A stretch of DNA of 64,000 nt from Bacteroidales bacterium (GTDB lineage: Bacteria; Bacteroidota; Bacteroidia; Bacteroidales; UBA932). Of the stretch, positions 1-64,000 are shown one piece after another. Numbering within the stretch: position 1 is the first letter of the stretch; every line of letters begins with the position of its first letter. The stretch lies in NCBI GenBank assembly GCA_017555965.1, contig JAFZFH010000071.1, positions 1-64,000 on the forward strand. The letters run 5' to 3'. The notes below the pieces were generated by a model, which was not told the DNA's origin, made no database searches, and saw only the letters and a list, made by a program, of their open reading frames with translations. Made by a program: the position numbers and the translations under genes.

Positions 1-70
1 CCGTAGCTCAGTTGGTTAGAGCACTACACTGATAATGTAGGGGTCAGCAGTTCAAGTCTGCTCGGGACTA
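1..70 (+). tRNA. tRNA-Ile (GAT), 5' end cut by window edge
   Basis: The anticodon stem CTACA/TGTAG encloses the loop CTGATAA, giving anticodon GAT for isoleucine. The 3' acceptor strand CGGGACT (63-69) needs a 5' partner of seven bases, but only its last three (CCG) are inside the window, so four bases are missing. The T arm AGCAG/CTGCT is intact and the CCA end is not encoded in full. Confidence 0.9.
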
Positions 71-90
71 CAAAGTTCTATAAGAATTTA

Positions 91-173
91 GGGAGAATAC
101 CAGAGTGGCCAAATGGGGCAGACTGTAAATCTGCTGGTTTTTACCTTCGGTGGTTCGAATCCATCTTCTCCCA
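91..173 (+). tRNA. tRNA-Tyr (GTA)
   Basis: The acceptor stem GGGAGAA/TTCTCCC closes a class II tRNA with a long variable arm. The anticodon stem GCAGA/TCTGC holds the loop CTGTAAA, so the anticodon is GTA (tyrosine). It lies 20 bases after the tRNA-Ile in the same orientation. Confidence 0.93.
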
Positions 174-186
174 CATTAATTTTTAT

Positions 187-262
187 GCGGAAGTAGCTCA
201 GTTGGTAGAGCACAACCTTGCCAAGGTTGGGGTCGCGAGTTCGAGCCTCGTCTTCCGCTCCA
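187..262 (+). tRNA. tRNA-Gly (GCC)
   Basis: The acceptor stem is GCGGAAG/CTTCCGC, and the anticodon loop TTGCCAA gives GCC (glycine). An encoded CCA follows the discriminator base at 259. Confidence 0.94.
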
Positions 263-265
263 AAT

Positions 266-337
266 GCTCGGTTCGTATAACGGTTAGTACTCAAGATTCT
301 CAATCTTGCAATAGGGGTTCGATTCCCCTACCGAGTA
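266..337 (+). tRNA. tRNA-Glu (CTC)
   Basis: The acceptor stem is GCTCGGT/ACCGAGT with one G-T pair. The anticodon stem CAAGA/TCTTG encloses TTCTCAA, giving CTC (glutamate). It starts four bases after the glycine tRNA, so the cluster is probably one transcript. CTC is the rarer glutamate isoacceptor; a TTC species should exist elsewhere. Confidence 0.9.
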
Positions 338-341
338 CTCC

Positions 342-367
342 AAGGCTCACTAAACGTGAGCCTTTTT
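342..367 (+). terminator. Rho-independent terminator of the tRNA cluster
   Basis: A perfect 9-bp stem AAGGCTCAC/GTGAGCCTT with a TAAAC loop is followed by a T run. The next gene converges on it, so it may act in both directions. Confidence 0.85.
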
Positions 368-380
368 TCGTATACTCATT

Positions 381-659
381 TCAGTTTCTGTTATCAATTG
401 CGATTTTAATCACTCCATCCTCCTTGTTCTCAAAGATCCTATAGGCGTCCTCAATGCGAGAGAGCGGGAAGCTGTGGGTGATGAGTGGTGTGGTATCTAT
501 CTTACCTTCTTTTATCAGTGAGAGGATTTCAGCGCAGTCACAACCGTCTACGCCGCCAGTCTTGAATGTAAGGTTCTTGCCATACATATCCTGCAGCTGG
601 GGCTTCGGCTTATCGACAAGCTCGAAACGTCCTTTCTCTATATATGTGTATGCTTTCAT
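381..659 (-). pseudogene. Zinc-type alcohol dehydrogenase remnant with internal deletion
   Basis: The 92-residue product reads as the first ~22 residues of a medium-chain zinc alcohol dehydrogenase (MKAYTYIEKGRFELVDKPKP) joined in frame to the last ~68 residues (from DMYGKNLTFKTGG to the end). From memory, full-length relatives have about 345 residues. The whole zinc-binding core and the Rossmann fold are therefore missing, about 250 residues, while the frame is kept. It overlaps the upstream small gene by one base (TAATG), so the two were translationally coupled. It cannot be an active dehydrogenase. Calling it a pseudogene is inference; a short translated product remains possible. Confidence 0.8.
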
Positions 660-865
660 TATATCATCAACATTATACGTCCTTCTGACACACAGAACAT
701 ATCCGGATATCTCATGATTACTGCGAATACCTGTTTGGAAGTCACTGGCTGCCCATCCTTACGCAGATGTAGTCGCTGACGGTTTATCATATCAGCGATC
801 TGTTCCGTACGCATCCCTCGATTGGATGTGGCCAGGCAATATACTATAGCTTCCTCGATCTTCAT
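659..865 (-). CDS. Small winged-helix (HARE-HTH-like) protein
   Basis: The 68-residue basic protein has the pattern of a single winged-helix/HARE-HTH module: an N-terminal helix (MKIEEAIVYCLATSNRGMRT), a recognition-helix region (EQIADMINRQ), a K/R-rich loop and a C-terminal beta hairpin (FCVSEGRIML). It probably binds nucleic acid. A -7 box TAAATTTG lies at 877-870, five bases before the ATG, so the leader is very short. Its stop overlaps the start of the deleted dehydrogenase gene. Assignment rests on motif shape and remembered Bacteroidales homologues. Confidence 0.6.
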   Translation of the reverse strand: MKIEEAIVYCLATSNRGMRTEQIADMINRQRLHLRKDGQPVTSKQVFAVIMRYPDMFCVSEGRIMLMI

Positions 866-1186
866 GGCGCAAATTTAAAGAATTTCCAGTAAGCAGCCTG
901 AGACTATCTGGCACTGTAGGTGAACCACGTATTCATCATCTGAGTCGGTGGTTCGACAGCATTATTTCAGTAAAAATGTCCAGATTTAGAGATCGAACCA
1001 CCAACTCAACCAATGAACCGGTGGTTCGCATACACCGTCATAGCCAGCAAACACAGATGCCCGATCAAGTCGGGCATGACGAAGGAAGACAGGGCATAAG
1101 ATCACCGTCATAGCCGGCTTGACCGGCTATCTGAAAATGTAACAGAATCTTAACACGTAACTTATTGCAGATTACGAAGGAAGCAG
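866..1186. other. Non-coding spacer with operator-like and REP-like repeats
   Basis: No supportable gene is seen. The stretch holds three copies of a GGTGGTTCG motif in alternating orientation (947-956, 993-1002 inverted, 1020-1028), then two palindromes of REP type (1055-1080 and 1109-1133), then the -33 part of the promoter that leads into the 97-bp inverted repeat. Confidence 0.7.
1055..1133. repeat. Two REP-like palindromes
   Basis: The first has arms GCCCGA/TCGGGC around TCAAG; the second has arms TAGCCGG/CCGGCTA around CTTGA. Both belong to the same general class as the array at 5693-5940. Confidence 0.7.
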
Positions 1187-1194
1187 TACCTTTG
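1165..1194 (+). promoter_or_regulatory. Bacteroidota promoter reading into left repeat arm
   Basis: TTG at 1165-1167, exactly 19 bases, then TACCTTTG at 1187-1194. This matches the Bacteroidota -33/-7 pattern (TTG-N19-TAnnTTTG). The -7 box is the first part of the inverted repeat and the -33 lies outside it. The predicted start is near 1200, reading rightwards, antisense to the PAS operon. Confidence 0.65.
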
Positions 1195-1283
1195 CACCCG
1201 GTTATTAGTTTTAGTGTTATTAATTATGTGGTTATGATGAGGTGCCTCACGTGAGTGACGCAGCTCATTTTCTTTTTATATAC
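1187..1283. repeat. Left arm of 97-bp perfect inverted repeat
   Basis: This stretch is the exact reverse complement of 3864-3960. The outermost bases are a -7 promoter box and the inner part is a hairpin with a T-rich tail. No target-site duplication is visible at the outer edges. Confidence 0.93.
1200..1276 (+). ncRNA. Candidate small RNA, left copy
   Basis: From a canonical promoter the transcript would be about 75 nt. Its 3' part (1239-1266) folds as GAG.UGC.UCAC capped by the GNRA loop GUGA, with two 1x1 mismatches, followed by a U-rich tail (TTTTCTTTTT). That is a plausible intrinsic terminator. No convincing reading frame exists inside; the longest is a 6-codon string. An identical inverted copy sits at 3871-3947. 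This is inference from sequence layout; I do not recognise the family. Confidence 0.5.
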
Positions 1284-1289
1284 CCTCAA

Positions 1290-1628
1290 CTATCTTATAT
1301 AGTGAGGCATTTCCTCTGGGATGACCATTGATATTTCGACAAGTCCTGCCACAACACCATCTTCCTTCCACGCAGTCTGATAGATCATCTTCTTCTGTCC
1401 ATTCTTCTGGATTGTGTAGCAGTTGGTCCCGCCAGTTTCAAGGAGTCTGGCGATGATGGCTCTCGAGTTTTCATTATGACATGGAATCAGACTCTTGCCG
1501 ATGAGGTCACCATGCTTTGAGAATGTCTCCTTTGCCTTATCGTTCATGTAAAGGATGACGCCTTCCTTATCGCAGACTGTTACTGCGCAGTTCATTTCCT
1601 TTGCCCAATCAGGTATCATATATCTCAA
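1290..1628 (-). CDS. PAS domain protein
   Basis: The 112-residue single-domain protein has a PAS core: the strand VTVCDKEGVILYMND, the helix KAKETF, then GKSLIPCHNENS and the closing strands with GVVAGLVEI. It has no signal peptide or output domain, so it is a stand-alone cytoplasmic PAS module that may bind a ligand or cofactor. It is the last gene of the minus-strand run MsrA - rhodanese - NifX-like - PAS and ends six bases before the left repeat arm. The redox company suggests a redox-related signal, which is inference. Confidence 0.75.
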   Translation of the reverse strand: MRYMIPDWAKEMNCAVTVCDKEGVILYMNDKAKETFSKHGDLIGKSLIPCHNENSRAIIARLLETGGTNCYTIQKNGQKKMIYQTAWKEDGVVAGLVEISMVIPEEMPHYIR

Positions 1629-1636
1629 TCTCTATT

Positions 1637-1984
1637 TTAATGACAGTCGTGGTGATCGCATACTTCACCATTGTCCTTGATGTTTCCTGCAAGGTATGCA
1701 GCCACAAGATCTTCAACATCACCGCTGCAGCCTCTGATCACCTCAATCCTCTGAGCCTCAAGCACATTCTTCGCTCCCTGTCCCATATTTCCGGCAAGCA
1801 TGACCACAACTCCCATCTGACGAAGTACGGGAGCGATTCCGCTCTTGCATCCGCATCCTTCAGGGGAAGCCATCCTGCTGACATTCGTCACTTTTCCGTC
1901 AATGACATCGAATATCGAATAGTATGCGCAATGACCGAAATGATCATCCACGCGTCCGTCTCGTGTAGGTACCGCTATCTTCAT
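1637..1984 (-). CDS. NifX/NifB-type Fe-Mo cofactor-binding family protein
   Basis: From the ATG at 1984 the 115-residue protein begins MKIAVPTRDGRVDDHFGHC, the typical start of the dinitrogenase iron-molybdenum cofactor-binding fold, and ends in a histidine/cysteine tail (CDHHDCH). The pattern EGCGCKSGIAPVL adds further cysteines. A longer frame up to 2047 would run into the preceding rhodanese gene, so the inner start is preferred; it leaves 10 bases after the rhodanese stop. In organisms without nitrogenase such proteins are general metal-sulfur cluster binders; no nif genes are visible here. Confidence 0.8.
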   Translation of the reverse strand: MKIAVPTRDGRVDDHFGHCAYYSIFDVIDGKVTNVSRMASPEGCGCKSGIAPVLRQMGVVVMLAGNMGQGAKNVLEAQRIEVIRGCSGDVEDLVAAYLAGNIKDNGEVCDHHDCH

Positions 1985-1994
1985 AATGATCTTA

Positions 1995-2396
1995 TTATTC
2001 TTTATTACTGTCTTTTGCAACTTCCTTTTCTGCTGCCACCCAGCCACGGAACCCTGTACCGAGTTCTACAACTTCATAACCTTTTTCAGCGAGGATACGG
2101 GCTGCATTCTTGCTGCGATTACCGCTACGGCAGTAAAGAGCTACGGGCTTGTCCTTCGGAAGAGTCTCTGTAGCGATCTTCGTGTAACTATCCTCAAGTA
2201 CATCGATATTGTAGTGAGTGCCAGGAATATATCCTTCCGCATGCTCTGCAGCAGTACGGACATCCAGAACTGTTACTGTAGTATCAGATATGAACTTTGC
2301 GAATTCAGAGGCATCTACTGTCTTGAACTTATCGGTCTGTCCGAAGAGGCCAAAAAATGAAAATCCCATAATAAGAGTGAGAAATAAACGTTTCAT
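1995..2396 (-). CDS. Secreted rhodanese-like sulfurtransferase
   Basis: From the ATG at 2396 the 133-residue product has a signal peptide (MKRLFLTLIMGFSFFGLFGQ) and one rhodanese domain: VTVLDVRTAAEHAEGYIPG, then the active-site loop CRSGNRS with the catalytic cysteine, then a GYEVVELGTGFRGW end. It would act in the periplasm on thiosulfate or persulfide donors. Starting at 2465 would overlap msrA and place residues before the signal, so 2396 is chosen. It belongs to the same operon as msrA. Confidence 0.88.
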   Translation of the reverse strand: MKRLFLTLIMGFSFFGLFGQTDKFKTVDASEFAKFISDTTVTVLDVRTAAEHAEGYIPGTHYNIDVLEDSYTKIATETLPKDKPVALYCRSGNRSKNAARILAEKGYEVVELGTGFRGWVAAEKEVAKDSNKE

Positions 2397-2401
2397 ATAC
2401 T

Positions 2402-2926
2402 TTATTCGTCTTTGTTTTGTGAATATGTCCTGGCAAAGCGCATGAGCTCGGGCGAAAGGTGGCAATAGCCGTCAGGGTTCTTTACAAGGTAGTCCTGGTG
2501 GTATTCTTCTGCCGGATAGAAGCATTCAAGCAGAGACTTTTCGACAGCCAGAGGCGTCTGATATTGGCTCTGCACTTCCGCATAAACCTGCTCGACGACT
2601 GTGCGGTCTTCATCCTTTTCCCAGTATATTCCGGTCCTGTACCTCGTTCCGCAGTCCCCGCCCTGGCGGTTCAGAAGCAACGGATCGATGGATTTGAAGA
2701 AGAGGCGGCAGATGGTCTGAAGGGATATGAGTTCGCTGTCGTATTCGACCTTCACGCATTCGACATGTCCGGTCGTGTCGGTATAGACCTGCTGGTATGT
2801 GGGATCGGGCAGCCTGCCGTTCGCATAACCGACCTGCGTTGAGACCACGCCTTTGAAAAGGCTCATATAATGTTGTGTACCCCAGAAGCAGCCGCCTGCC
2901 AGATATATGATGTCTGTATGTTTCAT
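2402..2926 (-). CDS. msrA: Peptide methionine-S-sulfoxide reductase MsrA
   Basis: The 174-residue cytoplasmic enzyme has the catalytic motif GGCFWG with Cys13 near the N-terminus and the conserved C-terminal segments YHQDYL and NPDGYC. It reduces the S-epimer of methionine sulfoxide in proteins using thioredoxin. Its length fits the MsrA-only form without a fused MsrB. It is first in the minus-strand operon, followed five bases later by the rhodanese gene, which fits a sulfur/redox repair unit. Confidence 0.95.
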   Translation of the reverse strand: MKHTDIIYLAGGCFWGTQHYMSLFKGVVSTQVGYANGRLPDPTYQQVYTDTTGHVECVKVEYDSELISLQTICRLFFKSIDPLLLNRQGGDCGTRYRTGIYWEKDEDRTVVEQVYAEVQSQYQTPLAVEKSLLECFYPAEEYHQDYLVKNPDGYCHLSPELMRFARTYSQNKDE

Positions 2927-2931
2927 ATGGA

Positions 2932-2960
2932 CAAATTTAAGAATTAAAAGATTTATTCAA
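2932..2960 (-). promoter_or_regulatory. Promoter of msrA operon
   Basis: On the minus strand TTG (2960-2958), 18 bases, TAAATTTG (2939-2932), with the msrA ATG six bases further. The very short leader is like that of several other genes in the window. Confidence 0.5.
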
Positions 2961-3021
2961 TAAATTTGGGTTCGGAATAGTTTGTGGTATATTGAAAACA
3001 AACATTACTTCGTCCGTAACC

Positions 3022-3882
3022 ATGATGATAAACGACAAAACAGCTCTAGTATTGGAAGGTGGAGGACTTCGCGGCGTATTTACCTGCGGGGTGCTCGACT
3101 GTTTCATGGACCATAATATCCGCTTCCCTTTCGTAATCGGCGTCAGCGCAGGAGCATGCAACGGTCTTTCATATATGTCCGGCCAGAGAGGCAGGGCAAA
3201 AAGCAGCAACATCGATCTGATGGACAAGTACCATTATGTCGGAATCAGATATCTGCTGACTCAGGGCTGCATCATGGACTTCAAGCTTCTGTTCGAAGAT
3301 TTCCCGGAGAAGATCATCCCGTATGACTATGAGGCTTATTATTCAAACCCGACCAGGTTTGTGATGGTAGCTACCAACTGCCTCACAGGAAAGGCGGAGT
3401 ATTTTGAGGAAAAGTCGTCTTCGGAAAGGATCATGAGCATCGTCAGAGCATCGAGCAGTCTGCCGTATGTGACGAAGATCACTTATGTGGACGGGGTTCC
3501 GATGTTGGACGGCGGTATCGTGGATTCGATTCCGATTCAATATGCGTTGGATCAGGGATATAAAGACATGGTGGTCATCCTTACCCGAAACAAGGGATAC
3601 AGGAAGAAGGAGGGAAAGATGCGAGTCGCCAAGGCATTCTATCGTAAATATCCTGCTCTGCAGAAGGCGCTTCAGGAACGTAATGCCGTGTATAACCGTA
3701 CGATGGATCTGGTCGAAAGTCTGGAAAATAAAGGTAAGATCATTGTGATCCGTCCGATGAAGCCGGTGGTGGTCGGCCGAATGGAGAAGGACACCTCGAA
3801 ACTCACTGCCCTGTATGAAGAAGGATACGCGATTGCGGAGAATATGATCGCAGGACGAAGGGAGTATATAAAAAGAAAATGA
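3022..3882 (+). CDS. Patatin-like phospholipase
   Basis: From the ATG at 3022 the ~286-residue protein has the patatin set: oxyanion hole GGGLRG, nucleophile elbow GVSAG and the catalytic DGG (MLDGGIVDSIP), so it is likely a lipid acyl hydrolase of the RssA/YjjU type. No signal peptide is seen. An upstream TTG at 2992 would add residues that do not belong to the family. The last codons and the stop (3880-3882) lie inside the right arm of the inverted repeat, so the repeat has shaped the C-terminus (YIKRK). Confidence 0.88.
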   Translation: MMINDKTALVLEGGGLRGVFTCGVLDCFMDHNIRFPFVIGVSAGACNGLSYMSGQRGRAKSSNIDLMDKYHYVGIRYLLTQGCIMDFKLLFEDFPEKIIPYDYEAYYSNPTRFVMVATNCLTGKAEYFEEKSSSERIMSIVRASSSLPYVTKITYVDGVPMLDGGIVDSIPIQYALDQGYKDMVVILTRNKGYRKKEGKMRVAKAFYRKYPALQKALQERNAVYNRTMDLVESLENKGKIIVIRPMKPVVVGRMEKDTSKLTALYEEGYAIAENMIAGRREYIKRK

Positions 3883-3960
3883 GCTGCGTCACTCACGTGA
3901 GGCACCTCATCATAACCACATAATTAATAACACTAAAACTAATAACCGGGTGCAAAGGTA
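3864..3960. repeat. Right arm of 97-bp perfect inverted repeat
   Basis: Exact reverse complement of 1187-1283. It covers the last six codons and the stop of the patatin gene. The distance between arms is about 2.58 kb. Confidence 0.93.
3871..3947 (-). ncRNA. Candidate small RNA, right copy
   Basis: Mirror image of the candidate RNA at 1200-1276, read leftwards, with the same GUGA-capped hairpin at 3908-3881. Its 3' end is antisense to the patatin stop codon region, so it could affect the end of that mRNA. Confidence 0.5.
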
Positions 3961-3982
3961 AGGAGATTTCCAAGACCCGCAA
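3953..3982 (-). promoter_or_regulatory. Promoter reading into right repeat arm
   Basis: On the minus strand TTG (3982-3980), exactly 19 bases, TACCTTTG (3960-3953). Outside the repeat the two arms share TTAACAC, seven variable bases, then ATTGC at matching positions, so the -33 region is conserved although the surrounding bases differ. Confidence 0.65.
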
Positions 3983-3993
3983 TAGCTTGAGTG

Positions 3994-4785
3994 TTAAATA
4001 AATGTTACATCGTCATTAACACGCATGAACTCGAGCGAATGGTGATTGAAATACCTCTTGTTGTCGACATTGCAGACATGTCCGGCATTCGGTACGACGA
4101 TCAGTGACACATAGTCTCCTGCGTTTCTTACGGTCTGTCTGACCTGCGGGAGGAAGAGTCTGTCATCCTCTCCCATCATGTAAAGAGTCGGGATTGCGAT
4201 GTACTCTTCGAAGAGTTCCTTAATATAGGTACTTACTCCGTCTCCCAATTTGAGCCAGTTATGGAAACTGTCAAATGAGACTTTCTTTGCGTTGTTCAGG
4301 AAGAGTCTCTTGGAGTTTTCGTATTTACCCTGTGGTATGATGCATTTTGCGATTACGCTCTTGATAAGAGAGTACGGGATAAGTCGCTTGAATGTTGTCG
4401 CAAGGGTAAGGAGAGTGCGGACCTTTGTGTTGAGCTGGGTCACAGCTCCTGCGAGCACCATGCTTGATACCTGCTGAGGGTTATGCTTTGCGATGATTCG
4501 TACGACTATGGAGCCGAGTGAAAGGCCGATGAAATGGCCTTTTTTAATATTCAGATGGTTCACGACTTCCATGACCTGCTCGGCCGCTCTCGAGAAGTTG
4601 AATCCTTTTCCGAAGGATTCATTCGCAGAGCCACCGTGGCCGGCAAGATCGACCAGCAGAAGATTGAAATGAAGTGCATAGTCAGCGACCTGACGGAACC
4701 ATACTTCGATGCTTCCGCCCGCTCCATGTATCATTACAATCCAGCTGTCGAACTTGTTATTTTCAAAAGTCTTATAGTGTAACAT
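3994..4785 (-). CDS. Alpha/beta hydrolase
   Basis: From the ATG at 4785 the 263-residue cytoplasmic protein shows the alpha/beta hydrolase pattern: MIHGAGGSIEVW (oxyanion loop), GHFIGLSLGS (nucleophile elbow GLSLG), an Asp in MGEDDRLF and a His in PNAGHVCN. The substrate is unknown; small esters or lactones are common in the family. The frame continues to 4863, but the -7 box at 4816-4809 lies inside that extension, so 4785 is the better start. Confidence 0.85.
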   Translation of the reverse strand: MLHYKTFENNKFDSWIVMIHGAGGSIEVWFRQVADYALHFNLLLVDLAGHGGSANESFGKGFNFSRAAEQVMEVVNHLNIKKGHFIGLSLGSIVVRIIAKHNPQQVSSMVLAGAVTQLNTKVRTLLTLATTFKRLIPYSLIKSVIAKCIIPQGKYENSKRLFLNNAKKVSFDSFHNWLKLGDGVSTYIKELFEEYIAIPTLYMMGEDDRLFLPQVRQTVRNAGDYVSLIVVPNAGHVCNVDNKRYFNHHSLEFMRVNDDVTFI

Positions 4786-4808
4786 CAGATTTTTTTGCAA
4801 AAGGGCTG

Positions 4809-4837
4809 CAAAGATAGTGAAATTTATCTTATACCAA
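4809..4837 (-). promoter_or_regulatory. Promoter of the alpha/beta hydrolase
   Basis: TTG (4837-4835), 18 bases, TATCTTTG (4816-4809) on the minus strand, overlapping the 3' end of the upstream AlaX gene. Confidence 0.55.
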
Positions 4838-5287
4838 TTTCCATCGGAGTCGCCATACTCCATTTTCGTAGGAATGGCTTATTACCTTGAAGGTTCCGAT
4901 CTCGCTTGTGTTCTGTACATGTGCGCCTATGCAGGCACATGCATCGTAATCCCCTATCCTTACTATCCGGAGGGTTTCGGATGCATCTTCAGGAAGTTTG
5001 CTGAGATCCACGATGGAGGCAGCCTGCTCTCTGCTCATGAATTCGATGGTGACATCAAGATTGCGTCCGATCACCTCATTGATCCTGGCTTCAATCTCAG
5101 CCACCTGCTCTGCAGTTGGTACTATGTCAAGGATATAGTCGCACTTTGACTTCTTCTTCTCGATGTGCGCATTCCTCGAACGAGGACAACCGAACATCTT
5201 TACCATAGTAGCATTCAGCAGGTGTTCTGCTGAATGCGATGGCTCATGTTCAAGTTTGTTATGTGTGTTAAGAATAGGTGTTTCCAT
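4829..5287 (-). CDS. Alanyl-tRNA editing protein (AlaX-like)
   Basis: The 152-residue protein resembles the free-standing editing domain of alanyl/threonyl-tRNA synthetases. It has HSAEHLL (HxxxH, His18 and His22 from the ATG at 5287) and the second zinc-site pattern CACIGAHV (CxxxH). Such proteins hydrolyse mischarged Ser- or Gly-tRNA(Ala) in trans. The frame extends to 5308 but would overlap the upstream yjdM stop, so METPILN at 5287 is chosen. It follows the YjdM-like gene by two bases, so the pair is probably one transcript. Confidence 0.85.
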   Translation of the reverse strand: METPILNTHNKLEHEPSHSAEHLLNATMVKMFGCPRSRNAHIEKKKSKCDYILDIVPTAEQVAEIEARINEVIGRNLDVTIEFMSREQAASIVDLSKLPEDASETLRIVRIGDYDACACIGAHVQNTSEIGTFKVISHSYENGVWRLRWKLV

Positions 5288-5289
5288 CT

Positions 5290-5619
5290 TTATTTCTTGA
5301 GGAAACATGTCTTGAGAACGATGCTGCTGCCGTCGATCTTGCAGTCAACTTCCTCTGGGTTCTCTGTGAGACGGATACTCTTCACCTTGGTTCCGCGCTT
5401 GATGACCATTGATGATCCCTTTACCTTAAGGTCTTTGATTACAGTTACAGCATCACCGTCAAAAAGTTCAGCACCGTTGCTGTCTCTTGCCACATCATCA
5501 GCCTCTTCAACTGCATCTACTGAGTCAAACTCATAAGAGCAATCTGGACAGACATAAAGGGAACCGTCAAAATAAGTGTATTCGCCGCCACACTTAGGGC
5601 ACTTTGGAATTTCGTTCAT
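5290..5619 (-). CDS. YjdM/PhnA-like zinc-ribbon protein
   Basis: From the ATG at 5619 the 109-residue protein starts with a zinc ribbon (CPKCGG and CPDC) and continues with the SH3-like PhnA domain (DSNGAELFDGDAVTVIKDLK, KGSSMVIKRGTKVK). The family is named for the E. coli phn operon, but its role is unsettled and no phosphonate genes are near. A -7 box TATTTTTG at 5651-5644 with TTTG 20 bases upstream fixes this start rather than 5697. Confidence 0.88.
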   Translation of the reverse strand: MNEIPKCPKCGGEYTYFDGSLYVCPDCSYEFDSVDAVEEADDVARDSNGAELFDGDAVTVIKDLKVKGSSMVIKRGTKVKSIRLTENPEEVDCKIDGSSIVLKTCFLKK

Positions 5620-5643
5620 TATTTTAAGTTTTACGTGAAACTG

Positions 5644-5675
5644 CAAAAATACTGATTTAAACCCACTTCCGCAAA
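5644..5675 (-). promoter_or_regulatory. Promoter of yjdM-alaX pair
   Basis: TTTG (5675-5672), 20 bases, TATTTTTG (5651-5644) on the minus strand; leader of about 20 bases. Confidence 0.5.
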
Positions 5676-5692
5676 CTGCCTGCTCCCACACT

Positions 5693-5940
5693 GTCATTGC
5701 CGGCTCGACTCTTCGTCATTGCCGGGTCGTCCCTTCGTCATTGCCGGGTCGTCCCTTCGTCATTGCCGGCTCCACCGGCAATCTTATTCTAACAAAGATG
5801 CCCGATCAGGTCGGGCATGACGGAGAGGGTCGGGCATGACAGAGAGGGAGGGGCATGACAGAGATCCCCGGTCAAGCCGGGGATGACGGGAGAGGACCGG
5901 GGATGACGGGAGAGGACCGGGGATGAGGGGAGGATGACAG
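5693..5940. repeat. REP-like palindrome array with tandem half-sites
   Basis: The spacer 5620-5989 holds no gene apart from promoter boxes. Four units beginning GTCATTGCCGG start at 5693, 5715, 5737 and 5759, an exact 22-bp period; the last is completed to the full palindrome CATTGCCGG/CCGGCAATC. It is followed by full palindromes at 5796-5820 and 5863-5883 and by tandem half-sites of the other orientation (GGGGATGACGGGAGAGGACC, period 19). This is a mobile-palindrome hot spot. Confidence 0.8.
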
Positions 5941-5964
5941 GGAGGGAAATTCCGGGAGATGTGC

Positions 5965-5972
5965 TATATTTG
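5965..5972 (+). promoter_or_regulatory. -7 box upstream of EamA transporter
   Basis: TATATTTG, 17 bases before the ATG at 5990. No good -33 TTG is seen because the REP array ends there. Confidence 0.4.
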
Positions 5973-5989
5973 CAGGGAATTTTGAGGAC

Positions 5990-6898
5990 ATGACAAGGAA
6001 GGATATCATTGCAGGGCACCTGGCTGCCTTTATAGCATATGCGATTTTCGGATTCAACATCATCGTGTGTAAAGATCTGACCAGCGGGGAACTTATTCCG
6101 CCACTGGGAATCTTCACGCTCAGGTCGATTGTTGCCGGAGCTCTGTTCTGGATCGTGTCACTCTTCCTTCCGCAGGAGAAGATCGACAGGAAAGACTACA
6201 TTAAGATCTTCGCCGCCTCCATGCTCGGATTCTTCGCATGCCAGATAACATTCCTGACCGGTATCCCGCACATCACCCCGATGGACTGCTCGATAATGAC
6301 TGCCATGTCGCCGATATGCACGATGATAATCGCGGCGATGGTGATCAAGGAACCGATCACGCTGAAGAAGACGGCTGGAGTCGCCATCAGCTTCGCCGGC
6401 ATCATCTACCTGATAATCAACAGAGTGATCGCACCGGGAGGAGTCGCTGAAAGCACGCCGTTCGGAATCATTATGATGATCTTCAATGTACTCAGTTTCT
6501 CGATGTACCTTGGAATCTTCAAGCCTCTGATCGCGAAGTATTCTGTGGTGACATTCATGAAGTGGATCTTCCTTTTTGCAGCGTGCGTTTCAGCTCCGCT
6601 GTCATTCAAAGGCCTTACAGAAGTGGACTGGGCAGGGATCCCGACAATTCAGTATGCCGAACTTGCGTACCTGATAATATGTGCGACATTCGTCAGTTAC
6701 TTCCTTATACCGGTATCGCAGAAACGCATCCGCCCTACCCTAGTCAGCATGTACAGCTATGTGCAGCCGATAATCGCTATAGTGATAAGCATAGTGATAG
6801 GAATGGATGCACTCACATGGCAGAAGGTCATCGCAGCAGCCATGGTGTTCGGCGGAGTAATCATAGTAAGTAAAAGCAGGAAAAATGAGCAACGATAA
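5990..6898 (+). CDS. EamA-family (DMT) transporter
   Basis: The 302-residue inner-membrane protein has about ten hydrophobic segments in two repeated EamA halves (roughly residues 8-140 and 155-295). The family exports or imports amino acids, purines and other metabolites; the substrate cannot be told here. It overlaps the next gene by 14 bases (start of the GAF protein at 6885), so the two are translationally coupled, and it leads a tight run to 7957. Confidence 0.88.
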   Translation: MTRKDIIAGHLAAFIAYAIFGFNIIVCKDLTSGELIPPLGIFTLRSIVAGALFWIVSLFLPQEKIDRKDYIKIFAASMLGFFACQITFLTGIPHITPMDCSIMTAMSPICTMIIAAMVIKEPITLKKTAGVAISFAGIIYLIINRVIAPGGVAESTPFGIIMMIFNVLSFSMYLGIFKPLIAKYSVVTFMKWIFLFAACVSAPLSFKGLTEVDWAGIPTIQYAELAYLIICATFVSYFLIPVSQKRIRPTLVSMYSYVQPIIAIVISIVIGMDALTWQKVIAAAMVFGGVIIVSKSRKNEQR

Positions 6899-7331
6899 GG
6901 AAATCAGATATCAGGAACTCTACAAGCAGATAGAAGGCATCGTCAGCGGAGAAAGCGACCAGATCGCAAACCTGGCCAATACGGCTGCACTGATTCATGA
7001 GGCGTTCGGCTTCTGGTGGACAGGCTTCTATCTTGTGAAAGGGGAACAGCTGGTGCTCGGCCCGTTCCAGGGTCCGGTCGCATGTACACGTATTCCATAT
7101 GGAAAAGGAGTCTGCGGCAGCACATGGCAGAGGAAGGAGACCATCGTCGTACCTGACGTGCACCAATTCCCCGGCCACATCGCATGCAGCAGCCTTTCTC
7201 AAAGCGAAATCGTAGTTCCTATGTTCGACGGCGACTCGGTCTATGCCGTGCTTGACATCGACAGCAAGGAACTGGCAACATTCGACGAGACTGACAAGGT
7301 CTGGCTCGAGAAGATCGTCACACTGCTTTAA
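6885..7331 (+). CDS. msrC: Free methionine-(R)-sulfoxide reductase (GAF fold)
   Basis: The 148-residue single GAF-domain protein carries three cysteines at 67, 77 and 101, with spacing 10 and 24. This is the spacing remembered for the catalytic cysteines of E. coli fRMsr (84, 94, 118). The motifs KGVCGSTW and HIACSSLSQSEIVVP are typical. It reduces free Met-R-sulfoxide in the cytoplasm with thioredoxin. It complements the protein-bound S-epimer reductase MsrA at 2402-2926. It overlaps both neighbours by 14 and 1 bases. Confidence 0.93.
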   Translation: MSNDKEIRYQELYKQIEGIVSGESDQIANLANTAALIHEAFGFWWTGFYLVKGEQLVLGPFQGPVACTRIPYGKGVCGSTWQRKETIVVPDVHQFPGHIACSSLSQSEIVVPMFDGDSVYAVLDIDSKELATFDETDKVWLEKIVTLL

Positions 7332-7957
7332 TGGCAAAGAAGAACATCATATCTGACTTCGGTTCTCTGAAAGGCAAACTCGACTTTTTGGAGAAGACAC
7401 CTCTCGTACAGACCCCTGAACAAAAAACGAAAAGCAAAGCCGAAACCAAAACCTCCAGAGACCGCGAACTGAAAGTCGGCAACAAGGTTGTCCTGATGGA
7501 CTCCGACTTCAGGGGTACGATAGTCTCCCTCGGAAGGACAGTCGGCATAGAACTCGAAGACGGACTGACCATCCAGGCTGCATACGGAGAGTTCGCAGTC
7601 ACAGATGATTCGGAGATCTCTGCCCTGAAGCAGAGCAAGGTTAAGGCAAAGAAGACAGCGGCTCCTGCTGCAAGGCAGACAGCACCTTCCGGCATACTCA
7701 CAGTCGACCTCCATATAGAGGCAATTCCGGGAGGAAGATCGGTCCCGAAAGGCCAGCAGCTTCAGTTCCAGATGGACACATTCAGAAGGATAATCCGCGA
7801 GAACCTGTCCCATAAAGGAATGAAGATCAACTTTGTACACGGAGTCGGAGACGGCATCCTGAAGTCTGCGATAAGGACGGAACTGGACGAAGTCCTTGCA
7901 CTGCGATGCACCTATTCGGTCGGCGATCCGGCAGTGACTGTCGTATCAATCAGATAA
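7331..7957 (+). CDS. DUF2027/Smr-domain protein
   Basis: The 208-residue protein has a short N-terminal linker rich in K, T and E, a KOW/SH3-like beta segment (KVGNKVVLMDSDFRGTIVSL, residues ~48-95), and a C-terminal Smr domain with DLHIEAI and the HGVGDGILKSAI signature (~120-208). Smr domains bind or nick branched DNA or act on RNA in stalled translation. It is the MutS2-type module without the ATPase. The start overlaps the upstream stop by one base (TAATG). Confidence 0.85.
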   Translation: MAKKNIISDFGSLKGKLDFLEKTPLVQTPEQKTKSKAETKTSRDRELKVGNKVVLMDSDFRGTIVSLGRTVGIELEDGLTIQAAYGEFAVTDDSEISALKQSKVKAKKTAAPAARQTAPSGILTVDLHIEAIPGGRSVPKGQQLQFQMDTFRRIIRENLSHKGMKINFVHGVGDGILKSAIRTELDEVLALRCTYSVGDPAVTVVSIR

Positions 7958-7961
7958 TTGC

Positions 7962-7969
7962 TATATTTG
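7962..7969 (+). promoter_or_regulatory. -7 box of GNAT gene
   Basis: TATATTTG ends six bases before the ATG at 7975, so the GNAT mRNA would be nearly leaderless. It supports 7975 as the start rather than 7906. Confidence 0.45.
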
Positions 7970-7974
7970 TAAAT

Positions 7975-8475
7975 ATGTACATCAGACAGGCGACATATTC
8001 CGACCTCGGACGACTGATGGAGATATTCGAAGGCGCAAAGAAGATAATGCGCGACAGCGGAAATCTCCAACAGTGGAATGACGGTTATCCGACTGAAGAT
8101 GTCGTGATGAAGGACATCGGATCGGGATGCTGCAAGGTCCTTTGCGAGGGCGGGACAATCCTCGGAACGATGGCTTTGATTCCTGGTCCTGACCCGACAT
8201 ATTCATACATCGAAGGCAGATGGCCGGACGAAGATCCGTACTATGTGATCCATAGGATCGCGACCTGCGCCCCAGGCAGAAATATCGGAAGGACGATGTT
8301 AGACTGGGCGTTCGCACACATCAAGGAACAGGGATACGGAGTCATCAGGATCGACACCCACAGGGACAACTGCATCATGAAGCACATACTGACAAAATAC
8401 GGGTTCTCGATGTGCGGAGTGATCTACCTTGAGAGCGGAGATCCCAGAGATGCCTACCACAAGAAAACACACTAA
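7975..8475 (+). CDS. GNAT-family N-acetyltransferase
   Basis: The 166-residue product begins MYIRQATYSDLGRLMEIF, a standard GNAT start. It has a divergent acetyl-CoA loop (RIATCAPGRNIGRTML in place of the usual R/QxxGxG/A run), then IRIDTHRDNCIMKHILTKYGF, where the N-x-x-M-x-x-x-L-x-x-x-GF pattern marks the acceptor side. The acceptor substrate is unknown. It is followed 12 bases later by the flavodoxin lipoprotein gene. Confidence 0.88.
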   Translation: MYIRQATYSDLGRLMEIFEGAKKIMRDSGNLQQWNDGYPTEDVVMKDIGSGCCKVLCEGGTILGTMALIPGPDPTYSYIEGRWPDEDPYYVIHRIATCAPGRNIGRTMLDWAFAHIKEQGYGVIRIDTHRDNCIMKHILTKYGFSMCGVIYLESGDPRDAYHKKTH

Positions 8476-8487
8476 ACAGACTATAAT

Positions 8488-9276
8488 ATGAGAAAGATCA
8501 TGATTTTGGCAGCTGCATTGCTTATGGCAGTTGCATGCGGACAGACAAAAGAGCAGAAGACTCTTGTACTCTACTACTCGCAGACAGGTACCACACAGGT
8601 GGTTGCTGAGGCTATCCAGCAGAACCTCGGAGCAGACATCGAGGCAATCGCCCTTGTCAACCCATATGACGGAGACTACGGCAGCACTATCGCAAGAGGA
8701 CAGAAGGAGATGCAGGAAAATGCATATCCTGAGCTTCTTCCTATCCAGGCTGACCTCAGCGCATACGATGTAGTTTTCATCGGCTTCCCTATCTGGTTCG
8801 GAACTTATGCCAACCCTATCGAGACACTCCTCAACACTGTGGACTTCAGCGGTAAGACAGTCGTTCCTTTCTGCACATTCGGAAGCGGCGGACTCAACAC
8901 AAGCTCAGATGCGGTAAAGGCGAAACTTGCTGATTCTAAGGTTCTTCCAGGCTATGGCGTACGCGCTGCACGTATCGGTGCTGCAGCAGAAGAGGTGAAG
9001 AGATTCCTACTCGAAGGCGGATTCATCGAGGGTGAGTTCGAGGCTTATGAGGCTTTCTCAGAGACTCGTCCTGCAACAGAAGAGGAAGTTGCAATCTTCG
9101 ATGCAGCTGTAAGCACATACCCTATGATTCAGGCGAAGGCGACAGAAGTTGCATCACGTCCTATCCCTACAGGAACCGAGTACATCTTCACAGCTCAGGA
9201 CCGTCAGAGCACAGTCCGGATCTATGTTCTCGCAGAGGAAGGAAAGGCTCCTGAGTTCACACAGGTCCTCAGATAA
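8488..9276 (+). CDS. Flavodoxin-family lipoprotein
   Basis: The 262-residue protein has a lipoprotein signal (lipobox AVAC, Cys17) and then a flavodoxin fold: the FMN phosphate loop YYSQTGTT, the PIWFGTYANP loop and TFGSGGLN. The C-terminal ~60 residues form an extra small domain. Membrane-anchored flavodoxins outside the cytoplasm are common in Bacteroidota gut bacteria, with uncertain partners. Codons are strongly biased (many CCT, TCT, GAG), suggesting high expression. Confidence 0.87.
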   Translation: MRKIMILAAALLMAVACGQTKEQKTLVLYYSQTGTTQVVAEAIQQNLGADIEAIALVNPYDGDYGSTIARGQKEMQENAYPELLPIQADLSAYDVVFIGFPIWFGTYANPIETLLNTVDFSGKTVVPFCTFGSGGLNTSSDAVKAKLADSKVLPGYGVRAARIGAAAEEVKRFLLEGGFIEGEFEAYEAFSETRPATEEEVAIFDAAVSTYPMIQAKATEVASRPIPTGTEYIFTAQDRQSTVRIYVLAEEGKAPEFTQVLR

Positions 9277-9305
9277 TCGGACTAAATACAGAAAAATACA
9301 AGTCG

Positions 9306-9345
9306 TAAGCGGCTGGGTGCAGATAAGGTGGCACTCAGCCGCTTA
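9306..9345 (+). promoter_or_regulatory. Strong hairpin upstream of gadB
   Basis: Arms TAAGCGGCTG.GTGC and GCAC.CAGCCGCTTA (14 pairs with one mismatch) enclose AGATAAGGTG. There is no T run after it, so it is not a plain terminator. It lies 51 bases before the gadB start, either ending the flavodoxin mRNA or sitting in the gadB leader. Confidence 0.5.
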
Positions 9346-9395
9346 TGGCATACTTTGTGACCTCCTCACCGGACAATTTATAAACATTTTAAATT

Positions 9396-10808
9396 ATGAA
9401 GACAAATGTAAAACATCCGGATGATGGAGACATCATTTTTGGTTCTCAACAAATGAGAGAACCGGCGCCGGCGGAATTCATCCCGACTCATGGTACCCCT
9501 GCAGAAACGGCATACCAGATGGTGAAGGACGAGACGTTCCCACAGACGCAGCCGCGACTTAACCTCGCGACCTTCGTCACCACCTATATGGACGACTTCG
9601 GTACACGACTGATGAATGAAGCGGTGGGAATAAACTATATAGACGAGACCGAATATCCACGCGTGGCCGTCATGTGCGGCCGTTGCATAAATATGGTCGC
9701 GAACATGTGGAACAGCCCGGAAAAGGGCGATTGGAAGACAGGTGCGGTCGGCATCGGTTCTTCGGAGGCATGTATGTTGGGCGGCGTGGCCGCATGGTTG
9801 AGATGGCGCGAGCGCAGAAAGGCAGCTGGCAAACCGTATGACAAGCCTAACCTCGTCATGAGCACTGCCTACCAGGTCGTATGGGAAAAGTTCTGCCAGC
9901 TGTGGCAGATCGAGATGCGTACGGTGCCTATAACCCACAGACATCCGACCCTCAACATAGCTGAAGCTATAAAGATGTGCGACGAAAACACCATCTGCAT
10001 CGTACCGATAGCCGGTGTGACATGGACCGGAATGAACGACGACATCGAAGCGCTTAACGACGCACTTGAAGAGTACAACGCAAAGACCGGATACGACGTT
10101 CCGATCCATGTGGACGCGGCTTCGGGCGGATTCATCCTTCCTTTCCTCTACACCGACAAACGATGGGACTTCCGTCTCAAATGGGTACTCTCCATTTCGA
10201 CATCGGGACATAAATATGGCCTGGTATATCCGGGCCTCGGATGGGTCATATGGAAAGACAAGACCTTCCTTCCGAAGGACATGGCTTTCAGCGTGAACTA
10301 TCTCGGTGCGAACATCACTCAGGTGGGTCTCAACTTCTCACGTCCTGCAGCACAGATTCTCGGACAGTACTACAACTTCATCCACCTCGGATTCGAAGGT
10401 TACAAGGCGATCCACACCAACTCCATGGAGATCGCGAAGTACTGCCACGATGCCATCGGCAAGATGCCGTGCTTCAGCAACTACTCTAAGAAGCTCGAAA
10501 ATCCTCTCTTCATCTGGTCACTGAATCCTGAGTATGAGAAGAAGGCAAACTGGACCCTCTTTGACCTCCAGGACAAGCTCATGCAGAGCGGCTGGATGGT
10601 TCCGGCTTACACGATGCCGAAGGATATCGAGGACATGGTGGTGATGCGAATTGTTGTCCGTCAGGGTATGTCGCGCGATATGGCGGACATGCTAATCGAA
10701 GACATCAGCAACGCTGTGGAGGAACTCGAGAAGCTTGAATACCCTACCCCAACCTGCATAGCGGCCCGCAAGAGCCAGAAGCAGAAAGGTAAGGTCTACA
10801 CCCACTGA
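9396..10808 (+). CDS. gadB: Glutamate decarboxylase GadB
   Basis: The 470-residue PLP enzyme has HVDAASGGFILPF and STSGHKYG with the PLP-binding Lys273. It converts glutamate to GABA with uptake of one cytoplasmic proton. The length matches E. coli GadB (466). It ends in a histidine (KVYTH), which may play the part of the E. coli C-terminal His that closes the site at neutral pH; that is inference. The antiporter gene follows 25 bases later, giving the usual acid-resistance pair. Confidence 0.96.
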   Translation: MKTNVKHPDDGDIIFGSQQMREPAPAEFIPTHGTPAETAYQMVKDETFPQTQPRLNLATFVTTYMDDFGTRLMNEAVGINYIDETEYPRVAVMCGRCINMVANMWNSPEKGDWKTGAVGIGSSEACMLGGVAAWLRWRERRKAAGKPYDKPNLVMSTAYQVVWEKFCQLWQIEMRTVPITHRHPTLNIAEAIKMCDENTICIVPIAGVTWTGMNDDIEALNDALEEYNAKTGYDVPIHVDAASGGFILPFLYTDKRWDFRLKWVLSISTSGHKYGLVYPGLGWVIWKDKTFLPKDMAFSVNYLGANITQVGLNFSRPAAQILGQYYNFIHLGFEGYKAIHTNSMEIAKYCHDAIGKMPCFSNYSKKLENPLFIWSLNPEYEKKANWTLFDLQDKLMQSGWMVPAYTMPKDIEDMVVMRIVVRQGMSRDMADMLIEDISNAVEELEKLEYPTPTCIAARKSQKQKGKVYTH

Positions 10809-10833
10809 CGTTTCACAATAAAACGAACGAACC

Positions 10834-12312
10834 ATGAAGACACAGAATGGAAATACAGGCAAGGCGTTCAAGCTCAGCGTCGCGACCCTTGCGATCATGA
10901 ACATCACGGCGGTAGTCAGCCTCAGAGGTCTGCCGTCGGAGGCTATATACGGCCTTTCATCTGCATTCTATTATCTGTTCGCCGCCATCGTATTCCTTAT
11001 CCCGACCTCGATGGTTGCCGCAGAGCTGGCCGCAATGTTTTCTGACAAGCAGGGCGGTGTCTTCAGATGGGTAGGCGAAGCATTCGGCCCGAAGACTGGA
11101 TTCCTTGCGATATGGCTGCAATGGATCGAATCGACCATCTGGTACCCTACCGTCCTTACATTCGGCGCGGTATCGATCGCATATATCGGACTCAACGACG
11201 TCTCTGATGCCGCGCTTGCTTCGAACAAGATGTTTACCTTGATTACAGTCCTTGCAATTTACTGGGCCGCCACCTTCATCGCCCTCAAAGGCCTTGACTG
11301 GGTCGGAAGGATCAGCAAATGGGGCGGTATGATAGGTACCATCATTCCTGCCGGACTGCTCATCATACTGGGTATCATATACATATCGACAGGCGGACAC
11401 AACTACATGGACATGTCGCAGGGATTCTTCCCTGACCTGACGAAGTTCGACAACCTCGTCCTTGCGAGCAGCATCTTCCTGTTCTATGCGGGTATGGAGA
11501 TGATGGGTGTGCATGTGATGGATGTGAACAACCCGTCGAAGAACTATCCGAAGGCGATCATCATCGGTTCGCTTGCGACCGTATGTATCTTCGTTCTCGG
11601 AACATTCGCACTCGGATTCATCATCCCGGCAAAGGACATCAATCTGACTCAGTCTCTGCTGATCGGATTTGACAATTATTTCAGACATTTCCATATGGCA
11701 TGGGCCGGTCCGCTTATCGCGGTCGCATTGATGTTCGGAGTGCTTGCCAGCGTCCTCACATGGGTCGCAGGTCCTTCGAAGGGTATCTTCACCGTCGGAA
11801 AGGCCGGATATCTTCCTCCGTTCTTCCAACGTACCAACAGCCATGGTGTACAGCGCAACATCCTCCTGGTCCAGGGCGGAATCGTCACATTGCTTTCGCT
11901 TCTGTTCGTGGTGATGCCTTCGGTGCAGTCGTTCTACCAGATCCTCTCGCAGCTGACCATCCTGCTGTACCTTATAATGTACATGCTGATGTTTGCTGCG
12001 GCGATAGTCCTGCGCTACAAGATGAAGGACTCCCCTCGCCCGTTCAGACTCGGCAAGGGCAACGGACTGATGTGGCTGATAGGTGTAGTCGGATTTGCGG
12101 GATCTCTTCTGGCATTCGTGCTCAGTTTCATTCCTCCGGGACAGATCCAGACAGGAAGCAGCGCGGTGTGGTATTCGGTACTGGTAGCAGGATGCGTGGT
12201 GATGGTGGTCATTCCTTATGTGATTTATGCCATGAGAAAGCCGTCTTGGCGTGACCCTAAGGCAGATTTTGCCCCGTTCCACTGGGAAAGAACCAATAGT
12301 GATGGAAATTGA
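10834..12312 (+). CDS. gadC: Glutamate/GABA antiporter (GadC-like, APC family)
   Basis: The 492-residue inner-membrane protein has about 12 hydrophobic segments and the APC amino-acid antiporter signatures (ITAVVSLRGLPSEA near the start, IESTIWYP, ASSIFLFYAGMEMMGVHVMD). It exchanges external glutamate for internal GABA. The charged C-terminal tail after ~residue 470 is shorter than the E. coli C-plug. It is co-transcribed with gadB; no glutaminase gene lies between or next to them. Confidence 0.93.
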   Translation: MKTQNGNTGKAFKLSVATLAIMNITAVVSLRGLPSEAIYGLSSAFYYLFAAIVFLIPTSMVAAELAAMFSDKQGGVFRWVGEAFGPKTGFLAIWLQWIESTIWYPTVLTFGAVSIAYIGLNDVSDAALASNKMFTLITVLAIYWAATFIALKGLDWVGRISKWGGMIGTIIPAGLLIILGIIYISTGGHNYMDMSQGFFPDLTKFDNLVLASSIFLFYAGMEMMGVHVMDVNNPSKNYPKAIIIGSLATVCIFVLGTFALGFIIPAKDINLTQSLLIGFDNYFRHFHMAWAGPLIAVALMFGVLASVLTWVAGPSKGIFTVGKAGYLPPFFQRTNSHGVQRNILLVQGGIVTLLSLLFVVMPSVQSFYQILSQLTILLYLIMYMLMFAAAIVLRYKMKDSPRPFRLGKGNGLMWLIGVVGFAGSLLAFVLSFIPPGQIQTGSSAVWYSVLVAGCVVMVVIPYVIYAMRKPSWRDPKADFAPFHWERTNSDGN

Positions 12313-12347
12313 TTCGGAAAATGCCTTTCTATATTCATAAAAAAGGT

Positions 12348-12355
12348 TATTTTTG
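12348..12355 (+). promoter_or_regulatory. -7 box of DUF4380 gene
   Basis: TATTTTTG, 24 bases before the ATG at 12380, in an A/T-rich leader. Confidence 0.45.
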
Positions 12356-12379
12356 CATTAATTAAAAATCACTAAAACA

Positions 12380-13264
12380 ATGAAAAAGGTATTAATATCA
12401 CTGCTTGCAGTTCTCGGCCTGGGAAGCATGGCGCTTTCAGCTCAGACAATCAACACTCTCGAAAACGGAAAGTACAGCGTTTCTGTAGGCGAGGTTACAC
12501 TTACAGTTGACGCCTCTAAGGGAGGTAAGGTTGTTTCTTACAAACTCAATGACAATGAGGTTCTCTCACAGACACGTATGCCGAACTCTTTCGGAAGTAC
12601 ATTCTGGACAAGCCCTCAGTCAGAGTGGAACTGGCCACCTGTAGCAGAGTATGATACCAAGCCTTTCGAAGCAGAGGTAAAGGACGGCGTTCTCGTTCTT
12701 ACAGGACAGAAGTCTGAGCGTTTCGGTTACCGCGTACTCAAGGAGTTCAGCGCAGACGCTAAGGACAACGCTATCGTCATCAAGTACACCATCGTGAACG
12801 AGTCAGGCGAGACACGCAAGGTCGCTCCTTGGGAGATTTCACGAGTTCCTAACGGAGGTATCCTCTTCTTCGACGCTAAGGAAGCTACTCCGGCAAACAA
12901 CATGAAGGGCCTTCCTTTCACATATGAGAAGGACGCTGCATGGTATGTAATGGATGAGGACAGCGCAAACAGAAAGATCAACGCTGACGGTAAGGGATGG
13001 CTTGCATTCTGCAACAACGGTCTCCTCTTCGTGAAGAAGTTCCAGGACCTCAAACCTTCAGAGCCAGCTCCGGCAGAGGCTGAGATCCAGATCTATGCAA
13101 ACCCAGGCAAGACTTTCGTAGAGATCGAGGAGCAGGGCGCATACACAACTCTCGAGCCAGGTGCAAAAGTTGACTGGACAGTACGTTGGTACCTCGTTCC
13201 TACTGACGAGGCTGCAGTTCCTTCAAAGTCACTCCTTAAGAAAGCCCTTCAGATCGTCAAATAG
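12380..13264 (+). CDS. Secreted DUF4380-family protein
   Basis: The 294-residue protein has a signal peptide (cut after LSAQ, ~residue 22) and an all-beta body resembling DUF4380 and aldose-epimerase-like sandwiches: GGKVVSYKLNDNEVLSQ, STFWTSPQSEWNWPP, VAPWEISRVPNGG. These folds often bind sugars. A catalytic role cannot be assigned. Codon use is highly biased, so expression is probably high. The next gene starts 10 bases after it. Confidence 0.72.
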   Translation: MKKVLISLLAVLGLGSMALSAQTINTLENGKYSVSVGEVTLTVDASKGGKVVSYKLNDNEVLSQTRMPNSFGSTFWTSPQSEWNWPPVAEYDTKPFEAEVKDGVLVLTGQKSERFGYRVLKEFSADAKDNAIVIKYTIVNESGETRKVAPWEISRVPNGGILFFDAKEATPANNMKGLPFTYEKDAAWYVMDEDSANRKINADGKGWLAFCNNGLLFVKKFQDLKPSEPAPAEAEIQIYANPGKTFVEIEEQGAYTTLEPGAKVDWTVRWYLVPTDEAAVPSKSLLKKALQIVK

Positions 13265-13274
13265 TATTTGAGAA

Positions 13275-14417
13275 GTGAAGGCACTTAAAAAGATTTTCGG
13301 CAAGATACCGTCTGGTGTTTATTGTCTGATCATAGTATTCGGCATATTTGCATTCCCTGCAATGAAGATGGGAACAGCAAATATGCTGAATACCGTTATG
13401 AATACCGCTCATGACCTGCTGCTCAACACTGTATTCTACATCATGGCCATCTGTGTCGTTACAGGAGCATTGGGAGGAATCCTTATGGAGTTCGGAGTGG
13501 TAAAGCTTCTTGAGAAGCTTCTTAAACCTCTGATGAAGCCTCTGTTCAACCTTCCGGGCGTTGCTTCGCTCGGTGCGGTGATGACCTTCCTTTCTGACAA
13601 TCCTGCCATCATCGCTCTTGCGCAGGACAAGAAGTTCAGCAAGTATTTCAAGAAATATCAGCTCATCTCGCTGACCAATTTCGGTACAGCGTTCGGTATG
13701 GGTCTGCTTGTGATCGTGTTCATGGTCGGCCAAGGCTATTATGCAGAGCCGTTCATCGGACTTTTCGGAGCAATCTGCGGATGTATCGTGTCGACAAGAC
13801 TCATGCAGCGCTTCATTCTCAAAAGCCATCCTAACTTCAAGCACGAAGAGGTATATGAAGTAGAAATGGTTGAAACAGAGGTGGTGGCATCAGAAGAGAA
13901 GCCTATGTTCCAGCGAATTCTCGACGCCCTTCTTGACGGCGGAAAGTCTGGTGTAAGTGTGGGTCTTGCCATCATCCCTGGAGTTCTGATCATCTCTACA
14001 TTCATCATGATCCTCACATTCGGTCCTTCAGCAGACGGTGCATATACAGGCGCCGCTTATGAGGGAGTCGAGGCTCTTCCTGCACTCGGAAGCAAGCTCA
14101 GCTTCGTGTTCGAGTGGCTGTTCGGCTTCTCTGACCCTCACCTGATCGCCTTCCCTATCACAGCATTGGGAGCAGTAGGTGCGGCCCTCGGTCTCGTTCC
14201 GAACTTCATATCTGCAGGTTGGGTGGACGGAAATGCTATCGCAGTGTTCACAGCCATCGGTATGTGCTGGAGCGGTTACCTCAGCACACACACCGCTATG
14301 CTTGACGCTCTTGGATACCGCAACCTCACTTCAAAGGCCATCCTGGCCCACACAATCGGAGGAATAGTTGCAGCTGTCATCGCACATTGGAGCTTCGTTC
14401 TCTATTCGCTTATCTAA
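13275..14417 (+). CDS. Nucleoside-recognition (Gate) domain membrane protein
   Basis: The 380-residue inner-membrane protein starts with GTG at 13275 and has about nine hydrophobic segments. A charged cytoplasmic stretch (~residues 185-215, KHEEVYEVEMVETEVVASEE) splits two halves. The pattern (MEFGVVKLLEKLLKPLM, TFLSDNPAIIALAQD, SDPHLIAFPITALGAVG) matches Gate-domain proteins of the CD0519/CD1768 type. Transport is likely, but the substrate is unknown. It sits in the 12380-18121 run. Confidence 0.7.
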   Translation: MKALKKIFGKIPSGVYCLIIVFGIFAFPAMKMGTANMLNTVMNTAHDLLLNTVFYIMAICVVTGALGGILMEFGVVKLLEKLLKPLMKPLFNLPGVASLGAVMTFLSDNPAIIALAQDKKFSKYFKKYQLISLTNFGTAFGMGLLVIVFMVGQGYYAEPFIGLFGAICGCIVSTRLMQRFILKSHPNFKHEEVYEVEMVETEVVASEEKPMFQRILDALLDGGKSGVSVGLAIIPGVLIISTFIMILTFGPSADGAYTGAAYEGVEALPALGSKLSFVFEWLFGFSDPHLIAFPITALGAVGAALGLVPNFISAGWVDGNAIAVFTAIGMCWSGYLSTHTAMLDALGYRNLTSKAILAHTIGGIVAAVIAHWSFVLYSLI

Positions 14418-14447
14418 ACTATACATCATAAATTCAAACTATAGAAA

Positions 14448-15419
14448 ATGTTCAAAGTCGGAATCATCGGCGCAGGCTGGATAGCCGATAAAATGGCTGA
14501 GGCCCTCGCACCTCTTGAGGATTATTGTGTATATGCGATAGCATCCAGATCGCTCGACAAGGCTGTCGCTTTTGCTAAGCAGTGGAACATCGGGAAGGCA
14601 TACGGTTCGTATGAAGAGCTTGTACAGGACGAGAATGTGGACCTTGTCTACATTGCGACTCCGCATTCGCACCATTTCCCTCATACGATGCTTGCTCTCG
14701 AGCACAACAAGCCGGTACTTGTGGAAAAGGCATTCACAGCCAATGCAAGAGAGGCTGAGATCCTTCTTAAGACTGCCAAGGAGAAAGGCGTGTTCATCAC
14801 TGAGGCAATCTGGACCAGATACATGCCTTTGTCCCATAAGGTAAAGGAGATTATGGAAAGCGGAGTGATCGGCGAGCCTAGACTTCTTACAGCGACTCTA
14901 TGCTATATGATGGAATTCAAGGAGAGGATCGTGCGTCCGGATCTTTGCGGAGGAGCTCTTCTTGACCTAGGCGTATATTCATTGAACTTCGCAAGAATGT
15001 ATTTCGGTACAGACATCGTGAAGACTGTAAGCAACTGTCAGAAAGGACCTACAGGAATGGATATGCAGGAGTGCATTTCCCTCTGCTTCGCTGACGGAAA
15101 GATGGCGAATCTCCAGGCCGGCTGCCTCTGTCTGAACGACCGTCAGGGCATCATCAACGGTACTGAAGGCTACATCAGGGTCGACAACATCAACTGTCCT
15201 GAGGTCATCGAAGTATACCGCAACTACGAACTCGTGGAAAGATATACCAAGCCTGCCGAAATGGTCAACGGCTATGAATATCAGGTCTATGAGTGCCGCA
15301 GATGCATTGAGGAGGGTCTTCTCGAGTCTCCTATGATGCCGCACGAAGAGACACTCAGCGTCATGAAGCAGATGGACGATCTGAGAAAGGAGTGGGACGT
15401 TGTCTACCCTATGGACTAA
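14448..15419 (+). CDS. Gfo/Idh/MocA-family oxidoreductase
   Basis: The 323-residue cytoplasmic enzyme has an N-terminal Rossmann fold (GIIGAGWIADKMAEAL) and the family motif VEKAFTAN, where the lysine of EK is catalytic. The C-terminal alpha/beta domain follows. Substrates are sugars, inositols or trans-dihydrodiols, oxidised or reduced with NAD(P). It has no signal peptide, unlike many Bacteroidota Gfo/Idh proteins. It is 30 bases downstream of the membrane protein and 33 before the iron alcohol dehydrogenase, which suggests a shared sugar or polyol pathway. Confidence 0.88.
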   Translation: MFKVGIIGAGWIADKMAEALAPLEDYCVYAIASRSLDKAVAFAKQWNIGKAYGSYEELVQDENVDLVYIATPHSHHFPHTMLALEHNKPVLVEKAFTANAREAEILLKTAKEKGVFITEAIWTRYMPLSHKVKEIMESGVIGEPRLLTATLCYMMEFKERIVRPDLCGGALLDLGVYSLNFARMYFGTDIVKTVSNCQKGPTGMDMQECISLCFADGKMANLQAGCLCLNDRQGIINGTEGYIRVDNINCPEVIEVYRNYELVERYTKPAEMVNGYEYQVYECRRCIEEGLLESPMMPHEETLSVMKQMDDLRKEWDVVYPMD

Positions 15420-15452
15420 TATGAAATATTAACTTTCAAAACTTTATACTTT

Positions 15453-16622
15453 ATGAATAATTTCGTTTACGACATCCCTACCAAGGTGTATTTTGGTAAA
15501 GATCAGCTTTCTAACCTCGGTCCTGAGCTCAAGAAATTCGGTAACAAAGTGCTTCTTACATATGGTGGAGGTTCCATCAAGCGTATGGGCCTTTATGACA
15601 AGGTGGTTGAGGAGATCAAGAATGCAGGACTCGAGCTTTTCGAGCTTTCAGGCATTGAGCCTAACCCAAGAATCACATCTGTACGCAAGGGTGTGGAGAT
15701 ATGCAAGACAGAAAACATCGATGTAGTTCTCGCTGTCGGTGGCGGTTCTACTCTTGATGCTGCAAAGTTCGTGTGTGCAGGTGCATGCGTGGATCATGAT
15801 CCATGGGAGTTCTTCGGAGCAGATGCAAAGCCTATCGACACTGCGCTTCCTCTCGTGACTATCCTTACTCTTTCTGCAACCGGTTCTGAGATGGACACTG
15901 CAGGTGTGATCAGCAACCTCGAGACTGAGGACAAGCTCGGACGTCTTGCTGACCCTATCCGTCCAAGAGTATCTTTCCTCGACCCTACACTCACATATTC
16001 TGTAAGCGCATATCAGACAGCATGCGGCTCTGCAGACATCCTCTCACATCTCATGGAGGTTTACTTCGACACTGAGAAGGGTATGGACATGATTGACGGC
16101 TTCATGGAGGGTATGCTCAGAGCTGTGATCAAGTATGCTCCTATCGCTATCGCTGAGCCTGACAACTACCAGGCAAGAGCTGAACTCATGTGGGCTTCTT
16201 CTTGGGCTATCAACGGTTTCGTATCATGCGGCAAGCAGTGTGACTGGAGCTGCCATCCAATGGAGCACGAGCTTTCTGCAACATATGACATCACTCACGG
16301 TCTCGGCCTCGCAATCCTTACTCCAAGATGGCTTGAGTACTGTCTTGACGAGACAAGATTGTGGAGATACGTTCAGTTCGGTGTGAATGTATTCGGTATC
16401 GATCCTTCACTCGAGCCTATGGAGATCGCTAAGGAGAGCATCAAGCGTCTTTCTGACGTATTCTTCAAGGACTTCGGTCTCAAGAGCAACTTCACTGAGA
16501 TCGGAATCAAGAAGGAAGACTTCCCTATGATGGCTGCAAAGGCTTGCCGTGACGGTAACATCAACGGTTTCAAGACTCTTACAGCTGCTGATGTGGAGAA
16601 GATCTACGAGATGTGTCTCTAA
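15453..16622 (+). CDS. Iron-containing alcohol dehydrogenase (butanol dehydrogenase type)
   Basis: The 389-residue enzyme has the group III dehydrogenase signatures: YGGGSIKRMGLY near the N-terminus, the NAD(P) segment AVGGGSTLDAAKFV, LSATGSEMDTAGVI, and later His residues in CHPMEHELSATYDITHGLGL that hold the metal. It likely reduces aldehydes to alcohols (YqhD/BdhA type). Codons are very biased (CCT, TCT, GCT), indicating strong expression. It is three bases before the thioredoxin-fold gene. Confidence 0.93.
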   Translation: MNNFVYDIPTKVYFGKDQLSNLGPELKKFGNKVLLTYGGGSIKRMGLYDKVVEEIKNAGLELFELSGIEPNPRITSVRKGVEICKTENIDVVLAVGGGSTLDAAKFVCAGACVDHDPWEFFGADAKPIDTALPLVTILTLSATGSEMDTAGVISNLETEDKLGRLADPIRPRVSFLDPTLTYSVSAYQTACGSADILSHLMEVYFDTEKGMDMIDGFMEGMLRAVIKYAPIAIAEPDNYQARAELMWASSWAINGFVSCGKQCDWSCHPMEHELSATYDITHGLGLAILTPRWLEYCLDETRLWRYVQFGVNVFGIDPSLEPMEIAKESIKRLSDVFFKDFGLKSNFTEIGIKKEDFPMMAAKACRDGNINGFKTLTAADVEKIYEMCL

Positions 16623-16625
16623 GAT

Positions 16626-17114
16626 ATGAAAAGACTGATTGTAACTATATTGGCATCTGCTGTAATGTTTGTTACAGCAGATGCTCAGTCTAATCTGAAG
16701 AAGGTATACGACGAGAGCGTAGACCAGATGGTTCAGATTGACAAGGCTGTCGCACAGGCTGACAAGGAAGGCAAGTTCGTGATCTGCCAGGTGGGCGGCA
16801 ACTGGTGCCGATGGTGCCTCATGTTTGCTGACTTCATGTCGAAGGACAGCGAGATCATGGAAGTGGTAGACAAGAACTTCGTCTACATCCATGTGAATTA
16901 CAATCCTCGTGAAAGAGCTGACAAGAAGGCTGAAGCGATGCTGAAGCGACTCGGAAATCCGGGAAGATTCGGCTACCCTGTGTTCGTTGTCCTCGATGAG
17001 GATGGAAATGTCATCCATACTCAGGATTCCAGTTTCCTGGAAGAAGGTAACGGTTATGACAAGACCAAGGTCATGCGCTTCTTCAACAACTGGACTCCGG
17101 AAGCAGTCAGATAA
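16626..17114 (+). CDS. Secreted thioredoxin-fold protein
   Basis: The 162-residue protein has a signal peptide (to ADA, ~residue 20) and one thioredoxin fold with the active site GGNWCRWC (Cys61 and Cys64) and the cis-proline region GYPVFVVLDEDGN. It likely catalyses thiol-disulfide exchange in the periplasm. It starts three bases after the alcohol dehydrogenase stop and ends five before the EIIC gene, so it is part of the same transcript. Confidence 0.88.
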   Translation: MKRLIVTILASAVMFVTADAQSNLKKVYDESVDQMVQIDKAVAQADKEGKFVICQVGGNWCRWCLMFADFMSKDSEIMEVVDKNFVYIHVNYNPRERADKKAEAMLKRLGNPGRFGYPVFVVLDEDGNVIHTQDSSFLEEGNGYDKTKVMRFFNNWTPEAVR

Positions 17115-17119
17115 TCTGA

Positions 17120-18121
17120 ATGAAGAAGTTTTTCAAGAAATATATTGTGGACGCCCTGAGCCATATGGCCATGGGTCTGTTCTGCTCCCTTATTCTGGGA
17201 TTGATCATAGGCCAGATCGCTAAGATTCCTGGCCTTGATTTTCTTAATTTCATTGCGGACGCCCTGTCATCAAGCTCTCCTCTTGTGGGAGCATGCATCG
17301 GACTTGCGATTGCATTCGGAATGTCATGCGCTCCGCTGGTAATGATCTCATCTGCGATCACGGGCGCATTGGGCTACCAGTTCGGTGGTCCTGTAGGAGC
17401 CTATCTCGCAGTCATCCTCGGAGCTGAACTCGGCATGCTGGTTTCAAAGAAGACACCAGTGGACATCATCCTTACTCCGCTTGTCACCATTCTTGCGGGA
17501 AGTCTCTTTGCAAAATACTGCTGCTCCCCTATCAATGATTTCATGCTTTACCTTGGTTCGGTGATCAACAGTGCAACAGCACTCAACCCATTCCTGATGG
17601 GAATCACAGTTTCTGTTCTCGTAGGCTGCGCCTTGACCTTGCCGATCAGTTCGGTGGCGATATGCGTAATGCTCGGCATCGACGGACTTGCAGCAGGTGC
17701 GGCGACTGCAGGATGCTGCGCCCAGATGATAGGATTTGCCGTGATCAGCTACATGGACAACGGAATCGGAGGCTTCATCTCCCAAGGTATAGGCACATCA
17801 ATGCTGCAGATCGGCAACATAGCCAGGAAACCTGTCATCTGGCTGGCTCCAATCCTTACTTCAGCCATCCTCGGTCCAGTTTCCACTGTATGGCTTCAGA
17901 TGACCAACAATGCTCTTGGTGCAGGTATGGGAACTGCAGGTCTTGTAGGACCTCTTGCAACTTATGCGACCATGTCTGTCGCAGGCGCAGCTTCCGGCCC
18001 TCTGGTAGTGAAGATCATCTGTCTTTATTTCCTCGCTCCGGCAGTAATCAGCCTGCTTATAAACGGTGTTCTGAAACGGATTGGCTGGATCAGACCCGGC
18101 GACATGAAACTCCATCAGTAG
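17120..18121 (+). CDS. PTS EIIC-like membrane protein (EIIC_2 family)
   Basis: The 333-residue inner-membrane protein with about nine hydrophobic segments matches the stand-alone EIIC_2 type: SHMAMGLFCSLILGLIIGQI, GMSCAPLVMISSAITGALGY, GGPVGAYLAVILGAELG and ALTLPISSVAICVMLG. No EIIA, EIIB, HPr or EI gene is nearby, so phosphotransfer coupling is doubtful and it may work as a plain transporter or facilitator. It is the last gene of the 12380-18121 run and is followed by a strong hairpin. Confidence 0.8.
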   Translation: MKKFFKKYIVDALSHMAMGLFCSLILGLIIGQIAKIPGLDFLNFIADALSSSSPLVGACIGLAIAFGMSCAPLVMISSAITGALGYQFGGPVGAYLAVILGAELGMLVSKKTPVDIILTPLVTILAGSLFAKYCCSPINDFMLYLGSVINSATALNPFLMGITVSVLVGCALTLPISSVAICVMLGIDGLAAGAATAGCCAQMIGFAVISYMDNGIGGFISQGIGTSMLQIGNIARKPVIWLAPILTSAILGPVSTVWLQMTNNALGAGMGTAGLVGPLATYATMSVAGAASGPLVVKIICLYFLAPAVISLLINGVLKRIGWIRPGDMKLHQ

Positions 18122-18150
18122 ACAACATATAACTCCGTCAGCAACAATAA

Positions 18151-18198
18151 TTTACAGACAGTGCGTGCTCCCCAAGAGGAGCACGCACTGTCTGTAAA
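18151..18198. terminator. Bidirectional terminator, 21-bp perfect stem
   Basis: Perfect arms (18151-18171 and 18178-18198) around CCAAGA. It begins TTTACAG and ends CTGTAAA, so short A/T ends flank it on both strands. It separates the EIIC gene from the converging IPT-lipoprotein gene. Confidence 0.88.
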
Positions 18199-18229
18199 GC
18201 GTTAGTTTTGAAACTATTGGAAACCGAAT

Positions 18230-19468
18230 CTATTCCAGGGTTACCTTGGTAACATAGAATCCGTGACCACAGATGATGAATCCGTTCTGTGCATTGAGAA
18301 GATCCAGGATTTCCTGAGTGATTGTAATCTCAAAGACTGTGTCTGTGCCGAAATCTGCCTTCTGAGTTCCAGGAAGCTGTGTCCACCACATTGTGTTGAA
18401 CTGTACCTGGTGGTACTCATCATCAGTCTTGACTTCGAGATGGACTCTGAGAATCTGTCCTGGCTTCCAGCATGTCGACACTCCTGCAAGATCACTGAAC
18501 GTCTTGTTAGGGTCGCCGTCGCCCAATGCCCATGAAACATAATGATGTCCTTCCCAAAGAACCACTTCCGGAGTGACAGTGAAGACAGCTGATTCAACGA
18601 GAGATGATCCCTGGATGAACTTGACTGCCGCACCGCTCTGGTCAACAGCTGTCATCACATATTCGCCTGCATTGAGTGCAGGAGTTGTGAATGTAACTGA
18701 TATGAGGGTCTTCTCTGTGATTTCACAAGCCTGTCCGTTGATTGTTACTGCTGCAACCTTGTCAAGATTCTTACCTCCGATAGTTACAGAAGACTCCGAC
18801 TTGCCTGTGAATGCTGCAGCGCTCACTGTCGGTGATGATGATACAGTAATATATCCGGCACCATAAACGAATCCTGTATTATCCTTGACGGTAAGAGGGT
18901 ATCTTCCGTCAGCTATTCCTTCAGGTACTGTATATGTAACTTTGCCGTCAGCATAGACAGCATCAGCTTCCTTATCGCCTACAGCTACCTTGGCCACCTT
19001 ATCCATATTGGTACCGCCGAGGGTAGCCTCAAAACCAGGGCTCACGAGACGCTCAAGCACATCATTTCCTGGAACCGGATCATTATCAAGAGGTTGGACA
19101 ACAAGTCTGGTCGTTCTCGATGTCTCATTACCCTTTGTAGTGACAGCTACAATCTTCAGAATATAGTCTCCTGCGAGGATGTTCTGCTCTATTGTCTTAC
19201 CCTCATGAATCTTGACATCATCAAGGTACCATGATACGGTCGTGTAGTCAGCAGGTGTGACAACCACCTCAAAGTTGAAGGCAGCGTCCCTCTTGATGGT
19301 CATCAGGACAGCAGGTGCTCCGTTGATCCATTCAGGAATATCCGTATTGAGGATACGTGGAAGATCGTCTTCAGTTGCAGTAAAGAAAGGCTCTTCCTTC
19401 TGATCGCATCCGACCATAGCGGCGAATGCCAAGGCAACTGACATTATTTTCAAATATATCTTTTTCAT
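18230..19468 (-). CDS. IPT/TIG-domain surface glycan-binding lipoprotein
   Basis: The 412-residue lipoprotein (lipobox MVGC, Cys21) has an N-terminal Ig/PKD-like domain (~40-125, with TVSWYLDDVKI), then IPT/TIG-type repeats (VSPGFEATLGGTNMDKV and AAFTGKSESSVTIGGKNLDKV, ~140-295), and a C-terminal beta-sandwich (~300-412). This is the layout of SGBPs coded next to SusD. The aromatic-rich C-terminal part (VLWEGHHYVSWALG, NTMWWTQL) may hold the glycan. It is the last gene of the SusC/D operon. Confidence 0.85.
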   Translation of the reverse strand: MKKIYLKIMSVALAFAAMVGCDQKEEPFFTATEDDLPRILNTDIPEWINGAPAVLMTIKRDAAFNFEVVVTPADYTTVSWYLDDVKIHEGKTIEQNILAGDYILKIVAVTTKGNETSRTTRLVVQPLDNDPVPGNDVLERLVSPGFEATLGGTNMDKVAKVAVGDKEADAVYADGKVTYTVPEGIADGRYPLTVKDNTGFVYGAGYITVSSSPTVSAAAFTGKSESSVTIGGKNLDKVAAVTINGQACEITEKTLISVTFTTPALNAGEYVMTAVDQSGAAVKFIQGSSLVESAVFTVTPEVVLWEGHHYVSWALGDGDPNKTFSDLAGVSTCWKPGQILRVHLEVKTDDEYHQVQFNTMWWTQLPGTQKADFGTDTVFEITITQEILDLLNAQNGFIICGHGFYVTKVTLE

Positions 19469-19487
19469 ATCTTTCCTGACATTAGCA

Positions 19488-21224
19488 TTATTTCACATTG
19501 ATATCGTTCTTGTCCCACCATACAGGCTTATGCCAGTCGTCAGATCCTCCAAGACTATCAAGCGCCTTGTTGTAGTTTTCGCTGTTGTACATTCCTTCAA
19601 GGACTGGATAGCGAAGACGTACAGGTGTGGTAAGGTCCAGGTCGTCATAAGTGAAGTCAGACTCGAACTTTTCAAGCTTGGTTCTGTCCATGAGAACAGG
19701 ATAGTCAGAACGGCGAAGGTTTGCCCAAGCCTCTGCAGGGTTCATGAAATGGAGTATCCATGCTTGGGTGTTGATGGCTTCTCTAGGATTGTCCTCAAGC
19801 GAGTAGTTCGCGTAAAGGCCTGAGATGTATGCAGCTGTCTCAGCAGGTGTAATCACCTTATCCTCAGCAAGATAATGCTCATTGAGAAGGTTCATGGAAG
19901 CTGTGATTCCTGCTTCGAAATGTGTCTTGACATCTCCTGCCACATTCCATCCCATCGACTTGGCCTCAGCAAGAAGGAAGCTTACCTCAGCAGAAGAGAT
20001 GAGGTAACCCGGACATGCAGGCTGTTCAAAGTCAATAGAGAGTGCAGGTCGCATCATTCGTGCAGGGAAGTTATTGCCGTCGAAACCGACCTCAGGATAG
20101 GTTGACACGAGCTGCTGAAGAGTAGGAATCTCCGAGTTTGCCGGAGCATTGATCCAGTTGTTCCACCATGCTGCACCAGGGTTGCAAGGATGCTGCACCT
20201 CCCCTATTCTCTCGATATATGCGAGCACTTCGTCAGTCACATCCACGTTCCACTCTCTGTCTGGAGAGATTTCGCTTCTCTTTGTATTGATGTAGTGGCG
20301 GCTGATACGGTAAAGTCTAGGGTCAGCATTGTCCTGCATCAGGTTGAAGAATGTAGCGGATACGAATGTAGGAGATGTAGGGTCCTGTCCATAAAGGATC
20401 TCACCGAGTGCATTTACACGGAAGTCCAGCTCTCTTGAACCGTCATAAAGAGTGAATGGTCCTTCGATGTATTTCACGTAAGCATCATCAGATGCTGAAG
20501 TGATATATCCTCCGTCAGCTGAGAGAGCATTCTCGAACTCAGTCTTCGCCTTGGCAGGATTTACATCCGAAATGCGCATTGCGAAACGAAGGCGGAGTGA
20601 GTTGGCATACCTCTTCCACTTCTCAACATCTCCTGAAAGGCTTGTCACATCACCGCTGATACGGTCTGTTCCTGCGCCGAGCTGCGCAACACATGCTGTC
20701 AGTTCGTCGAAGAAGAAGTTATAGATATCTTCCTGTGTGTCGTACTTAGGGTTTGACTTGCCTTCAAGGAATCCAAGACCGGCCTCCTTACATGGAACAT
20801 CTCCGTATGTGTCTGTAAGTACAGACATGAGATATACTCTGTGGATGCGGAGTGCCGCATTGAGATTCGGAAGATCTGCCGAGTTTGCGATTGCATCTAC
20901 AAGGTTCTTGATACCCACACTATAATACTGATCCCAGATGAGTCTCATCTGATCGTCCTGGGCATGTACGCTTCCCGCATAGTTGGAAACGTTCCATCCG
21001 CCTGCGAAATGCTGGGTGAAACCTGTGATGTAGCTGCGGTAGGTATCCATAAGACCGAAGTCACCGTAGGTCTGAAGCAAAGCTGTGGTGAGCTGGGTAT
21101 TAGGATCGATAGAGGTAGCCTTCGAAGTGTCGGTATTGAGCTCCTCCATATATGCATCACTGCAGGATGCCAGTGCTAATCCTGCTGCAAGCAGCGAAAT
21201 GATTGATCTGTATATCTTATGCAT
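19488..21224 (-). CDS. SusD/RagB-family outer-membrane lipoprotein
   Basis: The 578-residue protein has a lipobox (LASC, Cys21) and the SusD helical fold: RLIWDQYYSVGIKNLVDAI in the first TPR region, GDVPCKEAG, KRYANSLRLRFAMRISD, and a C-terminal AWANLRRSDYPVL. It is a glycan-capturing lid on the SusC channel. It lies 14 bases after the susC-like gene and 19 before the IPT lipoprotein gene, as in a standard PUL. Confidence 0.95.
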   Translation of the reverse strand: MHKIYRSIISLLAAGLALASCSDAYMEELNTDTSKATSIDPNTQLTTALLQTYGDFGLMDTYRSYITGFTQHFAGGWNVSNYAGSVHAQDDQMRLIWDQYYSVGIKNLVDAIANSADLPNLNAALRIHRVYLMSVLTDTYGDVPCKEAGLGFLEGKSNPKYDTQEDIYNFFFDELTACVAQLGAGTDRISGDVTSLSGDVEKWKRYANSLRLRFAMRISDVNPAKAKTEFENALSADGGYITSASDDAYVKYIEGPFTLYDGSRELDFRVNALGEILYGQDPTSPTFVSATFFNLMQDNADPRLYRISRHYINTKRSEISPDREWNVDVTDEVLAYIERIGEVQHPCNPGAAWWNNWINAPANSEIPTLQQLVSTYPEVGFDGNNFPARMMRPALSIDFEQPACPGYLISSAEVSFLLAEAKSMGWNVAGDVKTHFEAGITASMNLLNEHYLAEDKVITPAETAAYISGLYANYSLEDNPREAINTQAWILHFMNPAEAWANLRRSDYPVLMDRTKLEKFESDFTYDDLDLTTPVRLRYPVLEGMYNSENYNKALDSLGGSDDWHKPVWWDKNDINVK

Positions 21225-21238
21225 AATTCGAAGACAGT

Positions 21239-24200
21239 TTAGAATTTAACGTTTACATTGAAACCGAAACTGCGGCGTGAAGGAAGTGAACCATACTCGA
21301 GACCAAGTCCTGATGTGTTGTATCCGGAATCCGGATCGATGTTAGGAATGTTCTTCCACACGATGAATGGGTTTCTTGCCACGAATGACACGCTGAGTCC
21401 CTTGACTGCCTTTCCGAGCATTCTCTCAGGGAATGTGTAGCCGAATGTGATCTCACGACACTTCACATATGAGTTGTCATATATGTACATTCCTGGAGCA
21501 CTGTCGGTACTCTTCCAATATGCCTCAGGATTTACAGGGATATCGTTGGCTCTGTATGTTCCGTCAGGATTTTCAATCACACCGTCAACAATCAGACCTT
21601 CCACCTGACCTGATGCTCTCCAGTCAGCGATGGTCATGCCTGCAGCCTTTCTCGCTTCCTCTGAGCGATACCACTCGTCACGTCCTGCGAGAGTCTCCAT
21701 CGCCTTACCTGTCTGGAATGCTGAACGCATTGACATTGAGAAGAGGTCGGCACCGACCTTTACGTCGAAGCTTGCAGAAAGACGGAAGTTCTTATATGTG
21801 AATGTGCTGTAGAAACCGCCTGTCCAGTCCCATGATGCGTTACCGAGCACCTTGGTCTTGTCGTCAACGATTGGCAGTCCTGTCTCAGAATTGATGAGGA
21901 CCTTACCTTCACTGTTGCGCTTGAAGTCTTTTCCCATGATCGAACCGAAGTTCTCTCCGACTTTCGCTCCTACCGAGACTCCACACCATGTCGCTCTTTC
22001 AAGCTCGAAGTAATCCATTCCATCGACGAGAGAGTTGACTACATTTGAGTTCTTAGAGAAGTTGATTCCAAAATCCCATGCAAAGTCTCTTACCTGCAGT
22101 GCGCGTCCGTAAAGAGCGACCTCGACTCCCCTGTTGGAGATCTCACCGGCATTCACAAGACGATATCCGTAACCTGATGCTGCAGACGATGCAAGACCGA
22201 TGATCTGGTTTCTCGAATTCTGGTCGTAGTATGTCACATCGAGATTGAGTCTGTTATGCAGGAACTTCATCTCGAGACCGACCTCATATGACGAAGTCAT
22301 TGTAGGCATAAGGTCGATGTTCGGCTGTGTGCCGCTGTTGATCATACCCATTGTGTATCCTGGATATGAATACTTTCCTGTGGTATAATTGAGCTCGAGC
22401 TGGTATGGATCTGTGTCGCTGCCGACCTGTGCCCATGAAGCACGAAGCTTACCGTATGAGAGGAATCTTCTGTCCTTGATGTATTCTGAGAATACCCAGC
22501 TACCTGAAACTGAAGGATAGAAGTATACATTGTTCTGAACAGGGAGAGTCGAAGACTGGTCTCCGCGCATTGTCATTTCAAGATAGTATGTATTGCGGAA
22601 TCCGAGGCTTGCGCTCGCAAAGACAGAGTTGATCTGCTTCTTGTATATATCCTGTCGAACGCTCTGTTCTGCGTAGTTCATGATGGCGATGACATCCTTC
22701 ATCTGCTGGTCGATGCCGGTGAATGTGCTTGTCTGGTTGTCAACTTTGAAGATATTGCCACCAAGGGTCGCATTGAAGTCGAAATCGCCCCATGTATTGT
22801 TGTAAAGTGCAAGGATTTCTGCGTTAAGAGTCTGATTATCAAACTTCTGATTGACCAGCTTACCGGCAGAAGTACCAGGTGTTGTTCGTGCGATATACTC
22901 CTCGAACGACATGTTGTTCATGTCTGTACCGACTGTTCCCTGGATCTTGAAGTGCTTGGTTGCATTCCACACAACCTTACCTGTCAGACGGAAGATGTTC
23001 TTTGCAGATGTATTCTTGTTCTTGTAAAGGTCCCAATACGGGTTCTTGTTGTACTGGTCATTTCCGTTCCAGTTAGCATAGTCACCTTCACTTGTCTGAT
23101 AGTTCTGCAGCCACTCCTGATTATATGTACCGGCAAGAGTCATGAGGTTCTTTCCGACGTTGCTCTGAGAGTCACCGAGTGCAGGACGGTTCTTCACATC
23201 CTCACGTGTGTAGTTTGCAGTGAAGTCGAAATCTACCGGACCCATCGAAGTGTTTACGCGAAGATTGAAGTTGTCGCGACTCATGCTTGTGTTCGGGAGA
23301 ATGTCGCGGTTTCTGAGGTCTGTCAATGAGAAGCGGACTCCTGTGGTTCCTGAATTCACCGACATGATCGCGCTGTTCTGCATTGTCGCACCTGTACGGA
23401 AGAATCCTGATGTGTTGTCAGGATACATATAGAACGGACGTGAGACGTTGTCAAAGTATTCTACAGGCACGTTGTCAGCCTTAGGGCCCCAGCTTGAGTT
23501 GGTTCCTGAGTTGGCTGTAGGCGAATACTGTCCGCCGTAACCCATACCGTAGACCTGCTGGATGTTATCCCATTTAGCAAGCTGAGAGTCTACTGTGATG
23601 GATCCGTTGTACTCTACGCTGATCCTGTCCTTCTCAGCTTTCTTTGTTGTGATAAGGATGACACCATGAGATGCACGGCTGCCGTAAAGAGCTGAAGCTG
23701 CAGGTCCTTTAAGGATGGTCATGTTCTCGATATCATCAGGATTGATGGCTGAAATGCCGTCTCCAAGGTCGTAACCGCCTTCCACACCGGCACTGCCGAA
23801 GTTGGTGTTGTCCAACGGAACTCCGTCGATCACGTAAAGAGGCTGGTTATTGCCTGTCATCTCTGTATTACCTCTAAGGAGGACTCTTGTCGAACCTGAA
23901 GGACCACCGGCTGTCTCATTGATGATGAGGCCGGCCACCTTTCCTGCAAGAGAATTGATCACATTCGGCTCCTTCGCCTTTGTGAGTTCGTCACCTTTGA
24001 CTTCTGAGAGGGCATATCCGAGAGCCTTACGCTCACGCTTGATACCCAATGCTGTCACTACGACCTCGTCAAGAGCTGTAGTATCCTCTTCAAGTACGAT
24101 CTTCATATCGGCTGCCGCAGTCACATTGACATCCTTGTATCCGAGGCAGGATACGACCAGGAGTACTCCCGGATCGACATCCAGTTCGAAATGACCGTTA

Positions 24201-24415
24201 AGATCGGTTACTGCTCCGGCATTTGAGCCGAGCACTTTGACTGCTGCACCTATCACAGGGAATTCTCCATCTGTGACTGTACCGTACACCTTTGCAGTCT
24301 GACTGACTGCTGAGACATCAGCCGAAATTTCAGCCGATGCAGTCTGTATGCTTCCCGCCAGGACCATTGTCGCAGCAGCAAGCATGCAGATCGTTTTACG
24401 ATAGTTCAGTTGCAT
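21239..24415 (-). CDS. SusC/RagA-family TonB-linked outer membrane receptor
   Basis: The 1058-residue outer-membrane transporter has a signal peptide (to ASA, ~28), a CarboxypepD_reg-like Ig domain (~43-112, YGTVTDGEFPVIGAAVKVLG), a plug (~135-235, RGNTEMTGNNQPLYVIDGVP and GPAASALYGSRASHGVI) and a 22-strand barrel ending in F. No N-terminal STN domain is seen, so no anti-sigma link is expected. It imports oligosaccharides produced by the two GH5 enzymes coded upstream in the same operon. Confidence 0.96.
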   Translation of the reverse strand: MQLNYRKTICMLAAATMVLAGSIQTASAEISADVSAVSQTAKVYGTVTDGEFPVIGAAVKVLGSNAGAVTDLNGHFELDVDPGVLLVVSCLGYKDVNVTAAADMKIVLEEDTTALDEVVVTALGIKRERKALGYALSEVKGDELTKAKEPNVINSLAGKVAGLIINETAGGPSGSTRVLLRGNTEMTGNNQPLYVIDGVPLDNTNFGSAGVEGGYDLGDGISAINPDDIENMTILKGPAASALYGSRASHGVILITTKKAEKDRISVEYNGSITVDSQLAKWDNIQQVYGMGYGGQYSPTANSGTNSSWGPKADNVPVEYFDNVSRPFYMYPDNTSGFFRTGATMQNSAIMSVNSGTTGVRFSLTDLRNRDILPNTSMSRDNFNLRVNTSMGPVDFDFTANYTREDVKNRPALGDSQSNVGKNLMTLAGTYNQEWLQNYQTSEGDYANWNGNDQYNKNPYWDLYKNKNTSAKNIFRLTGKVVWNATKHFKIQGTVGTDMNNMSFEEYIARTTPGTSAGKLVNQKFDNQTLNAEILALYNNTWGDFDFNATLGGNIFKVDNQTSTFTGIDQQMKDVIAIMNYAEQSVRQDIYKKQINSVFASASLGFRNTYYLEMTMRGDQSSTLPVQNNVYFYPSVSGSWVFSEYIKDRRFLSYGKLRASWAQVGSDTDPYQLELNYTTGKYSYPGYTMGMINSGTQPNIDLMPTMTSSYEVGLEMKFLHNRLNLDVTYYDQNSRNQIIGLASSAASGYGYRLVNAGEISNRGVEVALYGRALQVRDFAWDFGINFSKNSNVVNSLVDGMDYFELERATWCGVSVGAKVGENFGSIMGKDFKRNSEGKVLINSETGLPIVDDKTKVLGNASWDWTGGFYSTFTYKNFRLSASFDVKVGADLFSMSMRSAFQTGKAMETLAGRDEWYRSEEARKAAGMTIADWRASGQVEGLIVDGVIENPDGTYRANDIPVNPEAYWKSTDSAPGMYIYDNSYVKCREITFGYTFPERMLGKAVKGLSVSFVARNPFIVWKNIPNIDPDSGYNTSGLGLEYGSLPSRRSFGFNVNVKF

Positions 24416-24435
24416 AAATTATGTAGTTGTGGTTA

Positions 24436-25602
24436 TTATTGCATGATACCTTCCAATATCCATGGAGACATTATCTTCATATTCCTGTCACGAGCGAATA
24501 TTCCGAATTTTTCCTGTCCGTTTCCGAATGAATTATTGTCCCAGATAAAGGTAGAGAAGCCTCGTTTACGAGCTTCCTGCACGAATGTCCTGCAGTAATA
24601 GGTCATGTTCTCATGCATGAGGTCGACCTGGTCTGACTTATAGTGGTCTGTCACTCCCCATTCGCCGATGACCACTCCAAGTCCTTTCGCGCCCCACTCT
24701 GCGGCGATGCGGTCGAACGACTCGATGAGTTCCTTCTCTGTCGATGGCGAGATTTCGCCGTATTGTCTGTATGGCTCGCCCCAATAATAGTACTTGCACT
24801 CACCTGCATAGTCCCATGGGTTGTAGTAGTGGAACTCTACGCTCATGTAGTCGAGTCCGTTGCCTTCCGCATCTTCCGGAATGATGAAATCTCCATTGTA
24901 GAGTCCGAAATCAGGATTGCAGACATAGGTCTGGACTATGAGATGGCGCTTGAGGTTGTTGCCTCCGGTCGCCCTGACGATGTCGATGAATGTCTGGTTG
25001 TATGAATTCTGTACTTCGAGATTTTCTTCTGTAGGCTTGCCCCAATTGTCCCTTTCGTGCACTTCGTTGGTACCGGCGAAAGCGACACGGTTGTCATAGT
25101 CTCCGAAGGCGCTGGCAATGTTCAGCCAGAGAAGCGCCAGCTTCTGACAGTTGATTTCCTGGTATTTATAGTTAGGACGGCTTTCGAGCCATTTCTCATG
25201 ATGGGCATTGATGATGACCTTCATGTCATATTCAAGACACCAGTCGACAACCTCTCTGATTCGGTTTACCCATGCCTTGTCAAGACTCATGGCTGACGGA
25301 TTGGTCACATGACACTGCCACCTTACGGGTATCCTTATCGCATTGAATCCGGCATCCTTGACTGCCTTGATCACCTTCTTGGTTACTACAGGATTGCCCC
25401 ACGCGGTCTCCGCATTGATTGCGCCTTCTGGGTTACATATCTGTGCGGACTCTCCATTGACTCCCTGAGGAGAACATTCAAACTGATTTCCAAGGTTCCA
25501 TCCTGCCTTTACTTCTGCATTCCATTGACGAGCAGTGATCTGCGCAGACATTGAGACTGCACATAACAGAAACGCTGCGATAAGCGTGGATATTCTGGTC
25601 AT
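24436..25602 (-). CDS. GH5 endoglucanase-type enzyme
   Basis: The 388-residue secreted enzyme has a signal peptide (to MSAQ, ~21) and one GH5 domain: GWNLGNQFEC, GFNAIRIPVRW, NAHHEKWL, acid/base Glu180 in GTNEVHE and nucleophile Glu314 in VIGEWG. The pattern suggests subfamily 4, which includes endo-glucanases, xyloglucanases and mannanases. The wording TNEV instead of the usual NEP/NEI around the acid/base is unusual but keeps the Asn-Glu pair. It lies 20 bases upstream of the susC-like gene. Confidence 0.92.
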   Translation of the reverse strand: MTRISTLIAAFLLCAVSMSAQITARQWNAEVKAGWNLGNQFECSPQGVNGESAQICNPEGAINAETAWGNPVVTKKVIKAVKDAGFNAIRIPVRWQCHVTNPSAMSLDKAWVNRIREVVDWCLEYDMKVIINAHHEKWLESRPNYKYQEINCQKLALLWLNIASAFGDYDNRVAFAGTNEVHERDNWGKPTEENLEVQNSYNQTFIDIVRATGGNNLKRHLIVQTYVCNPDFGLYNGDFIIPEDAEGNGLDYMSVEFHYYNPWDYAGECKYYYWGEPYRQYGEISPSTEKELIESFDRIAAEWGAKGLGVVIGEWGVTDHYKSDQVDLMHENMTYYCRTFVQEARKRGFSTFIWDNNSFGNGQEKFGIFARDRNMKIMSPWILEGIMQ

Positions 25603-25625
25603 GGTTATAGTGTTTTACAGTGTCC

Positions 25626-27488
25626 TTATTCTACAAACAGCTCTACAGAGCATCCCCAGTATGACTCCGGCAACATTTCCTCTTCTGTTCCGTCCTTCCT
25701 TATAAGATGTACGGACTTGAGTACTGTAGTGTATGTTCCTGTCTTCATATATTGCAGGGTCACACCCTTGCAGTGTGAACCGAGTACTGAAGGATCGAAT
25801 GTATATACGGCTTCCGCGTCCCTTACAGAATTATACTGTTCCTTGCCGTCAGATTCGCCATACATCTTCACGGACAGTTCGCCCGTATTCGGCTTGGAGT
25901 TCAGAACGACCCTTATTCCGGAGTAGTTGTCCATGGAAAGATTTCCTTCTGAGATGCTGAGCTCCGCCCATTGCTGAAGATACGTGACTTTATAGGCTAC
26001 GTCAAAATCATCCATGGTCGGATATATGCCCTGATGGCCCTGGCCATGATATGCCTTGACGATTGTCTCCGCCAGATCCGGTTCATTGAAGGCAGGTACT
26101 GACCTGTAGACATAATTGGAGAGTCCCATCCAATAGAATGTCGCCATATCGTACTGCTTGGCCTTACGCACGAAATAGTCGGCATACTCGAGCATCGCCT
26201 CACGGTTGTATATATAATCCGGAGCATTGTCCACATTGGAAGTTCCCCATTCACCGACAATCACAGGAGCTCCCTTTGAGACAAGATGCTCTTCAAGGCC
26301 TGCGAACATATCGTCCACTTCGGACTTGACACGATTCATGTCAGATATGTCCGGATAGGTATGTACCTGGAAGATGATATGATTCTCCGTAACATCTTCC
26401 GGAAGCGAAAGGCTTGTCAGAGGCTCACGGAGATATGGGCTCCAGTTGCCGCTTCCGCTTGACGCAGCATAGGTATTGATTACGAGATTCCTGCAGAGAT
26501 TGTTTCCTCCAGTAGAGCGGACTGCGTCCGTAAAGGTCTGAGCATAAGCATTCAGCGCACGATAGGCCTTCTGTGCATAGGCTGCGTCATATTGAGAGCC
26601 GCATGTCGAGAAACACCATGATTCGCGACCGTCGAGAATTTCATTGAATGATTCGAAGAGAAGGCGGTGGTCATAGTCCTTGAATTCCTCAGCGACCTGC
26701 TTCCAAAGCGACGCATATCGCTCCTTGTTGCGGTTGTATACTTCCATGTCTGCCACGACCCATGCATCCTTGTCCTCACCGGTATCGTGGTGGAGATTGA
26801 TGATGCAGTACATTCCGGCATCGAGTACGTAATCCACGATTTCATGAACTCTGTTCATCCATGACTCATATACCTTTCCTTCCGCGTCCATATGCGGCCC
26901 CCAGGTCACGGGTACTCTGATCGCACCGAATCCGGCATTCTTCATCATGTGCATAAGTTCCGGCTTGGTAACACACTGTCCCCAACCGGTTTCCCATGAC
27001 CTCCAGTCCGATCCGTCCGGACCATTTCTCAGCCATGTATCGAGCGTATTGCCGAGATTCCAGCCGACACCCATGTTCTTCACGGTTGTAAATGCGTCTT
27101 CCCATCCTTCAGGGGTGATGATCTTGCCTTTCTGATATATCTTAAGCTGAGCTACCGAATCTCCTGCCTTGAGACTAAGGACTGCTTCACGGACTTCTTC
27201 GCCGGGATTTTCTTCGACATTAAATTTGACAAATGTACCCAGAACGGTATTTTCACCTGATGTGGAAGAAAGATGTACCCAATCTGCATCGTTATCAATG
27301 GTCCACGATGCGCCGGAGAATACCGAAACAGTAACTTCTTCCCCATCAGCTGACACCTTAATCTCGTTTATGACTTTTCCGTATTGTTTGAACTGGCACA
27401 AAACAGAAGTATCTTCTTTGCCATCCGACAGACATGAGCTGAAAAGGAAGGAGAAGAAGAACACAAAAAACGACATCAAGTTTCTCAT
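25626..27488 (-). CDS. BACON-GH5 surface endoglucanase
   Basis: The 620-residue lipoprotein (lipobox FSSC, Cys19) has a BACON-type Ig domain (~38-120, ending QLKIYQKG), a GH5 domain (~128-480) and a C-terminal beta-sandwich (~495-620) that may be a binding module. The GH5 part has GWNLGNTLDTW, FESFNEI with acid/base Glu283 and IVGEWGTS with nucleophile Glu413. The lipid anchor and BACON spacer suggest a cell-surface endo-enzyme that makes the first cuts for the downstream SusC/D. It leads the 9.2-kb minus-strand operon. Confidence 0.93.
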   Translation of the reverse strand: MRNLMSFFVFFFSFLFSSCLSDGKEDTSVLCQFKQYGKVINEIKVSADGEEVTVSVFSGASWTIDNDADWVHLSSTSGENTVLGTFVKFNVEENPGEEVREAVLSLKAGDSVAQLKIYQKGKIITPEGWEDAFTTVKNMGVGWNLGNTLDTWLRNGPDGSDWRSWETGWGQCVTKPELMHMMKNAGFGAIRVPVTWGPHMDAEGKVYESWMNRVHEIVDYVLDAGMYCIINLHHDTGEDKDAWVVADMEVYNRNKERYASLWKQVAEEFKDYDHRLLFESFNEILDGRESWCFSTCGSQYDAAYAQKAYRALNAYAQTFTDAVRSTGGNNLCRNLVINTYAASSGSGNWSPYLREPLTSLSLPEDVTENHIIFQVHTYPDISDMNRVKSEVDDMFAGLEEHLVSKGAPVIVGEWGTSNVDNAPDYIYNREAMLEYADYFVRKAKQYDMATFYWMGLSNYVYRSVPAFNEPDLAETIVKAYHGQGHQGIYPTMDDFDVAYKVTYLQQWAELSISEGNLSMDNYSGIRVVLNSKPNTGELSVKMYGESDGKEQYNSVRDAEAVYTFDPSVLGSHCKGVTLQYMKTGTYTTVLKSVHLIRKDGTEEEMLPESYWGCSVELFVE

Positions 27489-27512
27489 TGTATTCGGATA
27501 GTTTGGTTCTTA

Positions 27513-27520
27513 CAAATTTA
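27513..27520 (-). promoter_or_regulatory. -7 box of the GH5-SusC/D operon
   Basis: TAAATTTG on the minus strand, 24 bases before the ATG at 27488. No clear -33 TTG is found and no HTCS, SusR or ECF regulator gene is nearby. Confidence 0.4.
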
Positions 27521-27540
27521 GGAAATAATGACAAACTGCA

Positions 27541-27548
27541 TATCTTTG
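27541..27548 (+). promoter_or_regulatory. -7 box of the SDR gene
   Basis: TATCTTTG, 20 bases before the ATG at 27569. It is divergent from the GH5 operon promoter in the same short spacer and supports 27569 over 27488 as the start. Confidence 0.45.
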
Positions 27549-27568
27549 TAAGAGAAATAATAGCATCT

Positions 27569-28270
27569 ATGTTTACAGAAAAGACAGCAATTGTTACAGG
27601 CGGAGCCAGCGGCATCGGAAAATGCATCGCAGACGAGCTCAGAAAGGCAGGAGCCACAGTATATGTGATCGACATCAAGGAGGGTGACCACTATGTGGGC
27701 GACATCTCGAAGCAGGAAGTGCTCGAGGAGTTTGCCTCATATGTACTTTCGAGACATGAGAAGGTGGACTTCATCATCAACAATGCCCTGCCGATAATGA
27801 AAGGTATCGACGAATGTACTTATGAAGACTTCGAATACGCTCTTAAGGTAGGAGTAACAGCACCTTTCTATCTTGTCAAGTTGTTTGCAGGTAATCTGGC
27901 AAAAGGTGCATCCGTAGTTAACCTTTCTTCTTCCCGCGACAGAATGAGCATGCCTCAGACAGAAAGCTACACCGCAGCCAAAGGCGGCATAGCCGCACTC
28001 ACCCACTCCCTTGCAGTAAGTCTTGCAGGCAAGGCCAGGGTAAACTCCATCTCCCCAGGCTGGATCGATACCGACTATACCGTCTATGAAGGTCCTGATG
28101 CATACCAGCAGCCTGTGGGCAGAGTCGGCAATCCGATGGACATCGCGAACATGGTCATGTTCCTCTGCAGCGACAAGGCCGGCTTCATCACCGGAGAGAA
28201 TATCTGCATCGACGGCGGCATGACCCGTCAGATGATCTACCACGCCGAACACGGCTGGTCCCTGAAATAA
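27569..28270 (+). CDS. Short-chain dehydrogenase/reductase
   Basis: From the ATG at 27569 the 233-residue protein has the classical SDR plan: cofactor loop TGGASGIG, an INNALP variant of the NNAG motif, Ser in NLSSSRD, catalytic YTAAK, and SPGWIDTDY plus CIDGGMTRQM at the C-terminus. It oxidises or reduces an unknown alcohol or ketone with NAD(P). It stands alone between two minus-strand loci. The last residues (HAEHGWSLK) resemble SDRs whose C-terminus closes the site. Confidence 0.9.
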   Translation: MFTEKTAIVTGGASGIGKCIADELRKAGATVYVIDIKEGDHYVGDISKQEVLEEFASYVLSRHEKVDFIINNALPIMKGIDECTYEDFEYALKVGVTAPFYLVKLFAGNLAKGASVVNLSSSRDRMSMPQTESYTAAKGGIAALTHSLAVSLAGKARVNSISPGWIDTDYTVYEGPDAYQQPVGRVGNPMDIANMVMFLCSDKAGFITGENICIDGGMTRQMIYHAEHGWSLK

Positions 28271-28310
28271 CTCTCTCTCACTATTAGGAATAGTCCTGAA
28301 AGTCTGGAGA

Positions 28311-28521
28311 TAGCGTCCCTGCAGATATACAGTACCGCGGAATGAGTTAGACTTGTTGTTCACTGAAGCCACCTGTCCGGGAGCGAAGCCTCAGACATCA
28401 CATCCTGCGGGACAATGGCAGTCAGACCCAGAAGATGTGAATATCCATATACAGGCACACCCTCGACGCTCGTAGTCATCTTGCCAAGGCTTTCCACAAC
28501 CCTCCGGCTGTCGGTCTTCAC
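28311..28521 (-). pseudogene. Mosaic remnant of a TonB-dependent receptor gene
   Basis: Three pieces match separated parts of the intact receptor gene at 29755-31794: 28311-28387 matches 30701-30777, 28380-28467 matches 31404-31490, and 28457-28521 matches 31628-31692. They are in collinear order, with about 92-98% identity by eye. The joints share 8-11 bases of homology (GGAGCGAA and CACACC.TCGA). Coding order on the minus strand is codons ~35-56, ~102-131 and ~340-365 of the receptor. A one-base loss at the 5' side shifts the frame. It is a dead copy left by nested deletions. Confidence 0.82.
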
Positions 28522-29753
28522 AGCGCTGTCAAGGTGTCGTCACTTGGTCCCCATAATGGGTATTCGTATCTCTCATTGTCGGCAAAGCGACATTCTCCAT
28601 TTTCCGATATTATGCCGTAGTCTGGAAAATAATCATCAAAAATAATGGTCTGGAAAACGTTTGCACATTGTTCAATCTGCTTTTCGGAAGCGGCAAATAT
28701 GCCCAGACCACCGGTTACATTTGTGTAGACATTGTCACGGAGGTAGATTGAGGCCATGTCTGAAGACTCCTTCAGTTGCATGAAGTGTATTGATTCCCTT
28801 AAAAAAGCCAGATAATTGTCTGACAGGGATTCAAACACAAGATAGCCTTCGGTAGGGGCAGGGTCCCGGTAGTCTTTCTTCTTGTAGTAAAACCAGTCTC
28901 CTGTGAAGCTTCCGAATACTAGGAAGTCATATGCGAATCTAGGATCAGAATCCCCAAGGAATTGATAAAGCACATTTTCCAGGCTCTCCTTTTCCAGCAA
29001 CAGATACTGCTTGTGTTTCGGCGCCCCCTTAAGATCCGCATGCAATGACTTCACGGCCTCAACTTCAGGTAAGTAAGAGACTTCATGTTTGTGCAATTCC
29101 GGCATATACACTTCGCTTGTTATATTGAATGCGTCTACGACAGGCAGGTTTGTAAATATCTCGTCTGCAATTTCATGTCTGCCAGTCTGGGGATTGTAGT
29201 TCATTCCATATATGAGAGTATATTTGGGTAGGGAAGAAGTCGAGTAGACTGTTCCGGCACATAATGCATTCGAGGTAAAAGTAGGTGATGGAGAAGAAAA
29301 CCCAACATTTTCAAGTGAGTTTCCCGTTAACGTAAAGGACCATATGTCAAGACTCTCCGGCATGATATCCTCTGCATGTATAAGATCATATCCCGGAACC
29401 TGAACTTCAAGGCGATAATGGTGCCTAGGAACTGCAGAATATTCCAATGTCCATAAACCTTCCTTTTCTCCTTTCACAAACTGTCCGACAGTCTTCGATT
29501 CGGTCAGGTCAATCAGCGTTGCAAAAGCCTCTATCAGCGGTTCGGTTCCTTCTCGAGAGGCACCTTTTGTGAAGCAAAGATTAAGTTCCTGAACATCTTC
29601 GTTTGACAAGATACATTCCACTACGACCTGTGGCTTCTCTCCTGCGTCAAGAATCACATCCCTGACACAGGCGGTCAGTGATGTGAGCGATATGATCGCG
29701 AATGTGATTTTGTGGAGTATGGTTTTCATGATTTTGTGGAGTATGGTTTTCAT
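28518..29753 (-). CDS. DUF4249 lipoprotein A (receptor partner)
   Basis: The 411-residue lipoprotein (lipobox LTAC, Cys29) has the DUF4249 pattern: ILDAGEKPQVVVECILSNED, GASREGTEPLIEAFATL, RLEVQVPGYDLIHAEDIMP, YGMNYNPQTG and FGSFTGDWFYY. DUF4249 proteins occur next to TonB receptors without SusD and are thought to act with them at the outer membrane. A 24-bp exact tandem duplication at 29706-29753 repeats MKTILHKI, giving two in-frame starts (29753 and 29729). The C-terminal end (DDTLTAL) seems to come from the fused receptor remnant downstream. Confidence 0.85.
   Translation of the reverse strand: MKTILHKIMKTILHKITFAIISLTSLTACVRDVILDAGEKPQVVVECILSNEDVQELNLCFTKGASREGTEPLIEAFATLIDLTESKTVGQFVKGEKEGLWTLEYSAVPRHHYRLEVQVPGYDLIHAEDIMPESLDIWSFTLTGNSLENVGFSSPSPTFTSNALCAGTVYSTSSLPKYTLIYGMNYNPQTGRHEIADEIFTNLPVVDAFNITSEVYMPELHKHEVSYLPEVEAVKSLHADLKGAPKHKQYLLLEKESLENVLYQFLGDSDPRFAYDFLVFGSFTGDWFYYKKKDYRDPAPTEGYLVFESLSDNYLAFLRESIHFMQLKESSDMASIYLRDNVYTNVTGGLGIFAASEKQIEQCANVFQTIIFDDYFPDYGIISENGECRFADNERYEYPLWGPSDDTLTAL
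29706..29753 (-). repeat. 24-bp exact tandem duplication at a start codon
   Basis: Units 29706-29729 and 29730-29753 are identical. Read on the minus strand each encodes MKTILHKI, so the lipoprotein has two candidate starts eight codons apart and a longer n-region in its signal peptide. Confidence 0.92.
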
Positions 29754-29754
29754 A

Positions 29755-31794
29755 TCAGAAACTTATCCTGTAGCTGAAGTTAGGCAGTATCGGCAGAAGT
29801 GCAATCATCTTCCAGCCTTCGGTTACAGCATCGAAGTAGAGCATGAACGGGTTGAAGTGGTTTGTCGCGTTGCATACTCCGACGTTCACGTCATGCTTCA
29901 CCTTTCCGGTCTCGAACGAGAACATGTAGCCGAGGTCGAGGCGGAAGACTGTCGGCATGTGGTAGTTGTTCACGCCTGAGAAATAATCCGCTGTCCATTC
30001 AGCGCCCGGTACATGCATCGGATAAGTCTCTGCGGCACCGTTCTCCCAATGTCCGCTCTGAAGGGTCACAGCCGCGCTGAATCCCTTCCACTGTGCCACA
30101 GCGTTCAGCACATGCCTGCGGTCGAACCTTGCGTGGAACTCGCCACCTTCGTTGATGCTCGGGAATCCGAACCTGTCGGTCTTTGACCATGTATATGAGA
30201 CTCTGGTATAGAGGTCCTTGCCTACGTATTCATGCAGGAACTCTGCTCCGTATGACCTTCCCTGTCCCATATCCACATCGCTTTCCCATGAAGCCATTCC
30301 TCCGCTGAAGAGGCTCTGAGCATACTTGTAGTACACCAGATCGTTCATCTTCTTGTAGAATCCTCCCGCCGAAACCGTATGCTTTCCGATCTGGCTCGAA
30401 AGACCGAGGTTGCCCTGCAGAGCGTTCTCAGGAGCGATTTCCCTGCTCGAAGGAACGATCATGTCAAGCGACCATCCCACTGGAAGGCCCTCCAGGGTGT
30501 GATAGTACTGCACCATCCTGTCGAAAGTCGCCTCAAGGGACAGATACTTGAAGATCTTCCAATCCACTGAAACGCTCGCGTCGTAATCGAACCTGCCGGC
30601 CTTGATCTTTTCCATAGAGGTCTTGATGGACTTGTCCTTCATGTTCCTGTAGTAGTGTCCACGAACAGTAGCCCTTGCTGAAAGCTTGTCCTCAATGTCG
30701 TAGCGTCCCTGCAGATATACGGTGCCGAGGAATGAGTTGGACTTGTTGTTTACTGAAGCCACCTGTCCGGGAGCGAACTCAGTAATTCTCAGTTTAGTAC
30801 CGTAGTCCATCTTGAAGGCCTTGAACATCGACTCGGTCCTGTCGAAGCTGAACATGTATTCGATAAGCGAAGACTTAAGTGTAAGATGGTTCATTACCCC
30901 GCGGTATTCCTTGTGCTGCTCCTGGGAACTGGTGTATCTGTTTACGGAAGCCCTGAGGTCCATGAACGACCTGTTTCCGTCCACATGCCAGTTCACCGTC
31001 CCTATGAGGTTGTTCCATCCCATCTTCTCGTCTGCATTGTCCGCAGCTGTGAACGAGTATCCGTCCATGCTGCCAAGGAAAGATGCGTTCAGAACGCTGC
31101 GCTTGCCTGTCTGCCAGCGGAACTTTCCATAAACGTCACCTACTCCTGCGCCGAAGTTGTCAAACCCTCCCAGCAGGCTCGGAAGCATGCCTCTTACAGC
31201 CTTGTACTCCCATGCCAGCGGCGAAATGCGTGCAGAGAGGAGGAATGATGTGTTCTTGGATATCGGAGACTCCATGCTGATGCTAGCGAGGAAGTTGTTC
31301 AACGCCGCGCTCATACGGAACTTCTCCCGGTTCGGATCTTTGGTCGTTATCTTCAGATGTCCTGCAGTGAAGTTCGAACTGTTGCCCTCGAAACCTCCCT
31401 TCAGGAGCGAAGCCTCGGACATCACATCCTGCGGGACAATGGTAGTCAGACCCAGCAGATGCGAATATCCATATACTGGCACACCGTCGAGGGTGATGAG
31501 GTTGTTACCCATGTTTCCGCCGCGGACATAGAACGCAGTCGTTCCGTCCGCACCTGTAGTCACGCCCGGAAGTCCCTGCGCCCATCGGATCGGGTCACCC
31601 TCTCCCAGAGGAGAAATCACCCTGCGTACACCCTCGACGCTCGTAGTCATCTTGCCAAGGCTTTCCACAACCCTGCGGCTGTCGGTCTTCACCGCAGCAT
31701 CGAGAGTATCATGCTGTGGATCCCATTCCTGTGCGGATATTATTATAGGGCAAATAAGCAACGATATTGCTATTATAATCAAGTGTTTTTTCAT
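29755..31794 (-). CDS. TonB-dependent receptor (DUF4249-linked)
   Basis: The 679-residue outer-membrane receptor has a signal peptide (to ISAQ, ~22), no CarboxypepD_reg domain, a plug (~45-150, with FYVRGGNMGNNLITLDGVPV) and a barrel ending SYRISF. It is short for a SusC-type protein, and the neighbours are two DUF4249 lipoproteins, not SusD. The cargo is unknown; peptides, metals or small ligands are all possible. The ATG of DUF4249-A starts two bases after its stop region on the same strand, and DUF4249-B lies 30 bases upstream. Confidence 0.9.
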   Translation of the reverse strand: MKKHLIIIAISLLICPIIISAQEWDPQHDTLDAAVKTDSRRVVESLGKMTTSVEGVRRVISPLGEGDPIRWAQGLPGVTTGADGTTAFYVRGGNMGNNLITLDGVPVYGYSHLLGLTTIVPQDVMSEASLLKGGFEGNSSNFTAGHLKITTKDPNREKFRMSAALNNFLASISMESPISKNTSFLLSARISPLAWEYKAVRGMLPSLLGGFDNFGAGVGDVYGKFRWQTGKRSVLNASFLGSMDGYSFTAADNADEKMGWNNLIGTVNWHVDGNRSFMDLRASVNRYTSSQEQHKEYRGVMNHLTLKSSLIEYMFSFDRTESMFKAFKMDYGTKLRITEFAPGQVASVNNKSNSFLGTVYLQGRYDIEDKLSARATVRGHYYRNMKDKSIKTSMEKIKAGRFDYDASVSVDWKIFKYLSLEATFDRMVQYYHTLEGLPVGWSLDMIVPSSREIAPENALQGNLGLSSQIGKHTVSAGGFYKKMNDLVYYKYAQSLFSGGMASWESDVDMGQGRSYGAEFLHEYVGKDLYTRVSYTWSKTDRFGFPSINEGGEFHARFDRRHVLNAVAQWKGFSAAVTLQSGHWENGAAETYPMHVPGAEWTADYFSGVNNYHMPTVFRLDLGYMFSFETGKVKHDVNVGVCNATNHFNPFMLYFDAVTEGWKMIALLPILPNFSYRISF

Positions 31795-31824
31795 GGGTAC
31801 ATATTTTTGGTTTATATCGGCTCA

Positions 31825-33054
31825 CTAACCTATTCTGGCAAATTCATCTTCTGTCATCCTTCCTGACTCATATAAATATTCCAATCCTTCTTTATCATTC
31901 ACAGAATGGTACCATCTTCCATTCCTATCATAAAACTGATTTGGATCCCTTTCATATTCAGACCAGTACTTTTCCCATGCGTCAAGATTCATATAAAGCC
32001 TGGCCCATTCGGCTTTTTCTTCAAAAGTTGCAGCGAAGAGGCCTACACCACCATTGACATTACTATACATATTGTCTCTTATATATATTCTTGTCAAGTC
32101 GGCAGACTCTTCCATTGCCTGAAGACGGATAGCTTCATCGAGATATCTCTTGTAATTGTCGGACATAGAAACAAACACAAGATATCCTCTTGGGTCATTC
32201 TCCTGCCCCCACCGGTATGGATCCCAGCTACCGGTAAAACTTCCGGATATAACAAAACATTTCTGTATTTCTTCCGACCTCTTCGGAAACATCAGATATC
32301 GGTTGTGGAGAGGAGCTCCTTCAAGATACGGATGCAGTTGGACGCGAGGCAATTCTTCTATTATTGATGGAGGTACATATGAGCCACCTGAAAGTGTTGT
32401 AGAAGACACTGCAGGATGATCAGTACAAAGTTGCTGGACTATCTCATATTCTTCAGTTACAGGATTATAGTTCATACCATATATAAGGAACGGATGAGGT
32501 ATGTCATATAATAGATATACAGACCCTCGTAGATAATTCAACTTTTGTGTTTTGTCTATATATCTTTTCGGCACACCAGCATTAAGAGCCGCCATGATCC
32601 TCTCATCCTCAAAAGCAAAGTGATAGTGTCCCAAACCTATGCTATTGCCCCTCTGTATAGCATAATAACATTTAACCTTTCCAGGCATAGTATCCTCGGC
32701 ATATATAAGTTCATATCCCGGAACCTGAACCTCAAGACGGTACTCGTGGTACGGCGTTGGTGTGTAATCCAAAGTCCACAGGTCACCTTCCTTTCTCACG
32801 AACTGTCCGACCTCCTTCTTGAAAGTAAGGTCAATAAGAGTCGCAACAGCATCTGTCAGAGGTTCCGATTCATCCTTTGACGCACCTTTTGTAAAGTTCA
32901 GCCTAAGCTCCTGGACATCGCTGTTCTTCAGGACACATTCGACAACGACAGCTGGCTTTTCGCCAGCATCAAGAGTCACTTCCTGCACGCAGGAAGTCAG
33001 AAGCGAAGCCATTGCAAGCAGTACACAGAAGATATATTGAATACAAACTTTCAT
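31825..33054 (-). CDS. DUF4249 lipoprotein B (receptor partner)
   Basis: From the ATG at 33054 the 409-residue lipoprotein (lipobox LTSC, Cys22) is a paralogue of DUF4249-A. It shares LDAGEKPAVVVECVL, FTKGAS, EVQVPGYELIYAEDTMP, YGMNYNPVT and SGSFTGSWDPY, but is clearly more divergent than the receptor copies. A TTG at 33063 is a weaker start. It precedes the intact receptor gene by 30 bases and forms the module DUF4249-receptor, of which DUF4249-A plus the remnant is the second, decayed copy. Confidence 0.85.
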   Translation of the reverse strand: MKVCIQYIFCVLLAMASLLTSCVQEVTLDAGEKPAVVVECVLKNSDVQELRLNFTKGASKDESEPLTDAVATLIDLTFKKEVGQFVRKEGDLWTLDYTPTPYHEYRLEVQVPGYELIYAEDTMPGKVKCYYAIQRGNSIGLGHYHFAFEDERIMAALNAGVPKRYIDKTQKLNYLRGSVYLLYDIPHPFLIYGMNYNPVTEEYEIVQQLCTDHPAVSSTTLSGGSYVPPSIIEELPRVQLHPYLEGAPLHNRYLMFPKRSEEIQKCFVISGSFTGSWDPYRWGQENDPRGYLVFVSMSDNYKRYLDEAIRLQAMEESADLTRIYIRDNMYSNVNGGVGLFAATFEEKAEWARLYMNLDAWEKYWSEYERDPNQFYDRNGRWYHSVNDKEGLEYLYESGRMTEDEFARIG

Positions 33055-33111
33055 AATAAGCAATTTATGTGGTAAAATAACATCTACATAAATATTCTAT
33101 TATTTGCATTG

Positions 33112-33150
33112 AAGTTTGCAGTGGACTGCATTTCAGTCCACTGCAAACTT
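33112..33150 (-). terminator. Hairpin after the peptidase-like lipoprotein gene
   Basis: A 17-bp perfect stem AAGTTTGCAGTGGACTG/CAGTCCACTGCAAACTT with loop CATTT, five bases beyond the stop at 33155. The tail on the minus strand is A/T-rich but not a T run. It divides the locus into two transcripts. Confidence 0.65.
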
Positions 33151-33154
33151 AACT

Positions 33155-34591
33155 CTATGGTAGACAAAGTACTTCAGCCTGTCCGTATGCCATTTCGATT
33201 CCGTTGCGGTAGCCTCTTACTATTACCTTGTAATATCCGTAATCGTCAAATCTGATATTTGAATAACGACCGTCTGAAAATACCTGTAAAACAAAAGGTG
33301 TTGGTGATGGAGCATCCATGAAACGTACTTCCCACACAAGATCCACATCTGCCAAACTTCCATAAACATTAAATTGATAGGTCCGGCCGTTAATTACAGA
33401 GGTCTGTCCACTCACTGTCAATGATAATCTATCTGAACCTCCTTCACAATATGTAGCACTAGACCCTAGGATGTAAGGGCATTCATTTGGATAATGTTCC
33501 ATCAGCGGCATCTTCTCCCACTTTGAAAGATGCTTTCCATTGGAAAGAATTATAGCTGAATTAACATGATCGGTGTAGCAAACTTTTTCTGCTTCAGCAG
33601 GAGGTACATCTTTTGTGTATTTATCATTTGTCCAATATTTATCCAACTGTGGCTCATTAAGGAAATTATAGTCAATCCAGATGTTATTACTTGTAGACTG
33701 ATTGTGCCAAGTATAACTATGAGAATTGTACATTCGTGTTGCTGGTCCCCTTACTATTGCATCTGGATAGGCCGATGTGGCCTGAGTTGTCCATTGGGCT
33801 ATTTCTGTTGCTGTTCCATCAGCGGTATATACTCGTCCTATTATCTCCTGTGCCCAAGGAGTATATACAGAAATGTAATTATAGGTATCTGCACGTGTTT
33901 CTACAGAGGCAACATTCAATCCTACAGCCTTGTCTATAGTCAAAAGAGGCTCAATAGAAGATATACTGAATGTCTCTGGCTGCTGAATACGGGACTGGAG
34001 CTTAGTTGCCACTGTTTCAGCAAGTTTTTGATTTACGCTAGATTTTGCGAAAGTGTTGAGCACATTAGCCCCAAGAAAAGCCTCTACAAACATCGTGTTT
34101 GTATAAGACAGATTAACATAGTCTCCGTCATAGTTACTCTTCTCTATACGCATATCTAGTCCGGATGCTGCATAAAGATCCACAAGAACTTCAAATGCAT
34201 CCGTTCTTGAAAGGAACTCTTGATGCAGAGGACTATTCTTAATTATAAGATCTACTGCATCATTGGGATCATATGCAAAGACCAGATAATTCAGAGGATA
34301 ATTCAGTATGGACTTGGCAATGGCTTCTGTAGTCATCGTGCTCAACCTCGATGCAGGGACCTCAAAAGCTTTGAATCGATCTTCTAGAGATATAGTCTGT
34401 GCCCAAAAATCGGTTTCAAGTGGTGAAAGGAAGACGATAGGATCATCTGGGCCGACCTTTCCTGCAGAAAGGGATTTGGTCATTACTTCATCTGCGGGAG
34501 CAGGGATTTCCGGAGTGTCCGGAGTGAGGTTCTGCTGGCAGGATATCATTACTATTGATATCGCTGGCAGTATCGTAAGAATTCTTTTCAT
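33155..34591 (-). CDS. Lipoprotein with degenerate peptidase-like domain
   Basis: The 478-residue lipoprotein (lipobox MISC, Cys18) has a helical N-terminal half (~50-240) and then a segment YNSHSYTWHNQSTSNN ... CYTDHVNSAIILSNGKHLSKWE ... HYPNECPY (~290-375). It ends in an Ig-like domain (~385-478, FDDYGYYKVIVRGYRNG). The middle segment recalls papain-like/CHAP-type bacterial proteins whose motif is NCHSYAW followed by DHSAI and SKWG. Here the position of the expected catalytic Cys is Ser (YNSHSY). If the comparison holds, it is a non-peptidase relative. The family recall is uncertain. Confidence 0.5.
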   Translation of the reverse strand: MKRILTILPAISIVMISCQQNLTPDTPEIPAPADEVMTKSLSAGKVGPDDPIVFLSPLETDFWAQTISLEDRFKAFEVPASRLSTMTTEAIAKSILNYPLNYLVFAYDPNDAVDLIIKNSPLHQEFLSRTDAFEVLVDLYAASGLDMRIEKSNYDGDYVNLSYTNTMFVEAFLGANVLNTFAKSSVNQKLAETVATKLQSRIQQPETFSISSIEPLLTIDKAVGLNVASVETRADTYNYISVYTPWAQEIIGRVYTADGTATEIAQWTTQATSAYPDAIVRGPATRMYNSHSYTWHNQSTSNNIWIDYNFLNEPQLDKYWTNDKYTKDVPPAEAEKVCYTDHVNSAIILSNGKHLSKWEKMPLMEHYPNECPYILGSSATYCEGGSDRLSLTVSGQTSVINGRTYQFNVYGSLADVDLVWEVRFMDAPSPTPFVLQVFSDGRYSNIRFDDYGYYKVIVRGYRNGIEMAYGQAEVLCLP

Positions 34592-34603
34592 AGCGATTCT
34601 GTG

Positions 34604-34987
34604 TTATTGGGTTATGAATGTTCCTTCGTATACATCTCCGGACTCGGTGATGTATACGATCTGATAGATACCCGGCTCTCCTGAGAGAGTGAGCATGGTC
34701 TGAGGCTCCAAAGCGGAGTCAAACGAGTCGTACCATACTCTGCCTGTCGAGCAGTTGGTAACTGTGAGAACAACATCGCCAAGGTCTGACCAGACAGTCG
34801 TGACGAGCGAGTTCATCATGCCGAAGTAATGGCAATCGATAGGAAGCTGTATCGAGCTTCGGTTGAGATTAGTACCTTCCTCTGCATAAAGAGGAATTTT
34901 CATTACTGCATCTTCATCATCCGCACTCATCTCGATTGCGGAGAGTGGCAGCAGTAGAGCCAATAGTAGCAATAGTGTTTTTCTCAT
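34604..34987 (-). CDS. DUF3244-type secreted protein
   Basis: From the ATG at 34987 the 127-residue protein has a signal peptide (MRKTLLLLLALLLPLSA) and a single Ig-like beta-sandwich with VVLTVTNCSTGRVWYDSF and GIYQIVYITESGDVYEGTF. This matches DUF3244 of Bacteroidales, small extracytoplasmic proteins of unknown function. It lies 12 bases upstream of the peptidase-like lipoprotein gene, so the two are probably made together. A -7 box TAACTTTG at 35016-35009 lies 21 bases before this start and argues against starting at 35011. Confidence 0.75.
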   Translation of the reverse strand: MRKTLLLLLALLLPLSAIEMSADDEDAVMKIPLYAEEGTNLNRSSIQLPIDCHYFGMMNSLVTTVWSDLGDVVLTVTNCSTGRVWYDSFDSALEPQTMLTLSGEPGIYQIVYITESGDVYEGTFITQ

Positions 34988-35008
34988 ATGTGTGAATTTA
35001 AAGACATT

Positions 35009-35016
35009 CAAAGTTA
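35009..35016 (-). promoter_or_regulatory. -7 box of DUF3244-lipoprotein operon
   Basis: TAACTTTG on the minus strand. The 180 bases further upstream (35017-35199) are A/T-rich and carry no other feature I can support. Confidence 0.45.
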
Positions 35017-35199
35017 TGTCGAGAAAACACTATTTACCTAATTATTTAAGGATAATCGTCTGACAAAAACGGGCAAGCGTGGCCGCATACTAAACTGATA
35101 ATCAACACAATACGAAAGTGTCAGAAAAAACAATTCTGACATTTTTAAAGAAATTACTGAATATCAACAAGTTATAAAATATATAGTAAACACTATTTA

Positions 35200-36846
35200 T
35201 CAGCTCAGCATCTCAAGAAACTGAGCTGAATGCTCCGGTTTCCTGGTCTCTATCTTCTGAATCAGACGACGTTTGTATGAGTATACCTGATCCAGGGAGA
35301 GGTCCATCAGACGTGAGATTGTAGTCGAATCAAAGCCGGCTACCAGATAACTGAACATCGTTACCTCCCATCCCTTGCATTTTGGAATCTCATTACGGAA
35401 TCTTGTCATTATCTCGTCAAGCTCGGCATCCAACAGAGACTCAAATTTAGCTTTACGAACGTTATCATTTCTTATATCATCAATCAAAAGCATCACCCTT
35501 TGGAACATCACCTTCTCAATATCTGCCCTGTTCTTATCCTGAAGGTATTGTCCGCAGAGGGTGCCTATAGTCTCAAAACGGGATTTATATAAAGATATGA
35601 ACCGCTTCTTCAAGGTAGGATAGTTCTCATCTTTGTATTGGCATAGCTGACGGTTGATTTCTTCGGCATATTCAAGCAGTTTTTCCTTTTCCTGCTTTTG
35701 TCTTGATATATATTTCCGGACGCAAACAAAAGTCAACATAATTGCAAGTACAGATAATATGGTAACTATGATGAACATTTGATTTCTCACACGTACCATT
35801 AATGATGATTCCCTAAATTTAAGCTCGTAATAATCCCTTTGAGACAATGCAATAGATTGCTTGAGAACATCTGTAACTTCTGTATTATTCTTTGTGACAG
35901 ATTTTTCCAATAAAGATAAAGCTTCATGAATATTATTCTGAGCCTTAGCTATTTTATAGCGCCAGAAATATGCAGTACCACTTGTGTCTATTTGGGAGAG
36001 TTGCGATACTAAGGAATGTGAGGCATTATGTCTTCCTACATTCTCCAAAGCATAGGCATATAGCCAATAATGCTTTATCGTCATCACAGACATGACTTTG
36101 TCATCTATTATTTTTTCATAGAGAGATATTGCATCATTGTATTGGGAATCAAATTTAGCGATTGACACAAACGCACGTTCAGCCATTGCTGTATATCTGA
36201 CTAAAGAATCAACATCATCGTCATTTATCAATCTACATAAAATAGAATCTGCCTTAATAAGATCATTCTTGTTGATATACGATCTGGCGAGACTCAATTC
36301 AGAAACACTCATATAGTATTTCTCAGACAATGAAGTATAGATAGAATTTGCTTGTTTCAAGTGTTCGTACGATTCTATCTCATTATAAGTCTTTGCATAT
36401 GTAGAAGCTTGCAACATTTTGACAAATCCCCAATACAGACTGTCGCTTCTTTCGGCTATCTTTTCAGCTTTGGTAAATTCCAAGATAGCTTTGTTATAAT
36501 CACCTGTGTAATAGTAGGAGAGTCCTAAATAGTATAGAGCTCTGGCTTCATACTTTTCAGGTCCTTTACGGGAATAATAGCTTAAAGCAACACTGGCAAG
36601 AGAGTCGTCAGTAACGTCTATGTAGTTCTTGTCAAGGGCCATAGCATGCAGAAGAGCATGATGTGCTTTGAGACGGTCGTTAGACAGCTGTTTTCTGTCC
36701 ATGATATCCAAGACAGCCAAAGCACTGTCCGGACGCTCCATTATATATGATTCTACATCTTCCAGAAAAGTGGTAACCTGCCTTGAAGAGCATCCTCCCA
36801 AAACCATTATCAGCAGGAAACCGATTGCTACTGTCAGTTTTTTCAT
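35200..36846 (-). CDS. TPR - transmembrane - HTH regulator
   Basis: The 548-residue protein has a lipobox-like signal (LGGC, Cys19), TPR-type helices in the periplasm (~35-340, e.g. ARALYYLGLSYYYTGDYNKAI), one transmembrane segment (~354-375), a coiled-coil linker (KQEKEKLLEYAEEINRQL) and a cytoplasmic C-terminal helix-turn-helix (FDSTTISRLMDLSLDQVYSYKRRL). This is the common Bacteroidota one-component membrane regulator. It likely senses something outside and controls the DUF3244/lipoprotein/DUF4249 genes downstream; that link is inferred from position and strand. Confidence 0.82.
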   Translation of the reverse strand: MKKLTVAIGFLLIMVLGGCSSRQVTTFLEDVESYIMERPDSALAVLDIMDRKQLSNDRLKAHHALLHAMALDKNYIDVTDDSLASVALSYYSRKGPEKYEARALYYLGLSYYYTGDYNKAILEFTKAEKIAERSDSLYWGFVKMLQASTYAKTYNEIESYEHLKQANSIYTSLSEKYYMSVSELSLARSYINKNDLIKADSILCRLINDDDVDSLVRYTAMAERAFVSIAKFDSQYNDAISLYEKIIDDKVMSVMTIKHYWLYAYALENVGRHNASHSLVSQLSQIDTSGTAYFWRYKIAKAQNNIHEALSLLEKSVTKNNTEVTDVLKQSIALSQRDYYELKFRESSLMVRVRNQMFIIVTILSVLAIMLTFVCVRKYISRQKQEKEKLLEYAEEINRQLCQYKDENYPTLKKRFISLYKSRFETIGTLCGQYLQDKNRADIEKVMFQRVMLLIDDIRNDNVRKAKFESLLDAELDEIMTRFRNEIPKCKGWEVTMFSYLVAGFDSTTISRLMDLSLDQVYSYKRRLIQKIETRKPEHSAQFLEMLS

Positions 36847-36892
36847 TAGTGTGAATATTTACCGAAAGATAGCAAATATCACAGATAATTGC

Positions 36893-36900
36893 TACTTTTG
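36893..36900 (+). promoter_or_regulatory. -7 box of the structured RNA
   Basis: TACTTTTG with a predicted start near 36906. No good -33 TTG is visible 19 bases upstream. Confidence 0.45.
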
Positions 36901-36904
36901 TGGA

Positions 36905-37058
36905 GTAAATATACCCCCTGTCGTCAGTTCCCTAAATTAGCCGTTTATGAATGATCGATAGGGCGACAGGTGGTCCGTGCCGTTTTGGCGCAGGACGACC
37001 TGTCATTGATTGAGCTCGGCTAAGCTTAGGGAACTGCGGGTTGGACTGCGCTTTTTTT
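36905..37058 (+). ncRNA. Structured RNA with 6S-like architecture
   Basis: The stretch has no gene. A closing stem CAGTTCCCTAA (36925-36935) pairs perfectly with TTAGGGAACTG (37026-37036), continued by TTAGCCG (36937-36943) with CGGCTAA (37017-37023). Inside is an asymmetric bubble and then a terminal hairpin GACAGGT/ACCTGTC (36965-36971 with 36998-37004) extended by GTCC/GGAC and GTGCC/GGCGC around GTTTT. A T run ends it at 37052-37058. Closing stem, central bubble and terminal stem of about 150 nt match the plan of 6S RNA, but the family is not proven; another ncRNA is possible. Confidence 0.55.
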
Positions 37059-37303
37059 GTATAGACGTACCACGATATATAAGGGAAGACGGAAATTCTC
37101 ATATGCAGGTTTAAAGACAGTCTTCGGACACCTCCTTCCGCCTTCCCTTTACGATATCCTTACATGGTTGACTTCAAATGAACATATATCTTCTTCGTTC
37201 TTTGACAAATCTTATACATGACCCGGAGGTTGCACCCTTATTTGGGATCCTATATTCCATCTACCCTAACAATGTTACTGTTTCCTCAAATGTATGCAGA
37301 TAA
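37059..37303. other. Spacer with long-armed hairpin
   Basis: No gene is seen. AAGGGAAGaCGGAA (37081-37094) can pair with TTCCGcCTTCCCTT (37136-37149) across a 41-base loop, with one mismatch. It could be the 3' end of the GH97 transcript on the minus strand or part of another RNA. Confidence 0.45.
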
Positions 37304-39250
37304 TTATTTCTGAAGGACGATGCCGCCGTTGCAAGGGATCTCTATCTGTACCTTGCCGTTCTTCTTGACCTTGAGGTCTGTGAGGGATCCGTTGAGATTC
37401 TTGTCGTCAGAATAGCACTTCACTACATCACCCTGAGCGAACATCGGAAGTTCAACCTCGACTTTGAGAGACTCCTTCTCTGCATTGATGCCGACCACAT
37501 ACCATGTGTCACCGCTGCGACGGGCCATGATCACATACTTGCCCGGGTAGCCGTCAATGTATCTGACCTCATCCCAAAGCGTAGGAACCTTCTTCATGAA
37601 ATCAATTGCCCATGCAGGAGCGTCTGTAAGGTTGTTTGGAGCGAGGGCAAAATGCTGGACAGGGCTCTGGAACATTACCGCTGTAGCAAGAGCAAACACA
37701 TCTGATGTGCGGCGCTGGCTTCCACGCGGAGCATTCTTGGCATTGTAATATTTGTTCAAAGCACTTCCTCCGAAATCCATGCTGCCGACTGTATTGCGGA
37801 CGAAAGGATGGATTGTAGCATTGAATGCTTCGTTGTCACATGCGCCCTGCGAGAAATTGAGGTTCTCGCTGGCAAGGACAGCTTCGCTGGAAGCATAGTT
37901 AGGATACATCCTCTCCCATCCACGAGGAAGCGTACATCCGTGGAAGACGCAGAGGATACCGTAATCGTTTGCATCAGCCATGATGTCTTCGTAAAGCTTG
38001 ATGGTCTCCTGCTTGTCTCCGCCGAAGAAGTCGACCTTGACACCTCTGATACCGATGCTCTTCATCCATGCCATTTCGCGACGACGTGCTATCGTATTGT
38101 CCATGATACCCTTAGGACTCTGAGGCGCGTTATTCCAATATCCGTTCGAGTTGTACCACAGGAAAATCGCCACACCCTTGCTTGCAGCATAGGCAGCCAG
38201 TTCCTCTATCTTGTCACGACCGATCTGAGTATCCCAAAGCGCATCGATGAGGACTGTCTGATAGCCCATTTCTGCAGTAAAATCGATGTAACGTACCTGC
38301 TCGTCATAGACTGTACTTCCGTCCATTCCGATGATCCAGCTCCATGAACCTGCTCCATAAACATACTCCTTGGATGCATCATAAAGAGGCTCTACCACGT
38401 CGAAAGGAACAGTGGTCTCCATAATAGGAGCAAGAGTCTGACCAAGAGTGATGGTACGCCATGCAGTATAACCAGGAAGAGGAATTCCGGCAAAGGCAGA
38501 TCCGTTTCCGTTGTTCTCGCCTTCCTGAGGGAAGCCGATCGTATAGAGTCCACCTTCATGTCCCAGAAGACGGCTGGCACAATATGCACTGCTCACGCCT
38601 GTTTCTGAAATAAGTATCCATCCCTTGTCCTCGTTCCTGAAAAGACACGGGAAGGTATAACCCTCTCCATTACCGTTCTTTCCGACAGGCTCGTCCAGGG
38701 TATATCCTGTCTCATAGCTAGGATATGTACCTGCAAATCCGCCGCCCGGCTTCACCTGAGGGCAGAGGAAAGAAGTTGCCGAAGGAGAAAGCTGGAATCC
38801 TGTAGCCTCACTGAAAATCACAGCAGAACGTCTGTCTCTGTACGGATACATCATATATCTGAAAGCGACATCGCGGTCCGATACACGGAAAATCACATCA
38901 AATACAGGTCTGTCCGCTCTGGCAAATGTGAATACAGCCTCTGTAGCCTTGTAATCTACCTTGCTCTGCTTGATTGTCTTTACACTATACTGTTCCTCGA
39001 TAAGTTTCGGAGCTGCTGTCTCCGGGAGCAGAGTCATCTCGGTCACATACTCGCCCATGCTTGTATTGAGTCCCAGCGGTGATGGGAGGATGAATGCATT
39101 TCCGGCATAGTTCACGCTGTAGGTCGGTTTTCCGGCATTGTCACTCACGGTCACCTGAATCTTGCCGTCAGGGCTTGTGAAGGACCTTTCTTCAGCAAAG
39201 CTGCTGAATGCGGCCAGAAGAAACGCAGTTACCAAAAATACTTTTTTCAT
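37304..39250 (-). CDS. GH97 retaining glycosidase (alpha-galactosidase type)
   Basis: The 648-residue secreted enzyme (signal to SFA, ~19) has the GH97 layout: N-terminal beta-supersandwich (~25-285), a TIM barrel (~290-560) and a C-terminal sandwich. GIRGVKVDFFGGDKQ places an Asp at 407 where the retaining branch (BT1871-like alpha-galactosidases) has its nucleophile; the inverting SusB branch uses a Glu elsewhere. It is therefore more likely an alpha-galactosidase or related retaining enzyme than an alpha-glucosidase. It follows the CE20-like gene by 18 bases. Confidence 0.9.
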   Translation of the reverse strand: MKKVFLVTAFLLAAFSSFAEERSFTSPDGKIQVTVSDNAGKPTYSVNYAGNAFILPSPLGLNTSMGEYVTEMTLLPETAAPKLIEEQYSVKTIKQSKVDYKATEAVFTFARADRPVFDVIFRVSDRDVAFRYMMYPYRDRRSAVIFSEATGFQLSPSATSFLCPQVKPGGGFAGTYPSYETGYTLDEPVGKNGNGEGYTFPCLFRNEDKGWILISETGVSSAYCASRLLGHEGGLYTIGFPQEGENNGNGSAFAGIPLPGYTAWRTITLGQTLAPIMETTVPFDVVEPLYDASKEYVYGAGSWSWIIGMDGSTVYDEQVRYIDFTAEMGYQTVLIDALWDTQIGRDKIEELAAYAASKGVAIFLWYNSNGYWNNAPQSPKGIMDNTIARRREMAWMKSIGIRGVKVDFFGGDKQETIKLYEDIMADANDYGILCVFHGCTLPRGWERMYPNYASSEAVLASENLNFSQGACDNEAFNATIHPFVRNTVGSMDFGGSALNKYYNAKNAPRGSQRRTSDVFALATAVMFQSPVQHFALAPNNLTDAPAWAIDFMKKVPTLWDEVRYIDGYPGKYVIMARRSGDTWYVVGINAEKESLKVEVELPMFAQGDVVKCYSDDKNLNGSLTDLKVKKNGKVQIEIPCNGGIVLQK

Positions 39251-39268
39251 ATGATCTGTCTGTTTAAG

Positions 39269-41152
39269 TTATTTCCAATCATCTGTTCTGAACGGTGATG
39301 CAAGAAGACCTTCCTTGTTGATGAGGTTTGCATCATCAGGATTATCAGCCCAGGCATAACGAACGGCCACAGGAGCAGGAACATCCTTACTGCTTACGAC
39401 AACAGTATTGCCCTTGATGACTGCATCGGCCCATACGAACTTCTGGTCTTCACCTGCTATTGCAAAGTGTTTGAGAGTCTTTTCACCACCACGGACTGCA
39501 AGACCCTTACCTGTCTCGGTGAATGTGATGATGATCTTGTCTCCGTCAATCTTCATATCCTTGTATACCGGACCTGAATATGTGAGTTTCTCACCAAATA
39601 CAACCTTTCTTGCACCGAGGAAAAGTCTCTTTGCCATGGTCTTCTTGTCAAGAGGATGGATGTCATTCCACTCTCCCACATCATAAGTCACTGCAAGAGC
39701 TGTATTAGGAATAGTCTTGAATGAGTGGAGTTGGGCTTCGCGGATTCTTGCCCATCCGCTGTCAGTAGGCTGAGGATGCTTCTCCATGTAGTTAGGAAGC
39801 TGCATGAGGAGGAACGGCATCTGAGGCATGTTCCAGAGCTCGCGCCAGTTGTTGATCAGCGCTGTCATGAGTGTACCATACTCGTGTGCACGACCAGAGT
39901 TGCTCTCACCCTGATACCAGATGGCAGCCTTTACCTTATAATTACGGATAGGATAGATCATACCGTTATACAGAGCAGAACCCACATTTCTGCGGTTTCT
40001 CAGACGCTCTTCATATTTCTGGACCTCTGCCATATCCTGGCCCACCTTATATTTCCATGTACCTGTGAGGTCGATTTCAGCAGCATCACCGATGATCTTA
40101 TATGGCTTATCCTTGATGAACTCGCCATTGCCTGCAGGAGCATTTAGCTTCACTACAACTGTGTTCTTTCCTTCACGAAGAACACCTGCAGGGATATGGT
40201 AGCGACGTGGAGGATACTCATATCCTGTCGAGCCGACAAATACGCCGTTTACAAAGACCTGATCGTTATGCATCATGGTACCCATGCTGAGTCTTGCATG
40301 TCTTCCGACCATCTCTGCCGGGATTTCGAAATCCTTTCTCATCCATACGGTACCGCGTACGTTCAGACCGTTCTCACGCCATGTTCCCGGCATCTGCATT
40401 GTTCCCCAGTCAGAGTCGTCGATATCAGGAAGGTTCCATACGCCTTCTCCCTTATCCTTTCTGGCTTCTTCCTGAGCTGCAAGAGCCTCCTTGTCGAGGA
40501 TGAGTCTTGGAAAATCTTTCAGATACTCCTGGCTGATCCAGCTTTCTATCTCCGAGCCTCCGAGGCTTGATACGAGCATACCCTGTGGTACACCTGTGTG
40601 GTTATATGCCTCAAGAGCGTAGAAATATGCGAGGGCTGTCCAGTTCATCACATCTGAAGCAACTCCTGAAATCCATTTTGCATCTCCTGCAATCTCCTCC
40701 TGAAGCTCTTCTCTTATCTCCTGAGTAGGCACCTTGTAGTGGCGGATCATGTTATTATTTGACACATTGATCTCAGGGAACATTTCAGTAAGTCTCTGGA
40801 TGGGAGTCTCCTGATTCGACTGACCCGAACAGAGCCATACGTCTCCGACTAGGACATCGCGGATGGAAGTCTCATTGACCTCCATAAGATACGGTCCTCC
40901 TGCAGGCTGCGGAGGTATGGTAACCTTCCATGTACCGTCCTCACCTGTCTGAACTTCATAGTAGGCTCCGTTAAAGCGCACTGTGACCCAGAGGCCCGGG
41001 TCGGCCCAGCCCCAGATGTCAAGTTCGACATCGCGCTGGAGTACCATACCGTCGCTGATGAGTTTTGGAAGACGTACCTTTCCCGGGGTCTGTGCCGCCA
41101 TCATAAACGAAAGGCACAGAAGAGAAAGCGCTAAAAAGATTGACTTTTTCAT
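39269..41152 (-). CDS. SGNH carbohydrate acetylesterase (SASA/CE20-like)
   Basis: From the ATG at 41152 the 627-residue secreted protein (signal to MAAQ, ~21) has a split SGNH/SASA esterase domain with CSGQSN (nucleophile Ser112), WYQGESNS and EWNDIHPLDK. A beta-sandwich (~235-370, TVWMRKDFEIPAEMVG, VFVNGVFVG) is inserted in the middle. This architecture matches sialate-O-acetylesterase-like proteins reclassified as CE20, some active on acetylated xyloglucan or xylan. In this cluster a hemicellulose deacetylase is the likely role. The longer frame to 41206 runs through the promoter. Confidence 0.88.
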   Translation of the reverse strand: MKKSIFLALSLLCLSFMMAAQTPGKVRLPKLISDGMVLQRDVELDIWGWADPGLWVTVRFNGAYYEVQTGEDGTWKVTIPPQPAGGPYLMEVNETSIRDVLVGDVWLCSGQSNQETPIQRLTEMFPEINVSNNNMIRHYKVPTQEIREELQEEIAGDAKWISGVASDVMNWTALAYFYALEAYNHTGVPQGMLVSSLGGSEIESWISQEYLKDFPRLILDKEALAAQEEARKDKGEGVWNLPDIDDSDWGTMQMPGTWRENGLNVRGTVWMRKDFEIPAEMVGRHARLSMGTMMHNDQVFVNGVFVGSTGYEYPPRRYHIPAGVLREGKNTVVVKLNAPAGNGEFIKDKPYKIIGDAAEIDLTGTWKYKVGQDMAEVQKYEERLRNRRNVGSALYNGMIYPIRNYKVKAAIWYQGESNSGRAHEYGTLMTALINNWRELWNMPQMPFLLMQLPNYMEKHPQPTDSGWARIREAQLHSFKTIPNTALAVTYDVGEWNDIHPLDKKTMAKRLFLGARKVVFGEKLTYSGPVYKDMKIDGDKIIITFTETGKGLAVRGGEKTLKHFAIAGEDQKFVWADAVIKGNTVVVSSKDVPAPVAVRYAWADNPDDANLINKEGLLASPFRTDDWK

Positions 41153-41179
41153 ATCTGTTGAATTGATTGTTTCCTCCAA

Positions 41180-41187
41180 CAAATATA
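41180..41187 (-). promoter_or_regulatory. -7 box of CE20-GH97 operon
   Basis: TATATTTG on the minus strand, placed directly after the terminator of the GH10-CE1 gene. Confidence 0.5.
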
Positions 41188-41189
41188 AT

Positions 41190-41227
41190 AAAAAAAACAC
41201 CAGCACATCCTTTCGGAAGTGCCGGTG
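41190..41227 (-). terminator. Terminator of the GH10-CE1 gene
   Basis: On the minus strand CACCGGCACTTCC and GGATGTGCTGGTG pair around GAAA with two mismatches, followed by eight T. Confidence 0.88.
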
Positions 41228-41248
41228 TAATAATCAGGCTATATTTTA

Positions 41249-43417
<2,169 letters not shown>

Positions 43418-43477
43418 TTAAAATTTATTTTAGTGTTATGGTAAAATTGTCCGATTAGTAAGACACATTACAGCCGC

Positions 43478-43508
43478 CAAAGTTAAACATTAATAACGTC
43501 AATTTCAA
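43478..43508 (-). promoter_or_regulatory. Promoter of GH10-CE1 gene
   Basis: TTG (43508-43506), 20 bases, TAACTTTG (43485-43478) on the minus strand; leader of about 55 bases. Confidence 0.55.
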
Positions 43509-43527
43509 TAAATATTGACATCTGACA

Positions 43528-46065
43528 TTATTTATTCATCGATGCAGCCACTTCCTCACATGCGAGTGAAAGCATCACATATGGAGGAACTGTTCCTGTA
43601 CAGCACTCGTTCTCGCCCCAGAGGAAAGGATAGTCATCCTTATGCTCCATGTAATCAGGATTCATGATCATGATACCAGGTACGATACCGCCAGGAATTA
43701 CTGTATAGTCAGCACGGTTGTTTCCGTAAGCAACGTTCTTTGTGTTCACACCTACTGAAGTCACGAATGAAACGTTCGATACAGGGTGGCATCCATAGAG
43801 ATAGTTGAGACCTGAGAGAACCATTTCAGGATCGATCATATCAGGGAAGTGCTTCCATACCATATAGTTGTTGAACGCCCATGAAATTACGGTTCCGTTG
43901 CCTCCCCAACCGCGGCCTGATACCGGAACGCCGTATGGAGTAGAAGCAGCTGTTGCCTTCTGAGTCTTTACGAATGCAGGAACTGCAGCCTTTACCTTCT
44001 TCTGGAAGTTCTTGTCCATATATGAGTAGATTGAAAGAGCGGTATTGAGGTTTGGTCTTTCACCCTCGAGCTGTGCAAGTACCTTGTCATAGAAGAAGTC
44101 ATGATACTTGGCCTCGCCTGTAGTGAGCCAGAGCTGGATAGCAGCATTTACACGTCCGTCACCTCTCATTCTGCGTCCGTCACCCTGATTTGCAGCAGGA
44201 TCAGCTGCTTCAAAGTTCTCGTCCCAAAGTTTCACAGCAAGCTTGAGAGCCTTCTCAGCTACCTCAGGACGATACTCCTTGAGAACTCTGGCTGCAGATG
44301 CCATTGCAGCGATTGTAGACATCTGGCCTGCAGGGCTGTAGTTGCTTGTAAACGCTACACGGTCATCAAGAGTACCTGAAGTCTGGCCATAGATCTGATA
44401 TGGCTGAAGTGCAGGGTTGTAAAGGAGTCCGTCTGTCTGTGAACCGCCGTCGCCAAGATATGGATACTGCCACATGTTGACCTGTACGATACCCTGTGCA
44501 ACGAAACCGATGTTCTCTACCTGTGCGATGAGGTTGATAACACCATGCTCGACCTGCTGGATCACGTCAGGAGTTCCGTCCGGACGGTGCATGTCAACGA
44601 ACTGAGCCTTCTGGTCGATGAAGGTCTGGTCGCGCTCCGGAGTAAACTTCTCCCAAAGGTCTGAGAGCTGCGATGTCATTCCGATCACTGTACCTGCCTG
44701 GATATCGAAGTCACCTGCATCATACCATGCACCTACGCCGAGTCCAGGGATGTGCTCCCATGGCTCATAGTCAGTAAATGTCTCAGGACCTGAACGATAG
44801 CCGTCATGCATCTCGAAGTTTACAGGAGCCTGAAGTGCATCGTCAACATTTGAAACGTCGTGCCAGATACGGTAAGCTTCCTTTACTCTCATATGGTCCA
44901 TCTGTGCTGGAAGCCATACGTCCATTGTAGTATGCCATTTTCCTGAATATACATTGTTGTCTACAGGGAATACGTTTGACTTGAATCCGTCATACTCCAC
45001 ATAATAAAGACCAGGAGTCTTTACCTTTGAGAAATCGATATGAGCATAGTTGTAACGCTTGTTGAACTCTCCCCACATCTTTACTGCAGGCTCAAGAACA
45101 ACAGACTCGTTACCGTTCTGATCGATTCTGTAGATCTTAGCCTTTGCAGCAGGTGTAGAGTTCTTGTCAAGCTCTACGACAGCAACCTTCTTCTGGCCTG
45201 GAGTATAACCGATCTGAGAGATACCGATATTTGGGTCTCTTCTCCACTCTGGGTCTGAAGACGGAATTACATTCCACTCTGCAACAGTACCAGTCTTTCC
45301 GCCAGGAAGGATGGTACGTACGACGAATGTACCGTTCTGAGAAAGGTTTCTGCCATCATAAAGGTTGATATCAGAATCCGACTTGAATGTGACGCGAAGG
45401 TCTTCATCCTCAGGTGCGAGAACGAGAGTCTTACCTGTAGCGATAGGATGTGCCACAAGGAACTCACCGCGTCCACGGTCGTTGAATGTAGAAAGACCGA
45501 AGATCTGGGTAACCTTCTCTTCTACAGGTCTTGCGTCTACTGTACTAGCAGGATGGCGCGGAAGAATAGCAGACTTGCCGTCCATCATGAATGTCTTGCC
45601 GAAGTAAGGCGCAGGGAAGAACTCGAGGTTCAGACCTGCCTTTCCTACAAGCTCCGCAGGAACCGGCTTGTCAAGAATGACAGCCATTTTCACACCTATA
45701 TCAGCAGGAGAAACCTTGATCTTGTATGAAAAATCGTAGTCCTTATAGAGGAAGCTGACAGTAATGGAGTTGTCTTCCTTATTTACTACTCTGTCAGTAA
45801 GTTCAGCATAGATGTCCCACTGTTCAGGAGTATTCATCAGACGTACGCCACCACCTGTGGAGATTCTTTCTCCACGCTGGATGATTTCGATACCTGCTGT
45901 CTTCTCGTCGCAAAAGATACCGTTGTACTGATTGCTGAAGACCAGCACATTGGCACCTGTCTGCTCGAAATACTCAAGATCGTTGAGTTTGTAAGTCTGG
46001 GCCTGGGCACTCATCCATGAAAGGATGAGTCCGAGGGCCATAACGAATTTATATGTGTTTTTCAT
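43528..46065 (-). CDS. GH9 endoglucanase, copy 1
   Basis: The 845-residue secreted enzyme (signal to AQAQ, ~23) has an N-terminal ~250-residue beta-rich domain (~25-275, FCDEKTAGIEIIQRGERIS, RLMNTPEQWDIY) that I cannot name. An Ig-like cellulase N domain (~278-370, GISQIGYTPGQKKVAVVELD) and a GH9 (alpha/alpha)6 barrel (~376-845) follow. Catalytic residues: GAWYDAGDFD (Asp449, Asp452) and WGENECC (Glu820 as acid). Substrate could be cellulose, mixed-linkage glucan or xyloglucan. It follows its paralogue by 10 bases. Confidence 0.93.
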   Translation of the reverse strand: MKNTYKFVMALGLILSWMSAQAQTYKLNDLEYFEQTGANVLVFSNQYNGIFCDEKTAGIEIIQRGERISTGGGVRLMNTPEQWDIYAELTDRVVNKEDNSITVSFLYKDYDFSYKIKVSPADIGVKMAVILDKPVPAELVGKAGLNLEFFPAPYFGKTFMMDGKSAILPRHPASTVDARPVEEKVTQIFGLSTFNDRGRGEFLVAHPIATGKTLVLAPEDEDLRVTFKSDSDINLYDGRNLSQNGTFVVRTILPGGKTGTVAEWNVIPSSDPEWRRDPNIGISQIGYTPGQKKVAVVELDKNSTPAAKAKIYRIDQNGNESVVLEPAVKMWGEFNKRYNYAHIDFSKVKTPGLYYVEYDGFKSNVFPVDNNVYSGKWHTTMDVWLPAQMDHMRVKEAYRIWHDVSNVDDALQAPVNFEMHDGYRSGPETFTDYEPWEHIPGLGVGAWYDAGDFDIQAGTVIGMTSQLSDLWEKFTPERDQTFIDQKAQFVDMHRPDGTPDVIQQVEHGVINLIAQVENIGFVAQGIVQVNMWQYPYLGDGGSQTDGLLYNPALQPYQIYGQTSGTLDDRVAFTSNYSPAGQMSTIAAMASAARVLKEYRPEVAEKALKLAVKLWDENFEAADPAANQGDGRRMRGDGRVNAAIQLWLTTGEAKYHDFFYDKVLAQLEGERPNLNTALSIYSYMDKNFQKKVKAAVPAFVKTQKATAASTPYGVPVSGRGWGGNGTVISWAFNNYMVWKHFPDMIDPEMVLSGLNYLYGCHPVSNVSFVTSVGVNTKNVAYGNNRADYTVIPGGIVPGIMIMNPDYMEHKDDYPFLWGENECCTGTVPPYVMLSLACEEVAASMNK

Positions 46066-46075
46066 AGCGTATCTT

Positions 46076-48673
46076 TTACTTGTTCAAAGCCTTTGTAATC
46101 TCTTCAGCACCGAGAGTAAGCATCACGAAGTTAGGAACATTACGTGTACAGCACTCGTTCTCGCCCCAAAGGAACGGATAGTCGTCCTTGTTCTCCATGA
46201 AGTCAGGGTTCATGATGAGAAGACCAGGAACGATACCGCCAGGAATCACTGTATAGTCAGCACGGTTGGTACCATAAGCTACCTTCTTTGTATTTACTCC
46301 TACAGAGTTCACGAAAGAGACATTTGAATATGGGTGACGTCCGAAGATGAAATGCATTCCGTTGAGAACAAGCTCAGGATCGATCATATCAGGGAAGTAC
46401 TTCCATACGAGATAGTTGTTATATGCCCAGTTGAGAGCGATCTCAGTACCGCCCCATCCGCGTCCCTGAACAGGAACTCCATATGGATTCTCAGCTGCAG
46501 TGGCTGTAACACTTTCAACATAAGCAGGAACTGCTGCCTTTACAGCTGCCTTGAAATCATCATCGAGAAGAGGATAAAGCTCAAGAGCTGTGCTGAGGTT
46601 AGGTGCGCGGAAGAATCCTCCCTGTCCGCCATACTGCTGCTGAGGCTTCTGTGTAAGCTGTTCCATTACCTTAGGAAGGAAGAAATCCTTATACTTCTGT
46701 TCTCCTGTTGCCTTCCAGAGCTGGATAGCTGCAGATGTTCTCATCTCGCCGCGCATCCATCTGCCGTTAGGATTCTCAGGCTGGTTCTTAGGGTCAGCTG
46801 CCTCGAAATTCTCATCCCAGAGCTTCACAGCAAGCTTCAGTGCCTTTGCAGAAAGTTCAGGATTGTAATCCTTGAGTGCCTTTGCAGCCGCAGCCATTGC
46901 AGCGATTGTAGACATCTGACCTGCTGGAGAATAGTTTCCTGTGAATGCGAAACGGTCGTCACATGTACCTGATGTACCACCTACGATGTCGTATGGCTGA
47001 AGTGCAGGATTATATACATATCCGTCAGTCTGGCTTGATCCGTCACCGATATGTACATACTGCCATGTGTTGCCCTGTACGATACCCTGAGCTACAAAAC
47101 CGATGTTCTCCACCTGTGCGATGAGGTTAAGGAGACCATGCTCACACTGCTGGAGTACGTCCGGCTGTCCGTCCGGACGGTGGATGTCTACGAACTGAGT
47201 CTTCTGATCGATGTATGTCTGGTCTCTGTCCTCTCCGAAAAGATCCCAAAGGAGTGCAAACTGCTGGGTAAGTCCGATCACTGTACCTGACTGGATGTCG
47301 AAGTCACCTGCATCGTACCATGCTCCTACAGAAAGACCAGGAATGTGCTCATATGGCTTATACTTGGTATTTGTCTTATCACCCATTGTATAGCCGTCAT
47401 GCATCGAAACATTGAGAGGTGCCTGAAGGGCGTCATCCATGTTCGAACGTCCGTGCCATACTCGGTAAGCCTCCTTTACCTCCATGTGGTCCATCTGTAC
47501 AGGGAGCCATACATCCATTGTAGTATGCCACTTGTCACCGTATACATTCTCTGCGATCGGGAATACATTTGAAGTATGGTCACCGAACTGAAGAACATAA
47601 AGACCTGGCTGCTTTACTGAAGTAAAATCCACCTGAGCGTAGTTGTAGCGGTTGTAATATACACCCCACTCCTTTACTGCAGGCTCAGCGACAACTGTAC
47701 GCTCACCATCGTCAGCAATACGGATTACCTTTGCTGTTGCAGGTAATACATAATTCTTGTCAAGCTCGACAACAGCCACCTTCTTCTGTGCAGGTGTGTA
47801 ACCTACCTGTGAAATACCGATATTAGGCTCTCTCACCCACTGAGGATCGAATCCCTGCTCGATATACCACTCTACAACCTTACCGGTCTTGCCTTCAGGA
47901 AGAAGAGTTCTTACCACGAATGTACCGTTTGAAGAAAGGTTACGTCCGTCATAGAGATTGATGTCTGAATCTGACTTGAATGTCACGCGAACGGCATCAT
48001 CTTCCGGTGCCATCACGAGAGTCTTTCCTGTTGCGAGAGGAGAAGCCACGATGAACTCGTCTCTTCCTCTGTCGTCAAATGTAGAAAGATTGTATCCTTC
48101 GCCATAGATCTGAGTGATCTTCTCTGAGAGAGGACGCATCTGTGTGTCACTTGCAGGATGTTTAGGAAGGATGTTGGATCTGCCGTCCATCATGAAGGTC
48201 TTGCCGAAATATGTAGCCGGGAAGAACTCGATGTTCATACCTGCCTTTCCGACAAGTTCTGCAGGAACAGGCTTGTCAACATAGGCAGCCATAGTGACTC
48301 CCTTGTCCTTGCCTGTCACCTTGATGGTAACTCTGAAGTCATACCTGTCGTAGTAGAGTACAACTGAAATTGTGTTATTCTTCTTGTCGACAGTTCTTGA
48401 TTCGAGAACAGGATAGATATCCCACTGCTCAGGAGTATTCATCAGACGGATACCACCACCTGTTGCAATACGTACACCTCTCTGGATCATTTCAATGGCA
48501 GCTGTCTTCTCGTCGCAGAACATTCCGTTGTACTCGTTGCTGTATACAAGGAAGTTCACGCCTCTGTCTTCGAAATACTCGAGGTCATTAACTTTCATGT
48601 TCTGAGCTGAAAGCATCGAGGAAGCCAAGGCTGCCAGCACAGTTGAAAGAACAATTCTTGATTTCATATTCAT
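46076..48673 (-). CDS. GH9 endoglucanase, copy 2
   Basis: The 865-residue paralogue of the gene at 43528-46065 shares the whole architecture: the same unnamed N-terminal domain (FCDEKTAAIEMIQRGVRIA), the Ig-like domain (ISQVGYTPAQKKVAVVELD) and the GH9 barrel with GAWYDAGDFD and WGENECC (Glu840). Compared with copy 1 it has a Q/G-rich insertion (KPQQQYGGQGGFF) in the barrel. The pair arose by tandem duplication and has diverged, so different substrate or product ranges are likely. Confidence 0.93.
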   Translation of the reverse strand: MNMKSRIVLSTVLAALASSMLSAQNMKVNDLEYFEDRGVNFLVYSNEYNGMFCDEKTAAIEMIQRGVRIATGGGIRLMNTPEQWDIYPVLESRTVDKKNNTISVVLYYDRYDFRVTIKVTGKDKGVTMAAYVDKPVPAELVGKAGMNIEFFPATYFGKTFMMDGRSNILPKHPASDTQMRPLSEKITQIYGEGYNLSTFDDRGRDEFIVASPLATGKTLVMAPEDDAVRVTFKSDSDINLYDGRNLSSNGTFVVRTLLPEGKTGKVVEWYIEQGFDPQWVREPNIGISQVGYTPAQKKVAVVELDKNYVLPATAKVIRIADDGERTVVAEPAVKEWGVYYNRYNYAQVDFTSVKQPGLYVLQFGDHTSNVFPIAENVYGDKWHTTMDVWLPVQMDHMEVKEAYRVWHGRSNMDDALQAPLNVSMHDGYTMGDKTNTKYKPYEHIPGLSVGAWYDAGDFDIQSGTVIGLTQQFALLWDLFGEDRDQTYIDQKTQFVDIHRPDGQPDVLQQCEHGLLNLIAQVENIGFVAQGIVQGNTWQYVHIGDGSSQTDGYVYNPALQPYDIVGGTSGTCDDRFAFTGNYSPAGQMSTIAAMAAAAKALKDYNPELSAKALKLAVKLWDENFEAADPKNQPENPNGRWMRGEMRTSAAIQLWKATGEQKYKDFFLPKVMEQLTQKPQQQYGGQGGFFRAPNLSTALELYPLLDDDFKAAVKAAVPAYVESVTATAAENPYGVPVQGRGWGGTEIALNWAYNNYLVWKYFPDMIDPELVLNGMHFIFGRHPYSNVSFVNSVGVNTKKVAYGTNRADYTVIPGGIVPGLLIMNPDFMENKDDYPFLWGENECCTRNVPNFVMLTLGAEEITKALNK

Positions 48674-48698
48674 TTGGTTATTAGTTAGTTAATTACAA

Positions 48699-50069
48699 TC
48701 AGTTGAGTTTCCACCAGTCAAAGTCGAACATCTGCTCGTCTCCGCCACGGAAGAGGATGTATACATCATGCTTTCCTGTGACAGGACGTCTTGTCTTGAT
48801 CTCCACTGTCTGTACTGACTCTGTTCCGTCGACCTTCACGCTTGCAAACGGGCTGTCGCTCATTGCGTTTACATAGAACTCGATTGTTCCGGGAGTCTTG
48901 AAGTTGAGAGTCTCGACAGTAAGAGTCTCAGGACCTTCAGTACCGAACTCAACCTCACGTACCTTGATCCAGTCACCATTGTGGATGAGTCTTACGTAGT
49001 GCTTCTTTCCGGCAAGACGGTCAGTCTTCACTCCCCATGAGTCGGCCATGGTCTCAGCCTCTACTCTCTTGTATGGATCGATTGTACCTACCGGAGCAGG
49101 ACCTTCCTCTGTGAATGGAATGAACGGAATGGTTCCGTCAGGATTGTATTTGAACTCCTCTACCGCTGCAGAACGGTGGAAGCCCTGACCATTAGGAAGC
49201 TTACCGTTGTGGTAGAACATGTAGTTATGTCCCTTGTATGTCACTTCACCGCCGTGGATTGTAAATGAGTTTTCTGCCTCGTTCATGATGCGGCCGCGGT
49301 ATGTCCAAGGGCCGTCGATCGAAGGTGCGGTAGAATATGCCATGTGCTCAGGAACGCCGCCTGCAGGATATGTGAGGTAGTAGAGGTCGCCTCTGCGAGA
49401 CACCCATGGACCTTCCTCGAATCCAACCATGAGTTCTTCCTTGCCCTTCGCCCAGTTCATCTTGATTGACTGAGGTCCGAAACATGCAGGATCGTGGAAA
49501 CCGGGAACTTCCTTGTAACCGTCCTTGAACGAGATCATGTCGTCGTTGAGCTCTCCGTACCAGAGGCCCTTGTTACCCCAGAAGAGGTAGGCTCTTCCGT
49601 CGTTGTCGATCATGACGGTAGGGTCGATGAATGAGAAGCCCTTCGCAAGAGGTGCACCGATTGCATCTACGTATGGTCCTTGAGGATCGTCAGCGACTGC
49701 AACTGCGAGAACATCGTTCTTGTCTGCGTCGTTGAGACATACATACCAGTACCACTTGCCGTTGCGTTCGATTGCCTGAGATGCCCATGCGCGATCTCCA
49801 TGATATGCCCACTTGAATGTTTCAGTAGAGATAGGTGTACCGAGATATGTCCAGTTCACCATATCCTCAGTCGAGAAGAGCTGCCAGTCGTTCATCTTGA
49901 AGTATGTGGCGTCGTCCTCGTCATGTCCTACGAACATATAAAGCTTGTCACCGTGCACATAAGGTGCTGGGTCCGGAGTGTAGGATGTCGAGATGATAGG
50001 ATTCTGCGCCAAGCAGACTGCAGACACGAGACCCAATGCAGAAATAGTCAGAAGTTTTTTCATTATCAT
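48699..50069 (-). CDS. GH43 enzyme with CBM6-like domain
   Basis: The 456-residue secreted enzyme (signal to CLAQ, ~22) has a five-bladed propeller with the GH43 triad: Asp33 in TPDPAPYV, Asp149 in SFIDPTV and Glu219 in GFEEGPW. A C-terminal beta-sandwich (~325-456, YKRVEAETMADSWGVKTDR ... DFDWWKL) looks like CBM6. Activity is probably arabinofuranosidase or beta-xylosidase. The ATG at 50069 overlaps the GH51 stop (TAATG); a second ATG at 50063 gives the more usual signal MKKLL. Confidence 0.92.
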   Translation of the reverse strand: MIMKKLLTISALGLVSAVCLAQNPIISTSYTPDPAPYVHGDKLYMFVGHDEDDATYFKMNDWQLFSTEDMVNWTYLGTPISTETFKWAYHGDRAWASQAIERNGKWYWYVCLNDADKNDVLAVAVADDPQGPYVDAIGAPLAKGFSFIDPTVMIDNDGRAYLFWGNKGLWYGELNDDMISFKDGYKEVPGFHDPACFGPQSIKMNWAKGKEELMVGFEEGPWVSRRGDLYYLTYPAGGVPEHMAYSTAPSIDGPWTYRGRIMNEAENSFTIHGGEVTYKGHNYMFYHNGKLPNGQGFHRSAAVEEFKYNPDGTIPFIPFTEEGPAPVGTIDPYKRVEAETMADSWGVKTDRLAGKKHYVRLIHNGDWIKVREVEFGTEGPETLTVETLNFKTPGTIEFYVNAMSDSPFASVKVDGTESVQTVEIKTRRPVTGKHDVYILFRGGDEQMFDFDWWKLN

Positions 50070-52603
50070 TAGAATTTCTTAGTGATTGTCAATACACCTG
50101 CAGAGAGAGGCTCAACCTCGAGAACCACCTGCTGCTCGGTAAATGATGGAGTGAACATCTTGAGTGCTACAGCATTCTTGTTTTCCATGCTGTTCTGTAC
50201 GTCAAGTGAACCTGGCGCATAGTATTCATACTCTGTCGAAGCGATGCCCTTCCAGTCACCGTCAACTGTGAGTCTGTATGGAGTTTCAGTCGGGTTGACT
50301 ACCTTAACGATGACGTCGCGTCCGTTCTCGGACATTGTAGTGACTACGCTGATTTCCTTTGTATCTCCCTCGTATGAAAGACGATATCTTGAGAAGTGAT
50401 CGTACCAGAGTTCTGTCACCTGATAGTTAGGTGCGACGAAGAGGTCCTTATAGTCGAAGTTGATGAATGCATTGTTCCAGTCCGGAGCATCTGTACGACG
50501 GATAAAGAGCGCTGCAGAACCCATAGCAACGATGTCACGCGATTCGCACTCGTTGAGGAAACCACCTGCGAAAAGACCTGTCTGCCAGTCGATGCTCTGG
50601 AGGTTCCACTCTGAGATGAAGAGCTTCACGTTAGGGTTAGGAGAGTTTGCGATCATTTCGGCATACTGGTCGTACTGAGCTCCGAGTCTCTTAGGGCCTG
50701 TAGCGTAACCGCCCTTCTGCTCGTAGTGATGGAGGCTGAGGTAGTCGAAATAGTTTGCTGAACGCTGGATCATGCCTTCGTCCTGTCCGCGGAAACCGCC
50801 GCAAGCGATGATCTTGATTGTTGGGTCTACTGCGCGCATAGCCTCTGAGAAGTCACGGACACAAGCCTCGTATTTCTCGATACCCATCTCCCACATCTCG
50901 TTGTCAATCTCCCAATACTTCACGTTATATGGCTCAGGATGACCGTTTGCAGCACGTACACTTCCCCACTTTCCTGTTGCAGGTTCGTTGCAGTATGCAA
51001 CCCAGTCAGCTGCATCCTGGATGATGCGGTCTCTTTCTGACTCAGGAAGCTCGAATCTTACAGAAACTACGATTACCGGCTCTGTATTGACCTCGCGGCA
51101 GAATCTGATGAACTCGTCTGTACCGAAGCAGTTCTGGTCATAGTCCATCCACATCCAGTTAGGCCATCTCTGACGGTCTTCCTGAGGTCCGATACCCCAT
51201 TTCCAGTCGTACTGAGCAACATATCCGCCACCTGGCCAACGGAGACATGTAGGATGGAGATCCTTCACCGCCTTGAGGATGTCCGGACGGAAACCTCCGA
51301 GAGACTGACCTGTAGCTGTAGTAAGTGTAACCTGGTCGAACTGAACTGTACCGTTCTCTACAGCGATTGCAAAATCCGCATCTCCGCTGTTTTCTCCTGC
51401 AGGAAGCGTGATGTCGAATTTCTTCCACTCTGATCCAGGTACGCCGAGAGTCTGCTCAACGATGAACTCGTCTCCTCTCTTAAGTCCTACAGAAAGCTTT
51501 CCGTCGCCCTTTGCATAGATCGAACCGAGGAAAGTTTCGCCTGCAACCACATTCTGAGGGCCCTGGAAGACACCTGTCTTTGATGTTGCAGTAACCTTCT
51601 GCGAGTATTCCATGTTTATGGCATCACCCTTGACCATCTCGAATTTTCCGTTGCCGAACGAGTTCCACTGAGGAGCGACAGCAGGAATCTTCACATCCTC
51701 AGGTGTTCCTTCGAAGTAGATGGTCTTTCCGTTTGAAGAAGCGACCTTGATGTTCTTGTAGTATGCTTCAGTATAGTTTACCCAGAATACGATGTCGTTC
51801 TTGCCGACTGCATCGAGCTTGCTTGAATTGAGGACCTTCTTGCCGTCCCAATATACTGTAACGGAGTTGCCCTTGCAGCTGATGCGGAGCTTATGCCAGT
51901 CCTGGTTCTCATTGATCTGCTGAGCATTGGCAATCTTGTAGGTGATAGGATCGAGAGTTGTGATCTTGCGGGTTCTTCCGCCGAAACTTGGCATTTCCTT
52001 CTCCACTCTCTTTGAAATCGAGAAGTTAGGGTCAGTCACCTGCATTGCGTTCTGACGGGCCTGAGCAAGACTCTGGGCCTGAATCTGAGATTCAGTCTGA
52101 GCAGTGCTGAGGATACGTGCTTCGTAATACGGGTTATGGATACGAACGAAATATGGTTCGCCGTCCGCCTGATTCTTTACAGCGAATCTCATATCAAGAA
52201 GACCACCGCTCCATGAACGGTTCTGAAGTCTGTAGGAACGCCATTTCACATCCATTGTAATCTCATAGTCATCACTGTCTACCGATGTGATGTTGATAGG
52301 CTGCTCATAACGTGTAGGCGAATGGAGTACATTCTCATCATCCATATACCATCCGTCAAAGAATCCGTCTCTAGGGTGGATACCAGGATACTGTTCAGGC
52401 TCGAATGAGCGTTCGTAGATGAGTTCCTGCCATACGCCGTTATTGGCAGAGAAGTAGATGTGCTCAAAAAGCTGTCCGTAGATCATCGGATCGATGGTTC
52501 CGGACGGAGCCTTTGAACTTACATTGATGTTTACACTTTCCTGAGAAAATGCAGATGCAGTAATCACAAAAAGTGACAGTGCGAGGATTACCAGTCTTTT
52601 CAT
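50069..52603 (-). CDS. GH51 alpha-L-arabinofuranosidase
   Basis: From the ATG at 52603 the 844-residue secreted enzyme (signal to SAFSQ, ~20) has a GH51 core broken by a CBM4/9- and LamG-like sandwich region (~85-420, with WHKLRISCKGNSVTVYWDGK). The catalytic barrel follows with WEIDNEMWEMG (acid/base Glu) and FISEWNLQ (nucleophile Glu). It removes arabinose from arabinoxylan or arabinan. It leads the operon GH51-GH43-GH9-GH9. A -7 box TATTTTTG at 52649-52642 supports this start over the one at 52687. Confidence 0.93.
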   Translation of the reverse strand: MKRLVILALSLFVITASAFSQESVNINVSSKAPSGTIDPMIYGQLFEHIYFSANNGVWQELIYERSFEPEQYPGIHPRDGFFDGWYMDDENVLHSPTRYEQPINITSVDSDDYEITMDVKWRSYRLQNRSWSGGLLDMRFAVKNQADGEPYFVRIHNPYYEARILSTAQTESQIQAQSLAQARQNAMQVTDPNFSISKRVEKEMPSFGGRTRKITTLDPITYKIANAQQINENQDWHKLRISCKGNSVTVYWDGKKVLNSSKLDAVGKNDIVFWVNYTEAYYKNIKVASSNGKTIYFEGTPEDVKIPAVAPQWNSFGNGKFEMVKGDAINMEYSQKVTATSKTGVFQGPQNVVAGETFLGSIYAKGDGKLSVGLKRGDEFIVEQTLGVPGSEWKKFDITLPAGENSGDADFAIAVENGTVQFDQVTLTTATGQSLGGFRPDILKAVKDLHPTCLRWPGGGYVAQYDWKWGIGPQEDRQRWPNWMWMDYDQNCFGTDEFIRFCREVNTEPVIVVSVRFELPESERDRIIQDAADWVAYCNEPATGKWGSVRAANGHPEPYNVKYWEIDNEMWEMGIEKYEACVRDFSEAMRAVDPTIKIIACGGFRGQDEGMIQRSANYFDYLSLHHYEQKGGYATGPKRLGAQYDQYAEMIANSPNPNVKLFISEWNLQSIDWQTGLFAGGFLNECESRDIVAMGSAALFIRRTDAPDWNNAFINFDYKDLFVAPNYQVTELWYDHFSRYRLSYEGDTKEISVVTTMSENGRDVIVKVVNPTETPYRLTVDGDWKGIASTEYEYYAPGSLDVQNSMENKNAVALKMFTPSFTEQQVVLEVEPLSAGVLTITKKF

Positions 52604-52641
52604 GTTATTATGTTTATCTGTATGCATATTTATACAAGTAA

Positions 52642-52649
52642 CAAAAATA
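52642..52649 (-). promoter_or_regulatory. -7 box of GH51-GH43-GH9-GH9 operon
   Basis: TATTTTTG on the minus strand, 38 bases before the start at 52603. Confidence 0.5.
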
Positions 52650-52716
52650 ACATTATTTCTTATTACTTTGTAATAAAAACAGACCATTTGCTATAAAATT
52701 GGCAAGCCCAAAACAT

Positions 52717-52748
52717 CAAGAGGATGCCACATATGTGACATCCTCTTG
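52717..52748 (-). terminator. Terminator of the carboxylesterase gene
   Basis: Perfect 10-bp stem CAAGAGGATG/CATCCTCTTG with an inner CACATATGTG palindrome, followed on the minus strand by ATGTTTTGGG. It separates the esterase from the GH51 operon. Confidence 0.7.
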
Positions 52749-52779
52749 AAAACTGTCGATTTTGTATCTTTTATTTGCA

Positions 52780-54291
52780 CTATTGATCTCTGCGCCATTT
52801 GAAATAGGCGTCAAGCACCTCCATAGAGTCTTCATCCGGAACCGGTGCAGGATATGGAGCATCACCCTTGAGAACCATTGTCACATGATTGTCTGTGGTG
52901 AACTCAGGCCACTGAGGAAGGCCCTCGCCGTTAGGATTTCCATACTTTGCAAAGTTGGTCCAGTATGTCGCCATGATCTCCGAAAGTTCGAAATCTGTGT
53001 CAACAGCCTCGTTCTTGAGAGCCTTGAATACGAAGTCAACGTCCTGTCCGTGTGGAGAGCCATCCGAATGCTCAGGATGCTGGTCGAAATAGTAGAGATA
53101 TACATTCGAATTACCTTTCTCTGTCTGGAGGCGGGCCCATGTCCATGTATGCCATCCGAAAGACGCATCACGGGAGAGGTCACGCGCAGACTTTGTCAAT
53201 ACTGGTCCCTCAACAGGGTATTCCTTGAGAAGCGCTTCCGCAAACGGTCCGTACCTCTCGATCACACTTGCCTTGTGAGCCTCAGCACTATTGTTACCGA
53301 ATGTGAAGCTTGCTCCTTCATCCGAGTTATATCCTACAAGAATGTCAACATCATTGAACTTGCCGGCATCATAAAGAAGGTATTGATCATCCGGAATCAC
53401 ATAACCGTCAACTACAGGCCATGCACCACCGGCCAATGTGAATGGAAGGCCCAATCTGCTTGGATCCATTGCTCTGAGATCTTCGACAGAAGCTGCTCCG
53501 AGTCTTTCGGCAAACTTCACTCCGTCCTTTTCCGCATCAGCAAGTCTCTTCATGTTCTCGCCTGGATACGGATCCTCTCTTGGAGGTCCGAATGAACCAC
53601 CGCTCTGAGATATAGCTCCTCTGAACAGACCTTTTGCCAGAGGTGAAGCGCAAAGCATGCTTACAGAAATACCACCTGCAGACTCTCCGAAGATTGTAAC
53701 CTTCTCAGGATCACCACCAAAGGCAGCAATATTCTCCTGAATCCATTTCAGCGCAGCAATCTGGTCAAGGATACCGTAGTTTCCTGACACACCCTCGGGG
53801 TTTTCAGCGCTGAGTTCCGGATGAGCAAAGAATCCGAGCTGACCTACGCGATAGTTCATGCTGACAAGGATGACACCCTTGCGTGCGAGCTCCGAACCGT
53901 CATTGAAGGCCGAAGAGCCCATTGAGAAGCCACCGCCGTAGATCCATACAAGCACAGGAAGCTTGTCCTTAGGAGACTTTGCAGGGCTCCATACATTGAG
54001 GTACAGACAATCCTCTGAGAATTCATCAGTCTCCTGACCGGATCCCTGGATAGGTCCTTTTCCGAATTTTGTCGCATCCTTGACTCCCTCCCATGGAACT
54101 ACAGGCTGAGGAGCCTTCCATCTGTTCTCCCCTACCGGCGGAGCAGCAAACGGGATACCTTTGTAAACAGTCATATCATCCATAACAGTTCCCTGGATGA
54201 CACCTCCGGTCACTTCTACCTGACCAGGCTCAAGTCTTGAACAAGATACTGACAAGACCAATGCAGAAAGCATTATAAACAATGTTCTCAT
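52780..54291 (-). CDS. Type B carboxylesterase lipoprotein
   Basis: From the ATG at 54291 the 503-residue lipoprotein (lipobox SVSC, Cys17) is a full carboxylesterase/lipase of the COesterase family: VTGGVIQGTVMDDMTVYKGIPFA at the start, EDCLYLNVWSP, IYGGGF oxyanion hole and FGESAGGIS nucleophile. Several rumen enzymes of this family act as feruloyl or acetyl esterases on xylan; within this cluster that is the probable role, but the exact ester is not shown by the sequence. It has its own promoter (TAGTTTTG at 54328-54321). Confidence 0.9.
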   Translation of the reverse strand: MRTLFIMLSALVLSVSCSRLEPGQVEVTGGVIQGTVMDDMTVYKGIPFAAPPVGENRWKAPQPVVPWEGVKDATKFGKGPIQGSGQETDEFSEDCLYLNVWSPAKSPKDKLPVLVWIYGGGFSMGSSAFNDGSELARKGVILVSMNYRVGQLGFFAHPELSAENPEGVSGNYGILDQIAALKWIQENIAAFGGDPEKVTIFGESAGGISVSMLCASPLAKGLFRGAISQSGGSFGPPREDPYPGENMKRLADAEKDGVKFAERLGAASVEDLRAMDPSRLGLPFTLAGGAWPVVDGYVIPDDQYLLYDAGKFNDVDILVGYNSDEGASFTFGNNSAEAHKASVIERYGPFAEALLKEYPVEGPVLTKSARDLSRDASFGWHTWTWARLQTEKGNSNVYLYYFDQHPEHSDGSPHGQDVDFVFKALKNEAVDTDFELSEIMATYWTNFAKYGNPNGEGLPQWPEFTTDNHVTMVLKGDAPYPAPVPDEDSMEVLDAYFKWRRDQ

Positions 54292-54320
54292 ATGATTTTG
54301 GTTATTTGTTATCGTGCATG

Positions 54321-54328
54321 CAAAACTA
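54321..54328 (-). promoter_or_regulatory. -7 box of the carboxylesterase gene
   Basis: TAGTTTTG on the minus strand, 29 bases before the start at 54291. Confidence 0.45.
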
Positions 54329-54365
54329 CAAACAATCCGAGAAATAAAAAAGAATCGTAAAATAA

Positions 54366-54391
54366 GGCGGCAGCCCTTTCGGACTGCCGCC
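54366..54391 (-). terminator. Terminator of the GH115 gene
   Basis: GGCGGCAG.CC/GG.CTGCCGCC hairpin with a short loop. On the minus strand it is followed by TTATTTTACGATTCTTTTTT. Confidence 0.85.
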
Positions 54392-54430
54392 ACTTACACA
54401 CTAACCAACCGGTCAAACCTCATTTGAGGT

Positions 54431-56980
54431 TCATTCTCTATTGTAAGAGGATTCCTTTCCTAGGAGATAACTTTTCTCATATCCTCCGAAATCCACTACT
54501 ATCTTTTCAAATACTATACCCGGATCGAGCGGTTCAATTACAAGTTCGTATATTGAAGAAGACACAGAAGGAAGCTCAAGGTTTATTTTCTCTATCGCAA
54601 CTCTTCCCGCAACTGTAGGATAATATACGCTGTAGATGTTTTCAGGCTTTTCGTTGAGTCTGTTGTTGAAGCAGCGCTCCACTGCAGGAGCACCCTTGAA
54701 TCCTACCCTGTAACTGTGGCCTTCCGCATCGTGGAATGCAAGAGTAGACTTTGTCGCAACATGAACCGTAACTTCCTTTACATCAGAAGGGATTTCCATT
54801 CTGTAAGTAAGGCTGGCACCTTCAACAGGCACATCATAAGGGAACAGAGCCACACCGCCGAGTGTACGTCCCATATCAGGAATAAGCTTCCACTCACCTT
54901 CTGCAGAATTCTGCTTTGCAAAGATATGTGGAGCCTCAATCACCACCTGACCAGGATCTGCAGAGAAAGTGAATCCTGAAGGAAGCGGATCCGATTCTTC
55001 GATTCGGAACACCGAAGGAAGAATGTCTGCAGGGAAGTTGTCGTTCCAGCTTCTGTATCCGATATGCTTCTGGGTCATCATATTCTTCCACTTACCGTCA
55101 GCCATTTCGTTGTTGTACTGATTGTGGAGGAACTTGTCACGCTCAAAACAAGCCTCAACCTTGTCTGCCCACTGATTTGCAGCCGGATCGTTTGCCTTGT
55201 AAAGTGCATGATTCATAGCCTGCGCATAGTACATCTCATAGATGTTCGCCATAGCCTGTACAGGGAAGAGGATGAGTTGGAAATATGCATCCTTAGCGGC
55301 TTCCGGAAGAGTCATGTACTGACGGAGCGCCTCCGCTTCAAGCTTGAGATACTCGTCAGATACCTGCTTCCACTCGCCTGTCTTGAGGTTATAGGTATTC
55401 CTGTCAAGCATCTCTGCTGTGATTCGTCCATTGTATTTGCTGTAGAGGTTGAGGATGCGTGCCGCCTCAGCTGCCTGATCCTCACCGAACTGCTGTCTGC
55501 AGAAATCTACTGTATGCTCCTTAAGATTCTCAGCAGTATATTTTGTCGGGTTCCATGCAAGGTCGAGGAAAAGCGTGATAGGATACTCCATAGGCTTGAG
55601 GTCACCCACATTGAGAACCCAAAGACGGTCTACGCCATACTCATAAGTAAGCTGCATCTGTTCCCAAAGATTCTGAACAGGAGTCACATTCTGCCACTTC
55701 GAGTTTCGAGGCGCTCCAACATAGTCGACATGGTAGTACATACCCCAGCCACCCTTGCGCTTACGTTCTTCTGCGTTCGGAACCTTTCTGATATCGCCCC
55801 AGTTGTCGTCAGAGATGAGGATCATGACGTCATCAGGCACCCTGAGACCCTTCTCATAGTACTCCTGAACCTCCTTGTAGAGTGCCCACGCCTGCAGAGT
55901 CTGATCGGCAGGCTTCTTGGTCACCTGACGGATGATCTTACGCTGATTATCAATAACTTTCTCAAGAAGAGCGACGTCTGCTTCAGGACTCATTGCCTCG
56001 TCACCGTCGCCACGCATACCGATTGTGATGAGGTCTTCCGTATCACGTGCACGCTCGATTCCTTCCTTGAAGAACTGGTCGAGAACCTTCTTGTTCCTGT
56101 TATAATCCCATGGGCCTGTACTGTTGCGTCTGCGAGCCCATTCCTGGTGATTTCTTGCCATCGGCTCATGGTGTGACGTACCCATGATCACACCCATCTC
56201 GTCAGCGGTCTTGCTGTTGAGCGGATCGTCTGCATAGAATGCCCAATCCCACATTGCCGGCCAGAGGAAGTTACCGCGGAGACGAAGGATCAGTTCGAAG
56301 ACTCTTTCATAGAAACGATGGTCTCCATAATCTGTTCCGTAAGTATGCTTCACCCAACCGGTAAGGCAAGGTGCCTCGTCGTTGAGGAAGATTCCGCGAT
56401 ACTGGACTGCAGGCTCCCCTGCTGTATAGGAACCGCGTTCTATCGAAAGGTCATTCTGCTTTGCGACAGGCACATCAGCCCAATCATACCATGGAGATAC
56501 ACCGATCTGCTCTGAAATTTCATAGATACCATAGACTGTTCCTCTGCGGTCGCTGCCTACGATGACAAGAGCTTCATCCACTCCGTCAAAAGGTTTTACA
56601 ATTGTCTGGATGAGATATTTCTCATTGCATCCTGAGAGAGAAGATATATCCAGTCTTCCACGGCTTACCATATCCTTCACAAGAGGAGACTCGAGAGAAC
56701 CGATGATGATGGAATTTGAAGCTGCAGGCTTATCTGAAAGTACCGGTTTGTTTCCTGTAACCATCTCGAAGTCCTTGACAAGATTGTCAGCAGCACGAAG
56801 GACTGCCTTGTCATCGTCTGCGGATACGACTATCGGGAGAGGCTTGCCATCCTTAACGATGGTAAAACGCTCTGATGATACGACAGGGAGAGTTGCTTTA
56901 GGATGATCGATTGCATTTGCCGTCAGTACAAGCAAAAGAGCGGCTGTGCAAAGCAGTGGTTTAAGAATGTAACGTTTCAT
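54431..56980 (-). CDS. GH115 xylan alpha-1,2-glucuronidase
   Basis: The 849-residue secreted enzyme (signal to ANA, ~23) shows GH115 hallmarks: VGSDRRGTVYGIYEISEQIG, SPWYDWADVPV, RGIFLNDEAPCLTGW, LRGNFLWPAMWDWAFYADDP, MGTSHHEPMARN and MRGDGDEAMSP. A C-terminal beta domain starts near residue 675. It removes 4-O-methylglucuronic acid from long glucuronoxylan chains, a GH67-independent route. Transcription is divergent from the DUF418-GH127 unit across a 170-base A/T-rich spacer. Confidence 0.94.
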   Translation of the reverse strand: MKRYILKPLLCTAALLLVLTANAIDHPKATLPVVSSERFTIVKDGKPLPIVVSADDDKAVLRAADNLVKDFEMVTGNKPVLSDKPAASNSIIIGSLESPLVKDMVSRGRLDISSLSGCNEKYLIQTIVKPFDGVDEALVIVGSDRRGTVYGIYEISEQIGVSPWYDWADVPVAKQNDLSIERGSYTAGEPAVQYRGIFLNDEAPCLTGWVKHTYGTDYGDHRFYERVFELILRLRGNFLWPAMWDWAFYADDPLNSKTADEMGVIMGTSHHEPMARNHQEWARRRNSTGPWDYNRNKKVLDQFFKEGIERARDTEDLITIGMRGDGDEAMSPEADVALLEKVIDNQRKIIRQVTKKPADQTLQAWALYKEVQEYYEKGLRVPDDVMILISDDNWGDIRKVPNAEERKRKGGWGMYYHVDYVGAPRNSKWQNVTPVQNLWEQMQLTYEYGVDRLWVLNVGDLKPMEYPITLFLDLAWNPTKYTAENLKEHTVDFCRQQFGEDQAAEAARILNLYSKYNGRITAEMLDRNTYNLKTGEWKQVSDEYLKLEAEALRQYMTLPEAAKDAYFQLILFPVQAMANIYEMYYAQAMNHALYKANDPAANQWADKVEACFERDKFLHNQYNNEMADGKWKNMMTQKHIGYRSWNDNFPADILPSVFRIEESDPLPSGFTFSADPGQVVIEAPHIFAKQNSAEGEWKLIPDMGRTLGGVALFPYDVPVEGASLTYRMEIPSDVKEVTVHVATKSTLAFHDAEGHSYRVGFKGAPAVERCFNNRLNEKPENIYSVYYPTVAGRVAIEKINLELPSVSSSIYELVIEPLDPGIVFEKIVVDFGGYEKSYLLGKESSYNRE

Positions 56981-57109
56981 TATAATATATACCTAGTATC
57001 TTTCTACAAATTTATAAGTATAAATACGAATTTTCATAATATTTTGTTGCAAAATATATTACTTTTGACACAATATGCATTATTATTTCATAGTTTAGCA
57101 AACTATCCG

Positions 57110-57117
57110 TATTTTTG
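57110..57117 (+). promoter_or_regulatory. -7 box of DUF418-GH127 operon
   Basis: TATTTTTG, 35 bases before the ATG at 57153, in the divergent spacer shared with GH115. Confidence 0.45.
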
Positions 57118-57152
57118 CAGGAATTAACAGCCTAATACTTTTATAACCCGAT

Positions 57153-58343
57153 ATGAAATATTGCTACACGCCTTCGGCACGTCCGAACAGCCGTATTGAT
57201 GTCGCTGACATCCTCAGAGGAGTGGCCATCGCCGGCATCATCCTCATCCATTTCCAGGAACAGATGAACTTCTTCCTGTTCCCCGAACCTAAGAACGAGC
57301 TCTGGGCATCCATCAACACAAAAGTCTGGGATTCCATATTCTTCCTCCTCGCAGGTAAGATGTATGCGATCTTCTCTGTACTTTTCGGACTCAGCTTCTT
57401 CATCCAGCATGACAATCAGGCTCAGAAAGGAATAGATTTCAGACCTAGATTCGTATGGAGAATGTTTCTCCTGATGCTCCTCGGAACCTTCGACCTGCTG
57501 TTCTATAACGGTGATATCCTCTTCATCTACGCAGTCTGCGGCCTGCTTGTCATTCCGTTCATCAGAGCCAGCAACAAGATGATCTGGTTCTTTATCGGAC
57601 TGATGCTCATCCAGCCTGTCGAGCTCATATATCTCATAAAGGGAATCATCGACCCGTCAGCAACGCCTCTCTATCTCAACAGCGGCATGTATTATGGCGG
57701 ACTCATCGAATCACAGAGTTCCGGAACCCTCATTGACGTGGCTGAGGCAGGCCTCAAGCTCGGACTTCCTGCAAACTTCCTTTGGGCAATCGAGAACGGA
57801 CGAATGACGCAGAACGTCCTTTTCTTCCTTACAGGTATAATGCTCGGAAGAACAAGACTCTTCTACAACGAAGGCAACAACCTCAAGATCTGGAAGAAGA
57901 TTCTTATCGGATCTGCAGCAGCCTTTGCAGTACTTCTGCCTCTTTACAAATTCATACCGGGAATGTTTGAGGCACCATGCATTTCCAACAGTCTCAGCGT
58001 TGCCCTCAACATGTGGAAGAACTTTGCCATGATGTTCTTCTATGTAGCCGGAATAACACTGCTTTATTATAACACATCAGCAAAGAACTGGCTTATCAAG
58101 ATCGCCCCATACGGCAGAATGAGCCTCACCAACTACCTCACACAGTCGATCTTCGGCGCATTGTTGTTCTACAACTGGGGATTCGGTCTGTTCCGTCATT
58201 TCGGACATACTGCAGATTTCGCACTTGCAATCGTTTTCGTAGCACTTCAGTTCCTCTTCTGCACATGGTGGATGAAGCACCACAAGCGTGGTCCGTTCGA
58301 GCAGCTCTGGTACAGCGCAACATGGTTAGGTAAAAAGAAATAA
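57153..58343 (+). CDS. DUF418 (YeiB-like) membrane protein
   Basis: The 396-residue inner-membrane protein has about ten hydrophobic segments. It starts with the family pattern SRIDVADILRGVAIAGIILIH, has FSVLFGLSFF, and ends in the DUF418 C-terminal part (PYGRMSLTNYLTQSIFGALLF, FCTWWMKHHKRGPFEQLWY). The family is related to membrane acyltransferases of the HGSNAT/OafB type, so transfer of acyl groups across the membrane is possible but unproven. It precedes GH127 by 12 bases, which may point to a role in handling acylated sugars. Confidence 0.88.
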   Translation: MKYCYTPSARPNSRIDVADILRGVAIAGIILIHFQEQMNFFLFPEPKNELWASINTKVWDSIFFLLAGKMYAIFSVLFGLSFFIQHDNQAQKGIDFRPRFVWRMFLLMLLGTFDLLFYNGDILFIYAVCGLLVIPFIRASNKMIWFFIGLMLIQPVELIYLIKGIIDPSATPLYLNSGMYYGGLIESQSSGTLIDVAEAGLKLGLPANFLWAIENGRMTQNVLFFLTGIMLGRTRLFYNEGNNLKIWKKILIGSAAAFAVLLPLYKFIPGMFEAPCISNSLSVALNMWKNFAMMFFYVAGITLLYYNTSAKNWLIKIAPYGRMSLTNYLTQSIFGALLFYNWGFGLFRHFGHTADFALAIVFVALQFLFCTWWMKHHKRGPFEQLWYSATWLGKKK

Positions 58344-58355
58344 ACACTTGAACAT

Positions 58356-60704
58356 ATGAAAATCATCAGAACGCTATTCGCATCTGCCATGTTTGCAATT
58401 GCAGCCGGCATGTACGCGCAGATTCCTGTACAGATGGAAAGCTTCAGCGTAAACGACGTTACGCTGACAGAAAGCGTCTTCAAGCATGCTGAGGACATGG
58501 ATTTGAGATATCTTCTCGGAATCGACCCTGACCGTCTTCTTGCCCCTTATCTCAAGGAAGCAGGCCTCGAGCCGAAGGCGGACAACTACACCAACTGGGA
58601 AAACACCGGCCTTGACGGACATATCGGAGGACATTATCTGTCAGCACTTTCGTATATGTACGCATCGACAGGACATCCTGAAATCAAGACACGTCTCGAC
58701 TATGTCATTTCGGAATTCAAGAGATGTGCAGACGCTTCAGGTGACGGCTACTTGAGCGGTGTTCCTGGCGGACGTCAGACATGGAAGGAGGTATCGGAGG
58801 GTGACATCCGTCCGGCGTCGTTCAGCCTTAACGACAAGTGGGTACCTCTCTACAACATCCACAAGATCTTCGCGGGACTTCGTGACGCATACCTTCTCTA
58901 CGGAAGCCAGGAGTGCAAGGAGATGTTCATCGGTCTGACTGACTGGATGTACAGACTCACTGAGAAACTCTCAGACGAACAGATTCAGGGAATGCTTTCA
59001 AGCGAGCACGGAGGTCTCAATGAGGTATTCGCAGATGCTGCTGCCATCAGCGGCGACAAGAGATTCATGGATATGGCGAAGAGATTCTCGCACAACAGGG
59101 TTCTCGAGCCGCTCCTCAAGGGAGAGGACCACCTTACAGGAATGCATGCAAACACTCAGATTCCGAAAGTGATCGGATACAAGAGGATTGCAGACATCGA
59201 AGGTTATGCAGACTGGGACAAGGCTGCTCAGTACTTCTGGGAGACAGTCGTGGACAACCGAAGCATCACTATCGGTGGAAACAGCGTAAGAGAGCATTTC
59301 CATCCTGCCGACGACTTCTCAAGCATGCTTGAAAGCGAGCAGGGACCTGAGACATGCAACACCTACAACATGCTCAGACTCACAAAGATGCTTTACGAAA
59401 CAACCGGAAACACCCACTATATGGACTACTATGAGCGTGCGGTATACAACCACATTCTCTCGACAGTCAATCCGATCCAGGGAGGTTTCGTATATTTCAC
59501 TCCTATGCGTTCCGGTCATTACAGAGTCTATTCACAGCCTCAGACAAGCTTCTGGTGCTGCGTAGGTTCAGGTATGGAGAACCATGCGAGATACGGCGAG
59601 ATGATCTACTCCCACAAAGGTGATGAGGAACTCTTTGTAAACCTCTTCATTCCTTCCGTACTCCAGTGGGGCAACACAGTTGTCGAGCAGGTCAACAACT
59701 TCCCTGCAGAGGAAGGAACTTCGTTGATCATCAACCCTGATAAGTCAAGAAAGTTCACTGTCAGCATCCGCGTTCCTGAGTGGACATCAGGCGTCACAGT
59801 GAAGGTGAACGGTGTCAACGTAAACACTGCAGCAGCTGACGGATTCGTAAGGGTGTCGAGAAAATGGTCTAAGGGTGACAAGGTGGAGGTTTCCATCCCT
59901 ATGTCACTAAGAGCAGTTCCTCTTCCTGACAATTCAGACAACTACTCGTTCATGTACGGTCCTGTGGTACTTGCTGCAGAGATCGGAAGACAGGAGCAGC
60001 TCGGAATGTATGCAGACGACAGCCGCGGAGGACATATCGCAGCCGGCAAGCAGCTTCCGCTCCAGGACATGCCTGTAATTGTAGGAAACAAGGATGACCT
60101 CCTTTCGATGATAACCAAGGATGAGAACAGACCTATGACCTTCCATCTTTCAGGCACAGCTCCGATGAAATATGAAAATGGTATGACCTTGGTTCCATTC
60201 AGCAGCCTGCACGAGTGCAGATACATGGTCTACTGGCCAGTACTGACTGAAGAGCAGTGGAAGGAAAGACTTGCAAGACAGGAACTCGAGGAGAACGAGA
60301 GAACTGCTCTTGAAATGATTACTGCAGACAAGGTTACATGCGGAGAGCAGCAGCCTGAAAGCGACCATTTCATCAAGATGGAGAGCTCACGCAACGGTGA
60401 CAACAACGGACGCCACTGGAGAATGGCAATGAGGGGCGGATGGTTCAGCTACGCGTTGAAGTCGAAGGGCAACGAAGTGAAGTCAGTACGCGTTGTCTGC
60501 ACAGGTCGCGAGGGAGCGAAGGCGACTGTCACAATGAACGGAATCGAGGCAGGAACAATTCAGACATCCGTTCCGAATACAGAGGAAATCATTCTTGTCC
60601 CTGTACCTGAAGCGCTCTCTAAAACCGACATGATTACAGTGAAATTCACAAGTCCGGAAAATGGCATGAGCCAGATGTTTTACGAAGTAAGACTTGTCAA
60701 ATAG
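58356..60704 (+). CDS. GH127 beta-L-arabinofuranosidase
   Basis: The 782-residue secreted enzyme (signal to MYAQ, ~22) has the (alpha/alpha)6 GH127 fold (former DUF1680) followed by beta-sandwiches. It carries the zinc/catalytic set ESEQGPETCNTYN (Glu332, Cys334) and FWCCVGSGMENHARYG (Cys401, Cys402), equivalent to Glu338, Cys340, Cys417 and Cys418 of HypBA1. A cysteine acts as nucleophile in the family. Known substrates are beta-arabinofuranosides; some members act on other furanosides or methylated sugars. Confidence 0.92.
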   Translation: MKIIRTLFASAMFAIAAGMYAQIPVQMESFSVNDVTLTESVFKHAEDMDLRYLLGIDPDRLLAPYLKEAGLEPKADNYTNWENTGLDGHIGGHYLSALSYMYASTGHPEIKTRLDYVISEFKRCADASGDGYLSGVPGGRQTWKEVSEGDIRPASFSLNDKWVPLYNIHKIFAGLRDAYLLYGSQECKEMFIGLTDWMYRLTEKLSDEQIQGMLSSEHGGLNEVFADAAAISGDKRFMDMAKRFSHNRVLEPLLKGEDHLTGMHANTQIPKVIGYKRIADIEGYADWDKAAQYFWETVVDNRSITIGGNSVREHFHPADDFSSMLESEQGPETCNTYNMLRLTKMLYETTGNTHYMDYYERAVYNHILSTVNPIQGGFVYFTPMRSGHYRVYSQPQTSFWCCVGSGMENHARYGEMIYSHKGDEELFVNLFIPSVLQWGNTVVEQVNNFPAEEGTSLIINPDKSRKFTVSIRVPEWTSGVTVKVNGVNVNTAAADGFVRVSRKWSKGDKVEVSIPMSLRAVPLPDNSDNYSFMYGPVVLAAEIGRQEQLGMYADDSRGGHIAAGKQLPLQDMPVIVGNKDDLLSMITKDENRPMTFHLSGTAPMKYENGMTLVPFSSLHECRYMVYWPVLTEEQWKERLARQELEENERTALEMITADKVTCGEQQPESDHFIKMESSRNGDNNGRHWRMAMRGGWFSYALKSKGNEVKSVRVVCTGREGAKATVTMNGIEAGTIQTSVPNTEEIILVPVPEALSKTDMITVKFTSPENGMSQMFYEVRLVK

Positions 60705-60750
60705 CCGGTCAGATACCACTTTTGATTCAAAAAACATCGATTTCGAATAA

Positions 60751-60786
60751 AAAAGCACCAAACATCGAGTGAGATTTGGTGCTTTT
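60751..60786 (+). terminator. Terminator of the DUF418-GH127 operon
   Basis: A perfect 12-bp stem AAAAGCACCAAA/TTTGGTGCTTTT with a 12-base loop, then CCTTTTTATTT. Confidence 0.9.
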
Positions 60787-60847
60787 CCTTTTTATTTGTA
60801 GTTTTACTTTGTAAAAGTATGCACATAAACCAACAACTTATCCGGTA

Positions 60848-63451
60848 ATGAAAAAATATTTCTTGTCATCACTGCTTCTTTCCGCATTCTGGCTTTCAGC
60901 CGGAGCACAGGAAACACAGCAGGATCTTAAGTTCAGAGACACTTCCCTCTCGTTCGAAGAACGTGTGGAAAGCCTCATTTCAATCCTGACTCCGGAGGAG
61001 AAGGTCGGACTTATGATGAACAAGTCCGCTTCTGTAGACAGATTGGGAATCCCTTCTTACAACTGGTGGAGCGAAGCCTGCCACGGAGTTGTGAAGGCAG
61101 GATATACTGTATATCCGCAGCCGATCGGAATGGCATCAGCCTTCAATCCGGAAATGATCTACAAAGTATTCACACAGGTTTCTGACGAAGCACGTGCCAA
61201 CTGGAACCGTTCAGAAAGGGAGTTCAACGTACCTATGGGTGCAATCTACTACCCTGGCAATCCTGAACTCACATTCTGGTGTCCTAACGTGAACATCTTC
61301 CGTGACCCAAGATGGGGACGCGGTCAGGAATCTTACGGAGAGGACCCATATCTCAACTCGATACTCGGCGTACAGAACGTACTCGGAATGCAGGGTAACG
61401 ACGACAAGTATTTCAAGACTCATGCTTGTGCAAAGCACTATGCAGTACACAGCGGTCCGGAACCGCTCCGCCACTCATACAATGCATCGGTTTCAATGCG
61501 CGACCTTTGGGAGACTTACCTCCCTGCATTCAAGGCCCTCGTCCAGAAGGGTAATGTCCGTGAGGTCATGTGCGCCTATAATCGTTACGAAGGAGTTCCT
61601 TGCTGTACAAGCGACCGTCTTCTCGTAGACATCCTCCGTCGCAAGTGGGGATACGACGGTATCGTTCTTACTGACTGCGATGCAATCAACAACTTCTACA
61701 ACAAGCGTCAGCATGAGACTCATGCAGGTCCGCTTGAGGCCTCTGTAGATGCTGTCCTCAACGGAACAGACCTCGAGTGCGGCAGAGTGTTCCAGGTTCT
61801 TACTGAAGCATTGGACAAGGGTATGATTACAGAGAATGTTCTCGACGACCACCTCCGCAAGACTCTCTACGGCCGTTTTGAGCTCGGTATGTTCGATCCT
61901 GCCGAAATGCTCCCATGGGCTGATATCGCACCAGAGGTGATCAGCAGCGAAGAGCACCATCAGCTTGCAGTTCAGGCAGCACGCGAATCCATGGTCCTCC
62001 TTGAGAACAAAGGCAGCGTTCTTCCTTTGTCAAAGAACCTGAAGAAGATTGCTGTCGTAGGCCCGAACGCACACGATTCAGCACTTCTAGACGGAAACTA
62101 TGCCGGATCCCCTACTCCTGAGCACACAGCATCACTTCTTGACGGAATCAGAAAGGCCGTACCGGGCACAGAGGTATATTACAGCATGGCATGCCCTCTC
62201 AATGACACTATCGTCACAACAACACATCTTCCGGAATTCAATGAAGGAAAGGGTGTATATGTCGAGTTCTACAACAACAAGAATCTTGAAGGCACACCTG
62301 ATGTGAAAGGTTATTACGACAAACTCAACTTCTCGACATTCGGTGCATATGGTTTTGCTGACGGAATCAACACTGACGACATGTCTGTACGCGTGACAGG
62401 AAGATACACTGCGACCTTTACTGGCGTGATGAAGTATAACATCACAACCGACAACGGCTATCTCCTTCAGATCAACGGAGAGACTGTCGACCAGACAACT
62501 TCGGGACAGGGTCGTAGAGGAATGGGCAGAAAGTTGGATTACAAGTCATTCAATGTCGTTGAGGGTCAGACTTACGACATTCTGATCGAATATCGCAGAG
62601 GCACAGACCATTTCGCGACATTCAGCGCAGACATCTGCGAGCGCAAGCCGGTAGAATATGAGACATTGTCGAAGGAAGTTGCAGATGCGGACGTGATCAT
62701 CGTCATCGGAGGCATCTCAGCTCAGATGGAAGGCGAAGGCGGCGACAAGGCAACAATCGAACTCCCGGAAGTACAGCAGAGACTCATCCGCGCAATGCAT
62801 GCTACAGGCAAGCCGGTAGTTGTTGTAAACTGCTCAGGTTCTGCTATCGCATTCGGTTGCCTTGAAGGACAGTACGACGCTCTCATCCAGGCATGGTATC
62901 CTGGTCAGGGTGGTTCACAGGCTCTTGCAGAAGTCATCTTCGGAGACTTCAACCCAGGAGGAAAGCTTCCTGTAACCTTCTATGCATCCAATGACGACCT
63001 TCCTGATTTCCTCGACTACAGCATGGAGAACAGAACATACCGTTACTTCCGCGGTGTTCCGCAGTATGCTTTCGGTTATGGTCTCTCTTATACTACATTC
63101 GAAGTTGGTAAGGCTAAGATTTCCAAGAAGTCTATGGCAGCTGACGGTTCAGTGACACTCACAGTTCCTGTAAAGAACACAGGAGACCGCGAAGGAACTG
63201 AGACTATACAGGTTTACGTGAAGGCTCTTGACTATGCTGATGCATCTATCAAGGATCTCAAGGGATTTGCTAAGCTCAGCCTCAAGCCAGGCGAGACAGG
63301 TAAGGCTGAAATCGTTCTCAACGGAGAGTCATTCATGTATTATGACCCATCCATTGACGAGCTCTCCACCAAGTCAGGAAGATATCAGATCCTCTACGGA
63401 ACTTCTTCACTTGACAAGGATCTCCAGACAATCGATTTCATAGTTAACTAA
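60848..63451 (+). CDS. GH3 beta-xylosidase/glucosidase with PA14 domain
   Basis: The 867-residue secreted enzyme (signal to AGAQ, ~21) has the GH3 N-domain (SYNWWSEACHGV, RDPRWGRGQESYGEDPYL, KHYAVHSGPE, nucleophile Asp276 in VLTDCDAI), a C-domain interrupted by a PA14 module (~455-615), then QAWYPGQGGSQALAEV and a fibronectin III-like end. WWSEACHGV and CDAINN fit the beta-xylosidase branch. A terminator precedes it, so it has its own promoter. The next gene codes for a related GH3. Confidence 0.93.
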   Translation: MKKYFLSSLLLSAFWLSAGAQETQQDLKFRDTSLSFEERVESLISILTPEEKVGLMMNKSASVDRLGIPSYNWWSEACHGVVKAGYTVYPQPIGMASAFNPEMIYKVFTQVSDEARANWNRSEREFNVPMGAIYYPGNPELTFWCPNVNIFRDPRWGRGQESYGEDPYLNSILGVQNVLGMQGNDDKYFKTHACAKHYAVHSGPEPLRHSYNASVSMRDLWETYLPAFKALVQKGNVREVMCAYNRYEGVPCCTSDRLLVDILRRKWGYDGIVLTDCDAINNFYNKRQHETHAGPLEASVDAVLNGTDLECGRVFQVLTEALDKGMITENVLDDHLRKTLYGRFELGMFDPAEMLPWADIAPEVISSEEHHQLAVQAARESMVLLENKGSVLPLSKNLKKIAVVGPNAHDSALLDGNYAGSPTPEHTASLLDGIRKAVPGTEVYYSMACPLNDTIVTTTHLPEFNEGKGVYVEFYNNKNLEGTPDVKGYYDKLNFSTFGAYGFADGINTDDMSVRVTGRYTATFTGVMKYNITTDNGYLLQINGETVDQTTSGQGRRGMGRKLDYKSFNVVEGQTYDILIEYRRGTDHFATFSADICERKPVEYETLSKEVADADVIIVIGGISAQMEGEGGDKATIELPEVQQRLIRAMHATGKPVVVVNCSGSAIAFGCLEGQYDALIQAWYPGQGGSQALAEVIFGDFNPGGKLPVTFYASNDDLPDFLDYSMENRTYRYFRGVPQYAFGYGLSYTTFEVGKAKISKKSMAADGSVTLTVPVKNTGDREGTETIQVYVKALDYADASIKDLKGFAKLSLKPGETGKAEIVLNGESFMYYDPSIDELSTKSGRYQILYGTSSLDKDLQTIDFIVN

Positions 63452-63466
63452 CATAATTACAATCAC

Positions 63467-64000
63467 ATGAAGAAAACACTCATTTCAATTCTCAGCGTTT
63501 TGTGCATCATGGCTACTGCCGGAGCACAGAACAAGAAGAGCCCGATCGTATTCGACAAGTACGAGTGGGACTTCGGTACAGTTGAGTCGGCAGAGGGTAC
63601 AGTGGCACACACTTTCACCTTCAAGAACAACTCAAAAGAGGCTGTCAAGATCGACAGAGACATTCCTAGCTGCGAGTGCGTAAGAGCATTCTATGATGAC
63701 GTTACAGTAGAGCCAGGTGCTGAAGCTACAGTAATGATTACTTTCAACCCTAAGAAGGAGAACGGCAAGAGCAATCGTCGCGTCGAGCTCATCGACAGAG
63801 ACGGCAACACTCTCGCGTCTCTTTCAGTAAAGGCTGTTGTCAACCAGACAGAAGGCGGTAATGACCTTGACAGAAACTATCCTTACAGAAACTACAACCT
63901 CTCTTATGCAGAGCGTACTGAAAACCTCATCTCCCTCCTTACTCCACAGGAGAAGGTTGGTCTGATGATGAACAAGTCAGTTTCTGTTGACCGTCTCGGC
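63467..64000 (+). CDS. DUF1573-GH3 fusion enzyme, 3' part beyond window
   Basis: This open frame (178 codons to the window end, no stop) starts with a signal peptide (MKKTLISILSVLCIMATAGA). Next is a DUF1573/ASH-like Ig domain (~26-125: WDFGTVESAEGTVAHTFTFK, IPSCECVRAF, EPGAEATVMITFNP), then at ~142 the beginning of a GH3 domain (YNLSYAERTENLISLLTP, QEKVGLMMNKSVSVDRLG). That part closely matches residues 34-67 of the preceding GH3. It is 15 bases downstream of that gene and probably co-transcribed. DUF1573 at the front of a glycosidase is unusual. Confidence 0.88.
   Translation, partial: MKKTLISILSVLCIMATAGAQNKKSPIVFDKYEWDFGTVESAEGTVAHTFTFKNNSKEAVKIDRDIPSCECVRAFYDDVTVEPGAEATVMITFNPKKENGKSNRRVELIDRDGNTLASLSVKAVVNQTEGGNDLDRNYPYRNYNLSYAERTENLISLLTPQEKVGLMMNKSVSVDRLG

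What the first reader, a model, noticed from the sequence alone, without database searches (positions are those of the whole stretch)
1165..3982. Two identical promoter-plus-short-RNA units form a 97-bp perfect inverted repeat
The arms 1187-1283 and 3864-3960 are exact reverse complements. Each begins with TACCTTTG and has a TTG exactly 19 bases upstream, outside the repeat, flanked by the shared pattern TTAACAC-N7-ATTGC. Each ends in a hairpin with two mismatches and a GUGA loop followed by a U-rich tail. Promoter, ~75-nt body and terminator are all present, so each arm looks like a small RNA gene. Both fire inward, antisense to the ends of the two operons between them. I know of no described element with this layout.
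Basis: partly seen in the sequence, partly recalled or inferred. Interest (0 to 1): 0.75.

Follow-up and report, generated by a model that had tools for sequence, protein, structure and literature searches.

The report
Two copies of a gut-bacterium small RNA
The two mirror-image stretches look like two copies of a small RNA gene found across one genus of gut bacteria, with a 35-letter core that hardly ever changes and that viruses of these bacteria appear to use as a landing site.

Summary
In detail: 1187-1283(+) and 3864-3960(-) are exact reverse complements, with promoter-like boxes and a terminator-like hairpin. The inverted layout is not the point. Each arm is one member of a dispersed small-RNA gene family. 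The genome holds four copies; 85 of 101 sampled genomes of its genus match (Cryptobacteroides, inferred titles), and 0 of 92 genomes of 24 other genera of the family do. Members share a nearly invariant, C-free 35-nt core and a terminator hairpin that varies in sequence but keeps its pairing. Upstream sits a TTG-N19-TANNTTTG promoter, a sigma-54-like promoter, or a tRNA-Cys gene; most copies also carry a 5' hairpin, covarying where tested, which the window's short copies lack. No Rfam family matches. Unexpectedly, of 14 viral contigs carrying at least 18 nt of the core, 13 have a tyrosine integrase gene within 1.4 kb, so the gene also looks like a phage attachment site. Targets are unknown: a translation-start signal in this genome did not replicate elsewhere.

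The parts
1187..1283 (+). arm 1: 97-bp unit holding the -7 box, sRNA body and terminator
1139..1155 (-). tandem TGTTA(A/C)-N5-TGTTA(A/C) operator-like element upstream of arm 1
   Evidence: two such sites in 963,271 sampled bases of this genome, one before each arm; element of this kind in 15 of 16 other short-class copies, 2 in shuffles
1165..1167 (+). -33 TTG, 19 nt before the -7 box
   Evidence: TTG at gap 19 in 118 of 131 family promoters
1187..1194 (+). -7 box TACCTTTG (Bacteroidota type TANNTTTG; type recalled)
1200..1234 (+). 35-nt nearly invariant core, C-free; predicted RNA start at or near 1200
1236..1269 (+). terminator hairpin, GUGA loop, T-rich tail after it
3864..3960 (-). arm 2: the second, identical 97-bp unit
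3992..4008 (+). tandem TGTTAA-N5-TGTTAC operator-like element upstream of arm 2
3980..3982 (-). -33 TTG, 19 nt before the -7 box
3953..3960 (-). -7 box TACCTTTG
3913..3947 (-). 35-nt nearly invariant core
3878..3911 (-). terminator hairpin
1290..1628 (-). ORF between the arms, PAS-like (Pfam scores under the curated cut-off)
2992..3882 (+). patatin-like phospholipase ORF; last 19 nt overlap arm 2

Best explanation
Each arm is a gene for a roughly 77-nt trans-acting small RNA. SHOWN BY COMPARISON: it belongs to a genus-wide family with one to four matches per genome, a nearly invariant 35-nt core, a covarying intrinsic terminator, and interchangeable upstream parts (short promoter with a tandem TTAACA-type operator; promoter plus covarying 5' hairpin; sigma-54-like promoter; tRNA-Cys gene). 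One RNA output is thus wired to several inputs. The window pair are two short-class copies in opposite orientation, probably a duplication kept identical by recent copying or gene conversion (inferred). INFERRED: the core works as a base-pairing seed or a protein-binding site that regulates mRNAs in trans, most likely at G-poor translation starts, as the FopS and GibS RNAs of Bacteroides do. INFERRED FROM PHAGE SEQUENCE: the same core serves as chromosomal attachment site of several temperate phages.
For: Spread: 4 copies in own genome; 85 of 101 genus genomes, 44 of 47 of those at least 90% complete and at most 5% contaminated; 0 of 92 genomes of 24 other genera of the family. Core: of 41 instances found by similarity, 38 are exact and 3 have one mismatch; of 124 found by a pattern that fixed 24 of 35 positions, 117 and 7 (L034, with one base missing, fell outside the rule); the positions the pattern left free, 1-5, 22-24 and 33-35, are 97-100% constant over all 165. 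Promoter: TANNTTTG in 131 of 151 unique instances against 13 on the reverse complement; TTG at exactly 19 nt in 118 of 131; distance to the core 13 nt in 16 and 47-57 nt in 101. Terminator: 19 cells changed on both sides against 6.2 in shuffles, 0 of 500 (28 of 151 instances, one geometry); T-run in 130 of 143 against 22 of 143 shuffled, mean MFE -16.8 against -7.8. 5' hairpin: 33 double-change cells against 11.3, 0 of 500 (41 of the 105 long-class instances, one geometry). Varied neighbours, few ORF overlaps. Attachment site: 13 of 14 viral contigs have an integrase ORF 35-1355 nt from the core, 10 of them within 250 nt (families); L358 and L360 share 62-68 nt at 98.5-100% with host sRNA genes, from core nt 12 to the terminator.
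Against: No transcript data. No target established: the 9-nt match signal at translation starts of likely secreted proteins in this genome (18 of 241 against 4.1 and 5.7 expected) was absent in G097 (1 of 89), in G719/G750 stretches (0 of 79), in loci of other species (1 of 133) and in small own contigs (0 of 79 regions). No rRNA pairing beyond chance (the 16S searched was partial). 13 of 143 copies lack a T-run by my rule. In one search the number of pairs with a double change (4) is not exceptional by itself (131 of 500 shuffles). No integrated prophage at an sRNA copy was caught: five distantly related host integrases lie elsewhere, and no record of the 'phages' collection matches the core.
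Confidence: 0.72

Rival explanations
1. The core is mainly a protein-binding or titrating element (RNA chaperone or regulator sponge), and base-pairing is not its job.
For: 35 nt kept almost letter for letter whatever lies upstream or downstream; no reproducible complementarity to translation starts or to rRNA.
Against: The kind of RRM_1 protein that binds FopS in Bacteroides is missing in 60 of 61 genus genomes (24 of the 25 better ones), so no candidate protein is known; long single-stranded seeds are documented in Bacteroides (PMC7366714, passages read).
Confidence: 0.25
2. The 97-bp inverted repeat is a recombination device: the 2.6-kb segment inverts, or the arms are ends of a mobile element.
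For: Exact inverted repeats could recombine; convergent pairs also occur in L225 (G052) and L086, there around a MATE-like gene (name by eye) and an integrase gene.
Against: The ORFs between the window arms are PAS-like, Nitro_FeMo-Co, rhodanese, methionine sulfoxide reductase and patatin, none a recombinase; two of the four own copies are single; the tested flanking genes are not shared as direct neighbours with other sRNA loci; the unit carries covarying RNA hairpins and spaced promoter boxes.
Confidence: 0.06
3. The sequence is a cis-acting leader or attenuator of the next gene.
For: 49 of 128 instances with a downstream ORF have it on the same strand.
Against: The other 79 do not; a T-run terminator follows in 130 of 143; neighbours differ.
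Confidence: 0.04
4. The conserved core is only a phage attachment site, not a functional RNA.
For: Integrase-adjacent copies in 13 of 14 viral contigs.
Against: Promoter spacing and two covarying hairpins exist across host loci, of which only three showed a related integrase nearby; phage integration does not by itself keep a host sequence constant across a genus (reasoning).
Confidence: 0.04

Closest known systems
FopS sRNA family of Bacteroides thetaiotaomicron (with GibS)
   Same: Paralogous sRNAs, canonical Bacteroidota promoters, long single-stranded conserved stretch, Rho-independent terminator, a copy reported in a phage (PMC11697453, abstract and passages seen).
   Different: No Rfam match, though that paper says FopS was deposited; no RRM_1 gene in 60 of 61 genus genomes; 1-4 matches per genome, not the 12-15 copies stated there; added 5' hairpin, sigma-54-like and tRNA-linked versions; no common pairing with SusC starts.
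Second RbpB-linked sRNA family (BTnc020 and five others) next to transposases/invertases
   Same: Multicopy sRNA family with a link to mobile genes (PMC11697453, passage seen).
   Different: Those each lie beside transposases or invertases; here a related integrase was seen beside 3 of 190 host loci scanned (loci partly redundant, many with 1.5-kb flanks; transposases not scanned). Sequences not compared.
RNA genes used as phage attachment sites (tRNA, tmRNA, some sRNA genes; recalled as a general kind)
   Same: Contigs L358, L360 and L361 carry the 3' part of the gene up to its terminator beside an integrase gene.
   Different: Here the overlap includes half or all of a genus-wide RNA core, and contigs whose integrases differ in length and domain hits carry it; integration itself was not observed.

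Membership tests
[quoted passage not shown]
   (copies: 4 in own genome, one match in most genus genomes)
FopS sRNA family | Sequence relation to FopS (Rfam model, R1' seed) | tested here: inconclusive
   No match at gathering or at E up to 5 except BTnc049 at E 2.9; nothing convincing outside the genus in order-wide samples. I could not confirm that the Rfam copy holds FopS and had no FopS sequence.
FopS sRNA family | Partner RRM-1 protein RbpB | tested here: not met
   PF00076 absent in own genome and in 60 of 61 genus genomes, many incomplete; control rings in Bacteroides ihuae
FopS sRNA family | Represses susC-like mRNAs at the start codon | tested here: inconclusive
   28 loci with SusC-family hits, 11 over the cut-off; of their longest ORFs' starts only the window's own SusC (L206) pairs strongly, -19.8
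Intrinsically terminated small RNA gene | Promoter at fixed spacing, hairpin plus T-run, compensatory changes | tested here: met
Intrinsically terminated small RNA gene | A detected transcript | not testable with these tools
   no RNA-seq at hand
Phage attachment site in an RNA gene | Phage carries a stretch identical to one end of the host gene, beside its integrase gene | tested here: met
Phage attachment site in an RNA gene | Prophage found integrated at the gene with both junctions | tested here: inconclusive
   5 of 101 genus genomes hold a related integrase (28-40% identity), none near a core; L086, L135 and L225 have an integrase right after an sRNA copy
Invertible DNA segment | Inverted repeats with a recombinase gene beside or between them | tested here: not met
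   ORFs between the arms and the ones tested beside them; a distant recombinase was not looked for

The most novel reading that the evidence does not exclude
One nearly invariant RNA word serves as a genus-wide regulatory hub: the same 35-nt core is fired from several promoter types and from a tRNA-Cys transcript, acts in trans without an RbpB-type protein, and is also the landing site of several different temperate phages. Some phages bring their own promoter-like box and terminator (L194, L364), others only half of the core (L354, L355), so lysogeny would add, swap or truncate the host's regulator and tie phage integration to host gene control.
Probability: 0.27. Interest if true: 0.82.

Novelty: new variant of a known kind. 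Interest (0 to 1): 0.66.

Why it matters
The genus, by record titles Cryptobacteroides from rumen and gut, has many species, and a search of the held library for it with 'small RNA' gave one unrelated paper. A 35-nt stretch held constant across a genus marks a strong and unexplained constraint. The family gives a sharp marker for transcripts in rumen data, a test of how multicopy sRNAs work without RbpB, and a case where a regulatory RNA gene seems to double as a phage docking site.

Tried and rejected
Rfam: scan at gathering and permissive scans gave no family for the unit; BTnc049 at E 2.9 taken as chance. Class sample of 295 genomes with a sequence-only model: own genome plus four weak hits. 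Order sample of 295 with the 97-base query: own genome, G402 of the same genus and 19 weak hits. I read 23 of these loci and saw no promoter plus terminator, but the script printed the best ungapped match, which in several loci was not the hit itself. The structured model found own genome, G402 and two weak full-length hits in other genera (L348, L349); left open, probably chance given 295 genomes.

Targets: no overall excess of duplexes in 775 translation-start regions of the window and sRNA-bearing loci. In 628 own regions, 21 below -20 kcal/mol against 10.1 in 60 shuffles, none reaching it, yet no excess at -14 or -16 and no shift of the mean; 10-nt matches 17 against 5.2, 0 of 200, and none in excess in other species. 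The own signal sits mostly in likely secreted proteins (my crude signal-peptide rule; 12 of 387 others against 6.0 and 7.0) and is seen in both halves of the own set. Own contigs were chosen because they hold SusC-type hits, so the sample is not neutral. Replication failed (see evidence against). A lead only. rRNA complementarity and a common SusC target set aside.

Flawed steps replaced: a first integrase scan gave many false weak hits because one query was translated across the sRNA itself; only L086, L135, L225 and the viral contigs were kept. A first terminator count (97 of 143, shuffles 46 of 429) folded past the T-run and was replaced.

Rows dropped: loci repeating own copies, the window arms included, were left out of the 165 instances; L034 (one base missing) failed the mismatch rule; 165 rows became 151 after merging identical flanks. 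L358 and L359 are two stretches of one contig and count once. L365, inside an ORF with no integrase recognised by eye (no family search there), is the one miss of 14. Integrases of L360 and L362 score just under the Pfam cut-offs, L355 and L364 pass on the SAM-like domain only.
Full report
WHAT IS THERE. The two arms exist as described. Promoter boxes, spacing and hairpin were read directly. The one correction concerns antisense overlap: 19 nt at the patatin ORF end on the right, none on the left.

A DISPERSED FAMILY. A search of the window's own genome with the 97-bp unit found four copies: the two arms, one at 96% on C148 and one at 84% on C43. In the genus sample 85 of 101 genomes matched, 44 of the 47 that are at least 90% complete and at most 5% contaminated; matches per genome run from one to four, some of them short or at contig ends. 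In a family sample all 7 genomes of the same genus matched and 0 of 92 from 24 other genera. Order and class samples gave nothing convincing outside the genus.

THE CORE. In 29 relatives fetched by similarity (L007-L035), 27 have the 35-nt core exactly, one has one mismatch and one lacks a base. Lower in the list, 17 matches are 100% over exactly the core. Of 165 instances (window arms and L034 not counted, three viral ones included) 155 are exact and 10 have one mismatch. 124 of these came from pattern searches that fixed 24 core positions, so there only positions 1-5, 22-24 and 33-35 are a fair test; over all 165 these are 97-100% constant. The 41 others are 38 exact and 3 with one mismatch. 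The core contains no C.

THE REST OF THE GENE. In 151 unique instances TANNTTTG lies within 150 nt upstream in 131, against 13 on the reverse complement; a TTG sits exactly 19 nt before it in 118 of 131; its distance to the core is 13 nt in 16 (the class of the window arms) and 47-57 nt in 101. By architecture: short promoter 16, long promoter 105, tRNA directly upstream 11, sigma-54-like TGGCAC-N4-6-TTG 9 (motif recalled), other 4, cut by a contig end 6. ARAGORN calls tRNA-Cys in 10 of the 11; the eleventh, L083, is cut by its contig end. The long class has a 5' hairpin whose outer stem covaries: 93.1% of cells paired, 33 double changes against 11.3 in shuffles, 0 of 500 (41 of the 105, one geometry). 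The terminator stem covaries too: 87.7% paired, 19 double changes against 6.2, 0 of 500 (28 instances of one geometry; the number of pairs with a double change, 4, is not exceptional, 131 of 500). A T-run follows in 130 of 143 copies (22 of 143 shuffled), and all 130 hairpins are more stable than the mean of their own shuffles.

AN OPERATOR IN THE WINDOW'S CLASS. A tandem repeat of TGTTAA or TTAACA with an 11-bp period lies upstream in 15 of 16 short-class copies (at most two mismatches; 2 in shuffled sequence), against 17 of 104 in the long class (5 shuffled); it sits about 61, 78 or 138 nt before the core, and several of the 16 are close relatives of each other. A degenerate form occurs twice in 963,271 sampled bases of this genome, once before each arm, and once in the G719/G750 stretches. 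This suits a response-regulator site (inference; resemblance to Pho-type boxes is recalled).

CONTEXT. Neighbours and orientations vary; 7 of 150 instances overlap an ORF of at least 80 aa. Six proteins encoded around and between the arms were compared with the ORFs of all sRNA loci held: only a NifX-like ORF recurs, about 3.5 kb from the sRNA in L151 and L229 (the rhodanese ORF was not compared, and many loci are short). Between the arms lie PAS-like, Nitro_FeMo-Co, rhodanese, methionine sulfoxide reductase and patatin ORFs. So the paired layout looks local, while the single gene is the conserved thing. The arms are identical over 97 bp but only 32 of 60 bases match upstream, which suits recent copying or gene conversion (inference).

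PHAGES. Three viral contigs carry the whole core; half-core and middle patterns added more, 14 contigs in all with at least 18 nt of it. In 13 a tyrosine integrase ORF lies 35-1355 nt away, in 10 within 250 nt (families, with the weak scores told under Tried and rejected). Six carry the 3' part of the core (L356, L357, L358, L360, L361, L362); five of them go on into a terminator like the hosts', L362 ends with the contig. L358 and L360 share 62-68 nt with host sRNA genes at 98.5-100% and L361 66 nt at 98.5%, beginning in the core and ending about the T-run; L356 and L357 are more distant. That is the usual form of an attachment site in an RNA gene (general knowledge). L194 and L364 have a promoter-like box, the core (one base inserted in L364, by eye) and their own terminator; L354 and L355 have only the 5' half. 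Against it: no integrated prophage at an sRNA was caught, five genus genomes with distantly related integrases have them elsewhere, and the 'phages' collection holds no match. Three host loci have an integrase right after an sRNA.

FUNCTION. The layout matches trans-acting sRNAs such as FopS and GibS (PMC11697453 and PMC7366714, abstracts and passages seen). RRM_1 proteins are missing in 60 of 61 genus genomes, 24 of the 25 better ones, so the partner, if any, differs. Complementarity of the core to translation starts of likely secreted proteins is high in this genome (18 of 241 with a 9-nt match against 4.1 and 5.7 expected) but absent in two other genome samples and in other loci, so targets remain open. 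rRNA is not a target by this test.

NOVELTY. No Rfam family. Pieces of the core's letters occur in no paper of the held library, and the one paper holding both Cryptobacteroides and small RNA is a calf-feeding study (listing only). Two searches on attachment sites in sRNA genes gave listings only, none opened. I call it a new variant of a known kind: a multicopy sRNA family with an unusually constant core, mixed promoter wiring and probable use as a phage attachment site.

Noticed in passing
L011, L031, L066, L071, L072, L083, L094, L097, L114, L120, L150: In 11 unique instances the core follows a tRNA gene directly, tRNA-Cys by ARAGORN in 10, so the sRNA may be cut from the tRNA transcript.
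   Followed up: partly
L016, L017, L065, L086, L101, L103, L130, L172, L192: Nine instances have a sigma-54-like TGGCAC-N4-6-TTG promoter in place of the usual box.
   Followed up: partly
L070, L106, L191, L124, L148: The hairpin after the core is not followed by a T-run; in the first three a shared AAGGATGGAGC-like sequence follows. Unexplained.
   Followed up: no
L225 (G052) and L086: Convergent sRNA pairs flank a MATE-like transporter gene (by eye) and a tyrosine integrase gene in two genomes.
   Followed up: partly
window 1107 and 5868: Short palindromic GTCAT..CCGG..GACCGG-type intergenic repeats, possibly REP-like.
   Followed up: no
window 1-338: tRNA cluster at the contig start: Tyr, Gly, Glu and one cut off at the edge.
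   Followed up: no
G015:C17 end (L226): Two partial matches face each other 15 bp apart near a contig end; probably an assembly artefact.
   Followed up: no
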